64,000 nucleotides of DNA, from NCBI RefSeq assembly GCF_964204645.1, contig NC_134028.1, positions 1,550,001 through 1,614,000 on the forward strand, given 5' to 3'. How positions within the stretch are numbered: position 1 is the first letter of the stretch; the number at the start of each line of letters is the position of its first letter. Source of the DNA: Tubulanus polymorphus. Its lineage: Eukaryota > Nemertea > Palaeonemertea > Tubulaniformes > Tubulanidae. Of this stretch, positions 1-64,000 are shown one piece after another. The notes under the pieces are model-generated. The model had not been told where the DNA came from, made no database searches, and saw only the letters and a list, made by a program, of their open reading frames with translations. The position numbers and the translations under genes are program-made.

Positions 1-3000
1 GAATAAAGTTAGATGTGATTTCATAGAATTCTCAGGTTTAATCATCCACCCGACGGACTTAACGTTGAAATCGATCGTATCGAGAACTATCTCTTATCAC
101 CGCGAATATGCGGAAAATAATAAATTTTCTCCGGAGTTTCTATCTAAAACGATAATCAGCTCGCGACACGATGGTTGTTGTTAAAGATATAGGAGATAGC
201 AACGAGGTGAATTTCATTTTCATCGTCGATACTCTGTTTGAACAGCAAACACTAGACTCGATTGATGTCTCGTATCCACGTTCAATCGCCCGGTTATACA
301 AAGTGCGTTCGCCGTAAAATTGCAGTTTTCTTATCGTAGAATTTCATGCTTGTTTTCACCATCAGACGATGCTATGAAGTGTTTATCGCCCTCAATCACG
401 ATGAGACATTAAAGGTGCTTCTTGGCACTTCATTAAAACATGTATACGATTCATTTGCGTATCTATATATGTACCTGTTTACAAATCGTGTATACTGAGT
501 GTGAGGAAGATTTTTTTGTGACATAAACAAATACTGGTCAATTCTTACATACTCAGTCTACATAACTACGTATATTTGGTAATATCTAAAAGGTCCATGA
601 ATATTTTTCACGTATATATTTCAAGCACATCGCTAGGACTAGAATAGAAAGAAATTTATTTTCATTAAGATGTTAAATTCTTAGAAATTATTGCAAAGAG
701 GTTTGGTATGAGGACAAATATAACGAGGTAATGGGGCTACGCCTGATCCGTAGGAAATCTTGAATTGAAATTTGGTTAAACCCTTCGATTTATGTATAGA
801 TTGCGCAGGACGATCCCTTGAATTTCCATTCACAGCTGGTGTATCGGAAGGATATAGCTGTCTGTTTATATATACCTGCAGAACTTACCGAATATGAATT
901 CGTTCTTCCCTTCATATGATTGGATTTCATATTTGGCAACGTTTATTTAAGCTATCAGCGGGATATGACCCTCGTGAGTTTCCCTCAAGTGGTCCGTTAT
1001 TTTACGCCATCAAAAGCTCGGAAAATTCTACAATACTGAATGAACCTATATACGGCGGTTGTAATTCTTTTCGCGTATGAAAATTCTTAGAGTTGTAAAG
1101 CGATATTCAGGTCTTCGACAACTTTTAAAAACCGTTCAAATAGTGTTATTTCGAAGTTAGAGTTGTATTCTATCCCGTGTACAAATACGTATTTTTAACA
1201 TTTTATTCGGTTTTGGTTTCATAAGCCGATTAAACGAATTGATTTTTAACCTACATATCTTTACTTGAAACCTTTTTATGATAACTTTGCAATTCAACTA
1301 TATTCGTTTATAGAATATGAAAAATGCGAGATGTACACCCGACACCATTACGGATATGTTCGTGTTTGTGTACAAATCCATATAAAAACTGTAATTATTT
1401 TACTTCGATTCTAAGTGTGCAAACATTTGATCATAAGATTATTTTCCATTTCTAGCTTCGACGTAGCGCGCAAATATTGGACATATAGCGCATATAAATC
1501 GTGAGTAATTAGTATGTATAACCATAGAGTCGACTGTCCGGGCTCTACTCGTTAACGGAGTTCAAGTATTCTCGAGAAGGCACACCTGCAAAAGGCCAGC
1601 TCTTCTCAGCCACTTCCATCGAACAAGTAGATCTAACCCGAAAAAATAACTACTTCAACAAACTATTCAATGATTTCTCTATCGATGTCACGTCGAAGGC
1701 TTATACTATACGTGTAACTAAATCACAAATACGTCATTAAACGTTTACAATTGACATATTTGACGCAAAGTGAAGATATTTAACATCCGAATTTCCCATA
1801 AAACTATAGTAAATTATTCATATAGAAAAGATAGTCAATCGAGTAATACAGTTACCAATCTTGCTAAAAGAAATAATACTAAAAAGAAAATGATTTGATT
1901 TTACAAGATGAAAAAGAGGAAAATAACAGAGATCTAAAAATAGTCACTAAGTTTCTGCGAGTTCTGTGGAGTTCAAAAGTTGACTAAGTTTTTTTTTTAG
2001 ATTATTTCGTCTCATTCTGAACTAAATTCTAAGTGTGCACTGAACGCAAGTCATTGAAACAACTGGTGACGACACTGTCTCATATTCTACTCATCCCAAT
2101 TAATTGACGGTTCTTAATTTCTTCTCGCATATGCAATCGAAGTGATCTCAACGCGAAATAGTTTGTCGGTATAATTAGATTTAGCTCGAACGTTTTTCAG
2201 TCAACAGCTTCCATTACCTGGCATTTAATTGACGGTAATTGCTTTTTAGAACGTGATTTTAGGCGAATTCTTCGCGCAGTCAAACTATACACCTCACAAT
2301 GTCCCTCCCGGCGCGTATTTTATATTATTACTCATATAACGTTTCATGCGGATCTCGGCTCGTTTGGACATCTTATGATATACCGTTATTCACCACCCTA
2401 GCGGTACTTCTGCCGACAGAACAAAGGCCCACTTCTTCATATTTCCCTTTTCATGAACGAACACCCAATAAAACAAGTCTTTCAAGTTGACAAATCCGAT
2501 ACAAATTCGTATTTGCTTTAGGACAAATTGCCGGATATTGCCCGATTGTCACTACTGAAAGAAACTCGTAGCGATCTGATGCGTCAATGTATGACCGTGC
2601 TTCTTTGAAGTTCTCAAATAACCTGGACGTCTTAGCGCGTATTTCGCTCGAAAGTCACGAAAAGTGTAGACAGCGACAAAGAACTTACAGATTCCCATAA
2701 AGTCGTATACACGAATAACGTCAGCAACATGTTTGACAAAATGAACGTGATAAATCATCGAGCTGAACGTAATTTTAGACGATTTACCCGAATTATCACA
2801 CATATATAGAGCCAAATAAGCCCGATTAATCATATAACGTATATTTTGCGTATAATCCGTCGAATTAGATCGTCAACTACAACTGACCAAACTACTTAAC
2901 GCGCATTCATGACCAATTCACTAAATAAAGAAGGCTTTATAAAACTCATAATGACAAACGTGGATATTTCACACAACATCTACGTGTGGGGCCTTTGTAT

Positions 3001-5641
3001 ACTGACCGCTATCCCGGTCCCCAGGTGGCTGATTGGCAATAAAACTTTGAAAACGTCGTTGACATAATCCCATCTTGAAGGTGTGATTGTGTTTATGATA
3101 ATACATTATTATCCGAAAAAAAATCCGATTTTCGATCCTCGTTTCACCTAAAAGTATGTAATCTTTTTATAACCCGAGTTTATAAATACTTTCACAAACA
3201 TGTTCTCTCCAGATATACAAAGCTCAAAGTCATTAGGAAATTCTATATTTCCATTTAACTAGAAACATTTACTTATCGTGGAAAATTATAACGATAGATT
3301 TATAGAAGTGAAGAAAAGCTGTCATGAAGATATTTATTGATAAGATTAGTTAAAGCTGAGTATTATAGATGTGGGTTTTTAAATGGCAGCTCATGTTATT
3401 AAGCAAGTTTCTGTTAACAAAGTTACATCGCACATGGATACGTGAAGAGATACGATGCATTTCTCGACACGTTTCAGATTGATATCGAACCCAATTTCTT
3501 CACCGCGTGCGGGTAATGCCTGCGGTGGCGCGACGGACCTCTTATTAAATCGGCGTGATGCTTGAAAACGAGCTCGCTAATTAAATCTTAGTGAGCCCCT
3601 TTATACGTTAACTGCGCCGGACGGCTAAAGTTGATTAGAAACGTGGAAAAAACGCCGACGAAGCATTTATCTAGTGACTCAGTTCGTGTTAACTTGTTAC
3701 AAGCCGTCGTAGTAACACCTTCACTTCCATCAGATTATATCTAGCTTGGGAATGGACGTCGTTAACTTTCGAATATCAGGAATTATAACATATCAAATAA
3801 ATATTTGAGTGATGTTTTCAGAAGAAAATCTTGTAGATTTAGAATTTAATATCGATCGTGGAGAGCTATCATTAATTTCAGTTTAAATAAAATAGTTATG
3901 TATGAATATAGGTTTATAAGCGAAAATATGAAATAATGCCAGAAAATTGCATAATAGGTTTTGCTTTGTATAGAAACTGATGTATAATAGATAGAGAAAG
4001 GGATTCGAAATCGGAATTCCACCATCACGAGAAACCAATTACTCAACTATTACCGTAATTTCCTAGCAGTCATTTGAGAAATGTTTCTACAACTGTTATT
4101 CGCCAGTTGTTTGATACGTTTCATCCCTGTATATTGGAGAAGCGGCATTATTTACGCCTGAGAATACCTTTAAACACGTTCGCAAAACTGATTTAACGCC
4201 CGAGAACCTGTGAAAAACAAATCGCTCTCGAGTTGCAGCTATAGGTTGCTCGTCATATTTTTTCTTCGTTTTTTTGTGCGATATTTAAATATTTGTTTCC
4301 GTTTTCGATTTCCTTCGAATAGAACATCTGAACAAAAGCCATGACTCAAGAAATTGAAACATGAAATAGATATTATCAGGATTTCGAAAAAAAAACAACT
4401 TTTAGCGATATCTGGGTGTAGTTCTTTAAGGAATGTTCGCACGTCACAATTAGTGACGTCATAAACGTGAATTTATCTTCTGAGATGTGCTGGTGCTATA
4501 GAAGAAATATCTGTAAAACTTTATTGCAGTTTTTTTTTGCTGTTTGTTATAGACAGTAATGAGAGGGGGAATAATTAACGTGATTTGTGTTGCTCCGCTG
4601 AAATTAAACGTATTGCTAGACAAAATCAACATGCTTCTCTATAGGCGCATTCTTACCAGGAAAATGTGTCTAACAACCATGGATGTATAAACTCTAGTTT
4701 ACACGTCCATGATCCGAGCGAAAAAAAATATGTTTTTAGACATAATTCGTCTCTGGTTTCATATTATTGATACATGGTTTATGACTAAATATGAGTAATT
4801 TACAATTCAAGCAATTCAATATATATTACTCTAAATTCCTAATATAGGAAATAATATTGTGGTCTCATGTCACGGTATATTTGGATTGTATTTTAGTCGA
4901 CTGATACATATATAGAACTAAATTCAGTGACTGTGCACAAAGATTATTGGATCGCTAATAAATCTTAAAGCTTGAGATTTGAGAATAAAAATGATTATAT
5001 GTCTCATCATAAGCCATAAACCATTGTGTATTTACGATTGCATCGGTATCAAAATTGTGCTTATATATGCTTTGTTTTTTTTATCCAAGGTAGATGAAAG
5101 GTGGAAAGGGAAAGATGGGGTTGAATTCATTTAAATACATGTTTTTGATTTTATTTTGCTGCCCCACCACATCACTGCAAATACAATACTTACTCTATGC
5201 TTAATATTGTAACTGTGGAACAAGGAAGCTTATGGTCATGTTTGCTTATAACCTTTTCTTTTTACGTATTTAAACACAAATGATTGTTTGTGTATCCTAA
5301 TGTATTGTCAATACGGATGGACGAGTTAATGTTGTTTGAGACACTGGTGGCTTGCTAGTTCACATGTTGGTACAGGCTTTGGCAATATATATATTTTCAA
5401 ATATATCATATTACGCACTTGCTCACTCGAAACTCATGGGTGCCTATCTTGGTGGTGTCGGATTTTGTACACATCATATTACTTCGTGCTGAAACTAATA
5501 CTAACTAAAATTGGGACGAAGGCATCGGAGAAAATGTCCACTATCGGTCACGATGACGAAATCGTAAGATTCGGAGATTTCCAATTCTAACACGCCTAAC
5601 ACGCTATCTAATTGGCAACTGTTTTCTTTGTATACTTTCAG
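1..5641 (+). other. Netrin upstream intron (5' incomplete)
   Basis: AT-rich sequence with no exon that fits laminin-N or LE1 in any frame and no recognisable gene on either strand. It ends in the acceptor before LE2 copy a, so it is read as one long netrin intron entering from the left. A palindromic CRE-type octamer TGACGTCA lies at 4454-4461 next to a half site at 4441-4447. Short open frames here (for example 2299-2490 and 5336-5590) resemble nothing and are taken as chance. Confidence 0.6.
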
Positions 5642-5830
5642 CTTGTAACTGTAACCTGCACGCCAGACAGTGTCGCTTCAATCCGGAATTATACAAACTG
5701 TCTGGCAACAAGAGTGGTGGGGTATGTTTAAAGTGTAGACATGACACTGCCGGGCGCAATTGCCACTACTGTAAACAGGGCTTTTATAGGGACCCCACAA
5801 AGCCTCTGACAGACCGCAAGGTCTGCAAAG
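5642..5830 (+). CDS. Netrin alternative LE2 exon, copy a
   Basis: 189-nt exon (63 codons, phase 1 to 1) encoding a complete LE2 module starting (A)[13 protein letters not shown] and ending RKVCK. Flanked by a ...ctttcag acceptor and a gtagga donor. It shares 49 of 63 residues with copy b and is exactly the same length. Differences cluster at charged or surface positions, for example NKSGG here against RKSGG in b, HDTAG against HNTAG, and CKQG against CVEG. All cysteines are kept, so both modules should fold. Confidence 0.93.
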
Positions 5831-8800
5831 GTAGGAAAACCATTTTACATTTTATTACAACTCTTTTTTATTTACAGCTTGTAACTGCAACTTGCATGCT
5901 CGAAATTGCCGGTTCAATACAGAGCTCTTCCTGCTCTCGGGGCGAAAAAGTGGCGGAGTTTGTCTTAAATGCAAGCATAATACGGCCGGTCGCCACTGTC
6001 ACTACTGTGTAGAGGGATATTACCGCGATCCTACTAAACCCATCACTCACAGAAAAGCTTGCAAAGGTAGGACGAATATTCCTTACAATACGCACCATCA
6101 ACCCAACCGCTCGCGACGATCCGTTTTTTATTCCTCTCTCCTCCGCTCTGTCCCAAGCGATCGATTTGTTTTCCCATCTTGCGGATGTGTTGCTTTTATC
6201 TCTGCATCTCTCTATATCTTATCGGTTATCAAGTATAGATAGCTATTATCGATGTTGTCCTAGGTGTTCGCCAACCTCTGTAGAGAAAGGCTCTTATAAT
6301 CTTACTTACATTTCGTCAACCGACAGAATCTTCACGTAGAGAACCCAGCAAGGTTTCGCCACGTTCACTCGACTCTACTTTACACTTTGGCTGTTTGCCG
6401 ATTACCTGGATAGGTTTTTTATCTTCGAAAATAATTGAATCATTGAGATGGACCCATTGTCGGGAGAGGCAATAATCATCATCTTTACGTAGGTTCCGGT
6501 TCAACAACAAGCGTTTTGAGTACGCCTTTCGTATTTTCCGATAACACACTCGGCGAGCGTGCATATCCCCGTATCTAATTCCTGCGCGTTCTTTGATAGA
6601 AATTGCAACGTTCATTACGTAAATGATAAGCGCAGGTGAGCGGTTCACCTCTGACCCAGACAATTATTTTAGCGTGAAAACGTGGTAGGCGGTATATGAG
6701 TTAAAAACGTGCACTGGCGCAGTTTTCTGATGACGAATTTACAGAGTTGCAAAAAAAGTCAGTTAGTGTTAATACGTTCTTCGAGTATAAGGAGAGATGG
6801 TGGCGGCTTAGAATTCACGTGATGGATGAAATGACTCTTTTCTCGCCGTTGGAAATACTTCATGTATTTTCTCAACTCATACGAATTTATTTCAAATTTA
6901 TTCACTTCTGCAGCTTTCAAATGGAAAATTATGATCTCCAATCCTGGACAAGCGTCCGATGATTAAATCTTACACAGTTAGGATTAAGTGTAGGTATAAC
7001 CATTTAGGATCTGCTGCATAGAAAGATCGTCGGAGCAACTAATGAAGCTAACCACCTAATTATATTGTCCTGTTGTCCTTGTTTCCACCGGGGTTTTGAT
7101 TGGATAGTTTTCGTCCGACAAATTAAGAGATCTCGTACGCGGTATAGACTGGTGCGTCGAGATGGCGACCTTGACATTGGCGTATGTACGAGAGCTTTGA
7201 TGAACTATCGGCTGGCCAGGTCATTATCCGACGATTTAATTATCTACATCGAAAGTGTGGTGTGTTAACTTCGTTACGTGTGAGAAGTGGCGGAAAACGT
7301 GTCTACAAGACGTAGAACTACATCAGCTCAGATGGAGAACGTTTCAGTCGACGGCTCGGAAGATAAATCATTCAAATAGGTCTAGAGCTCATCAAAAACC
7401 CGCGCGGCGCATTTATTTCAATCTCTACCTTGCGCTTAACGTGTATACTCGACGAGTTAAAAACGTGGAAACGGCACTAATGAGTTATTGGGTTCAACTT
7501 GGTATCGAAAATAAAACGGAAATATTGTCTATAAGTGAACAATGTCAAGGTTATTGGATATCAGCCCTGTGTAAACCCCCGTGGTTCAAAGATCAATCGT
7601 GGAATATCCCAAAAAAATACCAAGATCTCATCGCTTCCGATACTTGATTCGTCGATACTTTTCATATAGAATTTTGGAACTTGTTTTCATATCGCCATAA
7701 ACTTTATCGGCGGCATCTCCTCATCAAAATGAACTTATCGCCGCCTTGAATAAACCAATCAGCGAGTTATACCCGTTCGAATGAGGTTTCGATACAGTAT
7801 CTTCTTCGTTCTAGGTTCCCCGTTTAAATTTCCGATTCAGTCAATGCACCGGATTTCGCGTTCATCAGTTCAAAAGTAATGCATTTTGTGGATTTCTGTT
7901 AACGCTATCATCGGCAAGCAATTATTGAATAACGGAACCAATTTTCACGTCGAACGAAGCGATAGCTTACGGCGAGACGTTACTTCAACCATATCTTCTC
8001 GCACTTTCTCTTCTCTCTCTCCCTCTCTCTCTCTCTCTTTATACGCTTCAGCTGATGTGATCACACGATCCGATGCAGTTTTACCAAGTTTCTTGCCACC
8101 GGCAACAGATATATTCCTAAAGACCGGACTTGTGTCCAATTCCCTGCTGAAGACATTCGTTCGTCGTCATTCAATCAGAAATTCTCATCTTTCGCAAGCT
8201 TGTTCCGCGGGTTAATTGCATTTTCATTCTTATGTATAGGTTTTTTTCGTACCTTCTTGCTTCCGCGTTAGGACGCTATCCGATTGACACGAACCAATCA
8301 GCGCTCTTCTACGAAATATAAAATTCAAACCCTATCCATATGAAAGATTACCCCGAAAAAGGAATGAGTCGTAAATAAGGTTCGTTCCGAGAAATCGCGA
8401 CAATTTGCTGTCGTTTTTATGCCTACTTATATAAGGTCTGCTATAACGAGAATTTTCATATGCACGGAGGAGTTTGGTTTTCCTATACTCGGAGGGGATA
8501 CGAGATCAGACAACTTTATCACACATGAGAACACCCGTTTGATATCTTCTGGTTCACATGAAACGCGAATTTCCAATATCGAACTGCAGGGGTATTCATG
8601 TGCGGGGACAGTTTACATATAAACAGCGTTCAGGCAGACTCATATCTAGCGTAAGAGTGACTATTACTAGGCAAATAAATTTCCTGTTTCGCTGTTTCGA
8701 TGAATAACGATCGCCGCGCTATTTCCTATGTTCATCGATAAATATCTGATAAATCGTCGGCAAGCGAAGGAAACGATCTGTCTCATCTACCTATCGGCGA

Positions 8801-11800
8801 TAGGCTGTATACCTGACCAGAATGAGAGTATCCTCTAGCGAGCTTCGATATAAACATGCATCTCTCAAAAGGGTTTTGACGTATCCAAAAAGCGTATTTG
8901 TAGCGACATATCCTCTTGGAAATGAGTGCGTGTATCGACGTTTCTCTTGTAGAATTTGATTTCAAATTAGAATATATTTCTAATCTACTGGTCTTCATTT
9001 CATACAGATCAATCATTAAAGTGTCAATATCCAATTAGAACTATCACAAACTTATGATTTGATGACAGAAAATCAATCCACAAAAATAAGAATAAACTTC
9101 TTATTTTGAAATCTTTTTCAAATATTTAATCCTTAAGAATTTTGAAAACGTATTTTCATTTTCCCAAACAACAATCGTACCGTACAAACAAGAACCGAAA
9201 TGTTTGTTAATCGAAATGTTTGTTTTGATTTGAAGAGAACAAACCTGACCAGTATATCGACAATAACAACGTGTATATATAAATGCAAGTATCATTTGAG
9301 TTTACGAAATTGATCTTTTCTCGAAATTTATCTATCGGCACGTATTTGTTTTCTGAAGATCACAATAAACCGAATTCGAGATATCTCGATTCGTTGGTAA
9401 ATATCTAAATATTGCGAGCATGTTTCGTTTAGACGCAGAAAAAGGGATTCAATAACACTCGAATATTCTTTGAAAGTTTAGTGATATATGTCAAAGGCTC
9501 TTGTTCGACAGAAAACTGTTCACTTCCAGCGTGCACGTGTGCGCATTTTCACAGACGATTCTCTTGACATGGATTTTCAGATTCTTCCATTTTCTAGCAC
9601 AATGGATGATCTCCATCTGGCCCTGCACTCCATATATATACATGAAGTCCTCTGTATTTACACCGAATCACATGGACACATCAACGTCTATATTTTTCCT
9701 CATCAATTCGCATCGAAAGAAAGATGTTGTGAATTCACAATTCAAACATTGTAGTTACGTTTGAATATTGAATAAGAAACATAGGAATCTTTTAACTGAA
9801 ATTATATCAACCAGTCCTTCCTTCGCGATCAGCGATATGGAAAATATATGGGAAGATTATCTATAAATGGAATTACAAAACCTGTTGTGTTTTCTGTTTT
9901 TATTTCCTTCCACGAAAAGAAACGATCAATCTCCGTGATAAAGTGGACTCGGATATACGGAACTGTTTCCGGTGGAAAGACAAGTCGCTCGCAATCGTCA
10001 GAAATCAAATTACCAACTTGAACATCAGTTTATATTAACTTCCGACGCTTGAAGACACATTCCTGCGCAGGGGTTTAACACTAGTGATGACTCAATGCCA
10101 CTTCTGTCAGGAAAATAGTCTCGATGTGGCTAATTTTGTCACCGTCGTCTAGAATTCCTCAGGAAAAACCGATGATTCACGGATAAATTGCTTTTATCTT
10201 AATAATGAACAATTTGCAGGATTTTCGATACGGGTAATTCAACAACAAAAAGGGGAAATCATCGTATTTCTGACTTCTGAGTGGAATGGACATTTCTAGT
10301 GGCATTTCTATTAGTAACTGCGGGCACGGGGAAGAACAGCTTCGCGAAGTTTTGTTGTATCGGTGAAAGGTCACGGGGCCTACCGCAGAAAATTTACATA
10401 CCGAATAGTGATTGGTTTATACATTTCTTGCATGACTTTCTTAAAGATATTTCGCCTATTCATATGCAATTCAAGCGGGAATATACACAGTCTTCATGGG
10501 TGAGCTGTGTGTCTCAATCACAATAGTGGCCTCCTATAAAAATGACTGACTTAGATTAATCGGCTACATACAATAATAAACTCGTCGCTGACAGTAATGC
10601 AATTCAAACGCCTCGAAATCCGTGAGTCACAAAAGCATATCACTAAAAGAATGTAGTCGAATTCAGCCGATATTCTCTTTGTGCCCGCGCGGTTCTCGCT
10701 ACAAAAGCAATTTTCTACATCAACACGGATAATAGCGGTTACAAATAAAATGGCGTTTATGCCAAATTTGACCTGATCACCTGCGACCATGACGGCTCGC
10801 CCTCAGCCGGTATACGGCTTTGTGAAGAGGTAACGCGCAGTTATGTTGTTACGTCTTGTGTTCGCGTCTTGATAACGATCTACACGTAGTATATTTTCCA
10901 TTCAGTTTCAATTGCGTGGAAAATTGATCAGCAAGCTTTAATGCGTTATTATAATGCTGAAATATGTTCACTTGCGATTCGTGTACTCAGATTTTTATTA
11001 TGTGTTTTTTTTTCGGGAACTCGAAATTGCTATACGAAACAAACACTTCATTCACACTTTCAACAAAATGACCAATGGCGTCGTCTCCAATACATTAAAA
11101 AAACTAAATCTTTCAAAAACGTACACTAACACATTTAGTTTTATGAATTAGCACAATTTCTATTCATTGCTATACTTAATTCACTCGGGAAATGTAAAGT
11201 AGCCGTGTAGTACAAATTGATTGAAAAAACAATTCGGTCAAAAATGCGTCATTTTCTTCTGTGATAACACATAATTTGTGAACAAAATATTAAGATGTCA
11301 ATATCTTTAAAGGCCGTGTGTGCAAAATACAACAACAAAGAAAATTCTCACTCTTTTCGGCGTGAAAGATACCCCATACTCTTACATTACATTTAGCGTA
11401 TATTTGAATCGACACGGAAAAATTCTTTTTACGAAAATAAAATAAAATTTGAGTTTCAACTTTCTAAATCATCGGATTTTACCGTCTTATTACGAGTCTA
11501 TATAACGCGGTACAATGCATTTATCACTCCGACTTGTGTGCATTTAGATAAGAACACATCCACATTGAAGAACGACCACTTTTATGAATGCAGGTGATAA
11601 TCTTATAATATATGTTTATATCTATGGATAATATTTCAGCTTGTGACTGTCACCCGGTCGGAGCATTAGGTAAAGCGTGCAACCAAACATCTGGACAATG
11701 CCCGTGTAAAGACGGTGTTACTGGTTTGACCTGTAACCGATGCGCGAAGGGATACCAACAGAGCCTGTCACGAATTGCGCCCTGTATCAGTAAGTTCATG

Positions 11801-14800
11801 TTTTATTTGCTTATGTAGTTTTTTTTTAAAATGATTCTATCATGTCATTAATTTTTGTCCGTACGTTTGAGATTGAATTGTGTAAATGTTGTCTTTTCTG
11901 GTCAAGCAAAATATTCGTCGATAAAAAATGAATATATATATATATATATATGTGTTTATATACTTATTTGTCCATATATAGAAAATTAATCTCTCATACT
12001 TTATCTTATATAGTATATTCACGATAATTTATCTAATATGATATTTAGCTTAAACTACATATCGTGCAAATGTAAATATTTCTATTCTGCGAAAAAAAAT
12101 CTCGAAAACGATAGTAAGTCTACAAATAATGGCGAAGTATTTATGCATGTATTGTGAAGTATACGCCAACCAAAATCACGTAGGTTTTCTCCGTCATTAG
12201 AAGCCACGTATATGAAACGAACTTCCCTTATTCTGGCGATGAAATCCGCAGAGATTCGCGAGGAGTACGACGCGCAATCGGCTTCAACGCAGAGTGTGAA
12301 CCCGACCGTGTAATATCAGTGCGGTTGATCAATGACTGCAACAATCAACGGCACTGAATTGCGACGGTAACGAGCGCCTAATGAACGGTGTAAGAACTCA
12401 GTAACCAGTTATCCGATCTTCAGTCGAACGTCGACCAAATTACACACCTACTTTGTAGTTAAGTCCATCGTTCGGTGACGCGAAATTTACAGATGATCAT
12501 AATCGACCTCCGGACGTGTCTATACATCGAATTCCTCGTGCCTGTTACTAGCGACACAAAGTCGAGCATATTCATGAAAGTGAATATATAAATGTATATA
12601 TGTATTTGCTGATTATCCCTGGGGATGGGGGGCATTTTGTGAAACGGAAAAAAATAATGTGCTACGCTTAAAGTCCTAACACGAAATGATGTATATCAAT
12701 TCAAAAACCAGAGCCATCTCGGAATGATGTGGAATTCGTACGTACCACTTTAAGAACTGTGTATTGCGATACAACTCATCATCGGTTTTCTCAATTTATG
12801 CTTCGAGGAGAGCGACTTAACAAAAGCGAGTTCTTTGTCTCATAAAATATTTATATTCGCACGCCGCAAAAAGTGCCGTTCATTAAATCCGTCCGTACGA
12901 GAGTGCGATTGCCTTCGAGCACAACGGAATGGAGGATGAATTACGGTGCCGTTATCCCCTATAAATATGTAAATAACAAACAATCGACAAATGTTTCGGT
13001 AAATCTCCCTGGAGAAATTAATTTTATTTACGACTAAAGCGTCGGGATAATAAATACTGTCCAACGGACAGATTGTCACTCAGCCACCTCGTTTATCGCT
13101 CTGATTACCGGAAAACTTATATATAACTCTGGTCTGGTTGTTAATTATTCGCGCAGACGTAGTATTTTGTCTTAGCTATACGTAATCTGTAATTAGATTA
13201 CGGGGTTGATTTACACACCACGAATTCCCCCCGAGAACTGACAAAACAACTCAGTCAACGATAGGCCAATAACGCGTGATTATTTCAATTTCTAAAAATA
13301 ACAGCCATTCTATCGGCTCAAAAAAGGTCCAAAGATTATACGATAAGTATGAAATATGCCCAGTCAAGATTTCGCTATTACATAGGTTTTAGCTGGCATT
13401 TTGACAGATACATCTGTCGGTTTTATTTGAAAATACAGAATATCAAGCGTCATCCTTTTACAGAAGCTGCCGACCCTAATTCTTCCTCTGAACAGGGAAT
13501 AGTTTTCAGAGAGAGCGACCCCACAAGTTAGTATGACAGGCATGCCTTTATTTAATTCATGGCGTTTATGGCGACTTCCTATCCATCCATACGCGCACGT
13601 TTCGGATCCTTTTGACTACTAAGGTTTTTAAGGAAACCTCACGAAGCCGTTCCACGATTCACTCAAAAATGAATACACTTCATTGAATCTGCTAGTTTTA
13701 TTAGATAGTCGACTAAACAAAGCTTTAGTTACCGTCGTAAAAGAAGGAATGAATAAAAATAAGTGCCGTTTGCATGGCGTTATAGAAGCCATCGGGCTCT
13801 AACAAATTGCATGTGTCATCATTTGATGGATATAACATCGACGTGAATGGTGCATGACTGACAGAAATTGACCACCCCATATCTACCCCATCACGTTTAT
13901 ACCTTTTCTGATATGTTAAAGTAACATGAATTAACCAGAAAATATTCCGATTCTATTAAAGAGATTTATCTATGTTAATGTTTCATCATAAGTAACTTAT
14001 TTCAAACGTTGTGAAATAAAGTGAAGATTAACGGATCTTTTACATACGACTAAAGTCATTACGTTTGAAATAAGCAACAAAAATGCTTATTCATATTTTT
14101 CTCTCATTGGTATTTTTGTGTATTTTTTCGTGATAATGCGTAATTATTGGGTGTTTGATATTGATTTCTGAGAATTCCTTGTATGTCCTTTACAGAACGA
14201 CCTATCAGTGTACCGAAGGGCCCTAGCGTAACCGACAACGCATCTACGTACACAGGTATGCGCAAAAAGACAAATGAACAAAAATTTATTTTATGAAACT
14301 TTATAAACTTTTGAAAAGTTTTTTGTAACCATTATAGAAATTCTAAGAACTAGAAATAACTAAGAGTTTCTGGCTGACTCTCCAGACTGCACCTATACTA
14401 TTTGATTAAATGTTATGTAGTAGAATTACCTTAAGTAATATTACAATTTTCAGCTAAATCTTGTGGAAAATGTAAGAAAAATAGCCGTAAAGCAACGCTC
14501 AGAAAGTATTGCCGTCGAAACTATGGTAAGTCAAATCTAAAATCTATGATTGTATCAATATGTTGATTTTATCTAATTCTAATATTTTGTTAAGCAAATG
14601 AATACAGTATTTTATGTGATGTAAAAGATTGTTAGTTATGAAATCAGCGCGGTTTTTCATCGCGAAATAGTTCATTATGAAATTAGCGCGCGAATTTTTT
14701 GCTTTAAAGAGATTTCGTCCACAATATGTTCATTACCGAATTAAATCTCGAATACGTCTTCAAAAGTGACGGAACATATATTATAAAGAGCGCCGATACT

Positions 14801-16291
14801 TTTGGCGCACCTTTTCACCGTGGAACAAGTCAACAGTTGTGGTCTTTCACACGGACGACCAATCTGTCGCTTGTTTTTCGTTGACAAGCGATATTGCATT
14901 CGATACAAATTTAGATTTATTCGATAGGTTTTATTCAAGAGAAAAGGTTGAGCCGTCAGCCTTTTATCGGTCGCGAACAATATTTCATTATATAGATACC
15001 TGACCTGAATAAGAATTCGCTTATTATAACCGCGGTCGAATAGCGTAAAGCAAACACGAAACACGGCGTGGGTACAAGACCGAAACTCAATTAATAAATT
15101 GCACCAATGCATAATCAAACTACATAAATGAAACATAGGCGAAGGTCTTTCGAAGAAGAACTTTTCTTGTTATCTTGCATTAGTTATGACTTGCGAAGTT
15201 CTTTTTTTTTGCATAACCCGGTTATAAACTTTAAACAAGTTGTCGCAGCTGAAGACTGAATGCGAAGATTATTTTTGCACATATTTCTGCCATATCTGCG
15301 CGTAAACAACGGTGTTTCGGCAGGGGTGGAATTTACGGATGCAAAATCCAATGATAAACCACGGACTCGACGAATCCATGGATAAACCGATCAGTCATCG
15401 AATCTCGGTGGTCGAGACTTTCCGCCTGTAAATCAATGCGTTAGCACGACACACGCGGATTTTTTTCGTTCACCCGCCGAAATCTACTAAATCAGAATCG
15501 CTCAATTCTCCATAAACGATAATGGAGTTAACGGGAATCGAACGTGCCCGGACTCGAAGAACGTGATTACCGGGATTTCTCGTTCGATTCAATTGGAATC
15601 AACCCCTTAATCAGTAACACCGATAAACAATTCGAGCGCTGACGAAATTGCGTCGACGAAATACCGGAGTTAAATTGTTTAGACGATCGACTTTGAATGA
15701 AAGGACGATAGATAAACCAAATAACACGAGCGAATAACGAGGTTAACAAATAAATTGAAAATTCCTTTTTGGGATCTGGAACGACAGATTCTATTCCATT
15801 AAGGAAGTTTAGCTTCACGCAGAGTTCCCTAATCGAGTGGCAATTTACTAAACGTTTTAATAAAAGGGTAGAGTGGCGAAAGTTCACTTGTTCAGATGTG
15901 GCTTCTATCGATTTGTGGGGAAAGATATTTTTTCTATCCAACGTTTTTCTTTTTCTAATTTTCAGCAATACAAGTAAACGTCAACTCGCGCGATAGTTTG
16001 AATACGATGGTGAAATTTACGGTGACCGTCAATCAGATTTTCAAAAAAGGTCGAACGAAGATCAACCGCGGAGACAACGTATTCTTGTGGGTTTCCCAAC
16101 AAGATCTCGCCTGTAAGTGCCCGAAGATAAGAGTCGGTAGGCGCTACCTCGTTCTCAGCCATGACAACAACCAGAACGGACGGGATAGTCTGATCCTCGA
16201 CCGAAAAAGTATCGTGATGCCGTGGACGGAAAGATGGGGCAGGCGAGTGCGCAGATATGCAAAACAGGAGAAACGAAATAAGTGCCGATAG
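5642..16291 (+). CDS. Netrin, 3' part (LE2, LE3, linker, NTR domain); 5' end off window
   Basis: Secreted laminin-related guidance cue that acts through DCC/neogenin and UNC5 receptors. Exons by splice site and phase: 5642-5830 or 5878-6066 (LE2, two alternatives), 11640-11789 (LE3), 13464-13526 and 14196-14255 (linker), 14454-14525 and 15966-16291 (NTR, stop TAG at 16289-16291). Every internal junction is phase 1. LE3 carries the netrin-typical [20 protein letters not shown]. The C-terminal part has [16 protein letters not shown] and a basic tail ending NKCR, as in netrin NTR domains. The laminin N-terminal domain and LE1 are absent and should lie left of base 1. The LE3 signature and NTR domain make this a classical netrin, not netrin-4 or a laminin. 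Tail-to-tail with syntaxin-8. High confidence in identity, slightly less in the two linker exons. Confidence 0.95.
5878..6066 (+). CDS. Netrin alternative LE2 exon, copy b
   Basis: Second 189-nt LE2 exon, phase 1 to 1, beginning (A)[13 protein letters not shown] and ending RKACK. It lies only 47 bp downstream of copy a (intron 5831-5877, gtagga...tttacag). It is slightly closer than copy a to the vertebrate netrin-1 LE2 as I remember it ([27 protein letters not shown] are retained). The frame runs open past the exon to 6242, but the gtagga donor at 6067 is where the module ends. Mutually exclusive use with copy a is inferred from the three-LE architecture of all known netrins and the tiny intron. 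Confidence 0.93.
6067..11639 (+). other. Netrin intron between LE2 and LE3
   Basis: 5.6-kb intron from the gtagga donor of LE2 copy b to the atatttcag acceptor of LE3. It holds a CT-rich microsatellite at about 8005-8040. Open frames of 60-130 codons (for example 7255-7647 on + and 6316-6663 on -) have no recognisable motif. No RNA gene or transposon is seen. Confidence 0.6.
13464..13526 (+). CDS. Netrin linker exon 1 (63 nt, phase 1-1)
   Basis: Short symmetric exon between LE3 and the NTR domain. It reads (K)[13 protein letters not shown] then FRESDPT and is flanked by ...ttttacag and gttagt. The low-complexity Ser/Pro/Asp content fits the disordered linker of netrins. Because its length is a multiple of three with matched phases it could be skipped without frame change. 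The donor is a weaker GTTAGT type. Confidence 0.7.
14196..14255 (+). CDS. Netrin linker exon 2 (60 nt, phase 1-1)
   Basis: Second short symmetric linker exon reading (K)[19 protein letters not shown], flanked by cctttacag and gtatgc. Rich in Pro, Ser and Thr, as expected between the LE modules and the NTR domain. Skippable in frame, so a candidate cassette exon. Confidence 0.7.
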
Positions 16292-18933
16292 ATGGCGACA
16301 CTTGATATGATACTCTGCGCATATATGGATATCGCATGAACGTTGATGATGAGTGCGTCTTGGGGTCACACGAGTAAAAATAAACATTAATTTTTGAGAC
16401 TGCGAAGCGAGAAGAAATATCATAATAATCAATATCAATGTTTTATGATCCATAGCGAAAATATCTTTTCCTTATACGACTATACGTGTGACGTCATTGT
16501 AAATTTGAATGGCATTTCAACATTCCGGGTCAGGAACACAATAGTACGCGAAACGCAACAAAATTTCTGAACAGATTTGTTTCTCCTCTCTTGCATCATG
16601 GATGTTGTTTGTCCATGGATGGATCGACTAGAACTAAATATAAACTATCTTTGTTACGTCTATATTTAATACACACAGCAACTACGCATATACATATATA
16701 TAATCCAACGAATATTATAATAACTATATTAATAATAATACGATAATGATCATAGTAATGATATTAATGATTATATAGTCTAAGTATTATAATATTTCGA
16801 GCAGTGAAAAAAATTATCTTTGTGTGTATTTCCGTCATGTTGTAAACTGTTGATGATTTTCGATGAAAAAGTACAAGTCATTATTATTATCAATACTCAT
16901 AATGCATCGTAATAATAGAAATTTGTGTATATGTTTACTACTTACTCGATTAGAACAGTTTAAACTCTTGTAAATAAGTGAAGTATCTCTAAATGCAGAA
17001 GAAATAATGCTATTTAATATAAATAAGTAAAACAAGTCAATAACGTGAATGATTTACGAGGAGAAACGTTAATATTTTTATTGTGTTGATGTCGACGTCA
17101 AGCTCTGAAGTAGCTGGAATATAGAAGCTGTTTACGTAGGGCGGCGACAACGCTAAATCTGACTTGAAATGTTAATTGAAAAGGAAAGCAAAAGCTCATT
17201 ACGGTATATGGTATATATACGGGGAGAGATGTCCTGGGTCTTCGTCAAATTCAAAACTTTCTGTTTTTATTTTGCTTATCGAGGCTGAACTTTGTAGTAG
17301 TTATTCGTTTTGAAAAATAAAAGTCGAAATCCGCATTTCGAAGAATAGTAATATAAAAAAAACGATATAACAATATGAAATATCATTTTTATTCGAACGT
17401 AAGAGCAATAACTCGAAACATTAGCGCCAGTACACAAATCAGAATGGCTATTCGTAATATTGTCAGCGTACGTACGTCTTAATGATTGCCAGTAGACATT
17501 GTAATGTTAGGTCTTCTATCCTTTGTGATTAACTGTTATCCAGTAAATGTATAATAATTTATAAATTCTTCTTTTCTGTCGTTGGTTTTTTTTGTGGATT
17601 CGCATCTTCGATTTCTGTGAGAGTAAAATAGATGTCTATCCTGGGATATGAATTTCAAGTTATCGATATTAATTCAACGTCTCTTGACGTCAGCATCTAA
17701 TGTGTACAATCTCCACCAAGAAACACCGAGAATGGATGAAATTACGTAACATAAGATTTATTTACAGAAGTATCAATTCTATATACAGATACTAGTATAA
17801 TTAATAAATATTGTGATATTACAACATAATAGTTTCTTATAGAAATAATTGTCTCATTTGATAATAAATGTTTAACATTATCATCAGTCCTTTCAAAAAT
17901 GTCTCAAACCAATTTAATTCTACCACAAAAGATAAAGATTGAAGAAGTTGTTGGAATGATAGTATTATAGGTACGTGTACGAACCGAAGATAAAAATTCA
18001 TTCAAACATCTTTTACTAGTATCACATTAAATTCAATTATTCCTAGAAAACGATTCACACCAGTGCTTATGTAATTAGAATCGGAATTGTCTAGACTAGA
18101 CAATTTACAGGGCGGGCAAATTTCGTTTATCTTAAACCTTATTTTCCTGATGCACATTCACTTGAAAATCAAAAACGTATCACTTTTAATAAATATATCT
18201 TCGTGTTTTAGCACCAATACCTGAAAGCGGATAAGACATTTTTTAAAGTGAGATCAATTCGTGTTGTGGAGTAACAATATGAAACGGTAAGCCACAGAAT
18301 ATTCGAAACAGTTTCAAGTCGAAATCAGTGGAACGATAACGTCCAAGAATATTTGCATGAAGCTTTCAGTGACATGGAACTAGTCGGTACCTGGTAGGAA
18401 ATGAGAGTCCATTAATCTATATTCTATCATTATCTGTTAATTAAATATGCAACGCAAAATGGCACACAATGAATTATCGTTAAATGTACGTTTATAACGT
18501 CTGATTCCATCTCTACAGGAAACGATCTATTTTACCGAATCACGTAACCCAACAGGAAATGCACGAGAATTGATGCTCGGACTAAATTCATCGCGCTTAG
18601 TTGCGAGATATTTAAAATCACGCGGCCTAAATCACTGTTTAATGTAAAATTTGCCTTCGTGACCCGAAACAATAAACGCGCGAATATCGGACTATTTGCA
18701 AGAAACTGATCAAACTTTATCTCCCCGCACAGTTAGGCGCATAAACTTGTGTCTGACAAAGAATTCAATTACTCAGATTGGTCGCGCGATGTTTGCACGA
18801 AAACTGAGCGCGATTATTCGCATATAATCAGCCACGATTCAGAACAAAAATACTCATCTAGTTTATAAGTGAAAGGCATTAGATGCGTCGTGAATATCAA
18901 CTCACCGATTGGGGAAGAAGTCCTACAACTGTT
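16292..18933. other. Converging 3' regions of netrin (+) and syntaxin-8 (-)
   Basis: No coding sequence seen. A plausible netrin poly(A) signal AATAAA lies at 17316-17321. On the minus strand the complement of AATAAA occurs at 17757-17762, with weaker ATTAAA-type alternatives nearer the syntaxin-8 stop. The two 3' UTRs therefore probably end close together. AT-rich microsatellite-like stretches lie at about 16690-16790. Confidence 0.45.
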
Positions 18934-21258
18934 TCATTTCTTCCCCGGCACACAGGCAACCGTGATTATGGCAATAAGCAGAAGTATAATGATCACCCAA
19001 TACCCTGAAAATAGATCAGACAGATTAACAAACCCTAGTAACTCGAGAGGGCGAGGAATTTATTACTGCTGATGCTTAAAGTACTTCATAAAACAGGGTT
19101 CGAACAATGATGTGGCTTTTTAAACTTACAACATGAAGAACTAGACTTTCGGTCGACAGTATGAATAGCGCGGGTGCCTTCCAATAGTCGCCGGTCAGTG
19201 TTATCCACATGATCGGTTATATCATCAATCAAGTCTACAAAATATTAAAAATACTAACTTATCAACACCAAGCTGAAGAAAGAAATGCCAATGAAAAATG
19301 AGGATCAGATAAGAAAACCGTAATGAATGTACCACCAACACCAAATGATCCGGATTGATAGTAGGTATCACTTACCATTTTGTGAATCAACTTCATCGCC
19401 GATATCCAGAGCCATGTTTTTCTGTCGTCTGACAATATCTGATAAAACTCCTAAACCTTCGTCTTGTTCTAAGAAAAGAATTATATCGACAAAATAGAAA
19501 AAAGCCAATGGATAAATCTCCAAGTGCGCATCCCAGTTTCTCAGAGATGTGGATTTAAATTTGACAATACAGTTATCAAATATCAAATTTTAATCTCATT
19601 TGATTAAATATTGATTTCGTACTAATATTACAACAAAACTCTCAAGGAGCAACAAAGAATGGAATTTCAGAAAATAAGAGAAAAAACATATACAGTTCAT
19701 CCACCACACCTGGCTACCGCCAAGTAAAAGCATGGTCCCGAATCAACTAAAATGCATTCAGCTTCCCATTTTGTTAACAATTGTTAATTTAAGAATTAAT
19801 TCTAACTCATATGCGTGAAACTAGGTCCTAAATAATTACAAGTAGTTTTACCTTTGATCATAAGCTGTTGTTTGGCTCGCATTTCACCGACAGATAAAGC
19901 AGGTGTGTCTTGTTCGTCCCACGTATCTCGACTTCTTCCGTCAGCTCCTCCAAACAATTGTGATCTAAAGTGATAATGATACATCCCCTGTAGAATTGAT
20001 GAATAATAAGCCTTTCAGTTTAGATCGAGATCATGGAGCTGGCTTTCATTCGACATTATATAGTCAATAGGATCAATGACAAAGATCCCGATTAAATAGA
20101 ATAAGTTTCACAGGATGTAAATTCACCACCTATCCTCGAAACATCATATCCACAAAAACATGAAGACAGGACATCTTTACTAATGTTTCTTACTTTGATG
20201 CATCCGATGTTTCATTCCTGAAAGCCTGGTCGATGCGAGTTTCTAATGTACACAGCTGATCCATCAAATTCTGTCTACGATCGGCTTCACGAGATGATCT
20301 GAGATGTACAGTTAAAGGATTAACACAGAAATAAGGAAGTAAATATTTTGCCATTCGGTATTCTAGTAAACACTATTTTGCATATACAAAAGATTAGAAA
20401 AATAACTTTTACAATTAGAGTTTGAAACAAAATCCGAGTAAGATTTCAGGGTTTGGGTTAGGTCCAGGGTTAGATTTAAGGGTTATGGGGAGTTAAATGA
20501 CAAGCATTAGGTTGTGAACTACATGTATATGTAGTTAAAGGAAGCTTATGAACTGATGGTCACCAACATTAGTTACCAATCAGAATGAGCTAGAGGCAAA
20601 ATCGAAGCGTCTACAAGAATAATACCGCATTGGGAAAATGTCCACTTACGAGAACCAACAGGAAAAATCTATGAATTAATTTCAGAATTGCGGCTTTAAA
20701 ATAAAACGCGTTTAAAATAATCCCTTGTGACTATAGGAAGTGATATATCTCCAATGGTTTTCTTAATAAAACGGATACAGACTTCGAGCTGATTTCATTA
20801 GATTCTGTCGCAGATCGCTGATTTTTGCAGCAAACTGTTTTATCTCTTGACGAATTTGAGTATTTAACTGTAATGACATCAAAATCAACAATTAAAACTG
20901 AACAACAAGTCGCGAAGTTTAAAACACTACGAGCAAAATTGTAACATACTTTCACTGGATTCGCTCCAGTTCTCTTCATGGCATTTCTTTCGTGAATCAT
21001 CTCCATGATGCGTTGTCCGATCTTGTCGGAAACGTCGTAATCTTGTATCCTAAAAAAAGACACCCGCAATTACTTCCAAAAAACGGCCACCTTTCCATTG
21101 CGCAGTTAAAACACCGCTATTCTGGAATCTTTAAGGCAAGTGCATGAGTCGTAAAGCAAACCTATGCCTGCCTAAAGAGCTGTTAACAGCAATCATAAAC
21201 ATTGGAAATTAAACAATTGGTTACAGGGAAATGAAACCTACCATTTGTCTCCAGCCAT
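18934..21258 (-). CDS. STX8: Syntaxin-8 (Qc-SNARE)
   Basis: Complete eight-exon gene encoding about 230 residues (human STX8 is 236): exons 21258-21242, 21049-20950, 20867-20779, 20298-20194, 19964-19852, 19468-19376, 19234-19130, 19004-18934. Phases agree at all seven junctions. The protein has an N-terminal helical region, EADRRQNLMDQL as in STX8, then a Qc SNARE motif with EQDEGLGVLSDIVRRQKNM, zero-layer Gln171 in DEVDSQN, and a C-terminal membrane anchor at about residues 211-226 ending VPGKK. Syntaxin-8 acts in endosomal fusion with syntaxin-7, Vti1b and VAMP8. Exon 3 uses a weak GTATCC donor, chosen because it alone keeps frame into exon 4. Start ATG at 21256-21258 gives MAGDKW. Head-to-head with Fringe. 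Confidence 0.95.
20299..20778 (-). other. Syntaxin-8 intron 3 with telomere-like motifs
   Basis: Intron between exons 3 and 4. At about 20450-20495 it holds degenerate TTAGGG-type motifs (gggttagg, agggttag, agggttat) read on the + strand. Nothing else is recognised. Confidence 0.5.
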
Positions 21259-22029
21259 AGTGGAAGCTTTCTTCAACTTCGAGTGGGTGACTTCTGGATT
21301 GGAGTCAGAGATAGGTGACGTTAGTAACCTGGTAACCTGCTACTAGTGGCTGGAATTGGGAGATAAGATAGGCATTTAATTTGGCCTAATCAATACTAAA
21401 ATAGAAGTTGCAATAACTTGCAAAGTGATTAAGACGACGTGTGTCCATGATCTGATTTGATTTATTGTGAAAAAAAGATATACCGTAAAAACTGCACTGA
21501 ATAAACGACGAATGTTCCAATCTTAATTCATTTATTGGCAAAACTGTTTAGCAGCGGGTGTACGTGTTCCTAGAGATATATTTACCCTACACGAAGTTTG
21601 GAGTTTTCTGGGAATTTTTGGAGCTGGTGTTTTCTAATTTCGGGATTCGAGCCTGATTATTGCGACCAATTCAATTCAATAGTGTGGAGCGCGTGGTTCG
21701 AATTCCGGCATGGCGGGGCGCTGCTGTAATATTATTATGTTTTAGATAGATTTTAAACGGTGCTAGTTAGAAAATGGACCATTTTAAGAACGTGACCACC
21801 TAAATGTTTAGTTGCCCCGCGGTACTCCTGCCGGGAGGGCTCTTGTCGTTACACGCGTGGGTAGCCAGTGACTCGCTCATCGGGACCCTCCTCTTTCCTC
21901 GCACCACAACTTTACCGATCACATGACGGGAAGTGTTTACTTTTATTACATGCAAACGCAGGAAAAGTTCGCAAGTTTTCACATGAAGTTGAGTTGGCAG
22001 TGGTTCGGGTGTGATTGAGTAGCGGCACA
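21259..22029. promoter_or_regulatory. Shared head-to-head promoter region of syntaxin-8 and Fringe
   Basis: The two start codons are 771 bp apart on opposite strands, so both promoters and 5' UTRs must fit here. The interval is less AT-rich near 21700-21730 and 21815-21900. Possible sites are gcatggcgg (YY1-like), tcacatgac (E-box-like) and an adjacent gggaagtg (ETS-like) near 21920. No TATA box is evident at a convincing place. Function is inferred from gene arrangement only. Confidence 0.5.
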
Positions 22030-25000
22030 ATGCGTCATAGGTTGAACAAGATAATTCGATTGACAATTAGCGTCGTTTCTATGATGTGCTGTTTATTAAT
22101 AGTTGCGCAAGTTGGAAATCTGGAGGAATCTGATAATAATAATTTACGATTGATTATCGATCGCTCGGGGGCTGGAATACCCGAGACTATCGTTAAGAAA
22201 ACCGTCAGTGAAAATCATGATGACAGCTCGTATAGGAATTTCGTCCGTCGAACTTTACAAAAAACGGAGCGAAACGGCACGAAGCTGTATTATTACGTTA
22301 AAGTGAGAAGAAAAATACCAGCAGCGGCTAAACTTCGTCTCGACCATCCGAACAACCGCATTCCTCTGACAGCTACCACCAGACCGACAGAAATATCGGA
22401 TTTATTCATCAGTGTGAAAACGACTAAGAAATATCACCGAGAACGTTTAGATGTCATATTGAATACTTGGTTTAAACTCGCTAGAGAACAGGTAGGCAGG
22501 CTATAATAACCTACAAAAATTACCGTAATTTCTATAAAATAGAATAATTGGGTCTCTGATTATAGTGGTATTCTAGTATGTATGTATGTATGCCCTACTC
22601 TACTGGTGGCGCGTAATGTTCTAGGGTTTTAGTGCTAGAACTGTTATTGTGAAAAACTATGACAATCAGGCGTTAGTTAATAGTAGGACACTATATAATG
22701 AGGAATGTTGTGAATATCATTATTAACGGTTTAACAACTGTAGACCTTTTATTATAGTGAGACAATGTAATTGGTATCTAAATTATTGTCAATTGATTTA
22801 ATGAGAGAAACAGAATTTCCAGTCGTTTCTCGTGACTAGCGATTCACAGATAAAACGACTATAACTTTAGGCAATGTCAGTAAAGATATGAATAGCATAC
22901 ACTGCGTAAACAAATTTTCAAAAACTTGAATCTTCTCGTACACTGCCCCTGCTGGCAATAGCTCTATATATTTTCAATGATAATTCACGCTCTATTCTTA
23001 ACGTCTTATTTCGAGTTTCGTTTGAGCTAAAAATAAGCGTTCTAACCGCCGACCGACCGGTACCTGTGTGGGAAGCTGGCTAGTCTCATTGTACCATAAA
23101 AAAACGTCTTAGCCTACATTGTGACACATCTTGTATCGAAAACTATTCTTTCCCTTTTCAATAGAAGCCTTTTCTGATTTTGCACCTGCATCTTTATTCA
23201 ACGACTCCCAATTCATGTCGGCGCCGTGCGATATATTTTTAACCGTTTAAAATTTTAGGTCAGAGACCGTGATTTGAAAAACTTCTTTTCTTCGCGCGAT
23301 GCAACAGGTCTGTGAGCATTTCTCACCCCGATCAGAATGAAAATTAACTACATTTATCTGACATCAGAAATTACTATTATTTTTGCCACACAGTCAATTT
23401 CGATTAGACTTGTTTTTATAACTGGTCCCCTCTTGTTGATTCAGCAGTTTACCGTTAAGTATATATAAACATTGCTATGTTGCTCTGGTCTCTGCGCCTT
23501 CGAGTGTTTTTTGAAGATATGATTTCACTGGAAACACATACAAATAACGCGCGCACCAACTCGATCAAGGTAGAGAATACCACGCCATGCTTAACATTGT
23601 CTGACATCATTAAATGGCCCAGTTCCCACAGACAGCTACAAACATCAGCGCTGAGTCTAGTTCTATTATCAAAATGATCAGATTTTAGGGCCCATAACTT
23701 TCTTGGAAATATGATTTTAAAGTTTTATAAAATAAGCTGAGAATATCGATGTCAGAGTTACCGTTTCTGATAGGTATCGAAGGAAGCTTCATTTTTTGTC
23801 AAATATCTGGGAAATATAGATGCCGGGCAGGTGTTCGACAGTAGTTCAGCTGCGGGACACCCTGAGGTCACACGAGAAATTCCAACGGTTGGTTACAATC
23901 GCAAAAAACCACTTATCTGTGTGTGGTGCTATGCTATGAAAAACTCGTTTTGAATAAATAGTGCGAGGATTGCCTATTATAGTTTTGAGGATCCTTCTTA
24001 TCCTTATCGTATGAATTATCAGTTGTCAAGTGTGTTGACACTTGTCATATCTGATTCACAATTATTGTTGCTAAGGGCTTCGTCATTTATCGGTTAGAGA
24101 GGCAGTTTCCCTTTTTCTCATGAATAGACCTGCCCAGCGTATCACAGATGATCTTCAAATACTCAAACTGTTTCTGTGTACTTTTTGGTTGAAGGGCCCT
24201 GATGACCGCATTCATAGTTTGGATAAATGATCGGAACCATATTGAAAGAATGTTATGTTTTTATATTTTGTAGACACATTTCTTCACAGACTCTGATGAT
24301 CATGAATACCAAATGAAAACAAGTAAGCTAATCATTAGTCTATCAATGTCTTTAGAATGGAAGTTGCCAGTTGATCTTGTAAGGATAAAATACTGCTTAT
24401 ACAGTGGAACCTCGTGACGATTTATCAGTTATTACAAACCTAGAATTTCTCTCCTAATATGACAATTTTAATCATTTCAAAATGGATACGACAAACTATC
24501 GGTAAAAACAATAGATTTGCTGGTCTCGTGAAGTTTGGTGTTGTAAGAAGTGAAGTTTGGTGTTGTAACAAGCCACCGCTGTATTATGTGTGTATTTACT
24601 GCATCTATAGCAGAAATCTACATTTTGATGGGGGATAAAATGAACCACTGTGAGGAAGATACTGTATGGGAAAAAGTTCCCACAGCCACTCACTACCGGG
24701 GGGGGGGGGGGGGATCGGTGATCTATAACAAACTGATAGCAGGTAAAAACTGTGAAACAGATAAACAATGATTCACGACTAGAAACATTGAGGCTTTTAT
24801 TTCACTGATTTGGGAAACTTAGTCATTTATTTGTACTAATCTCATCCGAGTTTTCAAACAAACCGATAAAAAACCAGGAAAAAGTTGATAGCTTATTCGG
24901 CAGGCTATACAAATTTCCATGACTGAACTATTTACCAATAGGAAAATGTAGTACCAGACGAAAATAGTTTGTCCTAGTTTTTTTTGGGCACTCTACACGT

Positions 25001-28000
25001 TTCAAGCGCAGGCGACCGAAGTTGAAGAGGTTCCAAGCCCTAAAAAAGAATAAAAGTTTAGCCTATTTTTTCCTAGGTGATTTTTCTCATGACCTGCACC
25101 TCGTGTATGCCGGTTGATTTTGAACTCATGTGTTCACTGTAGATACTTGGCTGTCAGTAATGATGTTAATCCTTTATCTGTTCAACATCAGCAGCTCATT
25201 TTCACTTCTAACTGATAATAATGAGAAGCATATGCGGAGCAAACCTTTTGTAATGAGATACAAACTGAAGTCAGTGAGATTTTGTTGCTGGTGATGATGG
25301 ATCATTCAATAGTGTGTGATACTGTGTGATCTATGGAGTTCCTTTCAAGACAAGCTCTACTCTCTCAATCCTGTGTCTTATTATTGAGCCTACAGGCTTT
25401 TACTTGTAATCCATTCATAGCCTGGATTCTATTGACTGTTAATATCCGGTCACCAGAATGACCATTGTATCCGGATTAACCCTAAAGCTATAGGCAAAAG
25501 GACAGGATAGGAATCAAAGCATGGACTCTCTAACGTTTTGGGGTACATGATCTAAAGGAACATAGAACTAGCCATGATGCACATGAAGCGCGATGCACAC
25601 AACGCAGAAACAGGAGACCGAAACATTTTGTTGAGTGACTGTGTTTACGAAAAATGAGAAACATGGTTTCGGGAACAACATATATATGAGATCAAACATG
25701 TTTGTTTCCGTGTGCCGTGTGCTTTGGGCTGAGGGAAAACTCATACTATACGCTGGGATCAGTGTCCCTCTGATAATCTATTTTCACGCACCCTGTAATA
25801 AACCTAGTTACCTAGCTAGTTATCAGGTTTCACTAGTATGTGAGGTAAATCATTGTTGACAGGGTCTGTCTTCTGCTACTGTATAACTGGTGATAAACTA
25901 ATAAAATCAGCTATGCTGTAATTAGGTGCTGATAACGCTATATTTATATAGAAAACACATTGATGAAAAGAAGCCTCTTCCATAGAAACATTTGTAGCAC
26001 TGTTGGGGGCTGGTTATATTTGCAGTTTAGTCAACCAACCTTGTTACCAAAATAGTTTCCATCATCCCCTGGTCATAGATTTGCATATTATTATCATGCT
26101 ACTGACCACCAGACAAACTGACATTACACGTGTTCCTTTAATCATAGAATTAATATTTTTATTTTCAGATGGCCGTATGATAAATACAAATTGTAGTGCA
26201 AGCCATAACAGGTACGTTAAGCGGGCCGCCAGGGTTTTTCATCGATCATTTTGATAATCTTCTAATCGTTGATCGTCTGAAGGTGGACACAAGTTTTCCA
26301 CAAAGATAACTTGATATCCGCTGACCTGAAAAATTCTCATTTATTAGTCTACAAGGCTCAGTCACTTTGTTATATGTCAATCAGTTATTATGATTTACAT
26401 CAAATGATTTACTTGTCGTTTTCTGTGGTATATTCGCTATTCAACTCAAATATAATAGCTTATTGTATCCTTGCCGGAGGTCAGAGCAGGAAAGTGTGGG
26501 AATGCATTTTATCGTTCAGCTTCTCGGCAGTTTACGGAGAGCTAATGAGGAGTGCGATGGGGGAGGACAGGCACTTCATACGGCAGTAAACATGAATATC
26601 GAATCAAAACTCGCCTAAACAGGGACTTTGTATCATTTTCCAAGAAAAGCTATGAATTTTCAAGTTGTGGTACGAGTATTAGTCAGATTTTCTCTACATA
26701 TTATCTTTAAACGATGATAGAGCCGGTTTTTACGGGAAATTCCTTCACACTATTTCCTCGCTCGATGCTGCCATCTATCGTCGGTTGAGCGAACCACAAG
26801 CATTCTAAAAAACTAATCGTCACGTTCATTTTCAGAAAGGACCTGTGTTGTAAGATGTCTGCTGAATACGACAAGTTTATTTCTTCCAATAAAAGGTAAA
26901 CTGATTTATGTAATTATAATTTTAAACTCCAATTACAAAAAAGTAAACTAAGTCTCTTTGCTGTCACAATTTGTATAACATGTTATAATACATTTTTTGT
27001 ATATATTTTCAGGTGGTTTTGTCATGTTGATGATGACACATATGTAAACATACCACGGTTGGTAAATGTATTACGTAAATACAACGATTCTAAACCGTGG
27101 TACATTGGAAAACCAAGTCTGAACCACCCGATTGAAACAGCTAATACCGACTTACCCGGTGTAAATATCTATTTCATTATCACCTAAAATTGATGTAATC
27201 AATTAAGAAAATCTATCCGACTGAAAATGAATGTGAATAATTTTTTTTTAAATTTCAGCATAAATTTCTGTTTTGGTTTGCGACAGGAGGAGCTGGTTTC
27301 TGTTTGAGTCGGGCCCTCGCTCTAGCAATGCTGCCCTACAGCGGGTAAGCTTGTCTGATAGCTGGACTTTAAAAATTTGAAAATACAGTGAAAAACAATG
27401 TTTGTATACCGGTATTTCAATTTGCTTCTCTTCTTCCAGAGGCGGAAAATTCCAGAGTGTTTGCAACAAAATTCGTTTGCCCGATGACTGCAGTATTGGT
27501 TACATAATTAGTAAGTATTCATCTCTGAAGACAAATGGTTCTGATTATTTCCATCATATCAGGATAATCATTGATTCAAATGATTTCTCATTTCAGCTCA
27601 ATATCTCAAAGTTGATTTAACTGTAGAAAAAGATTTTCATTCTCATCTCGAAGGCCTCGCACTTCTCAACCCGACGAGGCTTCACCAATATGTATGTAGC
27701 GATTAATTGTCATTGATTTGAGAAAATCTAGTTGTATGAAATATTTTTAGTTTTTTGTTTGTGTTGATCGTTTTGATTTCAGATAACATTAAGTTATTCT
27801 CCGAGTGGTGGGAGGCCTAACGTGATAAATATTCCCGGATTTCCTTTTAAGGATGATCCAACAAGGTATTTATTTTTACTTGTATTATATATTTGGAACC
27901 CTGAATAGAATAAGAAATGATTTTTAGAAAGTTTTCATTTCATAATTTTACAGGTTTTATTCGATTCATTGTAAGCTGTTTCCACATCTAAAATCCTGTC

Positions 28001-28008
28001 CAACGTGA
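22030..28008 (+). CDS. fng: Fringe beta-1,3-N-acetylglucosaminyltransferase
   Basis: Complete ten-exon gene, 383 residues: 22030-22491, 24274-24322, 26169-26211, 26836-26895, 27013-27160, 27259-27344, 27440-27510, 27597-27691, 27783-27865, 27954-28008. All phases match. Fringe is a Golgi type II enzyme that adds GlcNAc to O-fucose on Notch EGF repeats and changes ligand choice. Visible features: signal anchor at about residues 11-26, stem, ISDLFISVKTTKKYHRERLD, FFTDSDD, INTNCSA, WFCHVDDDTYVN with the metal-binding DDD at 211-213, FWFATGGAGFCLSRALA, IRLPDDCSIGY and HSHLE near the C-terminus. The start is the first ATG, 22030; the frame is open a few codons upstream but has no earlier ATG. A single Fringe, not assignable to one vertebrate paralogue. 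Confidence 0.96.
22492..26835 (+). other. Fringe introns 1-3
   Basis: Introns 22492-24273, 24323-26168 and 26212-26835. They contain a 16-base G run (24698-24713) and two Su(H)/RBPJ-type octamers TGTGGGAA at 23067-23074 and 26495-26502. No coding sequence other than the two small exons. Open frames such as 26311-26589 have no family resemblance. Confidence 0.55.
24698..24713 (+). repeat. 16-base G homopolymer
   Basis: An uninterrupted run of 16 G in Fringe intron 2. Able to form G-quadruplexes in principle, and a likely source of assembly or length error. Confidence 0.9.
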
Positions 28009-29720
28009 TATAAACCTTAAAATCAAAACAACTACAAAACTGGAACAGATCGTGCCGCCATTTACTGAGTGATAGATCATGAATATGGATTTGTATCTGA
28101 ATTTCTAAGGTGATTTATGGAAAGATTTGTCCTACAGTGTGAAGTTTTCGGAGTTTTCAGATCGGTTGAAAAAACTAAAGCTTGAAAAGACTAAGTCTTT
28201 CTCAATGCTACAACGGGTCATTCATTTATTACGTACGCATTAAGGGAGGGGGAGGGGTCAGTGCAATTGTGTACTGTAATGCTTAATGTATATGAAAACA
28301 TGGCCGATTTTGCGTACAGAGGGGGAGGGGGGTTGAAAAATTCAAATTTTATGCATACGTAATAAATGAATGATTCCTAACTGTCTGTTTTGATATTGAA
28401 TTGATAAATTTTGCCGGTATAAATCGATTGCTATTTTGCTCAAAATTCGAAGCTATTTATCAGTTTAAACTGCGGTAAAATTGACATGTGCAATGTACGA
28501 TAAACATGTATGATGAATATTTAGATCATACTCGACAGGTTTGCCTTGAGGGAAATGGATTTGTTTTCTGGGAAGGAAACGTGGAGAATAAAATATTTCA
28601 AATATTTTTGCCCGCTGTGTTCTGTTCAAAAATGAACAATTAAACATGAAGTTTGATAACTGTACTCAGTTTGGTGCATCGGTGGCTGTATAAGATACAT
28701 ATCCACTACAGTAGCCTTTAGAAAATAAAATATAAGAGATACTTAGAATTTGATAATTTAGATAATGACAGAATTGATTTCAGTGCCTTAAAAGGTTGAT
28801 TTTGATATGAGAGCGATTAGTATAATTCTGAAGTTAGTACTCAAGTACTGTTGAGGGATAAATCAGATTTCGAATATAATACTCCCTTTAAACAACTTTA
28901 CAAAGATTTCCTATAGTTAGATAGATATACCAATAAGTAAATGCATTAATGAAATCGGATTTCAGTTCAACTTTGAACAATAATCTTGGACTGTTTATTA
29001 TTTGGGGGGATTATGTATTATAATGTGTACAGACAATTATAAGGCTTTATATAGAGATTTGGTGGTCGTTATTGAACTCATACAAGTCAGCCAGTGAAAA
29101 GCTTTGTGAACAGTCGGCCAAATAAGTCTTCATATTGAAGCACAGTGATATAGAATATGAAAATTTCCAGGGATTTGAAGTGTTCTAATTGAAATTTTCT
29201 GATTATTCTGGAATATTGCTGACTGATTCAGGATACCCTCGTTATATATTCACTGGAATCGTTGTTGCTCAAATTGTAAAATAATGTACTTAAACAACTG
29301 TGATGCTTAGCTTATTGCTAGCTTTTTATGTGCCTTTGTTATTTTATGTAGAGTGTAGCAGGATTTGAGTTCTTTGTATTTTCTTAACGTATATATGAAT
29401 TACCACTTTGCTTTTTACGCTTAAAATCTTTTTTGGGGGATATGCCTCCTGTATATAAGTTCAATATTTCATTTCTTCTGAATTCCCGCTTATTAAGTCA
29501 TAGTTTGATTTTTGCAAGTTATTTTTGGTGAATTTGAGTTCAATTTTTAGTTATCAGTTAGTTGTGTATTGAAGATTTGAAGTTAATGAAACTGTGGTTA
29601 TGCCTGTTCAGGAGGATTCGTTTCAATGTTCGTTTTAGTGTTTGCTGAGTCAATATTGACTCGATGTGCCATTCTTTGAAAGTGTTCTGGAAATGATTTA
29701 TGATTGAAAATAAAAAATTT
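28009..29720 (+). other. Fringe 3' UTR region
   Basis: No coding sequence. Candidate poly(A) signals AATAAA lie at 28587-28592 and 29709-29714. A MITE-like inverted repeat occupies about 28215-28376. Which signal is used cannot be decided from sequence. Confidence 0.4.
28218..28373. mobile_element. MITE-like element with near-perfect 23-bp inverted ends
   Basis: The left end 28218-28240 (TCATTCATTTATTACGTACG...) and the right end 28351-28373 are inverted copies matching at 22 of 23 bases. The interior is G-rich (gggagggggaggggt, gagggggaggggggt) and has no open frame, so it is non-autonomous. It lies 210 bp after the Fringe stop codon and would be carried in the 3' UTR. Confidence 0.75.
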
Positions 29721-29944
29721 TATTGTTTTACATATATATTGTGAACTTTGTTTGTTATTTGCTGCCCTTTTTGGCTGATACCGTTTTGCTCAACTTGAGT
29801 CATTTTCTGACATGCCGCCGCGAGTCTCCAGTATCGAACCAGTATAACGGCATGACAGAATATGGTGGCACTTGTGGAGCGGCAAGCTGTGGCTCACAAA
29901 TGAGGAATTTGCTAAAATTACTACGATTAGTTAGCAAGACTCCA

Positions 29945-30118
29945 TGCATCCTCCCACGGCAGGGATTCGAACATGATTGCATCGCTACACAGCTCGGCAC
30001 AAACCGTACCGTGGCTAGACTGGTTAGCGGTCTCTATCTTCGGGACAGGCAACCAGTCTATACCGTGGCAATCTCGATGCCATCAGGTTCGAATCCCTCC
30101 CTGGGGAGGATGGGCAAA
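29945..30118. mobile_element. Element with inverted tRNA-like arms, copy 1
   Basis: The left arm (about 29945-30000, minus orientation) and right arm (about 30060-30118, plus orientation) each contain gatgccatcaggttcgaatcc-type sequence. This includes a match to the RNA polymerase III B box (GGTTCGAATCC), then a G/C-rich stem and gaggatg at the outer edge. No coding sequence. The same design is seen at 36215-36560 and 37876-38218. Exact ends and target duplication are unresolved. Confidence 0.65.
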
Positions 30119-30299
30119 AATCCTTTACCTTTCAAATTCAAGTGAAGAGCTCGTGGTGATTTCAGCGTCTAAATCCAACAAACGATACATCAATGAAGCA
30201 CAATATCTTATATTTTGTTCCTAACCAGATTCATCAAAATGAACGTATTCTGAGCTTATGAGAGCAAAATTTGCAGGAAAATGGATGCGTGAATGAATT

Positions 30300-30515
30300 A
30301 TGGGTGAAATTTCCAAATCGTTAGGGTTGGGGTGACTGGCATGGTCGGGCTATGGGTGATTTACTGGTAGGGTCGGGCTATGGGTGAAATTTCCAAATTG
30401 GTAGGGTCGGGATATGGGCGATTTACTGGTAGGATCGGGTTATGGGGTGATTTACTGGTAGGGTCGGGCCATGGTTGATTAACTGGAAGGTCGGGCTCAT
30501 GGGTGATTTACTGCT
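30300..30515 (+). repeat. Minisatellite, about 28-34 bp unit
   Basis: About six imperfect tandem copies of a unit built on gggtgatttactggtagg followed by gtcgggctat. Some units instead carry a gaaatttccaaattggtagg variant. Copy number and variants were judged by eye. Confidence 0.8.
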
Positions 30516-30840
30516 GAATAGAGGATGTACCAGGGGTGTATATAGAATATACCGATTGTGTCTCTGACTCTATTGTTGAATGGGTTCACAATCACATTGA
30601 GCGAGAGCTTATAATAGCTAGCCGACGAGTAGAACACGCGCCAGTAGCCAGCTGAACAATATCATAGAACTTTAATAAGGCCACCGGAGATAAATTACTT
30701 GATTCTCCTCAACAACTCCTCTCTGAATTTAGCGCCGCCTGTTCTTAGGCGTTTTTTGTGGCCGATAGATCGAGGGTAGATAAGCAGTGATGATAGGTCA
30801 TCGCGCATAGTGAATTATATGGAAGACCTGGAGGGACATG

Positions 30841-32356
30841 CCAGTCGCCAGTTGCCAAATACGATAATTGTTCTCCGCCCGCTAGCGCCACCTCGGTATA
30901 TACCTTTTGTTATTCATTGCCGCGAAATTGCATGATCAAAAGTATGGTCATGAACCCTATAAAACCAAAGTTGGCATAATACATCGATAAAATGCAAAAA
31001 TATCTCATTCAATCAGAATCATATTTGTAATGGTTATTTTTTGGATGACACCTGGACGGAGGCCAAGAGCACTGATCGATCAGACTGAGGCGCGTCGTAC
31101 CCATGACGACTCGGAGCTGTCGCCCGCCCAGCGGCAGTGCTCGTTTCAATTTCATTGATTTCTTAAACTGAAGAAAATGTTGAAATTTGGCCGATACGTC
31201 GGTCTCACACGTTCACTGAAGTCAGACTCGAGCTGCAGTTTTCGTATAACTAGTGCGCTTGCCGCGTTTCGGCGACCGCCCGGTATATATTTGACTTAAA
31301 TCATCGTTTCTGTTTTGAAAAAAGGGGTCAGTCACATAATACGTTGAATGACTAAAACATAATTTGCGACTGCGCCCGAGTGACGCGTGTGTGCCCGAGT
31401 AAAATACCATGACTATTTAATCAATGATTATGGGTACTACCGAGTGCAATGGTGTTAGATGTCTAAAATCATAGTCTTAACCATTCCCCACTTTCATCTC
31501 TGAGTCAGGGGTCCGCCTATAAAAAATTTCATGCATTCTCAGTCCGCAGATCGAGACACGACCCGAGAGAGCCGCGCTGCCAGAATCCCACCTTGACCGG
31601 ACCGGGCTAGGTGGGGAGTTTTACAGAACTTAGTGGATGACAGCAATAAAATCACGACCACCGTTGATACAATGCCGGACTGCCACAATTTGTCACAATT
31701 AATTTTGATGGAGGATGGATGATGGGCCAATATCCCTATATAAACATGAATCTTTTTATATAGGGATACTGGTATCATCCACTCCTCCATCAAATTGTCA
31801 CAAGCCCGTCTGAACCCGAGCCCGACCCCGACCCGCATTGATATTATTGGTTGCAAATTTATCTGGTCAAATCAGGTTTGATTTGCCTAATTATAATTTG
31901 CTAGTCACGTGTAATCTAATCAAATAAGATTTGCACAACATGATGAATTTGACGCCTTGTTCCAAACAGCTGACAAGAAAATACTGTCCCACTTTTTTAA
32001 ATATTATTTCCCATGAATGGGTTTCAGGTTTTCTTTCAGTTTTGACATTAATATCAGTTTTTCGACAAAAAATTGTGAGTCCACCATCTTCACATCGTAT
32101 CAAATCACCTCCGGGGGTGATTTGATGATTTGATAAATCGATTTGAATTTGATGCCGTGTTAAATTCAAAAATTAGACCAAATAAAATTTGATTATGACA
32201 AGATAAAAACGATTTTACTTTCAAATTTGATTTGACGTGATAAATTTGCCTTATGGTAAATATCTTTAAGGAAACATATATTGAGGTGGCGCTAGCGCGA
32301 ACGAATCGAAAAGATCTTCAACTAGCAAGTGGCATTTGACAACTAGCAATTGGCAA
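30841..32356. mobile_element. Possible 1.5-kb element with inverted arms
   Basis: The left arm 30841-30905 (gttgccaaat ... gctagcgccacctcggtatat) and right arm about 32270-32356 (atattgaggtggcgctagc ... gcatttgacaac) are imperfect inverted copies. Between them are no transposase motifs, only AT-rich stretches repeating aatttgatttg and an internal hairpin at 31690-31803. Could be a non-autonomous transposon or a foldback element. Confidence 0.4.
31690..31803. repeat. 115-bp hairpin-forming inverted repeat
   Basis: The arms (31690-31744 and 31755-31803) share gatggagga/tggatgat ... atccctatataaa in inverted order with small mismatches, around a roughly 10-base loop. It looks like a short MITE or foldback. 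A long-hairpin RNA source is possible but there is no evidence for it. Confidence 0.65.
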
Positions 32357-32388
32357 CATGTCCAACTAGCAAATGGCAACTAGCAACT
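32329..32388 (+). repeat. Short tandem repeat, caactagcaa-type unit
   Basis: Four close copies of a unit built on caactagcaa(g/t/a)tggca, spaced by 0-8 bases, at the outer edge of the right arm of the 30841-32356 inverted pair. Confidence 0.7.
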
Positions 32389-32697
32389 GCACTGCCGTCT
32401 TCCATAGTAGAATTGTCCATTGCACCTACTTGTCAGTCATGCTCCGTGTCACATGGAAGCGAATGCGTTCACGGCTTTAAACTGATTAAAATCTTTATTT
32501 GCCGAAAAAATGTCAAGCGTGTGAGAATTACAAGTGGAAGGAAAATGCACTTCATGTATTTCTAGTCAATGGAGCCAAGCCGGTGAGTATTGACAAGAAG
32601 CTCCAACCCGGAGCGCTTCACTGTTATCGTCCAAACATTATGTATCGCGTTGTGTCTTTCAGCAACATGCTTCTTTTTCCCGAGACGCCATGTTGAG

Positions 32698-32705
32698 TGA
32701 CGTCA
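32698..32705. promoter_or_regulatory. Palindromic CRE site upstream of pyrophosphatase
   Basis: A perfect TGACGTCA octamer lies 40 bp before the pyrophosphatase start codon, in the short stretch that must hold its promoter or 5' UTR. CREB/ATF-type binding is inferred from the motif only. Confidence 0.5.
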
Positions 32706-32745
32706 TCGCCGTTGGAGTGTATGGTTTAATATCGACCGCTCGAGT

Positions 32746-35700
32746 ATGTATGGCGCCGTGCAACGTGTGCTGTTTGTAGGGGTCGCATGTGGTTTACGTC
32801 GCTCTTCCTACCACCGCTCACTGCGACCGTCGTCCATCCTGAGGAGATTGTCGTCCGATTATTGCACTAAAATGTCAGCTCCATTCTCAATCGTCGAGCG
32901 CGGAACTCCGTACAGTCTAGAATATCGTGTATTTTTTAGTAAGTCATTTAGAAGGTGCGGGTAGATCTAGAGTGCATGGGACGGGTGCAGTAGAAGAGGG
33001 TCACACGAAATAATCTTGTTCGGGCCCGTTCGTTTTATCGCTCTGATGATATGGTGTCTGTCACTCTTCACATTTTAATCTTGTTTCGAATTCTAAATTT
33101 AGTCCTAGGCCTACCTTCCACGACCACACTTTGGTGTTTATGTCATGTTTATTTTAGATTCTAAAGGGTTATGTTGAGGTTTAAGGGACCCTTGACTGCA
33201 GTTGCTGAGGTGGATATTTGTTAAATGGAATTATTCTTGTAATTGCTTTTTTGTCTTTTTGATCAGCTACGTGAATGCCTTCATCTGACTTACAAAAACT
33301 GTTAGAAATACAACAATTAGGCCTAACAATCACTAGTAAACAGCTAGATACTAGAGGGAATTCAGAAGCTTCTCACTTGCTCGGTAGAACGAACTATACC
33401 TTTTCCCCAGTTCAACCAGTTAAGATTGGACTTGGTGTTAAATATTAATCGAAAATTTTACTCAAAACCGAGAAGTCATAGAGAGAATGACATAAAACAA
33501 GGAATTATGGAACTGGCATGTACTTCCCAATACCCCATTAATTATTACCATAGTGATATCATCACAGAATATAATAGTAATGGTGTATCAGTACTGAAAA
33601 GCTTGATGTATCACAAACGTGGCTTAATGACTTCCAGTAATAGATGTAATAATGAATCAATGTACGGCTATTGATGACTGTAATAACTAGATTTATTCAG
33701 TGAGTGAGAGAGACAGAGATGTAGTATTAATGAGATCTGAGTTGAGGTGATAATTAAAACATACCTTTAATAGGCACTGAATAATTTATACACAGTCAGT
33801 CATCAGTTGATGAAGGAAATCACGTTTTTCGAATATTTGTATCTGTGATGGCTTTTGATTGGCTGCTGACCATTTTGTTGGAAATTTTATATTAGAAATG
33901 AATGAGCTATAAGTTCATGATATTTAAAGAATGTTCATTTTAAGTGCAATATTGTCTGGGGGTAGGTAGGGGCTGTTTTCCTCGATGTGCCAGTTCAGAA
34001 CCAGTTTGAAAAGAAATGAGCACGCCGACATGAAATGAAATGGTCCCAGTTAGACAAGTTTCTTAAAGAATAAATTATTCATAGTCTGTTCGATGATTTT
34101 TCAGAGGATTCTCAAGATCGTATAATTTCTCCGTTCCACGATATTCCGCTATTCGCTGATAAAGAGAACAATGTTTTCAACATGGTCGTCGAAGTGCCGA
34201 GATGGTCGAATGCAAAAATGGAGGTTCGTTATAGTCCTTTCAGAAAATTTGATATCTCTCTCTCTCTCTCTGAGTCAGTAATGATGTTTGTTATAATTCT
34301 GGGGCTGGTTTTATAGATTGGTATTAACTTTAACCCTGGGTTTTCAATAGAGTTAACGCCTGGGTTAAAGTTGATACCAGTCTATAAAACCGACCCCTGG
34401 AATACTCTTCTGCCGGTGTTTTTATTTCGACCAGAATACACAGGCGACTTATCCCGCAATAGATCCATAAATGATCTTGAAATGGTTTAAACCCGTATGT
34501 AAAACTGGTTGGGTATTCTGTGGCACATTCTGTAGTCTTCCAGTGATACAAACTGTCAGCTCCAGTTGTGTTATCCATTTCATATCGCTTGAATGCATAT
34601 TGAAGTTATAGGCTGCGTAGCTTGCTTTGTTTACAATAATGCGTCTGCATTCATCATATTTTTGAACTGTACGCCATTTGTTTAGAAGATTTACTTGATA
34701 TTTTGTAGATCGCTACTAAAGACAAAATGAATCCAATCAAACAGGACGTAAAGAAAGGAAATTTACGCTTCGTGCGAAACTGTTTCCCGCATCACGGCTA
34801 TATATGGAATTACGGAGCTCTTCCGCAGGTATAGAATTTAATATGACTCGTACACCGTTTAAATTCACACGCGTTCAAGTTGCAAATTTACTTCGAATGA
34901 TTTTGATTCGTTTTGATAATCCTTTTCAGACGTGGGAAGATCCGGAAAGGACCGATTCTCATACGCAATGCAAGGGCGACAATGATCCATTAGATGTTTG
35001 CGAAATTGGTCAAAAAGTATGAATATATTATACCTTAGTCTTCTCGTGCAATTTGCTTATTGTGAATGAGATAGTGCAGATTATTTATTTAGAAATAATG
35101 GTTTAATTTTTGTGCTTCAGGTACACCCACGAGGAGCTGTTATTAAAGTAAAATTATTAGGCGCGATGGCTCTTATAGATGAAGGTAATTACTGAGAAAA
35201 ACAAAAAAACTTCATTGTATATGATATGCTGATTTCCTTCAATTTTGAGAAGGCATACAACAATGTATTTAACCCGGGAATCCCAATCACAAAAATCGCT
35301 TTAAGTGTACATTTATTTTCAGGTGAAACTGATTGGAAAATTATCGCGATAGATATAAACGATCCTTTAGCCAAGGATTTAAATGGTAAGAAAATCTTGT
35401 CCTCTTCGCTGCAACTTGGGTTTAAACACTATAAAATCCTTAATATTTATTCTATTCATTTTCGACGATATTAAGCAATTTATGCGTTATTTTTTCAAGG
35501 CGTCAATATACTTTCAAGTTAGCTTCTTGTTGAATAAAGTAGACTGTAAGACAAATCCCATCAAAATGATGCTGTCCACTTGGATATTGTTTCGTATCAT
35601 TTCAGATATCGAAGATGTAAAAAAAAATATGCCAGGATTTTTAAAAGTAAGTACAAGTTGAGTTTTAGTATGAGAATCGGTATGAAGTAATGTCCAGTTA

Positions 35701-37576
35701 AGGACAATATTAGAATTGTTGTCTTGAATTGCAGGCTACTAATGAATGGTTCCGAATATACAAAATGCCCGATGGTAAAAAAGAGAACCAATTCGCCTTT
35801 AATGGTGATTGTAAAAATAGGGTAAGTTTTCTCAATTCGAATCATCTAGATTATAAAACCACGATACTGATTATGGATTCATCTATAGTGAATTTGTTTC
35901 TCTTTCAGGAGTTTGCTCTGAACATAGTGGATGAAACTCACAAGTACTGGCAAGCGCTTATAGGTGGTTCAGTGGAAAGTACAGATCTTTCTACGTGAGT
36001 AGTCCATTCAATAAATCCCTGAGCAATTTAACAATTATGATAGATAGATTCGGTCAGAGCCGGATTTATTGCACACGTTTACAAAATGATAACAATTCAA
36101 AGGTCCGCTTATATCTGAAGAATTCGTGATAATAACCTTTTGGTCAAATCATGTAGACATACAGTGTATGTGTATAGATCTTAAAGGGTTTAATGGCAGT
36201 CAGATGCAGTGGGTCTGCCATCCTCCCTCTGCAGGGACTCGAACCTGATGGCATCGCTACACTCAGCCACGGCACAAACCCCTGCATCAGTAGACCGGGT
36301 GCGTAGCTACATGCACAGCTTTCCGAACGAAAACTGGCGGCACCAATCAGATTGCTCGTTGTATAATCGTTGAGGCAAATTTCAAGGAAGAACTATAAAT
36401 AGGAAAACCCGGGCTAAAATAAAACAGGATTTCTGATTGGCTAAAAATCACATCATCTGAACTGCGCATGTATCTGCGCACACGGTCGATTATGGCAGGG
36501 TTTCGTGCCGTGGCAATCTCGATGCCATCAGGTTCGAATCCCTGCCGGGGGAGGATGTGGGTCTGCGTGTAAAAAGTGCCCTAAATCTGTCGTGGGTATT
36601 TAAATTAAGATGTATTTTTGTTATGCGTATTTCAGAATGAATGTATGTGTACCGACAACACCTAACAATATACCAGTAGAAGAAGCGAGAGAGCTGGTTA
36701 ATGAGGTATTAAACACTACAGCAAATAACTGCAACAATGTAAGAGATGCAAAGTGATTCATTTCAATCAAATATCTTTGAAAATTGCATCTTTTCTGTCC
36801 TGTGTGGATGGTTTTTCTCAAGTCATCAGACATATTTCTTCTACAGCTGCGTCTATGCTAGTAATTTCAACCCGAAACGACTGTTTTGGGTTAAAATTGA
36901 GCTCGTATCTTTTTATTTAACCATGAAAGGTTTAAACCTTTCAGTGCGGTGTATAAATCAGTGATAGATTTTGCTAGTACACCACACTGCGGTGTATTGA
37001 TGTAATTAGTAATTTGTAATTATCTCTTGAAAAATGGCAGCACCTGTCAAACATAGTGAAATATTAGTAACTAACGATATACCGCGCCAGGGTGTAGAAG
37101 CACTATAGTGGTATTCCCGTTATTCAACACACTAGGGTGGAATTTTTAAAAATTTTCAAATTATCTTCAGCACTATAGGGTATTAATTAGTCAGCGCTGA
37201 AAGGGTTAATAGACTTTAAAAGCTTCACTCTCTGGTTAAAGTGATCTTAATTCTATGATGAGACATCCATGCTATTTTCATCTCAGATAATGTTGCGTCT
37301 ATTGCCTTATATACTTGCCTTACGTACTTACAATTCTGCTTGTTGCGTTTTGTGTATGAAATATTCAAATTAAAAAACATTGTGCCCATTAATCTAGAAA
37401 ATGCTGTTGTATTTTCTTTTCAGCATAGCCCAGCTGCTGATCCCCAACCAATTCCAGATGATGGTAAGCTCTTTTTTACCGAACTCATTTGAGATAGAAT
37501 CGTGATTGAAAGTTGCTAATGAGATGGTCTTTATTTTTCAGTGGATAAGTGGTATTATGTTGATCTGCTGAAGTGA
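32746..37576 (+). CDS. Inorganic pyrophosphatase (eukaryotic family I)
   Basis: Complete twelve-exon gene, 334 residues: 32746-32938, 34105-34223, 34709-34828, 34930-35016, 35121-35184, 35323-35385, 35606-35646, 35735-35821, 35909-35994, 36636-36705, 37424-37463, 37542-37576. All phases fit. Hydrolyses pyrophosphate to two phosphates with Mg. Signature [12 protein letters not shown] gives Asp161, Asp163 and Asp166 with the family spacing; [37 protein letters not shown] and [15 protein letters not shown] follow, and the protein ends in [10 protein letters not shown]. The first 42 residues are Arg-rich and nearly free of acidic residues, like a mitochondrial leader. Met43 (ATG 32872, [11 protein letters not shown]) aligns with the start of cytosolic forms. 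Length 334 equals what I recall for human PPA2; from Met43 it is 292, close to PPA1. Confidence 0.96.
32939..34104 (+). other. Pyrophosphatase intron 1
   Basis: 1.17-kb intron from gtaagt to tttttcag. No repeat, RNA gene or credible open frame recognised. The 33426-33674 open frame lacks similarity and codon structure. Confidence 0.6.
34299..34400. mobile_element. Short palindromic MITE in pyrophosphatase intron 2
   Basis: The left arm 34299-34336 (ctggggctggttttatag ... actttaaccc) and right arm 34362-34400 are inverted copies over nearly their full length, leaving a 25-base loop. The outer ctggggctgg/ccagggg ends also occur at 52073-52216, suggesting one family. Confidence 0.7.
36215..36560. 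mobile_element. Element with inverted tRNA-like arms, copy 2
   Basis: Lies in pyrophosphatase intron 9 (35995-36635). The left arm 36215-36275 read on the minus strand gives gccgtggctgagtgtagcg then gatgccatcaggttcgagtc, with A-box-like and B-box-like elements. The right arm 36505-36560 gives gccgtggcaatctcgatgcc then atcaggttcgaatccc. Both end outward in gaggatg. The interior has a second inverted pair (accaatcag / ctgattggct). Non-coding. Confidence 0.7.
36932..37209. mobile_element. TTAA-flanked MITE in pyrophosphatase intron 10
   Basis: Both ends are TTAA followed inward by an imperfect inverted terminal sequence, ACCTTTCAGTGC on the left and CCCTTTCAGCGC on the right. TTAA target sites with CCCTTT-like ends are typical of piggyBac-type elements. 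The 278-bp element carries no transposase. Confidence 0.55.
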
Positions 37577-37875
37577 GCGCACAAGATTCTCTAAGACTAA
37601 AATCTAAAGATCCAATTCTGTTTATGTATTATGACAACCATGATTGTGTGTTACTGAGTGTACAGTGTATACATGTAAATTGAGTAACTCTGGTCACAAC
37701 TAAGAGTAAATATCAATGTATACTAACTTGAAACCCACTTAAAACCAAAATATTTGAGGAAACCTTAAATGATATAAAACCAACGCTTAACAATATCATG
37801 GATATTTCCGAAACATGATTTTCTTCATTGTTTGATTTCTGGTCATATAGTACTTTATATATTCATTTCAAAGTA

Positions 37876-38218
37876 AGGTTTACTCCATCCTCGCTTGCCA
37901 GGGGTCAGGTATCACTCCCGAACTCGCTTCCACCAGCCCCCTGGCCTCACGAAGCGTAATTTCATTACTGGCGCTGTTGCGCATGACGTCATATCGATTT
38001 GCGAAATACTTCCTTGTTCGGTAAAACTTTCGCTGATTGGTCCATTTAACGGGAAAACCAATAGAAGCCTAAAGTCGTTTGTTACAAGCGCTGTGATTGG
38101 TACGACCGGATTCTGGTCGGCTAGTAACGACTCCAACGACTCGTGAGGTCAAGGGGTTCGGCGAACAGCTTTAGCGTAGTGGGTTCGAATCCCTTGACGG
38201 GTCAAGATGGGTTTACTC
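37876..38218. mobile_element. Element with inverted tRNA-like arms, copy 3
   Basis: Just after the pyrophosphatase stop codon, probably within its 3' UTR. The right arm has ttagcgtagtgggttcgaat plus cccttgacgg and ends gatgggtttactc. The left arm, read on the minus strand, has a decayed gttcgggagtgat and ends gatggagtaaacc. The interior contains paired gattggt / accaat motifs and a TGACGTCA octamer. Confidence 0.6.
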
Positions 38219-39149
38219 TAGAGGTTGATTGATTATATAATGAGTTTAACGGACTGTAGGCGATAGGTGAAAATGAATTTAGCTGTTTGAAAATAGGTAA
38301 TGGAAAATTGACTGACTAGTGCATATCTTGCCCTCTTATTCATATAAGATCTCAAGTTTGATATTTATTCATAATTTCAGTTTTTTCTTCTAGTTCATTT
38401 ATGACCTCAAAAATCAAACTCGTAATAGCTCACCTGAACTTCCATTTTCACTGTGATCACTCATGACTGGAGGAACTCATACTTTGAAATAGTGCCATTG
38501 ATGTGCCAAAAAACCTAGTGCGAAACGTATATCATAAATGATTGACCAGCTAGTGCTGCCACCAATGCTCTAGCGATATTCATTGCACTAATAAGATATA
38601 CACGTAACTAAATCTTTAGAATGGATAGTTAATGTATTCTTATCGATGAGAAATATGTGTGTAGATTTATAAACGGAGTAAATGCAATCATGAGTTTTAG
38701 AAATTAAAACGTGCACTGTCAAGATTATGGTTGTTTAGTTGATACATATATAAAGTATGGGATCTTTGATTGAAATGTATGTGGCAGAAACACTAAAAAA
38801 TGCAATCTCTGTTTTCTTGCTCTGATATTAGGACCTGCTGAGTGAATCTACTCTGATTTACTCTTCAAGAGTCCAGGGGTAGTCGGCTGTACACTATATG
38901 TAAGACATTCTGCCTCTAGATTTTACTATGATATTAAACTGTTACCACTATTAAACCTATTGTTTTTGTTTTATGATTTTGTATACCGCGTACTGAGATT
39001 TTCGATTCTCTTTGTCTACACGGTTCTTACAGATTAAGGAAATTCCCGGATTAACTCTTCTTGAAAACCGGGAAAATTTCTGGTCTTGTCTTGATGATGA
39101 TTGGTACACGGAACTTCTCAAGAAGAAACAGCCCCCACTGAGGTTATCG

Positions 39150-39232
39150 AGAGTTAGGGTTAGGATTTTGGTTTCTCAGGGTCTGTAGTTGAACCATTGT
39201 CTGCCTTAGTTAGGGTCAGGGTTAGGGAATCC
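39150..39232 (+). repeat. Degenerate interstitial telomere-like repeats
   Basis: Contains gagttagggttagg, agttagggtc and agggttaggg separated by unrelated bases. A short degenerate cluster, not a continuous TTAGGG array. Confidence 0.5.
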
Positions 39233-41153
39233 TAAAGAGGCTAGACCCACGTGATATAGTTAACAGGGCACGTTCAAACTAGAAAGATGTGGGGCGACAA
39301 CTCTAGGCAGTTTCAACCAATCATTCAAATCTGTTGAAAAAGCCCGAACAGGGTGGCAGCCCCTTGCTGAATTTCTGTGAACTAATGTCTTCGCCATGGC
39401 AACTGGACCCATCATCCGACAGGAAATAAAACCGAACAAACAACTTCAGTTTCGTCTTATTACAATTTCAACTTTGGGAAGTTTATTACAGAAATATGTG
39501 TCAATATAAATATGTATCTTGTGCTAGGTAAAATCACATCTACTTTGAAATAAATGACATAAGAAATTAACAAAATTTCTGAATTAGCTGCAAAAAAACT
39601 CCCATAATTTTCTCCATGACTGGCTATTGACTCAGTTTAAATGCGCAAAGGAAATTTCTATACCTGCCATTTTCCGTAACTTGATTCGAGAGTTGTTATG
39701 AAATTTGTCATCTAGGAAATTCAAAATATTGTATATTGAATCGGAATCCAATGCCCATGTCTGACTAGTCATCCCGCCAGAACTTTTGACAGAAAAAGCT
39801 TCGAACAAAGGCAAATAAATTGTTTTTTTTTTACTACAAGTTCCATAACAACGGACAAAAAGAACCAGCATAACAGACGCATAGAAAGATCGACGATTTG
39901 ATTTCGCTAAAATTCTGAGAAATATTGTCATATTTTTAGTTACACAGTATTTATGTACAACACCCTGGTTGCCCACCCAGACTAGAATCTCTAGCATGCA
40001 CATTATTAATTACAGACACTATTTACATTTATATCATTATCATGCAATAATTCATCCATCCCAGTTTAAGAAAGCAGCCCTTTCAACTATCTACATCTTT
40101 TGCCACTTGCTAAAAAGGTAAACCATTAAAACTAATCCCTTTCGATTGATAAGTAAACTCCAAATATACATATGCTGAAGATTTACTCTTAAGGTTTAAG
40201 AGCAATTAAGTAAAACAACAGCCAGAAACAAACTGTGCAATTTGAATAGTTTTGAACTTTTAGAGGTAAGTAGTAAGATTAATAATTCGAAGGCTGCTGA
40301 AATGATGAAGTAGGCAAAAGTTGTAGACAATGAAGGTATGCAGTTATTATCTTCATATCCTTGGCACATTAACGAGTTAATATAAATTTAAAGGGGATTC
40401 AAAATGAATTCCCTGTTTGACCCTGTATTTCCGTTGGTTATAAATGTTAGGTACACACGCAATCATGTACAGTACTCTGAACGTATACCTCAGTTTAACA
40501 TACCTATATATATATATATATAGATTGATGACCAGCTATTACTGTCACTTATTAACGTCAAAAGCTTTTGTAAAAATGTTCTGACGGTTTAAACTCTTTT
40601 TTGTGTACGATTTGTTTTCAATAATCGTGAGAAATCGATGAAAGATTTTTACGCCAGTTACAAGTGTGTATTATCAGTGCAGTGATGAAAGAATAGGCGT
40701 TGTGTGATTTGATTACAATGTCATTTCTCCTCTAGTGTTTTTTTTTCGATTTAATGCGTTTTTCCTATTTGTTGAGCAACTTCATCATTGTCAAAACTAT
40801 TTACAACATAAAAATATCCTCCACTTACATAATAATTGTCCATTGATTGTTTAACAACTCATATAAGATTGTCACAGTCAATAATTACAATATTACACAC
40901 ACAAAGAATATACCTCGAGTTTATCTTACAAACGAACGTTTACTTTTCAAAAATCCTTCTACACATCATTGACCATCGACCTAGCAATTTCATTAAAACA
41001 AGTTATCAAAAACAGAGATATAGAGTTAGTTGAACGAATTTAAGCTTGAAGAGCTTGAAAGTTGGAACCAATCCACATGTGCTTCCGATAATTTTTGATG
41101 TATTGAAATATTCAGAGTCTAACAAATAGTTTTGACGACTTAAATGTAATAAA

Positions 41154-41256
41154 GCCAGTTGCACAGTCATGGTTTGGCTCCAAAAATAGGTTCTAAAATA
41201 TCATAAAATCAAAATTGCCTTAGAACGGTCATGAAAAGCCATATTGCGCAACTGGC
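41154..41256. mobile_element. Short MITE with gccagttgcrca ends
   Basis: The left end gccagttgcacagtcatggt (41154-) and right end gccatattgcgcaactggcc (-41256) are imperfect inverted copies. The same gttgc(a/g)cagtcatgg core is in the element at 52073-52216. Non-coding. Confidence 0.65.
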
Positions 41257-44200
41257 CTGACCAAGTTCTGAGCAGATGCTAGAAAGCCTGACATAACTGT
41301 GGAACTAGGGCTGTTCACAGAAAAACCAAAGACACTTCAAAACCTAAAAGAACAACAAATGAGTCATGAAAAAATCTATGACCAATATACATAGTATAGT
41401 TAGTGTACCGTGAATAGACTATATGGAGTCTACACAACTTCATGAAGATTCCAGGATTCTTTACAGACTTCGATAAAAACATCATCATTAAAACCACATA
41501 TATTTTCCTTGATAACAACGAATCACCTAGATCCTGGTCACAACACATATCAATGAATCCTTTGATTGGTAATACGCCTTTAACTATGCAATGGTGATGG
41601 CCATTTCAACACCTTTTGAAAACTGATAATACGTACATTGATGTAACTGTTCCAGTGTGTGAAGTCACTACTGCATTTGTAAATATTTTAGAATCAACAA
41701 ATCATGAACTTGTACCACATTTACAGGGCCGCCAATACCTGGAAAAGACTACCATTTAACCAGCTGGAAATATTTCAGGAACATTTTGTAGGAAATGTTT
41801 GAATGGTAAGACCCTCACTTATTGAATCATTTCTCAAGACCAGAAAATGGCAACTAACGATAAGGGAATAGTTGGCAGCCCTGTAATGACAATCAAATGA
41901 GAGAGAATTCCTAATAGGTAACATAATCATCTGTAAAACTGAAATAAAATCAAAAATAATCTAAATTCTGACAACCTAATATCACTTTCATATCATATCT
42001 AATTACATCATTTTCTTCATTAATTATACACTACAATTATCTATCATTATTATTATTATTATGCATTGATAAAATTTCTCAATATATTCATTGAAGCTCG
42101 ATCTACATTATTACAGTACGGTTTAATTTGTGACGAAGGCGCAATAAATCGCTAAATAAAATCGTATAAAAAAAAAAAATCGGTGAACTCCTATCTGTCC
42201 CTGAAGTAACATCCCCTGATACAAAACATGATGAAAAGTCAAACATTTTGGTGCAAAAATGATCATTTCAAGAAATACCAGCGCAATGTCAGCTACCTTC
42301 AATAATCGAGACACAAGAAACTTTGTGGGATGACCATCTTATAAAATCATCGATAAGAATTTGAAACCTAAACGCGTAGTCTTAAACAGAATTTGAAGAA
42401 AAATGTCCACAGACAACCGTATTATGTAATTTAACTACCAGGTATTATGCGCTCAAAACAACTGACCTATTTATACTTCAAAAAGGGCAAAGCGAAAATC
42501 AATAATGGGCTGAAATAATATGGAATGTTCGCTAAAAAGTACTGACTATATTCAAATGTATTCTAAAGAGACAAATCTCTGCAATAAACATAAAATTGGC
42601 CATATCAGCCAGGGAAAAATAGACGGTTCTTAGAGAATTGAGTTAGTCATGTGTATAGGGGGTCTGTGTTGAATCACTAGTATATCACTAATAAATGAGA
42701 GATATTTTCAGTGGCAAGAATCAATACGATTTTTTCTTCTGAGAGATACTTTTGAGAGATATGTTATAACAACATTATTTACACTAATAATCAAGCGGAT
42801 TGACGAGGTTAATACAAGTACATTAAATCTACAAAATGTGCTTATTGTGTATGAAAATGGTTTTAAAACGACGATAATTTGTCATGGCGATTACTGTTAT
42901 GTTCTCTTGTTATGTCTATGAAAGCATTATATTGAGCATTATTAGGAAGTGCTGTAGAAGCATTTTCCATCGAAGAGTAATCACAGAATCAAGAAATCTA
43001 TAGCCAAAAAGTAATTCAATCGATGTTTATAGAAAATCTATCGAATATAAGCGACTGTACGCGTGTTCTTGCACCATTTTATATTCAACGCTCTATCAAA
43101 CTTAAAACTGAATTGTTAAAAAATTAAAATAGAATTCCAACTGCCAACTCCGTAACAGAAAGGGCGAGTAGAATCATGACTAAACCATTCAGAATGTATC
43201 ATAAAACGTGCGCAGTTAAGGCTTCAGGGCTAAATCGTTAGAATGGAATTTAAACAGGTCTAAAACCGACATGAGAATAAAACATCGGTTGATTTCAAAA
43301 ATAAACCGTAAAACAAAGCACCTCAGAATGTCTACATTTAGAGAGTTTACCGTGCAGAAATCCGGAACACCACAACGAACGACAATAGTTACAGATAGAT
43401 TATTAAAACAGTGTCATCTCAATAAGACGGTATAGCTATGATTAATAGAAAAAGCTATATAACCCACCAACTGAGAATTACTTAAAAAATATCTAAGCAA
43501 GTATTGGTGTAAGAAAAGAATAAAACGAATGCGTAATTCCTACAGAATAAAACTGAAAAAGCACAGATTATAGCAACAGTTCAGATTTAAATCAACTAGG
43601 TGCATCTACAACTTGACTCCGAACAATTAATCATTTTACAAACAAACTTAAAGTTTTAAGGTGTTCCTATAAAAAATGATCTCTTTTTAAGCTAGTCAAA
43701 ACATCTCGATATTCATATGCATTTATATACCTATATCATGTATCATATTACATATATATATATGCGTATGAATATGAATATTTTTGTAAAAATAAAAAGC
43801 CTATCTGCACCATAAACCAATCAGAAATCATATATAGCACTTCTTCATATCGCTGATCGTAAAAATATAAACAAACATTATAATATTTGTATTTATATGT
43901 ATATAATATATTCGTAATAATAATTTCAACATAAAATTTAAAGCATTCGAGTAAAATGCTCCTCGCAGTAAATCAATGATAGTTTCGTTCCGCCGGTCGC
44001 GGGATCCGGTTAAGATAATGACACACGCACAGTTACACACACAAACACACACAATACACGAGTTTCAACTGTGTTAAAAGACTGAGTGCGCAAAGTTCTG
44101 TCGGTGCTTCGCCATTTTTAAAATGTACGTCGTACGGTATATTTATATATCTATATATATATATATATCGTCATTTTCATCATTTACAAAATATTACAAA

Positions 44201-44262
44201 ATAAAAGGCAGTAGTTTTTTTTTTCTAGACGTCGTTCGAATCGGAAAAAAAACTGCAACACG

Positions 44263-47200
44263 TCACACGCGCGTACTTTGAGTCGTCGTCGATGACGAGG
44301 ATTCCGATTTGATTTTGACAGTTTTCGGTGGTTCGGTCGCGTCGACCGGCGGCGACACATCGGTCGTCGACAGGCAAGACGTCGACGACGACGGCTGCAT
44401 ATCGTGTTGACTCGATGACGAGTCGATTACGTCGTGTTGTTGCAAGTCCAGTTCGGTATCGGAATCGACGTTTGAATTGTGACGACTGGAATTTAAAGGA
44501 CTACTCGATTCGGGCAAATCGGTGTCGTTCGTAGAGTCGGCCTTCGCGATGTTTGTCATGTTCATTTCGTCGAAGCTGTCCGGACCTTCGGCGTCTTCTA
44601 AATCGTCACTGACTCCGTCGTCGTCCTCATCCGTTAAAAATCGTATACATTTTTTCTTCCGCCTGAAACAAAAAAATGACGAGGAAAAGATTTAATTTTT
44701 TGACAATCGCGGAAGCGCGGCGCGTATTCGACGCGATGAATAGAAGGTAAACATATGATTAATATAAGTTGAAAGAAAAAATTCGGGAAACTGATGAAAC
44801 AGAGCTGCCAACCACTGGAAATATTAAAGTAGAATGTTTTAAGGAACATTAAAAATGGACTGCAAGAAGAAAGAACTAAATGATCAAATTAACCAGTAAG
44901 GTTCTTAGGCAATGACTTTCTATTTCAGAATTTTTTTGCACCTCATTTCGTAGAAGTTGTTCTTTCAAAATTTTAGTGTTGCTTTATAATCAATATATCA
45001 TAGTACAACAACAGAATCCACGTAGAAATAAGGTCCACGACTTCAATATTCTCATAGTCATACATTTCAATATTATCAAAGATTTTTATTCAATGGAAAT
45101 GAATATATTTCTCAATGAATTCTGATGTTACATCTGTAATATATTACAGTACATGATGTTCAATAAAAACTTCATGGCAATCGCTACAGCAAAGCAATGT
45201 AGGATTGATACCTACATATTATTGATATCATTACAAATAATCGTATCCTATGTAATATTTATATATATATAAATATGGGTAATGTTAGCAACTGGAAAAG
45301 AATCATAATATTTGATTATCAACAATAATATATAGTTTGATGATAAAATATTCATTGGTTTCCATTGGTCGACCTAAAACTGAATTGAAATGTCGGTTGA
45401 ATTGCTCATAAAACTGCCACCAGGTTAAACAAGTTTGCTGATTATCATTTGAAGGTCAATGCGGAGGCAGGCGTAATTATGATACGGTCAACATAAAGGC
45501 TCGTGCGGCGTGCGCCGACTATTTCTGCGAATTAAACTCCCAGTCATTTTCATCTTTTGTTTTCGCGAATCAGACACGTATTTTTTTATGCGAACCATGA
45601 TGCAATTTGCGCTGAAACACGGACCTTTTGAACTGGGGAGCCTTTACAGTGCCGACATGTGATAATTAACTTTCTTTAGCCCGATATGTAGCGAACTGAA
45701 ATCGTAAGCCATCTCTCATCGATGTACTGATGTGGAAGGCGGGTGTTTTGATGCCATGCAGCCCCGACTTTTATTCTAATTCAGTGAAATGAAGCTGCTA
45801 TAATCACAGTTACATTATAAGAATATGAAATCAATATTGTATGCATACCCATGTGGGATCAGAAAGTCTTACTGCATTAAAAAGCTTTGATAATCTATCG
45901 CGGAGAAGTTCGCCACGAGCTACGGTGATTTTGAAGCTAATCTCGCAAGTTAGGACGACGTGTTTGCGACCGTAATCATCTCTTTTATGTCGGGAATGGA
46001 TTAGAACCCGTTTGTGTGACCCGTGGTTATAATACATGACACGACACTCAAATGTTGTCATCGCGATATTTTGTGATCAAAAGCCATCGGACGCCTCTAT
46101 CAATCTCGGGCGAAGACGCGTTAATCCGAAAGCAGATATTTTCATAAATACATTTCAACTATTCGCGTAGTGAATTACAAATTCAAATATGACAATATGA
46201 CGAATACACTGAAAGCTTACACTTAACAACAACATGCTTAACTGCATAATAAACATTAACAATTATACAACAATAAATATGCACGTTTCAATTTGCTTGA
46301 AAAATGACTGATAGTTTTTATTCTTAATGAATGTGTCCTATGAATATCTATTATCACTAGTGAACCAAGCTACTTGTATTAGATACATTTAAACCCCCTC
46401 CCTACAGAACTAACTTATATGCTAAGCATGATATTTCAAGATAAATCATACTGTTATATTTCTTATGAATGATATTCAGCGAAAATTGCTCATAGAGGGA
46501 TTTAAAAGAGAGTCACTGAATAGAAGGGCAGGAGATGGATCAGATTTCAGGTGATTGATGTACCTGTCGATAATTAATATGATAATAATTATTATTTTAT
46601 TATTGTTCATTATCCAAATAAACGTCAAGTATTAAGAATAAATACATTATGAAAATTATAACGAATAAAATGAAATACGCATGCAAAAATGATATACGAT
46701 ATATGATATGATATATGATCATCAACTGCTGTCTATAGAGTAAGTAATAATAATAATAATAATGATATCATTATTATCATTACGAAGGATAATATTATCA
46801 TTATCATCATCATCATCATTATCATTATTAATATCGAATTATCGTATTAATAATAAGAAGTGTTTACAACGATATACGGTGACGAACATGAGAACGACAT
46901 GAGTAAAAAAAATAAAGTGTGATACCCGGCGACAGTGGATGACGAAATATATGAAAATAATAATGACAATAATAACAACAACAGGTAGAGGCATGATCAT
47001 GCTGCGAAAAACGATCCCCATCTACCTGTCTCATAGATCAGTCGTCGTAACCTGATTCTCATCTAGGACCAAATTTGTGCTAGTCTCACTTGAGTTTTCA
47101 TGCACATAAGATCTGAAATAGAACAAGAGGCCATTGCAGAAAAGTTGATTGCGGCGCCGACCGGCACGGCACTGCTGCTACGGCGCAGGCGTGTGTCCGC

Positions 47201-49574
47201 AACGGTCGGTGCCATTAATTGATTTGTCTTTCAGTTTGTGGTGGTGGTGGTGGTGGTGGTGGTGAACGGTGCTTTTGGCGGATAGATACGAATTGACGAG
47301 CGACGAGGTCGTGTGGAGACACACGCTTCGATCGGCTTCAATTCGTTGGGTGAAATTGCTGCGTTCGTCACGTGGTGACCGACAAGCATGCGTCTGAAAA
47401 TTAACGCAAATCGCATTTCTCTCTCTTTCTGTGTGCGGTTTTATTTGTTTTTGGTTTTTCACGGCACATAAACACTGAGACAGTAGAAAGAGATGAAGAT
47501 GGTGAAATAAAGATACTACTAATACTAAACAGTGAAACGATGGTGTGACAAAAATGACAGATGGTGAAAAAAAGGCTCAAGATATTTCTATGCTTACCAA
47601 TAGAATTTCAAAGAATTTAACCGTTTAGTTTTCAGGCCCAACAATAGTTGGACTTCACGACTATCACGGAATCTGATAATCAGTACTAGCTTCATGTAAA
47701 TACTAGCTAAGAATATCATTGATAAAAAGAACAGATATCAGGGTCTATCCATCATCTTAATGAACTAGTATATCTTCCAACCTTTTTTAAGTGAAAGAAC
47801 ATCTTTTGGACCAGCAAACGTAAAGGTTTTTAGATTCGAGAAAATCAGCACAGTTGTTAAGATTTATGATTTACCGGTATTAACAGGTCCACAGATGAAT
47901 TGCACATCGATTGAACACGATAGAAAAACCATGTTAAACTAAGCGTTCAGTTGATGATCCGGGCAGGAATGAAAATATCACGGAAAAAGGGTTTAAAGAA
48001 TCGAAGGTAACTGGGAAAACGTAGTGAAGGAAGCACATGCAGTCTCAAAGAATAAGCAGTACAGAGGTTTCCGATAAAATCACGATCGACTTAACCTCGA
48101 TATATAAAGTATAAATCCAATTTAAAAACATAGTAATAATAATAATATCAAAATCAATTAAAAAATAGACCGATGATGACTTCGTTCATTATTTTCTCGT
48201 TATAGAACCTTAAACTTTTCTGCATTAGCCCCCATCACGTGCTAAAGACAAGCTGATTACTATTTTACTGTCATGCAGATGTTTTATCGAATATAGAACG
48301 TTCATTAAAAACCAATTATAATCAATCAGCTTGTCTTCGATATATACATTATATATATACACACAAATATATGATAACACTTTCCAGACTAGTAGCACTG
48401 CGCGTTTTAGGAGCGAACGCTCGGCCATCTTCGATCTTCGGTCGATCACGTGAGAACACGAAGAACAATCGGTTATTTACTACACAAAAAGTGATGACAC
48501 GACACATAACGCGGTACACAATTCCAGTACATGCAGTGCTGCCAGTCCCGACTGAATGAATCGACATACAAAGCTTGTAAAAATTGAGCGCAAACAAATA
48601 AATGAATAGAAAATAAGATTTCATCTATCGAGTATTACTGGAATAAGCAAAAAGCTGTGTGATCCTTACCTACACGGTTTACACCACTGACTTTGATGAT
48701 CTACCCCAAAGCGTGCTCGACATTTCTTAGGATTTGAACAATCTGAAACGAGCAAGATTGCACAATACTGTTTGTTGCAATGTTTGCCAAAAGTTCGTTC
48801 TAAATCTATCTTAAACGAATTTACGAATTCGGCTTGAAAGCTTTTAGTTTGTGCTCAATAAGTCGAGTATGTTGGGGAATGACATTGTATCTATAATCTA
48901 ACTAAAATCATCTAAGACCTTTTCGAATTGATTTCTCACAATTTATTATCATGATGAAAAAAGCGAAGACAAAGATTTTTCCCGAGTACAAAATCTTGCT
49001 TCGACCTACTCCAAAACGTAGTGAGATGTAATAAGCTACCAATCAGCATTAAGCGACTACATGTGATAACAAAATGGCTGTACCTCCCACAGGACAATGT
49101 GGAGAATACTATAATTGAGTTGCAACACCCTGCATCGTATTTCAATATCTTAATCAACTGTGGTAAAAATTGTAACAAATCATAAATAAAGGTCAGCACG
49201 TAACGTTGAACAGGGATTGAAACAAGTTTTTAAAATGAATTTCTTCGAAATTTAGTGCCATATCATAGGTTCTTCGGGAAAGAATTCTCATTTTGGATTT
49301 TTTCGTAAGATGCATTTAGAATGTCATCGAAGTTTGGGGCAAATAATCATTGACGGATACACTATACTCATAATTATAACGATGATAATAACATTTATGA
49401 GTGGAACTCGAACTGAAACTACTTGTGAAGTGTGAGGATCATGACACAGGGTTACAATATGCAAGAAGCAAATATACACAAACCAACTTTTCATCACAAT
49501 ATACACAATATCTCATATATACTTCGAAATAAAATTCATTCATAAGTTTCGATATGATCATGCGTAGTTTACAC

Positions 49575-49607
<33 letters not shown>

Positions 49608-52600
49608 TATAACTGATTGTTTATAAATACCTGAGTCTGCGTTCTTGTTTTCACCGGGAGAATCCTTTTTTCTCTTCTTTCGTTTACTGTGACAAGCGTA
49701 GTTATCTCGAGCGCTCCAGCCCGGATATAACTGCATGTGAAGCTCTTTTTCTTTTCGCGCCATCTCGTAATATTTTGCCTGTTCAGACCGGTCTAGCGCG
49801 TGCCACTAGAATAAATATATACGACATTAATAAACCCGAAATCAGTCAAAATCTTTCAACGATCATCATTTCCCTTTCAAACTCTACACATAATTTTGTT
49901 ATTCGATATTATCATCGATTAAACCCTTTTGGGCAAATGAGACTTTTTTCAAAGGTATTAAGTTAATTTCTTCGAGCGTTTTACGGTTTGAATACCGCAA
50001 TAAGCATTTTTAAGACCTTGATACGTTTCGCAATATTCTCGATATTTAAAGATATTTCAAGCGATCTAATAACCATAAGTGACAGCGCTTAATGTAGAAT
50101 TTCAACAAACTGAAACAAATTTAGAATTAAACAATCGCGATGAATATAAAATGAAGTTCTTTTCACTTGGAAAATTGGACTAGAATCAGTCCTGGAAAGG
50201 GCAAACAAATTGAGAGATATCTTTTGGGATATCTTTCCAAAAATAAGTTCATCATGCAGAAAGCAGAGCATCAAAATAAGGCAGCTTTTCTCGAATAAAA
50301 CAATATTGCCAGAAATTGAACCAAGAGGGATGAGCCAATGTTTGTCCAATGTCATCATCTTTTCATATCTTTTTCATTTTTTCTTTTCAATTACTTACTT
50401 TTCGGCCTAAAATTTGATTAATAGCTGCCGATTCTTTGAGTGTGCATTCTGCCACCACTTTTGCTCTTTGCTCTTTCATAAACAGCATAAAAGCATTAAG
50501 AGGTTTCTTGATGTGGGGTTGTTTTTTAGCCGGAGGTTCCGGTTGTTCAATGAGGTCATTACGACCCTGTTCATGTAGAGTAGGATGTCTGAAAATATAT
50601 ATTACGCAATTTATTCAACATAATACACGACGTCATTTCTTACCTTACGACCTAAAATTTGATTAATTGCAGCAGATTCTTTGAGGGTACATTCTGAGAT
50701 CACTTGCGGACGAATCTCCTTCATGAACAACATGAATGCATTTAAGGGCTTCTTTACATAAGGTTTCTTTTTCTCGGACTCGATAGGTCTTTCAACCTGC
50801 AATTCCTGGCAATGTTCAGATTTATCATATAGCCTGAAAAATTATCAGTTTTTGCCACTGAATCCTTTTTCTGATGATTATCACATGAAACTGCCGACCC
50901 AGCCCTAACCCCGCGGGCAGATACGGGCATATCCTGAATCTCATCAAGCGTTAGAATGGCCCACCGAATTTCCTCAAATGCAGAAATTGCATTTCCATGG
51001 ATATCGGATATGCCCCCTTGTTAGAAATACAAGGCCCCTATGGAGTGGTAATGCCATTCCTAGATCGGCCTGTGGATCTAAACCTAATCTTTTAAGTATC
51101 AAACTAAACTAATGAATGGATGGAGAGATACAAGTTATCATAATCAGGGTAGAGCCTAATCGTAATAAAGCATCAATTCGATTCATTTTTATCAATCGAT
51201 TATATTCCTTTTCCATCATTTTCCTCGAAAAGGTTTCTCTATAATGCAAAAGATATTATAGACTTACTCTTTCCAAGAAGCTTCATTCAAATGGGGGTAC
51301 CAGTGGAGTAGATTGTCAGGACTTCTTAAAATATAAAGATTTATAGGAGACAGTTCAGTTAAGAGGAAACTCAAAATAGACAACAATATTTCAGAGACAG
51401 GTCATAAACTATAGAAAATACGATATTAGACACCGAAAGTTAAGAATTCATATTTCAGATTTGTTACTACTGATTGCTTGCTGTAAGCCACGAGTGAGTG
51501 ATAGAAGTTATCCTATGAAATGTTAGATTTTAAAAGAATAGAATTTTTGAAACGAAGTATAAGGGAAAACATCTCTCCATCCAATCATTCGAGGATCTAT
51601 GCTTTTAGAATTGAGGTTTTTACCTTGATTATTACTAATTATGATTAAATATACAAGAATTCTTTGAATTAAACTAAAATTAAATGAAAATCTGGATAAT
51701 TAAATGCACATTGTACAAAGATCAAACAATCTCTAATCTCGCACTGTTTAATACAGAATGACACATGATGAGAGAGAATAAGAGTTTCTCGAAGCTCGGT
51801 TTGATGTTGGAGTCAGATAGGTTACTCCAAGGTTTGATATAAGAATCCGTGTATATTTCAAATCATTGATGAATATCTCATTAAAGTGCTACGACGCATC
51901 TCTTACTAAAAGTTTCGAATTTAGATCTCAATCTTGAATAACTTAAACCACGTTCACACCTCGTTATTTAGAACGTTGTCCGTTCCAAGTCTTAGTCCAT
52001 CTTTTAGAACAGACCAAGATGTCACTCAAGCAAAAACTCTGTTCTAAATTGGTTGTGCCACTTTATAATCGACTGGGGCTGGTTGCATAGTCATGGCTTG
52101 TATTTAAGACCATTCTAAGACCAACTTAGTTCTATAGCCAATCTAACAACTTAATACCAGTCTTAAGATTTAAGACCAATTTTGGACTTAAGTCACAACT
52201 GCGCAACTGGCCCCTGATTTATTAGACCAACGATCAAGGTCTGTTTAAGAATGGAATATTGCTGTGTGCAAATAGAAACAGTGCCAGTCTAGCTGGACCA
52301 GTGATATATCAATGTTTGTGAATGCGCAGCATTGATTTGGTCCGTTCTAAATAGGTCCATTCCAGATAGAGGCCAAATCAGAATGGATTAACTGGCGATC
52401 TAGCGTGAACTTAAGGCTTTAAGATATCCATCTAATGAGTTAATAATATAAACTCAATGTCCCTACGAGACTGAACATATTAAACATACAGTTCAATTAA
52501 TACTTACCGATGATTTTCTTGAGTTTGCGAATGTTGTTGTATATCTTGTTTTGGTCCCGGTGTGACTATAGCCGGATGTGGAATGCCGTGATGCATTCCG

Positions 52601-55147
52601 TGGGGCGGATGAATCAGGCCAGCCGTGTGGTTAAATCGAAGCGCCGCTGAATTCGCCACTAATGGATACGGACCCCGATAACCCGATGTCGTCGCTGGAT
52701 ATGTAGGTGGACCTTGCCTATAAATTCGTAAAGAAAATTAGTTGAAACGAAATTTACCGATATCGACGAAGTAACTTTCAAAACAACCGGGAGGTTGAGC
52801 ATTAGGGTTCCGGAATAAGGTAGGAAATCATTTTCCATTCAGAGCACCCAGAGACCTGGCAAAAAAATTCAATATCCATATTCCAGGCAGTCGATCTCCG
52901 CGAACGGCTTTCAGTATCGAACAAAAACATTTTCAAAGTCGCAACCAATAATCGGTAATCAAGGAAAACCCACAGTTTTACAACCTTTCTTGTATTTCTA
53001 TGTTACAAATCATTCCGTAACTTTTTAGCTAAAAATAAAGCAGTTTATACGGGGGAAATCGGGAACAAAGTACATTTACATAACCGGCTATCGAGTAAAA
53101 TAAAGCCTTGTATTAGAAAGATTAGAATCGGGATACGTAATTGTCTGTGAAGATGATAGTCATTCATATATATTGGAAATTAAAAGTGTTGACGCAATAA
53201 CTGGATGCCTTTAAGGCTATATTCATGTACGCGTTCGAGTGGTATGGGTGTGTTATAGCTTAGTTCTGTCATGTAACACGCACGCAAAAACTTACAGAAT
53301 CTTCGAGAATCAATTGATTTTCTGTTGACGACAAAATTCAACCCTATCCTCGATAGAAAAGTATAGACAAAGAGAAAACCGGGTACTCGCGAGCGCTTAC
53401 AGTCATTTTATAAGTAGTTGCCCGCAGCGAGACATTTACACTAAATTGTTCGACCGACCGATCAAAAAATATGAATCGATGGAAATATGCAGGTAGATTG
53501 CCACAAATAGATAACTATCAAACATGATATGATATAGCGGAACGTCCGAATGTCACCTTCAACTTAAAAATATATTCACAGTTGCTGCCAATAACCTCTA
53601 GAAAGTGCCATCAATCGGTAAACATCATGTATTGGAAAATGTTCACATTAATACCTTCAAATATTACGAGTATATCTAACAACACGTACGCCTGCTTGAT
53701 TCTTCATTCGAAAAAAAAAGAAACAGCATTCAGAGAGGACTATTAGTTTGAAAGTTGCTCTACGTAGCTACCACTGGGCGCAGCCAACACTACAAAATCC
53801 ATTATAAGTTCAAATTGTGTTAGCTATCTACAAAGGTCTGCAGGAGTCAAGTCATCACCTCGACAAAGTCAGGCCATAAATTTGATCACAAGTTTTGCAT
53901 TAATACTTCTAACGGTATGGCTGACGTTTAAGTAAGACGGTAATTTAATGGCTATTACAACCGCAGAAAAGACATTTGATGTGCGAGCTTTGAAGGCATT
54001 TGAAGATAATGCGCCGGGCTGTGATCTCCTGAGAGGCAATGCCATCATGCAGCTGAGACCAACACCGGCCTGCTCGTTGTTAAATGATCTTAATGCCGAC
54101 TGGAAAGTCAAGTCATTAGACCAGTTCTAAGGCGACGCCGCCGGCTCGAGTGCGACTACAATATGTGACCGACGTGTTAGTATTCCACGCTCTCTTTCAA
54201 CGATCAAAAAAGGATTTCGAAAAAAGTTCACTAAATCAAAAAAGTTTTCGTCTAGAAACCTGAAGATCATTAACAATGGAAAGGATTATATGACTGCGGG
54301 GCCACTAACCACATGGCTTTCATCGCTATAAAGTCAACTATTAGAACATATGTCAGTGTGGCTCAAGCCCCAATTCCGAGCCCTTATCGACTGTAGGGAA
54401 ACCACCGGGAATCTGCTGCCCGGCAGCTTCGCGTCATCAGTGATATTGTAACAAATCTTTTTATGAATTTAAGTAGCAGGTGCGAGCGCATTTTCAAAGG
54501 TATCTTCTTTAATGATTTCTGCATGAAATAATGTACATAAACCAGACGAGAAACCATAGAAGAATCATCGTTCAAACGTGAAGAAACAAAGCAACGTCAA
54601 AAAACAACTTACCATTGCACTTGTGAAAATTCTGGACTATACATTGGATGCGTATATTGACTGGGATGTGGAGGGATTGGATACATAGGCGGTCGTGGCA
54701 ACCCTGAAAATATACACAAACAAAACATCGATTTATTATTTTTCATTACATGAAAAATATTTGGGTAAGATCCCTAGAAACACTGTGTAGTCATAGTCAA
54801 GTCAAATACATGATTAGAGACCGGGAAACATGTTTCTGTGTTTCCCTATACGTCATGTATATTGAGTTTTATACTCATGACCATATACAGAATATGAAGA
54901 ACATTTAGCAGCTTTGGTCGAACATATCCGGCAAAAGAGCATCCAAATCAGTAATACGAATTATAATACATAGTAGAATTCATTTCTTCCCTCGCAGAAT
55001 AATAATAGCAACAGTAGTAACAGCAGCAAGAAGCAAGACAGGTCTGAAATTGACTTACACAACACAGTTTAAAGATATTAAACATCAAACGAGATGAAAT
55101 ATTACTACCTATTTGCTACTATTATAATTTGACGGATATGCACTATG

Positions 55148-55216
<69 letters not shown>

Positions 55217-58200
55217 GTATTTGTAAATAGAGAAGATGAAAGAACGTACATCTTTATCTGAATCAAACAAATTACTTATCTATACTGGATAAGAATTTCT
55301 TTCCATCGAAACATTCCTTACGTAAAATATGGCGTTCTTTTATTGTAAACTCTGGTCGAAATTTGCTCGGTATAAAACTACGATACGAAGTTTCTTAACG
55401 TTCCTGAGATCCGAACTAAACCAGACCCTAGACCTAGATGGAATATCATCCTTTTCCAATCCATTCAGGCCACAATCGCTAATTGTCAATCGGAGTACCA
55501 TATATGGTTAAACATTAAATTTGTTAACTGTCTAACTTAAATCAGAGCTCTTCAAGAAGAAATTTATGAAAAATCAAAAAAGCTAAGAAATCCCTGAGAA
55601 AAAAGAATAATTTCACGTTACCGAAATCAACGATATCCACAGCAAAACACTTTACTTCTTCCATCATCGCATTGACTTAAACTACTGTACACCGCTAGCT
55701 ACCGAACAGAGCGCGGCCTAAATCTTATGCAACTAATATCTACAAAAGATCGGATCAAAAAATCGCGAAATCCTTCTTAACTACTTTAGCGATTGTCGTT
55801 CCATTATTAAGGTGTCTCGTTTCCTACGCGTAGAGTCCTCCTCACTGATGGGTCTAAATCATATAGACACTCTTCGGAATGATGGACTCATAATCAGCTC
55901 ACAATTCCGATCTATAAACGCAAAAAAACAATCAACCACCTACAATGATACCCCGAACAAAATAACCAGTCTTCGCTTAGATCCGATTTCATGAATTCTA
56001 TACCTAACATCTACGTTACTGCGCAAATCTTTTGACGTCGAACAAAGCTTTATGAGAATGCGATTGAGGACGAGATGGATTATATAACCGAAACTGAAGA
56101 CTTTCTTTCGAAACCCGGTTCTTCAGAACGGTCATCGATAACTTTCTTTTCGTTTGTCCATTGATTCCTAATTTATTTTTATTGTCCCAATACGGTCTCT
56201 ACGTTAAAGGAATGCGAAAATAATATACCTGACTAATTCTATCAAGTTTTTCTTTCATATCACATTGTATTACAATTATAGCGGTAGTGTTAGTAGTGTT
56301 GTCATTGAAATTCTGACAGTTATCTCTCCAATATCCGAGATGGAAACCAAATCTTATATCGACTAGATAACAAGGTTCTATTTCTCTACAAGACGTTTGT
56401 TGAAAGATTAAAATTCATCAAATCAAAAAAAAAAATTGAGAATCATTTAGATTAAAAAAGAATTCAATACACAGTTCAACAGTTTTGTCCCCAGGTCGGG
56501 AACATCCCTTATAAAGCCATACCCGTGGAGCAAAGCAGGGGCTTTGACTTCACGAATTCCGTACAAAACACAGATTAATGGTCGAATTTACAGAATTAGC
56601 AGTTTAAATCTAACAACATGATAGGAAATATTGGTTCTGGTTTGTAGTAATCCGGGGTCGAGGTCTTCTCTTGCCTCTCCTATACAGTTTTGGAAACCTC
56701 GATCCTGCTCATAATAAACCACTCGAAGATTAATTGATGGCACCCTTTTCCAAGAATTCTTATAAAGTGAAAATTCAGCGAAAAATGCCTGAAAAATCGC
56801 TAAAACTTTATTCGCGAATCACGATTTATTCAAAAACCGAATTACTTTTTATCTAAAGCCACGCGATAAAGACAAATACGCCTTTTCAAGTCGGAAACGA
56901 ATTTAGGGAAATGAGTCCCTTTTAATAGAAGATGCCACGGAAACATTTGTTTCAGGTTCACATCTTCGAAGGCACCGAAGAATTAGCCGATGGGTTTTAA
57001 TCGCGTTAAAGATTCGAATTAAATTGGATAGAACTGATTTCACCTTTGTGACTTGTGAATAGCGCCCGCAATCAAAGGCTCTGACGGTTTTTAAATGAAT
57101 GGATTTCTGGAAATGCCCCGATCCTCGTCAAATGAGGATACACTTCGCTCGATTCGACCGATTCAAAGCGAATCCGAGAATCAAAAGAAATATCGCTTTC
57201 ATCTCGGTTCGAACAAAGTGCGCAAGATTCGTCGACATGTTTACACATGTAAAACCAAAAGGAGCGAAGAGAAATTCTAAATAAGAGCCTGCTGGTTACC
57301 AGACAGCTTTTATACGACAATTCTAACTGAGACGCAAACACTCCAAATACACAGAACTGATTTAAACTCGCGAAGAGTAAATTAATATCCATATTTCTGA
57401 ATGCGAGAAATTGAATATTCTTAAAAAGATTCATATTCTAACAAAACGCCGAAACTGAAGATTCTGCAGAGAGAATTATGATTTTAAAAAAATTTCGATT
57501 CGATATGAAATTTTAGCAATTTTTCGAAAAAACGAATCAAAATTGTTCTATAAAGATTGGATTTCGATAGACACAAATAAGTACAAGGGATTTAAAACCT
57601 GAAATCATTCGGCTATAGAAACACTATCATAGCATGGAAAATATTGAATTAGAAACCAATATATACAAACTGAAAAACTGGAAAATTCTAGATGTTTCTG
57701 TAGGTGGTAAAGTTGCAATAGCTGCAGGGCAATGGTCCATTAGGCATTCTAATTACATCAGCAAATATAGTCTGTATTTTTAATCCCGTGTATTGATGAA
57801 CAGCTATTTATTCATGCTAACAATCAATGAATGAACTCTATACTGAGAAGTGTTTCTAATATCATAATTATTTCAGAATTTACCTATTTATACTCATTAC
57901 ACCATTTGAAACAGTGTAAAAGCTTTCATCTGTTCTTTAGACACAAGAAGAAATTGTGGAATGGACATAACGCATAATCTGTATTTTATATGTCCATAGT
58001 TATAGTTAGCACCTCATCCACACTATACTCATAGAGACTAGTGTCACGATTATTGGGGTGGGGTGCCTACAATATATTTAACAGGATGTTCAAAAATTGA
58101 CGATGCATAAAAACGATCATTGCTTCAAAAATCATCTAGGGAAACGCCTCCTTAGCCAACCTTGCTTCTTGCCCGACTCATACTGTCCTTACCCCCACTC

Positions 58201-59681
58201 GCACTGCCCTTGCCCAACTTGCTAAGTGTTTGCCCAGCTTCAACTGACTGTCCTTGCACATCTTACAGGCCTGACTAACAGACACACTGAATTTATCTAG
58301 AGTATAACAAACTTCCAGGGAGTGATTCAATGGAAAAACCATCAACAATAAGGGAACTTCGCGTCATTAAATAAAATATTCCCTTCAGATTACGCATTAA
58401 CTTTTACAAGTTGGTTTTCATTTTGAGAATTTAAAGAGTTTATATTTCACTTATGATTATGATAATATATACATCTATTGCAGTAATTCTTCGGAGAGAG
58501 GTTCAAGGTTATGATAATGCAGACGACCTATGATGGAAGCTCATCTTTGAGGAACTGGATACGACTCTGATGTCTCAACTCTCTCAGGACAGCGTTTTAC
58601 GTTTTATCCTTTGTTTTCGGGAGGCTTTCAACGCTACCGTTTCCAGATTTATTTTGCATTACTGGTTGACATTTCAAACAGGCACCAGTACCAGCAGCTG
58701 CAGCGCGTGATATTCCTCAACAACTGATTTTAAAACATCGAATAATCAGAAATTCTAATGGACCGTAAACTCTCAGATGAGAATTTTTCTAAAATTTGTG
58801 TATTAAAACTTTAATCTCTAAATGCATCCGCCGCCCGTTGATAAATGACTGACAATAAGTCAATCAACTTAAAAGTGGCTTTCATCAAAGGTAAGCTACG
58901 AAAAATGCATCGACAACAAACGACTTCCAGGTAGAAAATAAATCAATTAAGTCTCGTAAAACATATTTTTCAATGCTCGAAAAACTTACCGCATCAAATT
59001 TCAATAAACCGACAAAGGAGACTAGTTTAAATGTGGGCAACTATTAATTTGAGCACGGCGGCAGCGATGGCGATGGAGGGCTGACGATGGAGGGTTGGCG
59101 ATGTAATGTATTACATCGCATGAACAGATCACAGAAAATACGAGAAACCATCGATCGTGATTTGAGCCTACGGCGGCGCCGAGGACTGCAGTTTGTTGAA
59201 TGTCACAACAGCTCATATTATACGCATATAGGAAATCATGTCGTTTTTACAAATTACCTATTGTGCATTTACTGCGTTTGAGAAATTAAAATCAAACGCG
59301 CAAAATGCTCCTTGATTAGTAGAAATTAAACCGAACAAACCTCTGTTTAAGAGATCGATACACGCATGTAAAAACCATCACTTATAATGGGAAATTTAGA
59401 AAAAAAATAAACAAAACAAAATGACTATTTTGCCTCAAGAGTTAAAGTAAGATTTACACGAATTGTCAGCATCAGATAAATAAACATCTCATAAGAAAGA
59501 ATCAACGAACGTTCAACGTATCTTAATTTTACATTCAAAACATACATTAAATGGAACATGTAATAATAATAAGATCAGCTACAGATACAAAAAGATTCCT
59601 GGACGAGTATTTTTCAATTTCAAAACGGAATACGACGACTAATTTTCTATACATACCATCGCAAGACATATCGGATTCCAT
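44263..59681 (-). CDS. TCF/LEF (pangolin-type) HMG-box factor with C-clamp
   Basis: Nuclear DNA-binding effector of Wnt/beta-catenin signalling. Exons: 59681-59657 (possible alternative start), 54703-54613, 52717-52508, 51324-51268 (optional), 50833-50644 or 50588-50399 (HMG first half, alternatives), 49805-49631 (HMG second half plus basic tail), 48742-48670 (C-clamp), 44662-44263 (C-clamp end and Ser/Asp-rich tail, stop TGA at 44263-44265). Diagnostic motifs: [68 protein letters not shown], and C-clamp [20 protein letters not shown] joined to RKKKCIRF. The beta-catenin-binding N-terminus is not in the window and probably lies beyond 64000. From the 59681 start the protein would be 387 residues, or 406 with the 57-nt exon. 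The C-clamp marks an invertebrate-type TCF. Confidence 0.95.
44663..49630 (-). other. TCF introns flanking the C-clamp exon
   Basis: Introns 48669-44663 and 49630-48743. They contain complex ATT/ATC microsatellites (46748-46840), a GTG/CAC trinucleotide run (about 47234-47263) that produces a spurious poly-His frame, and an ATT run at 49578-49607. No other gene recognised. Confidence 0.6.
49806..50398 (-). other. TCF intron inside the HMG box
   Basis: 593-bp intron from gtaagt (50398) to ttctag (49806) after HMG exon B. It holds only chance open frames. Splicing choice between the two upstream HMG exons could be controlled by sequence here, but none was identified. Confidence 0.6.
50399..50588 (-). 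CDS. TCF alternative HMG exon B (downstream copy)
   Basis: 190-nt exon identical in length and phase to exon A, only 55 bp downstream (intron 50643-50589). It encodes [20 protein letters not shown], then [20 protein letters not shown], then [20 protein letters not shown] and GRK. It is closer than exon A to the canonical TCF/LEF sequence. Joins in frame to the second-half exon at 49805 ([14 protein letters not shown]). Confidence 0.93.
50644..50833 (-). CDS. TCF alternative HMG exon A (upstream copy)
   Basis: 190-nt exon, phase 2 start and phase 0 end, between ...tttttcag and gtaaga. It encodes a unique linker ([20 protein letters not shown]) followed by the first half of the HMG box: [19 protein letters not shown], then [20 protein letters not shown] and LGRK. 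This is the divergent version, with IRPQVIS where canonical TCFs have MRAKVVA. It differs from exon B at 8 of the 41 shared HMG residues; the linker halves are unrelated. Codon use looks under protein-level constraint, not decayed. Confidence 0.93.
51268..51324 (-). CDS. Possible 57-nt TCF cassette exon
   Basis: Flanked by attttaag acceptor and gtaagt donor, phase 2 to 2. It reads (R)[18 protein letters not shown]. Frame is open and compatible with both the preceding exon (ends 52508) and either HMG exon. It has no motif I recognise. A symmetric 19-codon insert in the variable region before the HMG box is plausible in TCF genes. Could be a chance open segment. Confidence 0.5.
51325..52507 (-). 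other. TCF intron with nested repeats
   Basis: Contains an element from about 51948 to 52412 whose ends share gttcac(a/g)c in inverted order, with a palindromic MITE inserted at 52073-52216. The rest is AT-rich and empty. Confidence 0.5.
52073..52216. mobile_element. Palindromic MITE nested in a TCF intron element
   Basis: The left end ctggggctggttgcatagtc (52073-) and right end cacaactgcgcaactggccc (-52216) form an inverted repeat. Further paired ctaagaccaa / ttaagacc segments lie inside. Shares its ends with 34299-34400 and 41154-41256. Confidence 0.7.
55149..55213. repeat. AT dinucleotide microsatellite
   Basis: About 32 uninterrupted AT units in a TCF intron. Confidence 0.95.
57959..58133 (+). 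repeat. Dispersed repeat, copy 1
   Basis: Matches 61710-61903 in the same orientation over most of its length. Shared blocks include atactcatagagac and caaaaattgacgatgcataa. No open frame or terminal inverted repeat was seen, so the class is unknown. Confidence 0.7.
59657..59681 (-). CDS. Candidate TCF alternative first exon (MESDMSCD)
   Basis: A strong Kozak context (caaaaaATGG) opens a short frame MESDMSCD ending in a phase-1 gtatgt donor. This phase matches the exon at 54703, which needs one upstream base and would read [10 protein letters not shown] transcript starting here would lack the beta-catenin-binding domain, like the dominant-negative TCF/LEF isoforms of vertebrates. Only eight codons support it, so it could be a chance match. 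Confidence 0.45.
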
Positions 59682-62600
59682 TTTTTGTAGTTGTCACGTT
59701 TTGGATTCGAACGCCGAGACGAACTAATAATACTTATTATCGATAGAACCGACCAACACCGGTCAACCGAACAGCTGATGATAATAAACTCCTCCTCGTT
59801 GTCGTTGATGTTGTTGTTAATTGTACGCGGTGGCGAACAGTGAAATGAAGCGAACCACCGGACACCGGACCAGACACCGGACCAGTCAGATGCGTTATAC
59901 TAACAACACGAATATGAAGGTAGTATATACAAGCACGATGACGATGACGCTTGCTTTACACATACAACACGCAATAGCGTTTGACACACCCTTTTTAAGT
60001 AATGTCACTAAAGTATGATACTGGTTGTGTGTGTCTCCCGAACAGCCAATACAATTACCGTATTGCAGCACCACACGTTACGACTAAGTTGACTTTCATA
60101 TTTATGCGCGTCCTACCGTGGCTAATTAATAGACTCGCTTTTGCGTCATGTCACCACATTGGACGAGAGCGAGAAACTGGTTTTCCCGAATTCGTTTCTG
60201 CTCCGTTCTCCGACTCTGACTCCGACTCCGACTCTATCGATGTCTCTCAATGATAATGATGATATGAGCATATACACAACGTTAGTTATTCATTAGCATC
60301 TCCCGACGAACAGACGAACATCTTTCCTTCTCTTCAGATCCGACGAACATCAAAATGCAACCCGCAGGCCGCTAAATAGTGTAGAACCTTTGTAATGAAC
60401 ACCTCTCATTCCATTAACAATATACCAGGTCATTACGCTTGTCTTTGACATTAAGTAAAACTGTTAATCATGCGGCAATAATAAATGGTGTTTCCAGTTA
60501 AATTCATTTGCAAATCGACTAAACCTGCAGTTTCTTGCCCACAGCTCACTAGGAGTTCATTTCAGAAATTGTATATTTCACAATAAACACAAAGCATCAC
60601 GACCTCATTAGCCAGCTGATTCCTCTACTAATTAATACTTGCCGATTAATTAAGACTTCCAGAAGTGAACCTCACATTTAGATGTTATCCTCCAGTTACA
60701 TTCGCAGTGCAGTGTCCTACCCTATTAGCTCGAACCTTATGAATTTCTTTGTTACAAACTGTGAAATAATTTCTAACAACCAAATTTTATACTGGCAATG
60801 ACCTTATCAATGCCTGTACACCATAATCTTTCATTTTCGTGAAATTTCAAAGTCTGCGTTGTCTATCATTACTTAAGAGAAATGCAGCCCCGATATTCTT
60901 AAGCAACATCAATTTCAATTTTTGGCCGATGCCTACACATGAAAACATCGCTTAATATATCACTAGATCTCAAGCGAGGAAACTTAAAAAGGGGAACAGC
61001 GGGGAAAACCTTATTCGTACCTGATCGAACTGGATGAAAACAAACACATGAAAACAATACAATATATTATATCTTCGATCTATCAATAGTTGATTCTAGA
61101 TATCTATCCTAGAGCATTCATCCTTTAAATAACTAACTGAAATATGTAACTCGGTTAGAAAACATCGATACACCGAACAAACTTAATCTCAAAATATCAA
61201 AAGAATAGCGATTTTCATTCGAGATCAACATTATGAAATGTCGAAAAACACAAAATATGCACTAATCATGGGCGTGTTTCGATCGAATTGAGATTTGCCC
61301 TAAAACCATTTTATATTCGATACGCATAAAAACATAACACTTATATCACCTTCGGCTATCTATGATCACATATATATATAAAACTTCTCGAAAGGAATGT
61401 TCGCGATTGTTCTAAAAAGAGCTGGGTCGTGCTGGGTCGCGCTGAGTCGAGTTAGTGAGTGTCTAGCTACTGACCACATCATCAAAAACATTGATGAATC
61501 GTAAAAGAACGAATCAAATGATTTAGTTTAAAAACCATTCGAAAAAATAACTGATAAACCATTCATTCATTATCAGCAGGCAGGTGATATATCTTATTAT
61601 TCCTTTCCACGGTTTCAAAACGTGCATAAATAGCTATTGACTTCAAGCTCAATCAAGTTATAGTAAAAATGGGGTCGCTTTCATAGAATCTCGAGATGCG
61701 AGTAAAGTTGGGGCATAACATATAATCTCTATACTATATGTCTATGTTTATAGTATGGACTCTTGGTTTTAGAGTCCATGGCTGTAGTCAGCACATTATC
61801 CGCACAATACTCATAGAGACAGGCGTCATGAATGGAGTGGAACGCCTACAATACATTTTACAGGGAATTCAAAAATTGACGATGCATAAAAACAATCATT
61901 GCCTCAGTAGATAAGATTTTGTTTTTCAAACTCGATATAAGATTCACGTCCAGAATCATAGCAAGTTAAAACTATACAACGTGTTATTATACGTCAACCG
62001 TAAATAATCGGCTCAATTCTAACTTTCGCCAGATGTCATATATGTTTCATTTTTGCTTGACAAGCGACGTTTCTTACTGTCCAGCATATGGACATCGGAA
62101 AAGATGGAAAACGAGATAGGACTGAATTTTAAAAAAAACGGCTGAATTTTCACCGAATTAATTCCATTCACGTGTATTATTGCCCTGAAGTAGAGAAGGA
62201 TTAACTAGAGACGTTGTCGCGCGTGCGACCCGAGAGACCGGGCGGGCATGAGACAGAAATACGACGACATCAAACAAAAAATCAGTCGAAATTCATAACT
62301 ATTAGCATTGAAAGCGATTACAACACCAGCAAATCATGGTTAGTGACCTGAATGTGGCCTTTAATTTCTGAGTTACATACACGCACACTAGCACGCGCTG
62401 AGCCTCGGGCTGTGCACAAAATAGACAATCGCTAAACTACCGAACAGCTGATTGTTGGGGGTATTTTTTTTAAATCTGCGATCCAAATTAATAACAGTTT
62501 GTCAAACGCGACAAATTGTTGTGACAATGGACTCTCGACGAGGTATTAGTGTTGCTTATCAGGCTGTAAACAAGCCCTCCAGTATCATTACTTCCGCTTG

Positions 62601-64000
62601 TAACTAGATATACCCGGGGTAGGCTAGTAGTTTTGGACACCCGACAGAAGAAGAAAGCAGTAAAAACCCATTCATATCATGAATCCATTTTTTTTCTCTA
62701 ATATAAGAGAATTGCGCGTGTTTTGCCTGATTTCCAGGTAAGTGGTCGTCCTGTTTAACTGACACCGTGTTCTACGACACAAGTCTTTTCTAATCAGTGT
62801 TAATGTGACGTTCAAAATAGTTTCTCAATCGCGCGAATGTTTTAACTAATCTTCACCCGATGCTCGAAATTAGAAACGCAATTAATATCGAAACGTACGC
62901 AGATGTTGAATATGATTTTTCGCCTCATTCTGATCTTCGGAAACTTTTCGCCCGTTGTTTTAAGTCGCAAACAAAAACGCTTTCATCATTAAAATATTAA
63001 TCACAATAATTGATGGGCGCGGGACGAGTCGAGACCGCACGGGTTACTGGCGATGATGATATCAGCTGCGACTGAAAGACACTGATGAAATTAATGAGGT
63101 ACATCTTGTCCCGAGATCAAAGATCATCGAATCCAAGACAGAAAGGGAGACATGAGCTAATCGCGGGATATCACAAGCAGTAGTTGTTTGAACGACGCTG
63201 AAGTGGCAGCGATCGGAAACAAAATAAGCACTCGCGACGCTTTGAACTCATAAATCTTCAAAGCGCAAACTGTCATCAAGTCGGATGAAAAATTTATGCC
63301 CGACCTGTATTAATATCTTAAAGCAAAAAACATTCGTATCGTCATCCGGTGAAAACGAGAAGGGCGCAGGTGCGTAGTCGGTTCGGGCCGAGATGCCATC
63401 ACAAAAGCGAGTCTAACGTATGACATCGGCGACGGACGAAATCATTTCATCGTCGTCGTCCTCGTCGCCGTCCTCGTCACCCTCGCGATGTTCAATAGAA
63501 CAAAGTTTTCTTGCTTCGACGCGAAGACAAAAAAACAACAGAAAGTGTAAACAGATCAAACAAGTAAAATAAGCCGCGAGCTGTCGTCAAACAAAACGAC
63601 ACGATCTTCAAAGGTGTCCGTCAGGCGTCAGTTACGTCCGATATCTGTATGTCGAATTATAATTTCCCGACCCTCGAGGGGGGCAGGGAATCTTCGTTCG
63701 GTAATTTGGTATATCAGTTTTTAGAGGGTGACGCGATCAGTGCCTAGCAGTATCTATTCTCTTTCATGTTTACTACTGATCCGGCGCTTTCTGATTTGAA
63801 ACTGAAATTCGAGTTAATTTCTATTGTCATTTCTGAAGTTCGGTATAAATCGAAATTCTATAACTGGCAGCTAGACGGATACACGACTAGGATAGACATT
63901 CGATCATTATCAACGATATTAATTCTAAACAAAATCGAATCAAACATTTTGAAAAATATATGTAACAAATCATAATCAAAATGTGGTGGTAAGTTATTCA
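59682..64000. other. Upstream of the candidate TCF start; no gene recognised
   Basis: Either the promoter region of the 59681 start or a further TCF intron leading to exons beyond the window. It contains a ctccga(ctctgactccga) run near 60205-60235, a second dispersed-repeat copy (61710-61903) and an acidic-coding stretch at 63421-63490 (minus) that lacks a start codon. No beta-catenin-binding motif was found. Confidence 0.5.
61710..61903 (+). repeat. Dispersed repeat, copy 2
   Basis: Second copy of the 57959-58133 repeat, about 3.75 kb away. It carries an extra 20-25 bp near its start (agtatggactcttggtttta) that includes an inverted ggactct / agagtcc. Confidence 0.7.

What the first reader, a model, noticed from the sequence alone, without database searches (positions are those of the whole stretch)
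50399..50833. TCF HMG box encoded by two frame-locked, mutually exclusive tandem exons
Seen: exons A (50833-50644) and B (50588-50399) are both 190 nt, both enter in phase 2 and leave in phase 0, and both encode a linker plus the first half of the HMG box. If both are included, B is read out of frame and meets TGA at its sixth codon. If both are skipped, the join into 49805 reads CGT GGC ACG CGC TAG. Only one-of-two gives protein. Inference: the cell makes two TCFs with different helix-1 segments (IRPQVIS versus QRAKVVA) and different linkers, hence possibly different DNA affinity or partners. I do not know this arrangement as general for TCF/LEF genes, but cannot exclude earlier reports in single species.
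Basis: partly seen in the sequence, partly recalled or inferred. Interest (0 to 1): 0.9.

Follow-up and report, generated by a model that had tools for sequence, protein, structure and literature searches.

The report
Either-or exons in a TCF gene
The only Wnt-effector (TCF) gene found in this animal genome carries two alternative versions of the exon for the front half of its DNA-binding domain, probably too close together to be used in one message; the same arrangement was reported in a marine worm in 2018, so this is a good new example rather than a new kind.

Summary
Exons A (50833-50644) and B (50588-50399) are both 190 nt, in phase 2 and out phase 0. A+B meets TGA at B's sixth codon; skipping both reads CGT GGC ACG CGC TAG. 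Both copies were kept as protein: over the 41-codon core synonymous change is saturated (22.0 of 25.7 sites), yet 33 of 41 residues are identical. It is the only TCF gene the searches found in the assembly.

New here: the A-B intron is 55 nt, while 0 of 71 accepted introns from four other gene families of this genome are under 70 nt (19 more). A-to-B splicing is probably blocked physically, with the frame shift as second lock. A netrin-type exon pair in the same window has a 47-nt spacer.

Novelty is limited: Platynereis dumerilii Tcf has two alternative exons for the start of the HMG domain (PMC5996498). The window is probably from another spiralian. Use of both exons here, and any difference in DNA binding, were not testable. 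A's helix 1 (IRPQVIS) leans weakly towards non-sequence-specific HMG boxes, a lead only.

The parts
52508..52717 (-). Exon U, shared exon upstream (...[14 protein letters not shown]...ENH-R), ends in phase 2
   Evidence: Donor CG|GTAAGT at 52508, 79th percentile of 71 donors. The 5' edge is not fixed: one search used 52712; an acceptor TTTATAG just before 52717 looks likelier by eye.
50644..50833 (-). Exon A, 190 nt: linker [26 protein letters not shown] plus first part of HMG box with IRPQVIS
   Evidence: Acceptor at 63rd and donor at 90th percentile of the sampled introns; saturated synonymous and few non-synonymous changes against B; U+A+C scores 76.2 bits as Pfam HMG_box.
50589..50643 (-). 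A-B intron of 55 nt, shorter than all 71 accepted introns sampled in this genome; proposed block to A-B splicing
   Evidence: Lengths, bias check; folds as a hairpin but no better than shuffles (z -1.09, 26 of 200 shuffles as good).
50399..50588 (-). Exon B, 190 nt: linker [26 protein letters not shown] plus first part of HMG box with QRAKVVA (canonical type)
   Evidence: Acceptor at 63rd and donor at 86th percentile; U+B+C scores 81.3 bits as HMG_box; closest solved structure LEF-1 2lef, 148.2 bits for B+C.
49631..49805 (-). Exon C, shared rest of HMG box and basic tail ([11 protein letters not shown]...[16 protein letters not shown])
   Evidence: Its acceptor is weak (14th percentile).
48670..48742 (-). 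Exon with first part of the C-clamp ([25 protein letters not shown])
   Evidence: Joins C in frame.
44263..44662 (-). Last coding exon ([10 protein letters not shown]... to stop), rest of the C-clamp and C-terminus
50253..50258 (-). Single TGCATG (RBFOX-type hexamer, name recalled) about 140 nt into the intron downstream of B; weak lead only
   Evidence: one such hexamer in 593 nt is not improbable by chance.

Best explanation
An old tandem duplication of the exon for the linker and front half of the HMG box gave this animal, in which one TCF gene was found, a mutually exclusive exon pair. U is spliced either to A (then A to C, skipping B) or to B (skipping A), then to C. Direct A-to-B splicing is probably hindered because the 55-nt intron is shorter than this spliceosome's normal working minimum; transcripts that nevertheless use both exons or neither shift frame, stop early and would be expected to be degraded. 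The outcome is two TCF proteins with the same beta-catenin-binding and C-clamp parts but different linkers and helix-1 halves. Shown: sequence, phases, joins, constraint on both copies, intron length against a sample of this genome's introns. Inferred: steric block, decay of wrong joins, use of both isoforms, any functional difference.
For: Phases, lengths and joins. 33 of 41 core residues identical with synonymous sites saturated (22.0 of 25.7) and dN 0.135. Splice sites of A and B at the 63rd-90th percentile of 71 introns of this genome. 0 of 71 accepted introns (of 81 junctions tested) under 70 nt, against 55 nt; 19 further introns read out of matches that had bridged them, shortest 75 nt. 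Only one TCF-type HMG locus among 11 hits (its three exons score 131.7, 96.6 and 71.1 bits; next hit 44) and one CTNNB1_binding hit, on the same strand 52.7 kb beyond the window end. Same arrangement with both variants found in cDNA in Platynereis (PMC5996498).
Against: No transcript evidence for this species. The intron sample covers four gene families, some of them tandem paralogues, is not random, and 10 of 81 junctions were dropped; introns this short may be spliced elsewhere in the genome. The automatic fit proposed pieces of 30-57 nt in five matches; I set these aside as overfits, four after reading three of the matches by eye and one left unresolved. Exon C's acceptor is weak (14th percentile). 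I found no RNA-pairing or regulator signal that explains how A or B is chosen.
Confidence: 0.82

Rival explanations
1. One copy (most likely A) is a silent or decaying duplicate that is hardly ever spliced in.
For: No expression data here; A departs further from canonical TCF, with a proline in helix 1.
Against: Saturated synonymous change with few amino-acid changes, no stop, and ordinary to strong splice sites in A; a decaying copy that old would not be expected to read open with 33 of 41 core residues kept.
Confidence: 0.06
2. The pair is exclusive, but through competing RNA structures or a tissue-specific splicing factor, with the short intron incidental.
For: Competing RNA structures are a known route to exclusive exons (PMC9013439, passages). 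One TGCATG lies about 140 nt downstream of B.
Against: Best pairing of the A-B intron with its neighbours is no better than with shuffled copies (11 of 20 and 9 of 20 shuffles as good; only the last 600 nt of the U-A intron were tested, and pairing between the two long introns was not); local folding is ordinary (z -0.61 and -1.09). A regulator may well choose between A and B in addition to the steric block.
Confidence: 0.25
3. The double-exon or double-skip transcript is itself the regulated product (a poison form that lowers TCF level).
For: Both forms stop early.
Against: The stop is an automatic result of a 190-nt exon; the A-B join needs a 55-nt intron, below the sampled minimum of 70.
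Confidence: 0.05

Closest known systems
Pdu-Tcf of Platynereis dumerilii (PMC5996498; passages and sections 5, 19, 26 read)
   Same: [quoted passage not shown] both variants amplified from cDNA and combined with the same C-clamp.
   Different: The parts read give no spacing, phase or selection analysis and name no exclusion mechanism. Its two variant-specific primers differ from the best-fitting stretch of exons A/B by 10 of 21 and 9 of 22 bases, so the sequence is not the same; orthology of A and B to its variants could not be tested (primer-encoded peptides uninformative).
Mutually exclusive exons of the muscle myosin heavy chain (PMC3912159, passages)
   Same: Tandem duplicated exons swapping a short part of a domain; this genome has four tandem copies of an exon of the 'cluster-3' kind.
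   Different: Motor protein; copies spaced by hundreds of bases, so not by a sub-minimal intron.
Alternative exons in DNA-binding or dimerising regions of other transcription factors (E12/E47, FOXP1, MEF2; recalled, not looked up)
   Same: Splicing swaps part of such a region.
   Different: Different families; not the HMG box.
Vertebrate TCF7L2/TCF7 splicing (PMC9303524, passages)
   Same: Splice isoforms of a TCF, including two alternative C-clamp exons.
   Different: The passages read describe alternative starts, central exons, C-termini and one isoform without the HMG box; none swaps part of the HMG box.

Membership tests
Mutually exclusive exon (MXE) pair | Neighbouring homologous exons of like length and phase | tested here: met
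   190 and 190 nt, phase 2 in and 0 out; 118 of 189 nt and 38 of 63 residues identical without gaps.
Mutually exclusive exon (MXE) pair | Both copies under coding constraint with plausible splice sites | tested here: met
Mutually exclusive exon (MXE) pair | Exactly one copy in each mature transcript; both used | not testable with these tools
   No RNA data; that only one-of-two gives protein is shown by the joins.
Mutually exclusive exon (MXE) pair | A mechanism of exclusion (steric, frame or RNA pairing) | tested here: inconclusive
   55-nt intron against a sampled minimum of 70 nt supports a steric block; frame supports a second lock; RNA pairing unsupported. None is proved.
TCF/LEF family | HMG box of LEF type | tested here: met
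   Pfam HMG_box 76.2 and 81.3 bits; best solved relative LEF-1 2lef for both forms.
TCF/LEF family | C-clamp | tested here: met
   In-frame ...[29 protein letters not shown] over two exons.
[quoted passage not shown]
   One CTNNB1_binding hit in the assembly, C4:1666699-1667031 minus, 32.9 bits, with stops inside the match (probably bridged intron); same strand, upstream; that it belongs to the same gene is inferred.
Same exon pair as Platynereis Pdu-Tcf (common origin) | A and B each closer to one Platynereis variant than to each other | not testable with these tools
   Only two primer sequences were available; p 0.198 or worse in every frame without a stop.

The most novel reading that the evidence does not exclude
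The pair is an ancient spiralian device by which a single TCF gene makes two Wnt effectors with different DNA-reading behaviour: a canonical form (B) and a form (A) whose proline-bearing helix 1 relaxes sequence specificity or alters DNA bending, so that splicing rather than gene duplication diversifies Wnt output, kept one-of-two by an intron held below the splicing minimum.
Probability: 0.2. Interest if true: 0.75.

Novelty: new member of a known kind. Interest (0 to 1): 0.42.

Why it matters
Most protostomes are said to have one TCF gene (PMC5996498) where vertebrates have four. If a splice switch inside the HMG box is conserved across spiralians, it helps answer how one gene can serve many Wnt outputs, and it gives a clean test of what helix 1 of the HMG box contributes. 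The sub-minimal spacer, seen twice in one 64-kb window, could be a readable rule for predicting exclusive exons from genome sequence alone.

Tried and rejected
Phylum and species: no COX1 match in the assembly; annelid erythrocruorin linker and molluscan hemocyanin domains gave no match, but neither search had a positive control. A phosphagen kinase stretch matched a two-domain taurocyamine kinase best (4wo8; its species, Schistosoma, is recalled), uninformative. Four tandem myosin exons of the 'cluster-3' kind, which PMC3912159 reports in annelids and molluscs, point to a spiralian; the species remains unknown.

Relatives: no TCF relative in genome contigs or viral contigs, as expected of prokaryote and virus collections, so conservation across species could not be tested.

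RNA pairing and local structure as exclusion mechanism: no signal. Platynereis primer peptides against the two linkers: no signal. Further copies of the exon in the window: none found (tblastn).

Intron survey: 81 junctions tested, 71 accepted (score at least 4, length deviation at most 4 codons), 10 dropped. A first pass on minus-strand loci used the wrong orientation (with a spurious 46-nt value) and was redone. The one 70-nt value has a near-equal 85-nt alternative that gives the usual kinesin reading. I therefore examined 20 such matches and printed 10 of them. Seven introns came from single-intron fits (75-153 nt; one of them a tie of 90 and 78), twelve from reading by eye (78-201 nt). 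Not resolved: three matches in L033; one match in L042, whose intron runs beyond the match; and one in L056 only on its 5' side. Pieces of 30-57 nt in the automatic fits (in L044, L005, L033, L059 and L039) came from combining several weak sites; by eye the L044, L005, L059 and L039 matches give 111 and 144, 84, 78, and 147 nt.

Papers: PMC5996498 passages and sections 5, 19, 26; PMC9303524, PMC8365339, PMC9013439 and PMC3912159 passages only; the others only as listings. Shrimp 'LvPangolin1/2' isoforms (cited in PMC8365339) may be relevant; the source paper was not seen. Literature searches for the arrangement. PMC5996498 is the only one I found describing it, but I opened five papers, long result lists were seen in part, and the library lacks most subscription journals.

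Full report
Observation. The coordinates, lengths, phases and stop codons in the finding are correct. The finding lies in a TCF gene on the minus strand; its C-clamp is encoded by 48742-48670 and 44662-44263, and the only beta-catenin-binding-domain hit in the assembly is on the same strand 52.7 kb beyond the window end. A search with the B-form HMG region gave 11 hits in the assembly: three are the A, B and C exons of this gene, and the next best scores 44 bits. So this is the only TCF gene found; a missing match in this assembly does not prove absence.

Both copies look like real coding sequence. In the last 41 codons A and B share 33 residues while 34 of 123 bases differ; 22.0 of 25.7 synonymous sites have changed against 12.0 of 97.3 non-synonymous sites (Fisher p 4e-12); random change of the same amount never reached 33 identical residues in 20,000 trials. 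The last 17 residues are identical with 8.0 of 11.5 synonymous sites changed. The duplication is therefore old and both copies were kept under selection. The linkers have diverged almost completely.

How exclusion works. The exon is 190 nt, 1 mod 3, so using both or neither shifts the frame automatically; the lock is real but follows from the exon's length and phases. I measured introns in four other conserved families of this genome (myosin head, phosphagen kinase, CCT chaperonin, kinesin): 81 junctions tested, 71 accepted, shortest 70 nt (probably 85), 25 of 71 at 110 nt or less, none under 70. Introns bridged inside single profile matches would have escaped this sample; 19 of them could be read out (7, 12 by eye), the shortest 75 nt, while some matches stayed unresolved. 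The splice sites of A and B are ordinary to strong (63rd to 90th percentile), so the copies are not held apart by weak sites. A spliceosome that normally handles introns of about 75 nt and more is unlikely to join A to B. This is inference; if the sample were random, 0 of 71 would put the share of introns under 70 nt below about 4% (own arithmetic). Pairing between introns and local RNA structure show no signal above shuffles in the parts tested. What chooses A or B is unknown; a single TGCATG about 140 nt downstream of B is a weak lead.

What differs in the protein. From B to A the forms differ at Q/I, A/P, K/Q, V/I and A/S within helix 1, and at I/V, H/Y and Q/K just before it. [13 protein letters not shown], the R two residues further on and the last 17 residues are the same in both. 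Against solved HMG boxes, going from B to A lowers the score for most sequence-specific boxes (LEF-1 136.6 to 133.3, SOX2 1gt0 37.6 to 31.8, SRY 9bvd 37.5 to 30.9, capicua 6jrp 49.2 to 46.1) and raises it for several non-specific ones (ABF2 47.6 to 49.7, PMS1 18.2 to 22.7, HMGB3 18.2 to 22.3, HMGB2 1j3c 16.9 to 19.8). There are exceptions both ways: SOX30 rises (39.8 to 42.1), NHP1 falls (31.1 to 28.2), Maelstrom falls (18.3 to 16.6) and HMGB1 5zdz is flat (22.8 to 22.4) (the split into specific and non-specific boxes is from general knowledge). From recall, HMGB1 box B and PMS1 carry a proline at the same place, so the A form should still fold. This is a hint, not evidence of altered binding.

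What is known. [quoted passage not shown] both variants were amplified from cDNA and combine with the same C-clamp (PMC5996498). The authors propose slightly different DNA binding of isoforms. This is the same kind of arrangement. The window is not Platynereis by its sequence at the primer sites, and myosin exons suggest a spiralian. Whether the two pairs are orthologous could not be tested. The passages read on deuterostome TCF genes mention no second HMG exon (PMC9303524).

Verdict. A confirmed, well-constrained pair that has the marks of mutually exclusive exons; a new member of a kind already in print. Its added value is the probable exclusion mechanism, the evidence of old and constrained copies, and the suggestion that the arrangement may be widespread among spiralians.

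Noticed in passing
window 5642-5830 and 5878-6066 (+): Two tandem copies of a netrin-type laminin-EGF exon (189 nt each, 49 of 63 residues identical, synonymous sites saturated: 40.0 of 40.2) separated by a 47-nt intron, again below the sampled minimum of this genome. Probable second mutually exclusive pair; here the lengths are multiples of three, so frame does not lock them. One literature search listed one paper, not opened. 'Netrin' is my naming by recall; Pfam says laminin EGF.
   Followed up: partly
L031 (G000:C4:4125126-4126944, minus): Four tandem copies of the myosin heavy chain exon ending in switch-1 (cluster-3 kind), spaced by hundreds of bases.
   Followed up: partly
window 49630-49569 (-): If the intron after exon C is retained, the frame runs through a TTA-type repeat (poly-isoleucine) to a stop, giving a possible C-clamp-less TCF as reported for Platynereis isoform X7.
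   Followed up: no
window 22015-22506 (+): Reading frame with a hydrophobic start and a Fringe-like (PF02434) match, 45.9 bits.
   Followed up: no
G000:C8:12690514-12850169: Large cluster of phosphagen kinase exons (37 hits), in tandem copies on both strands.
   Followed up: no
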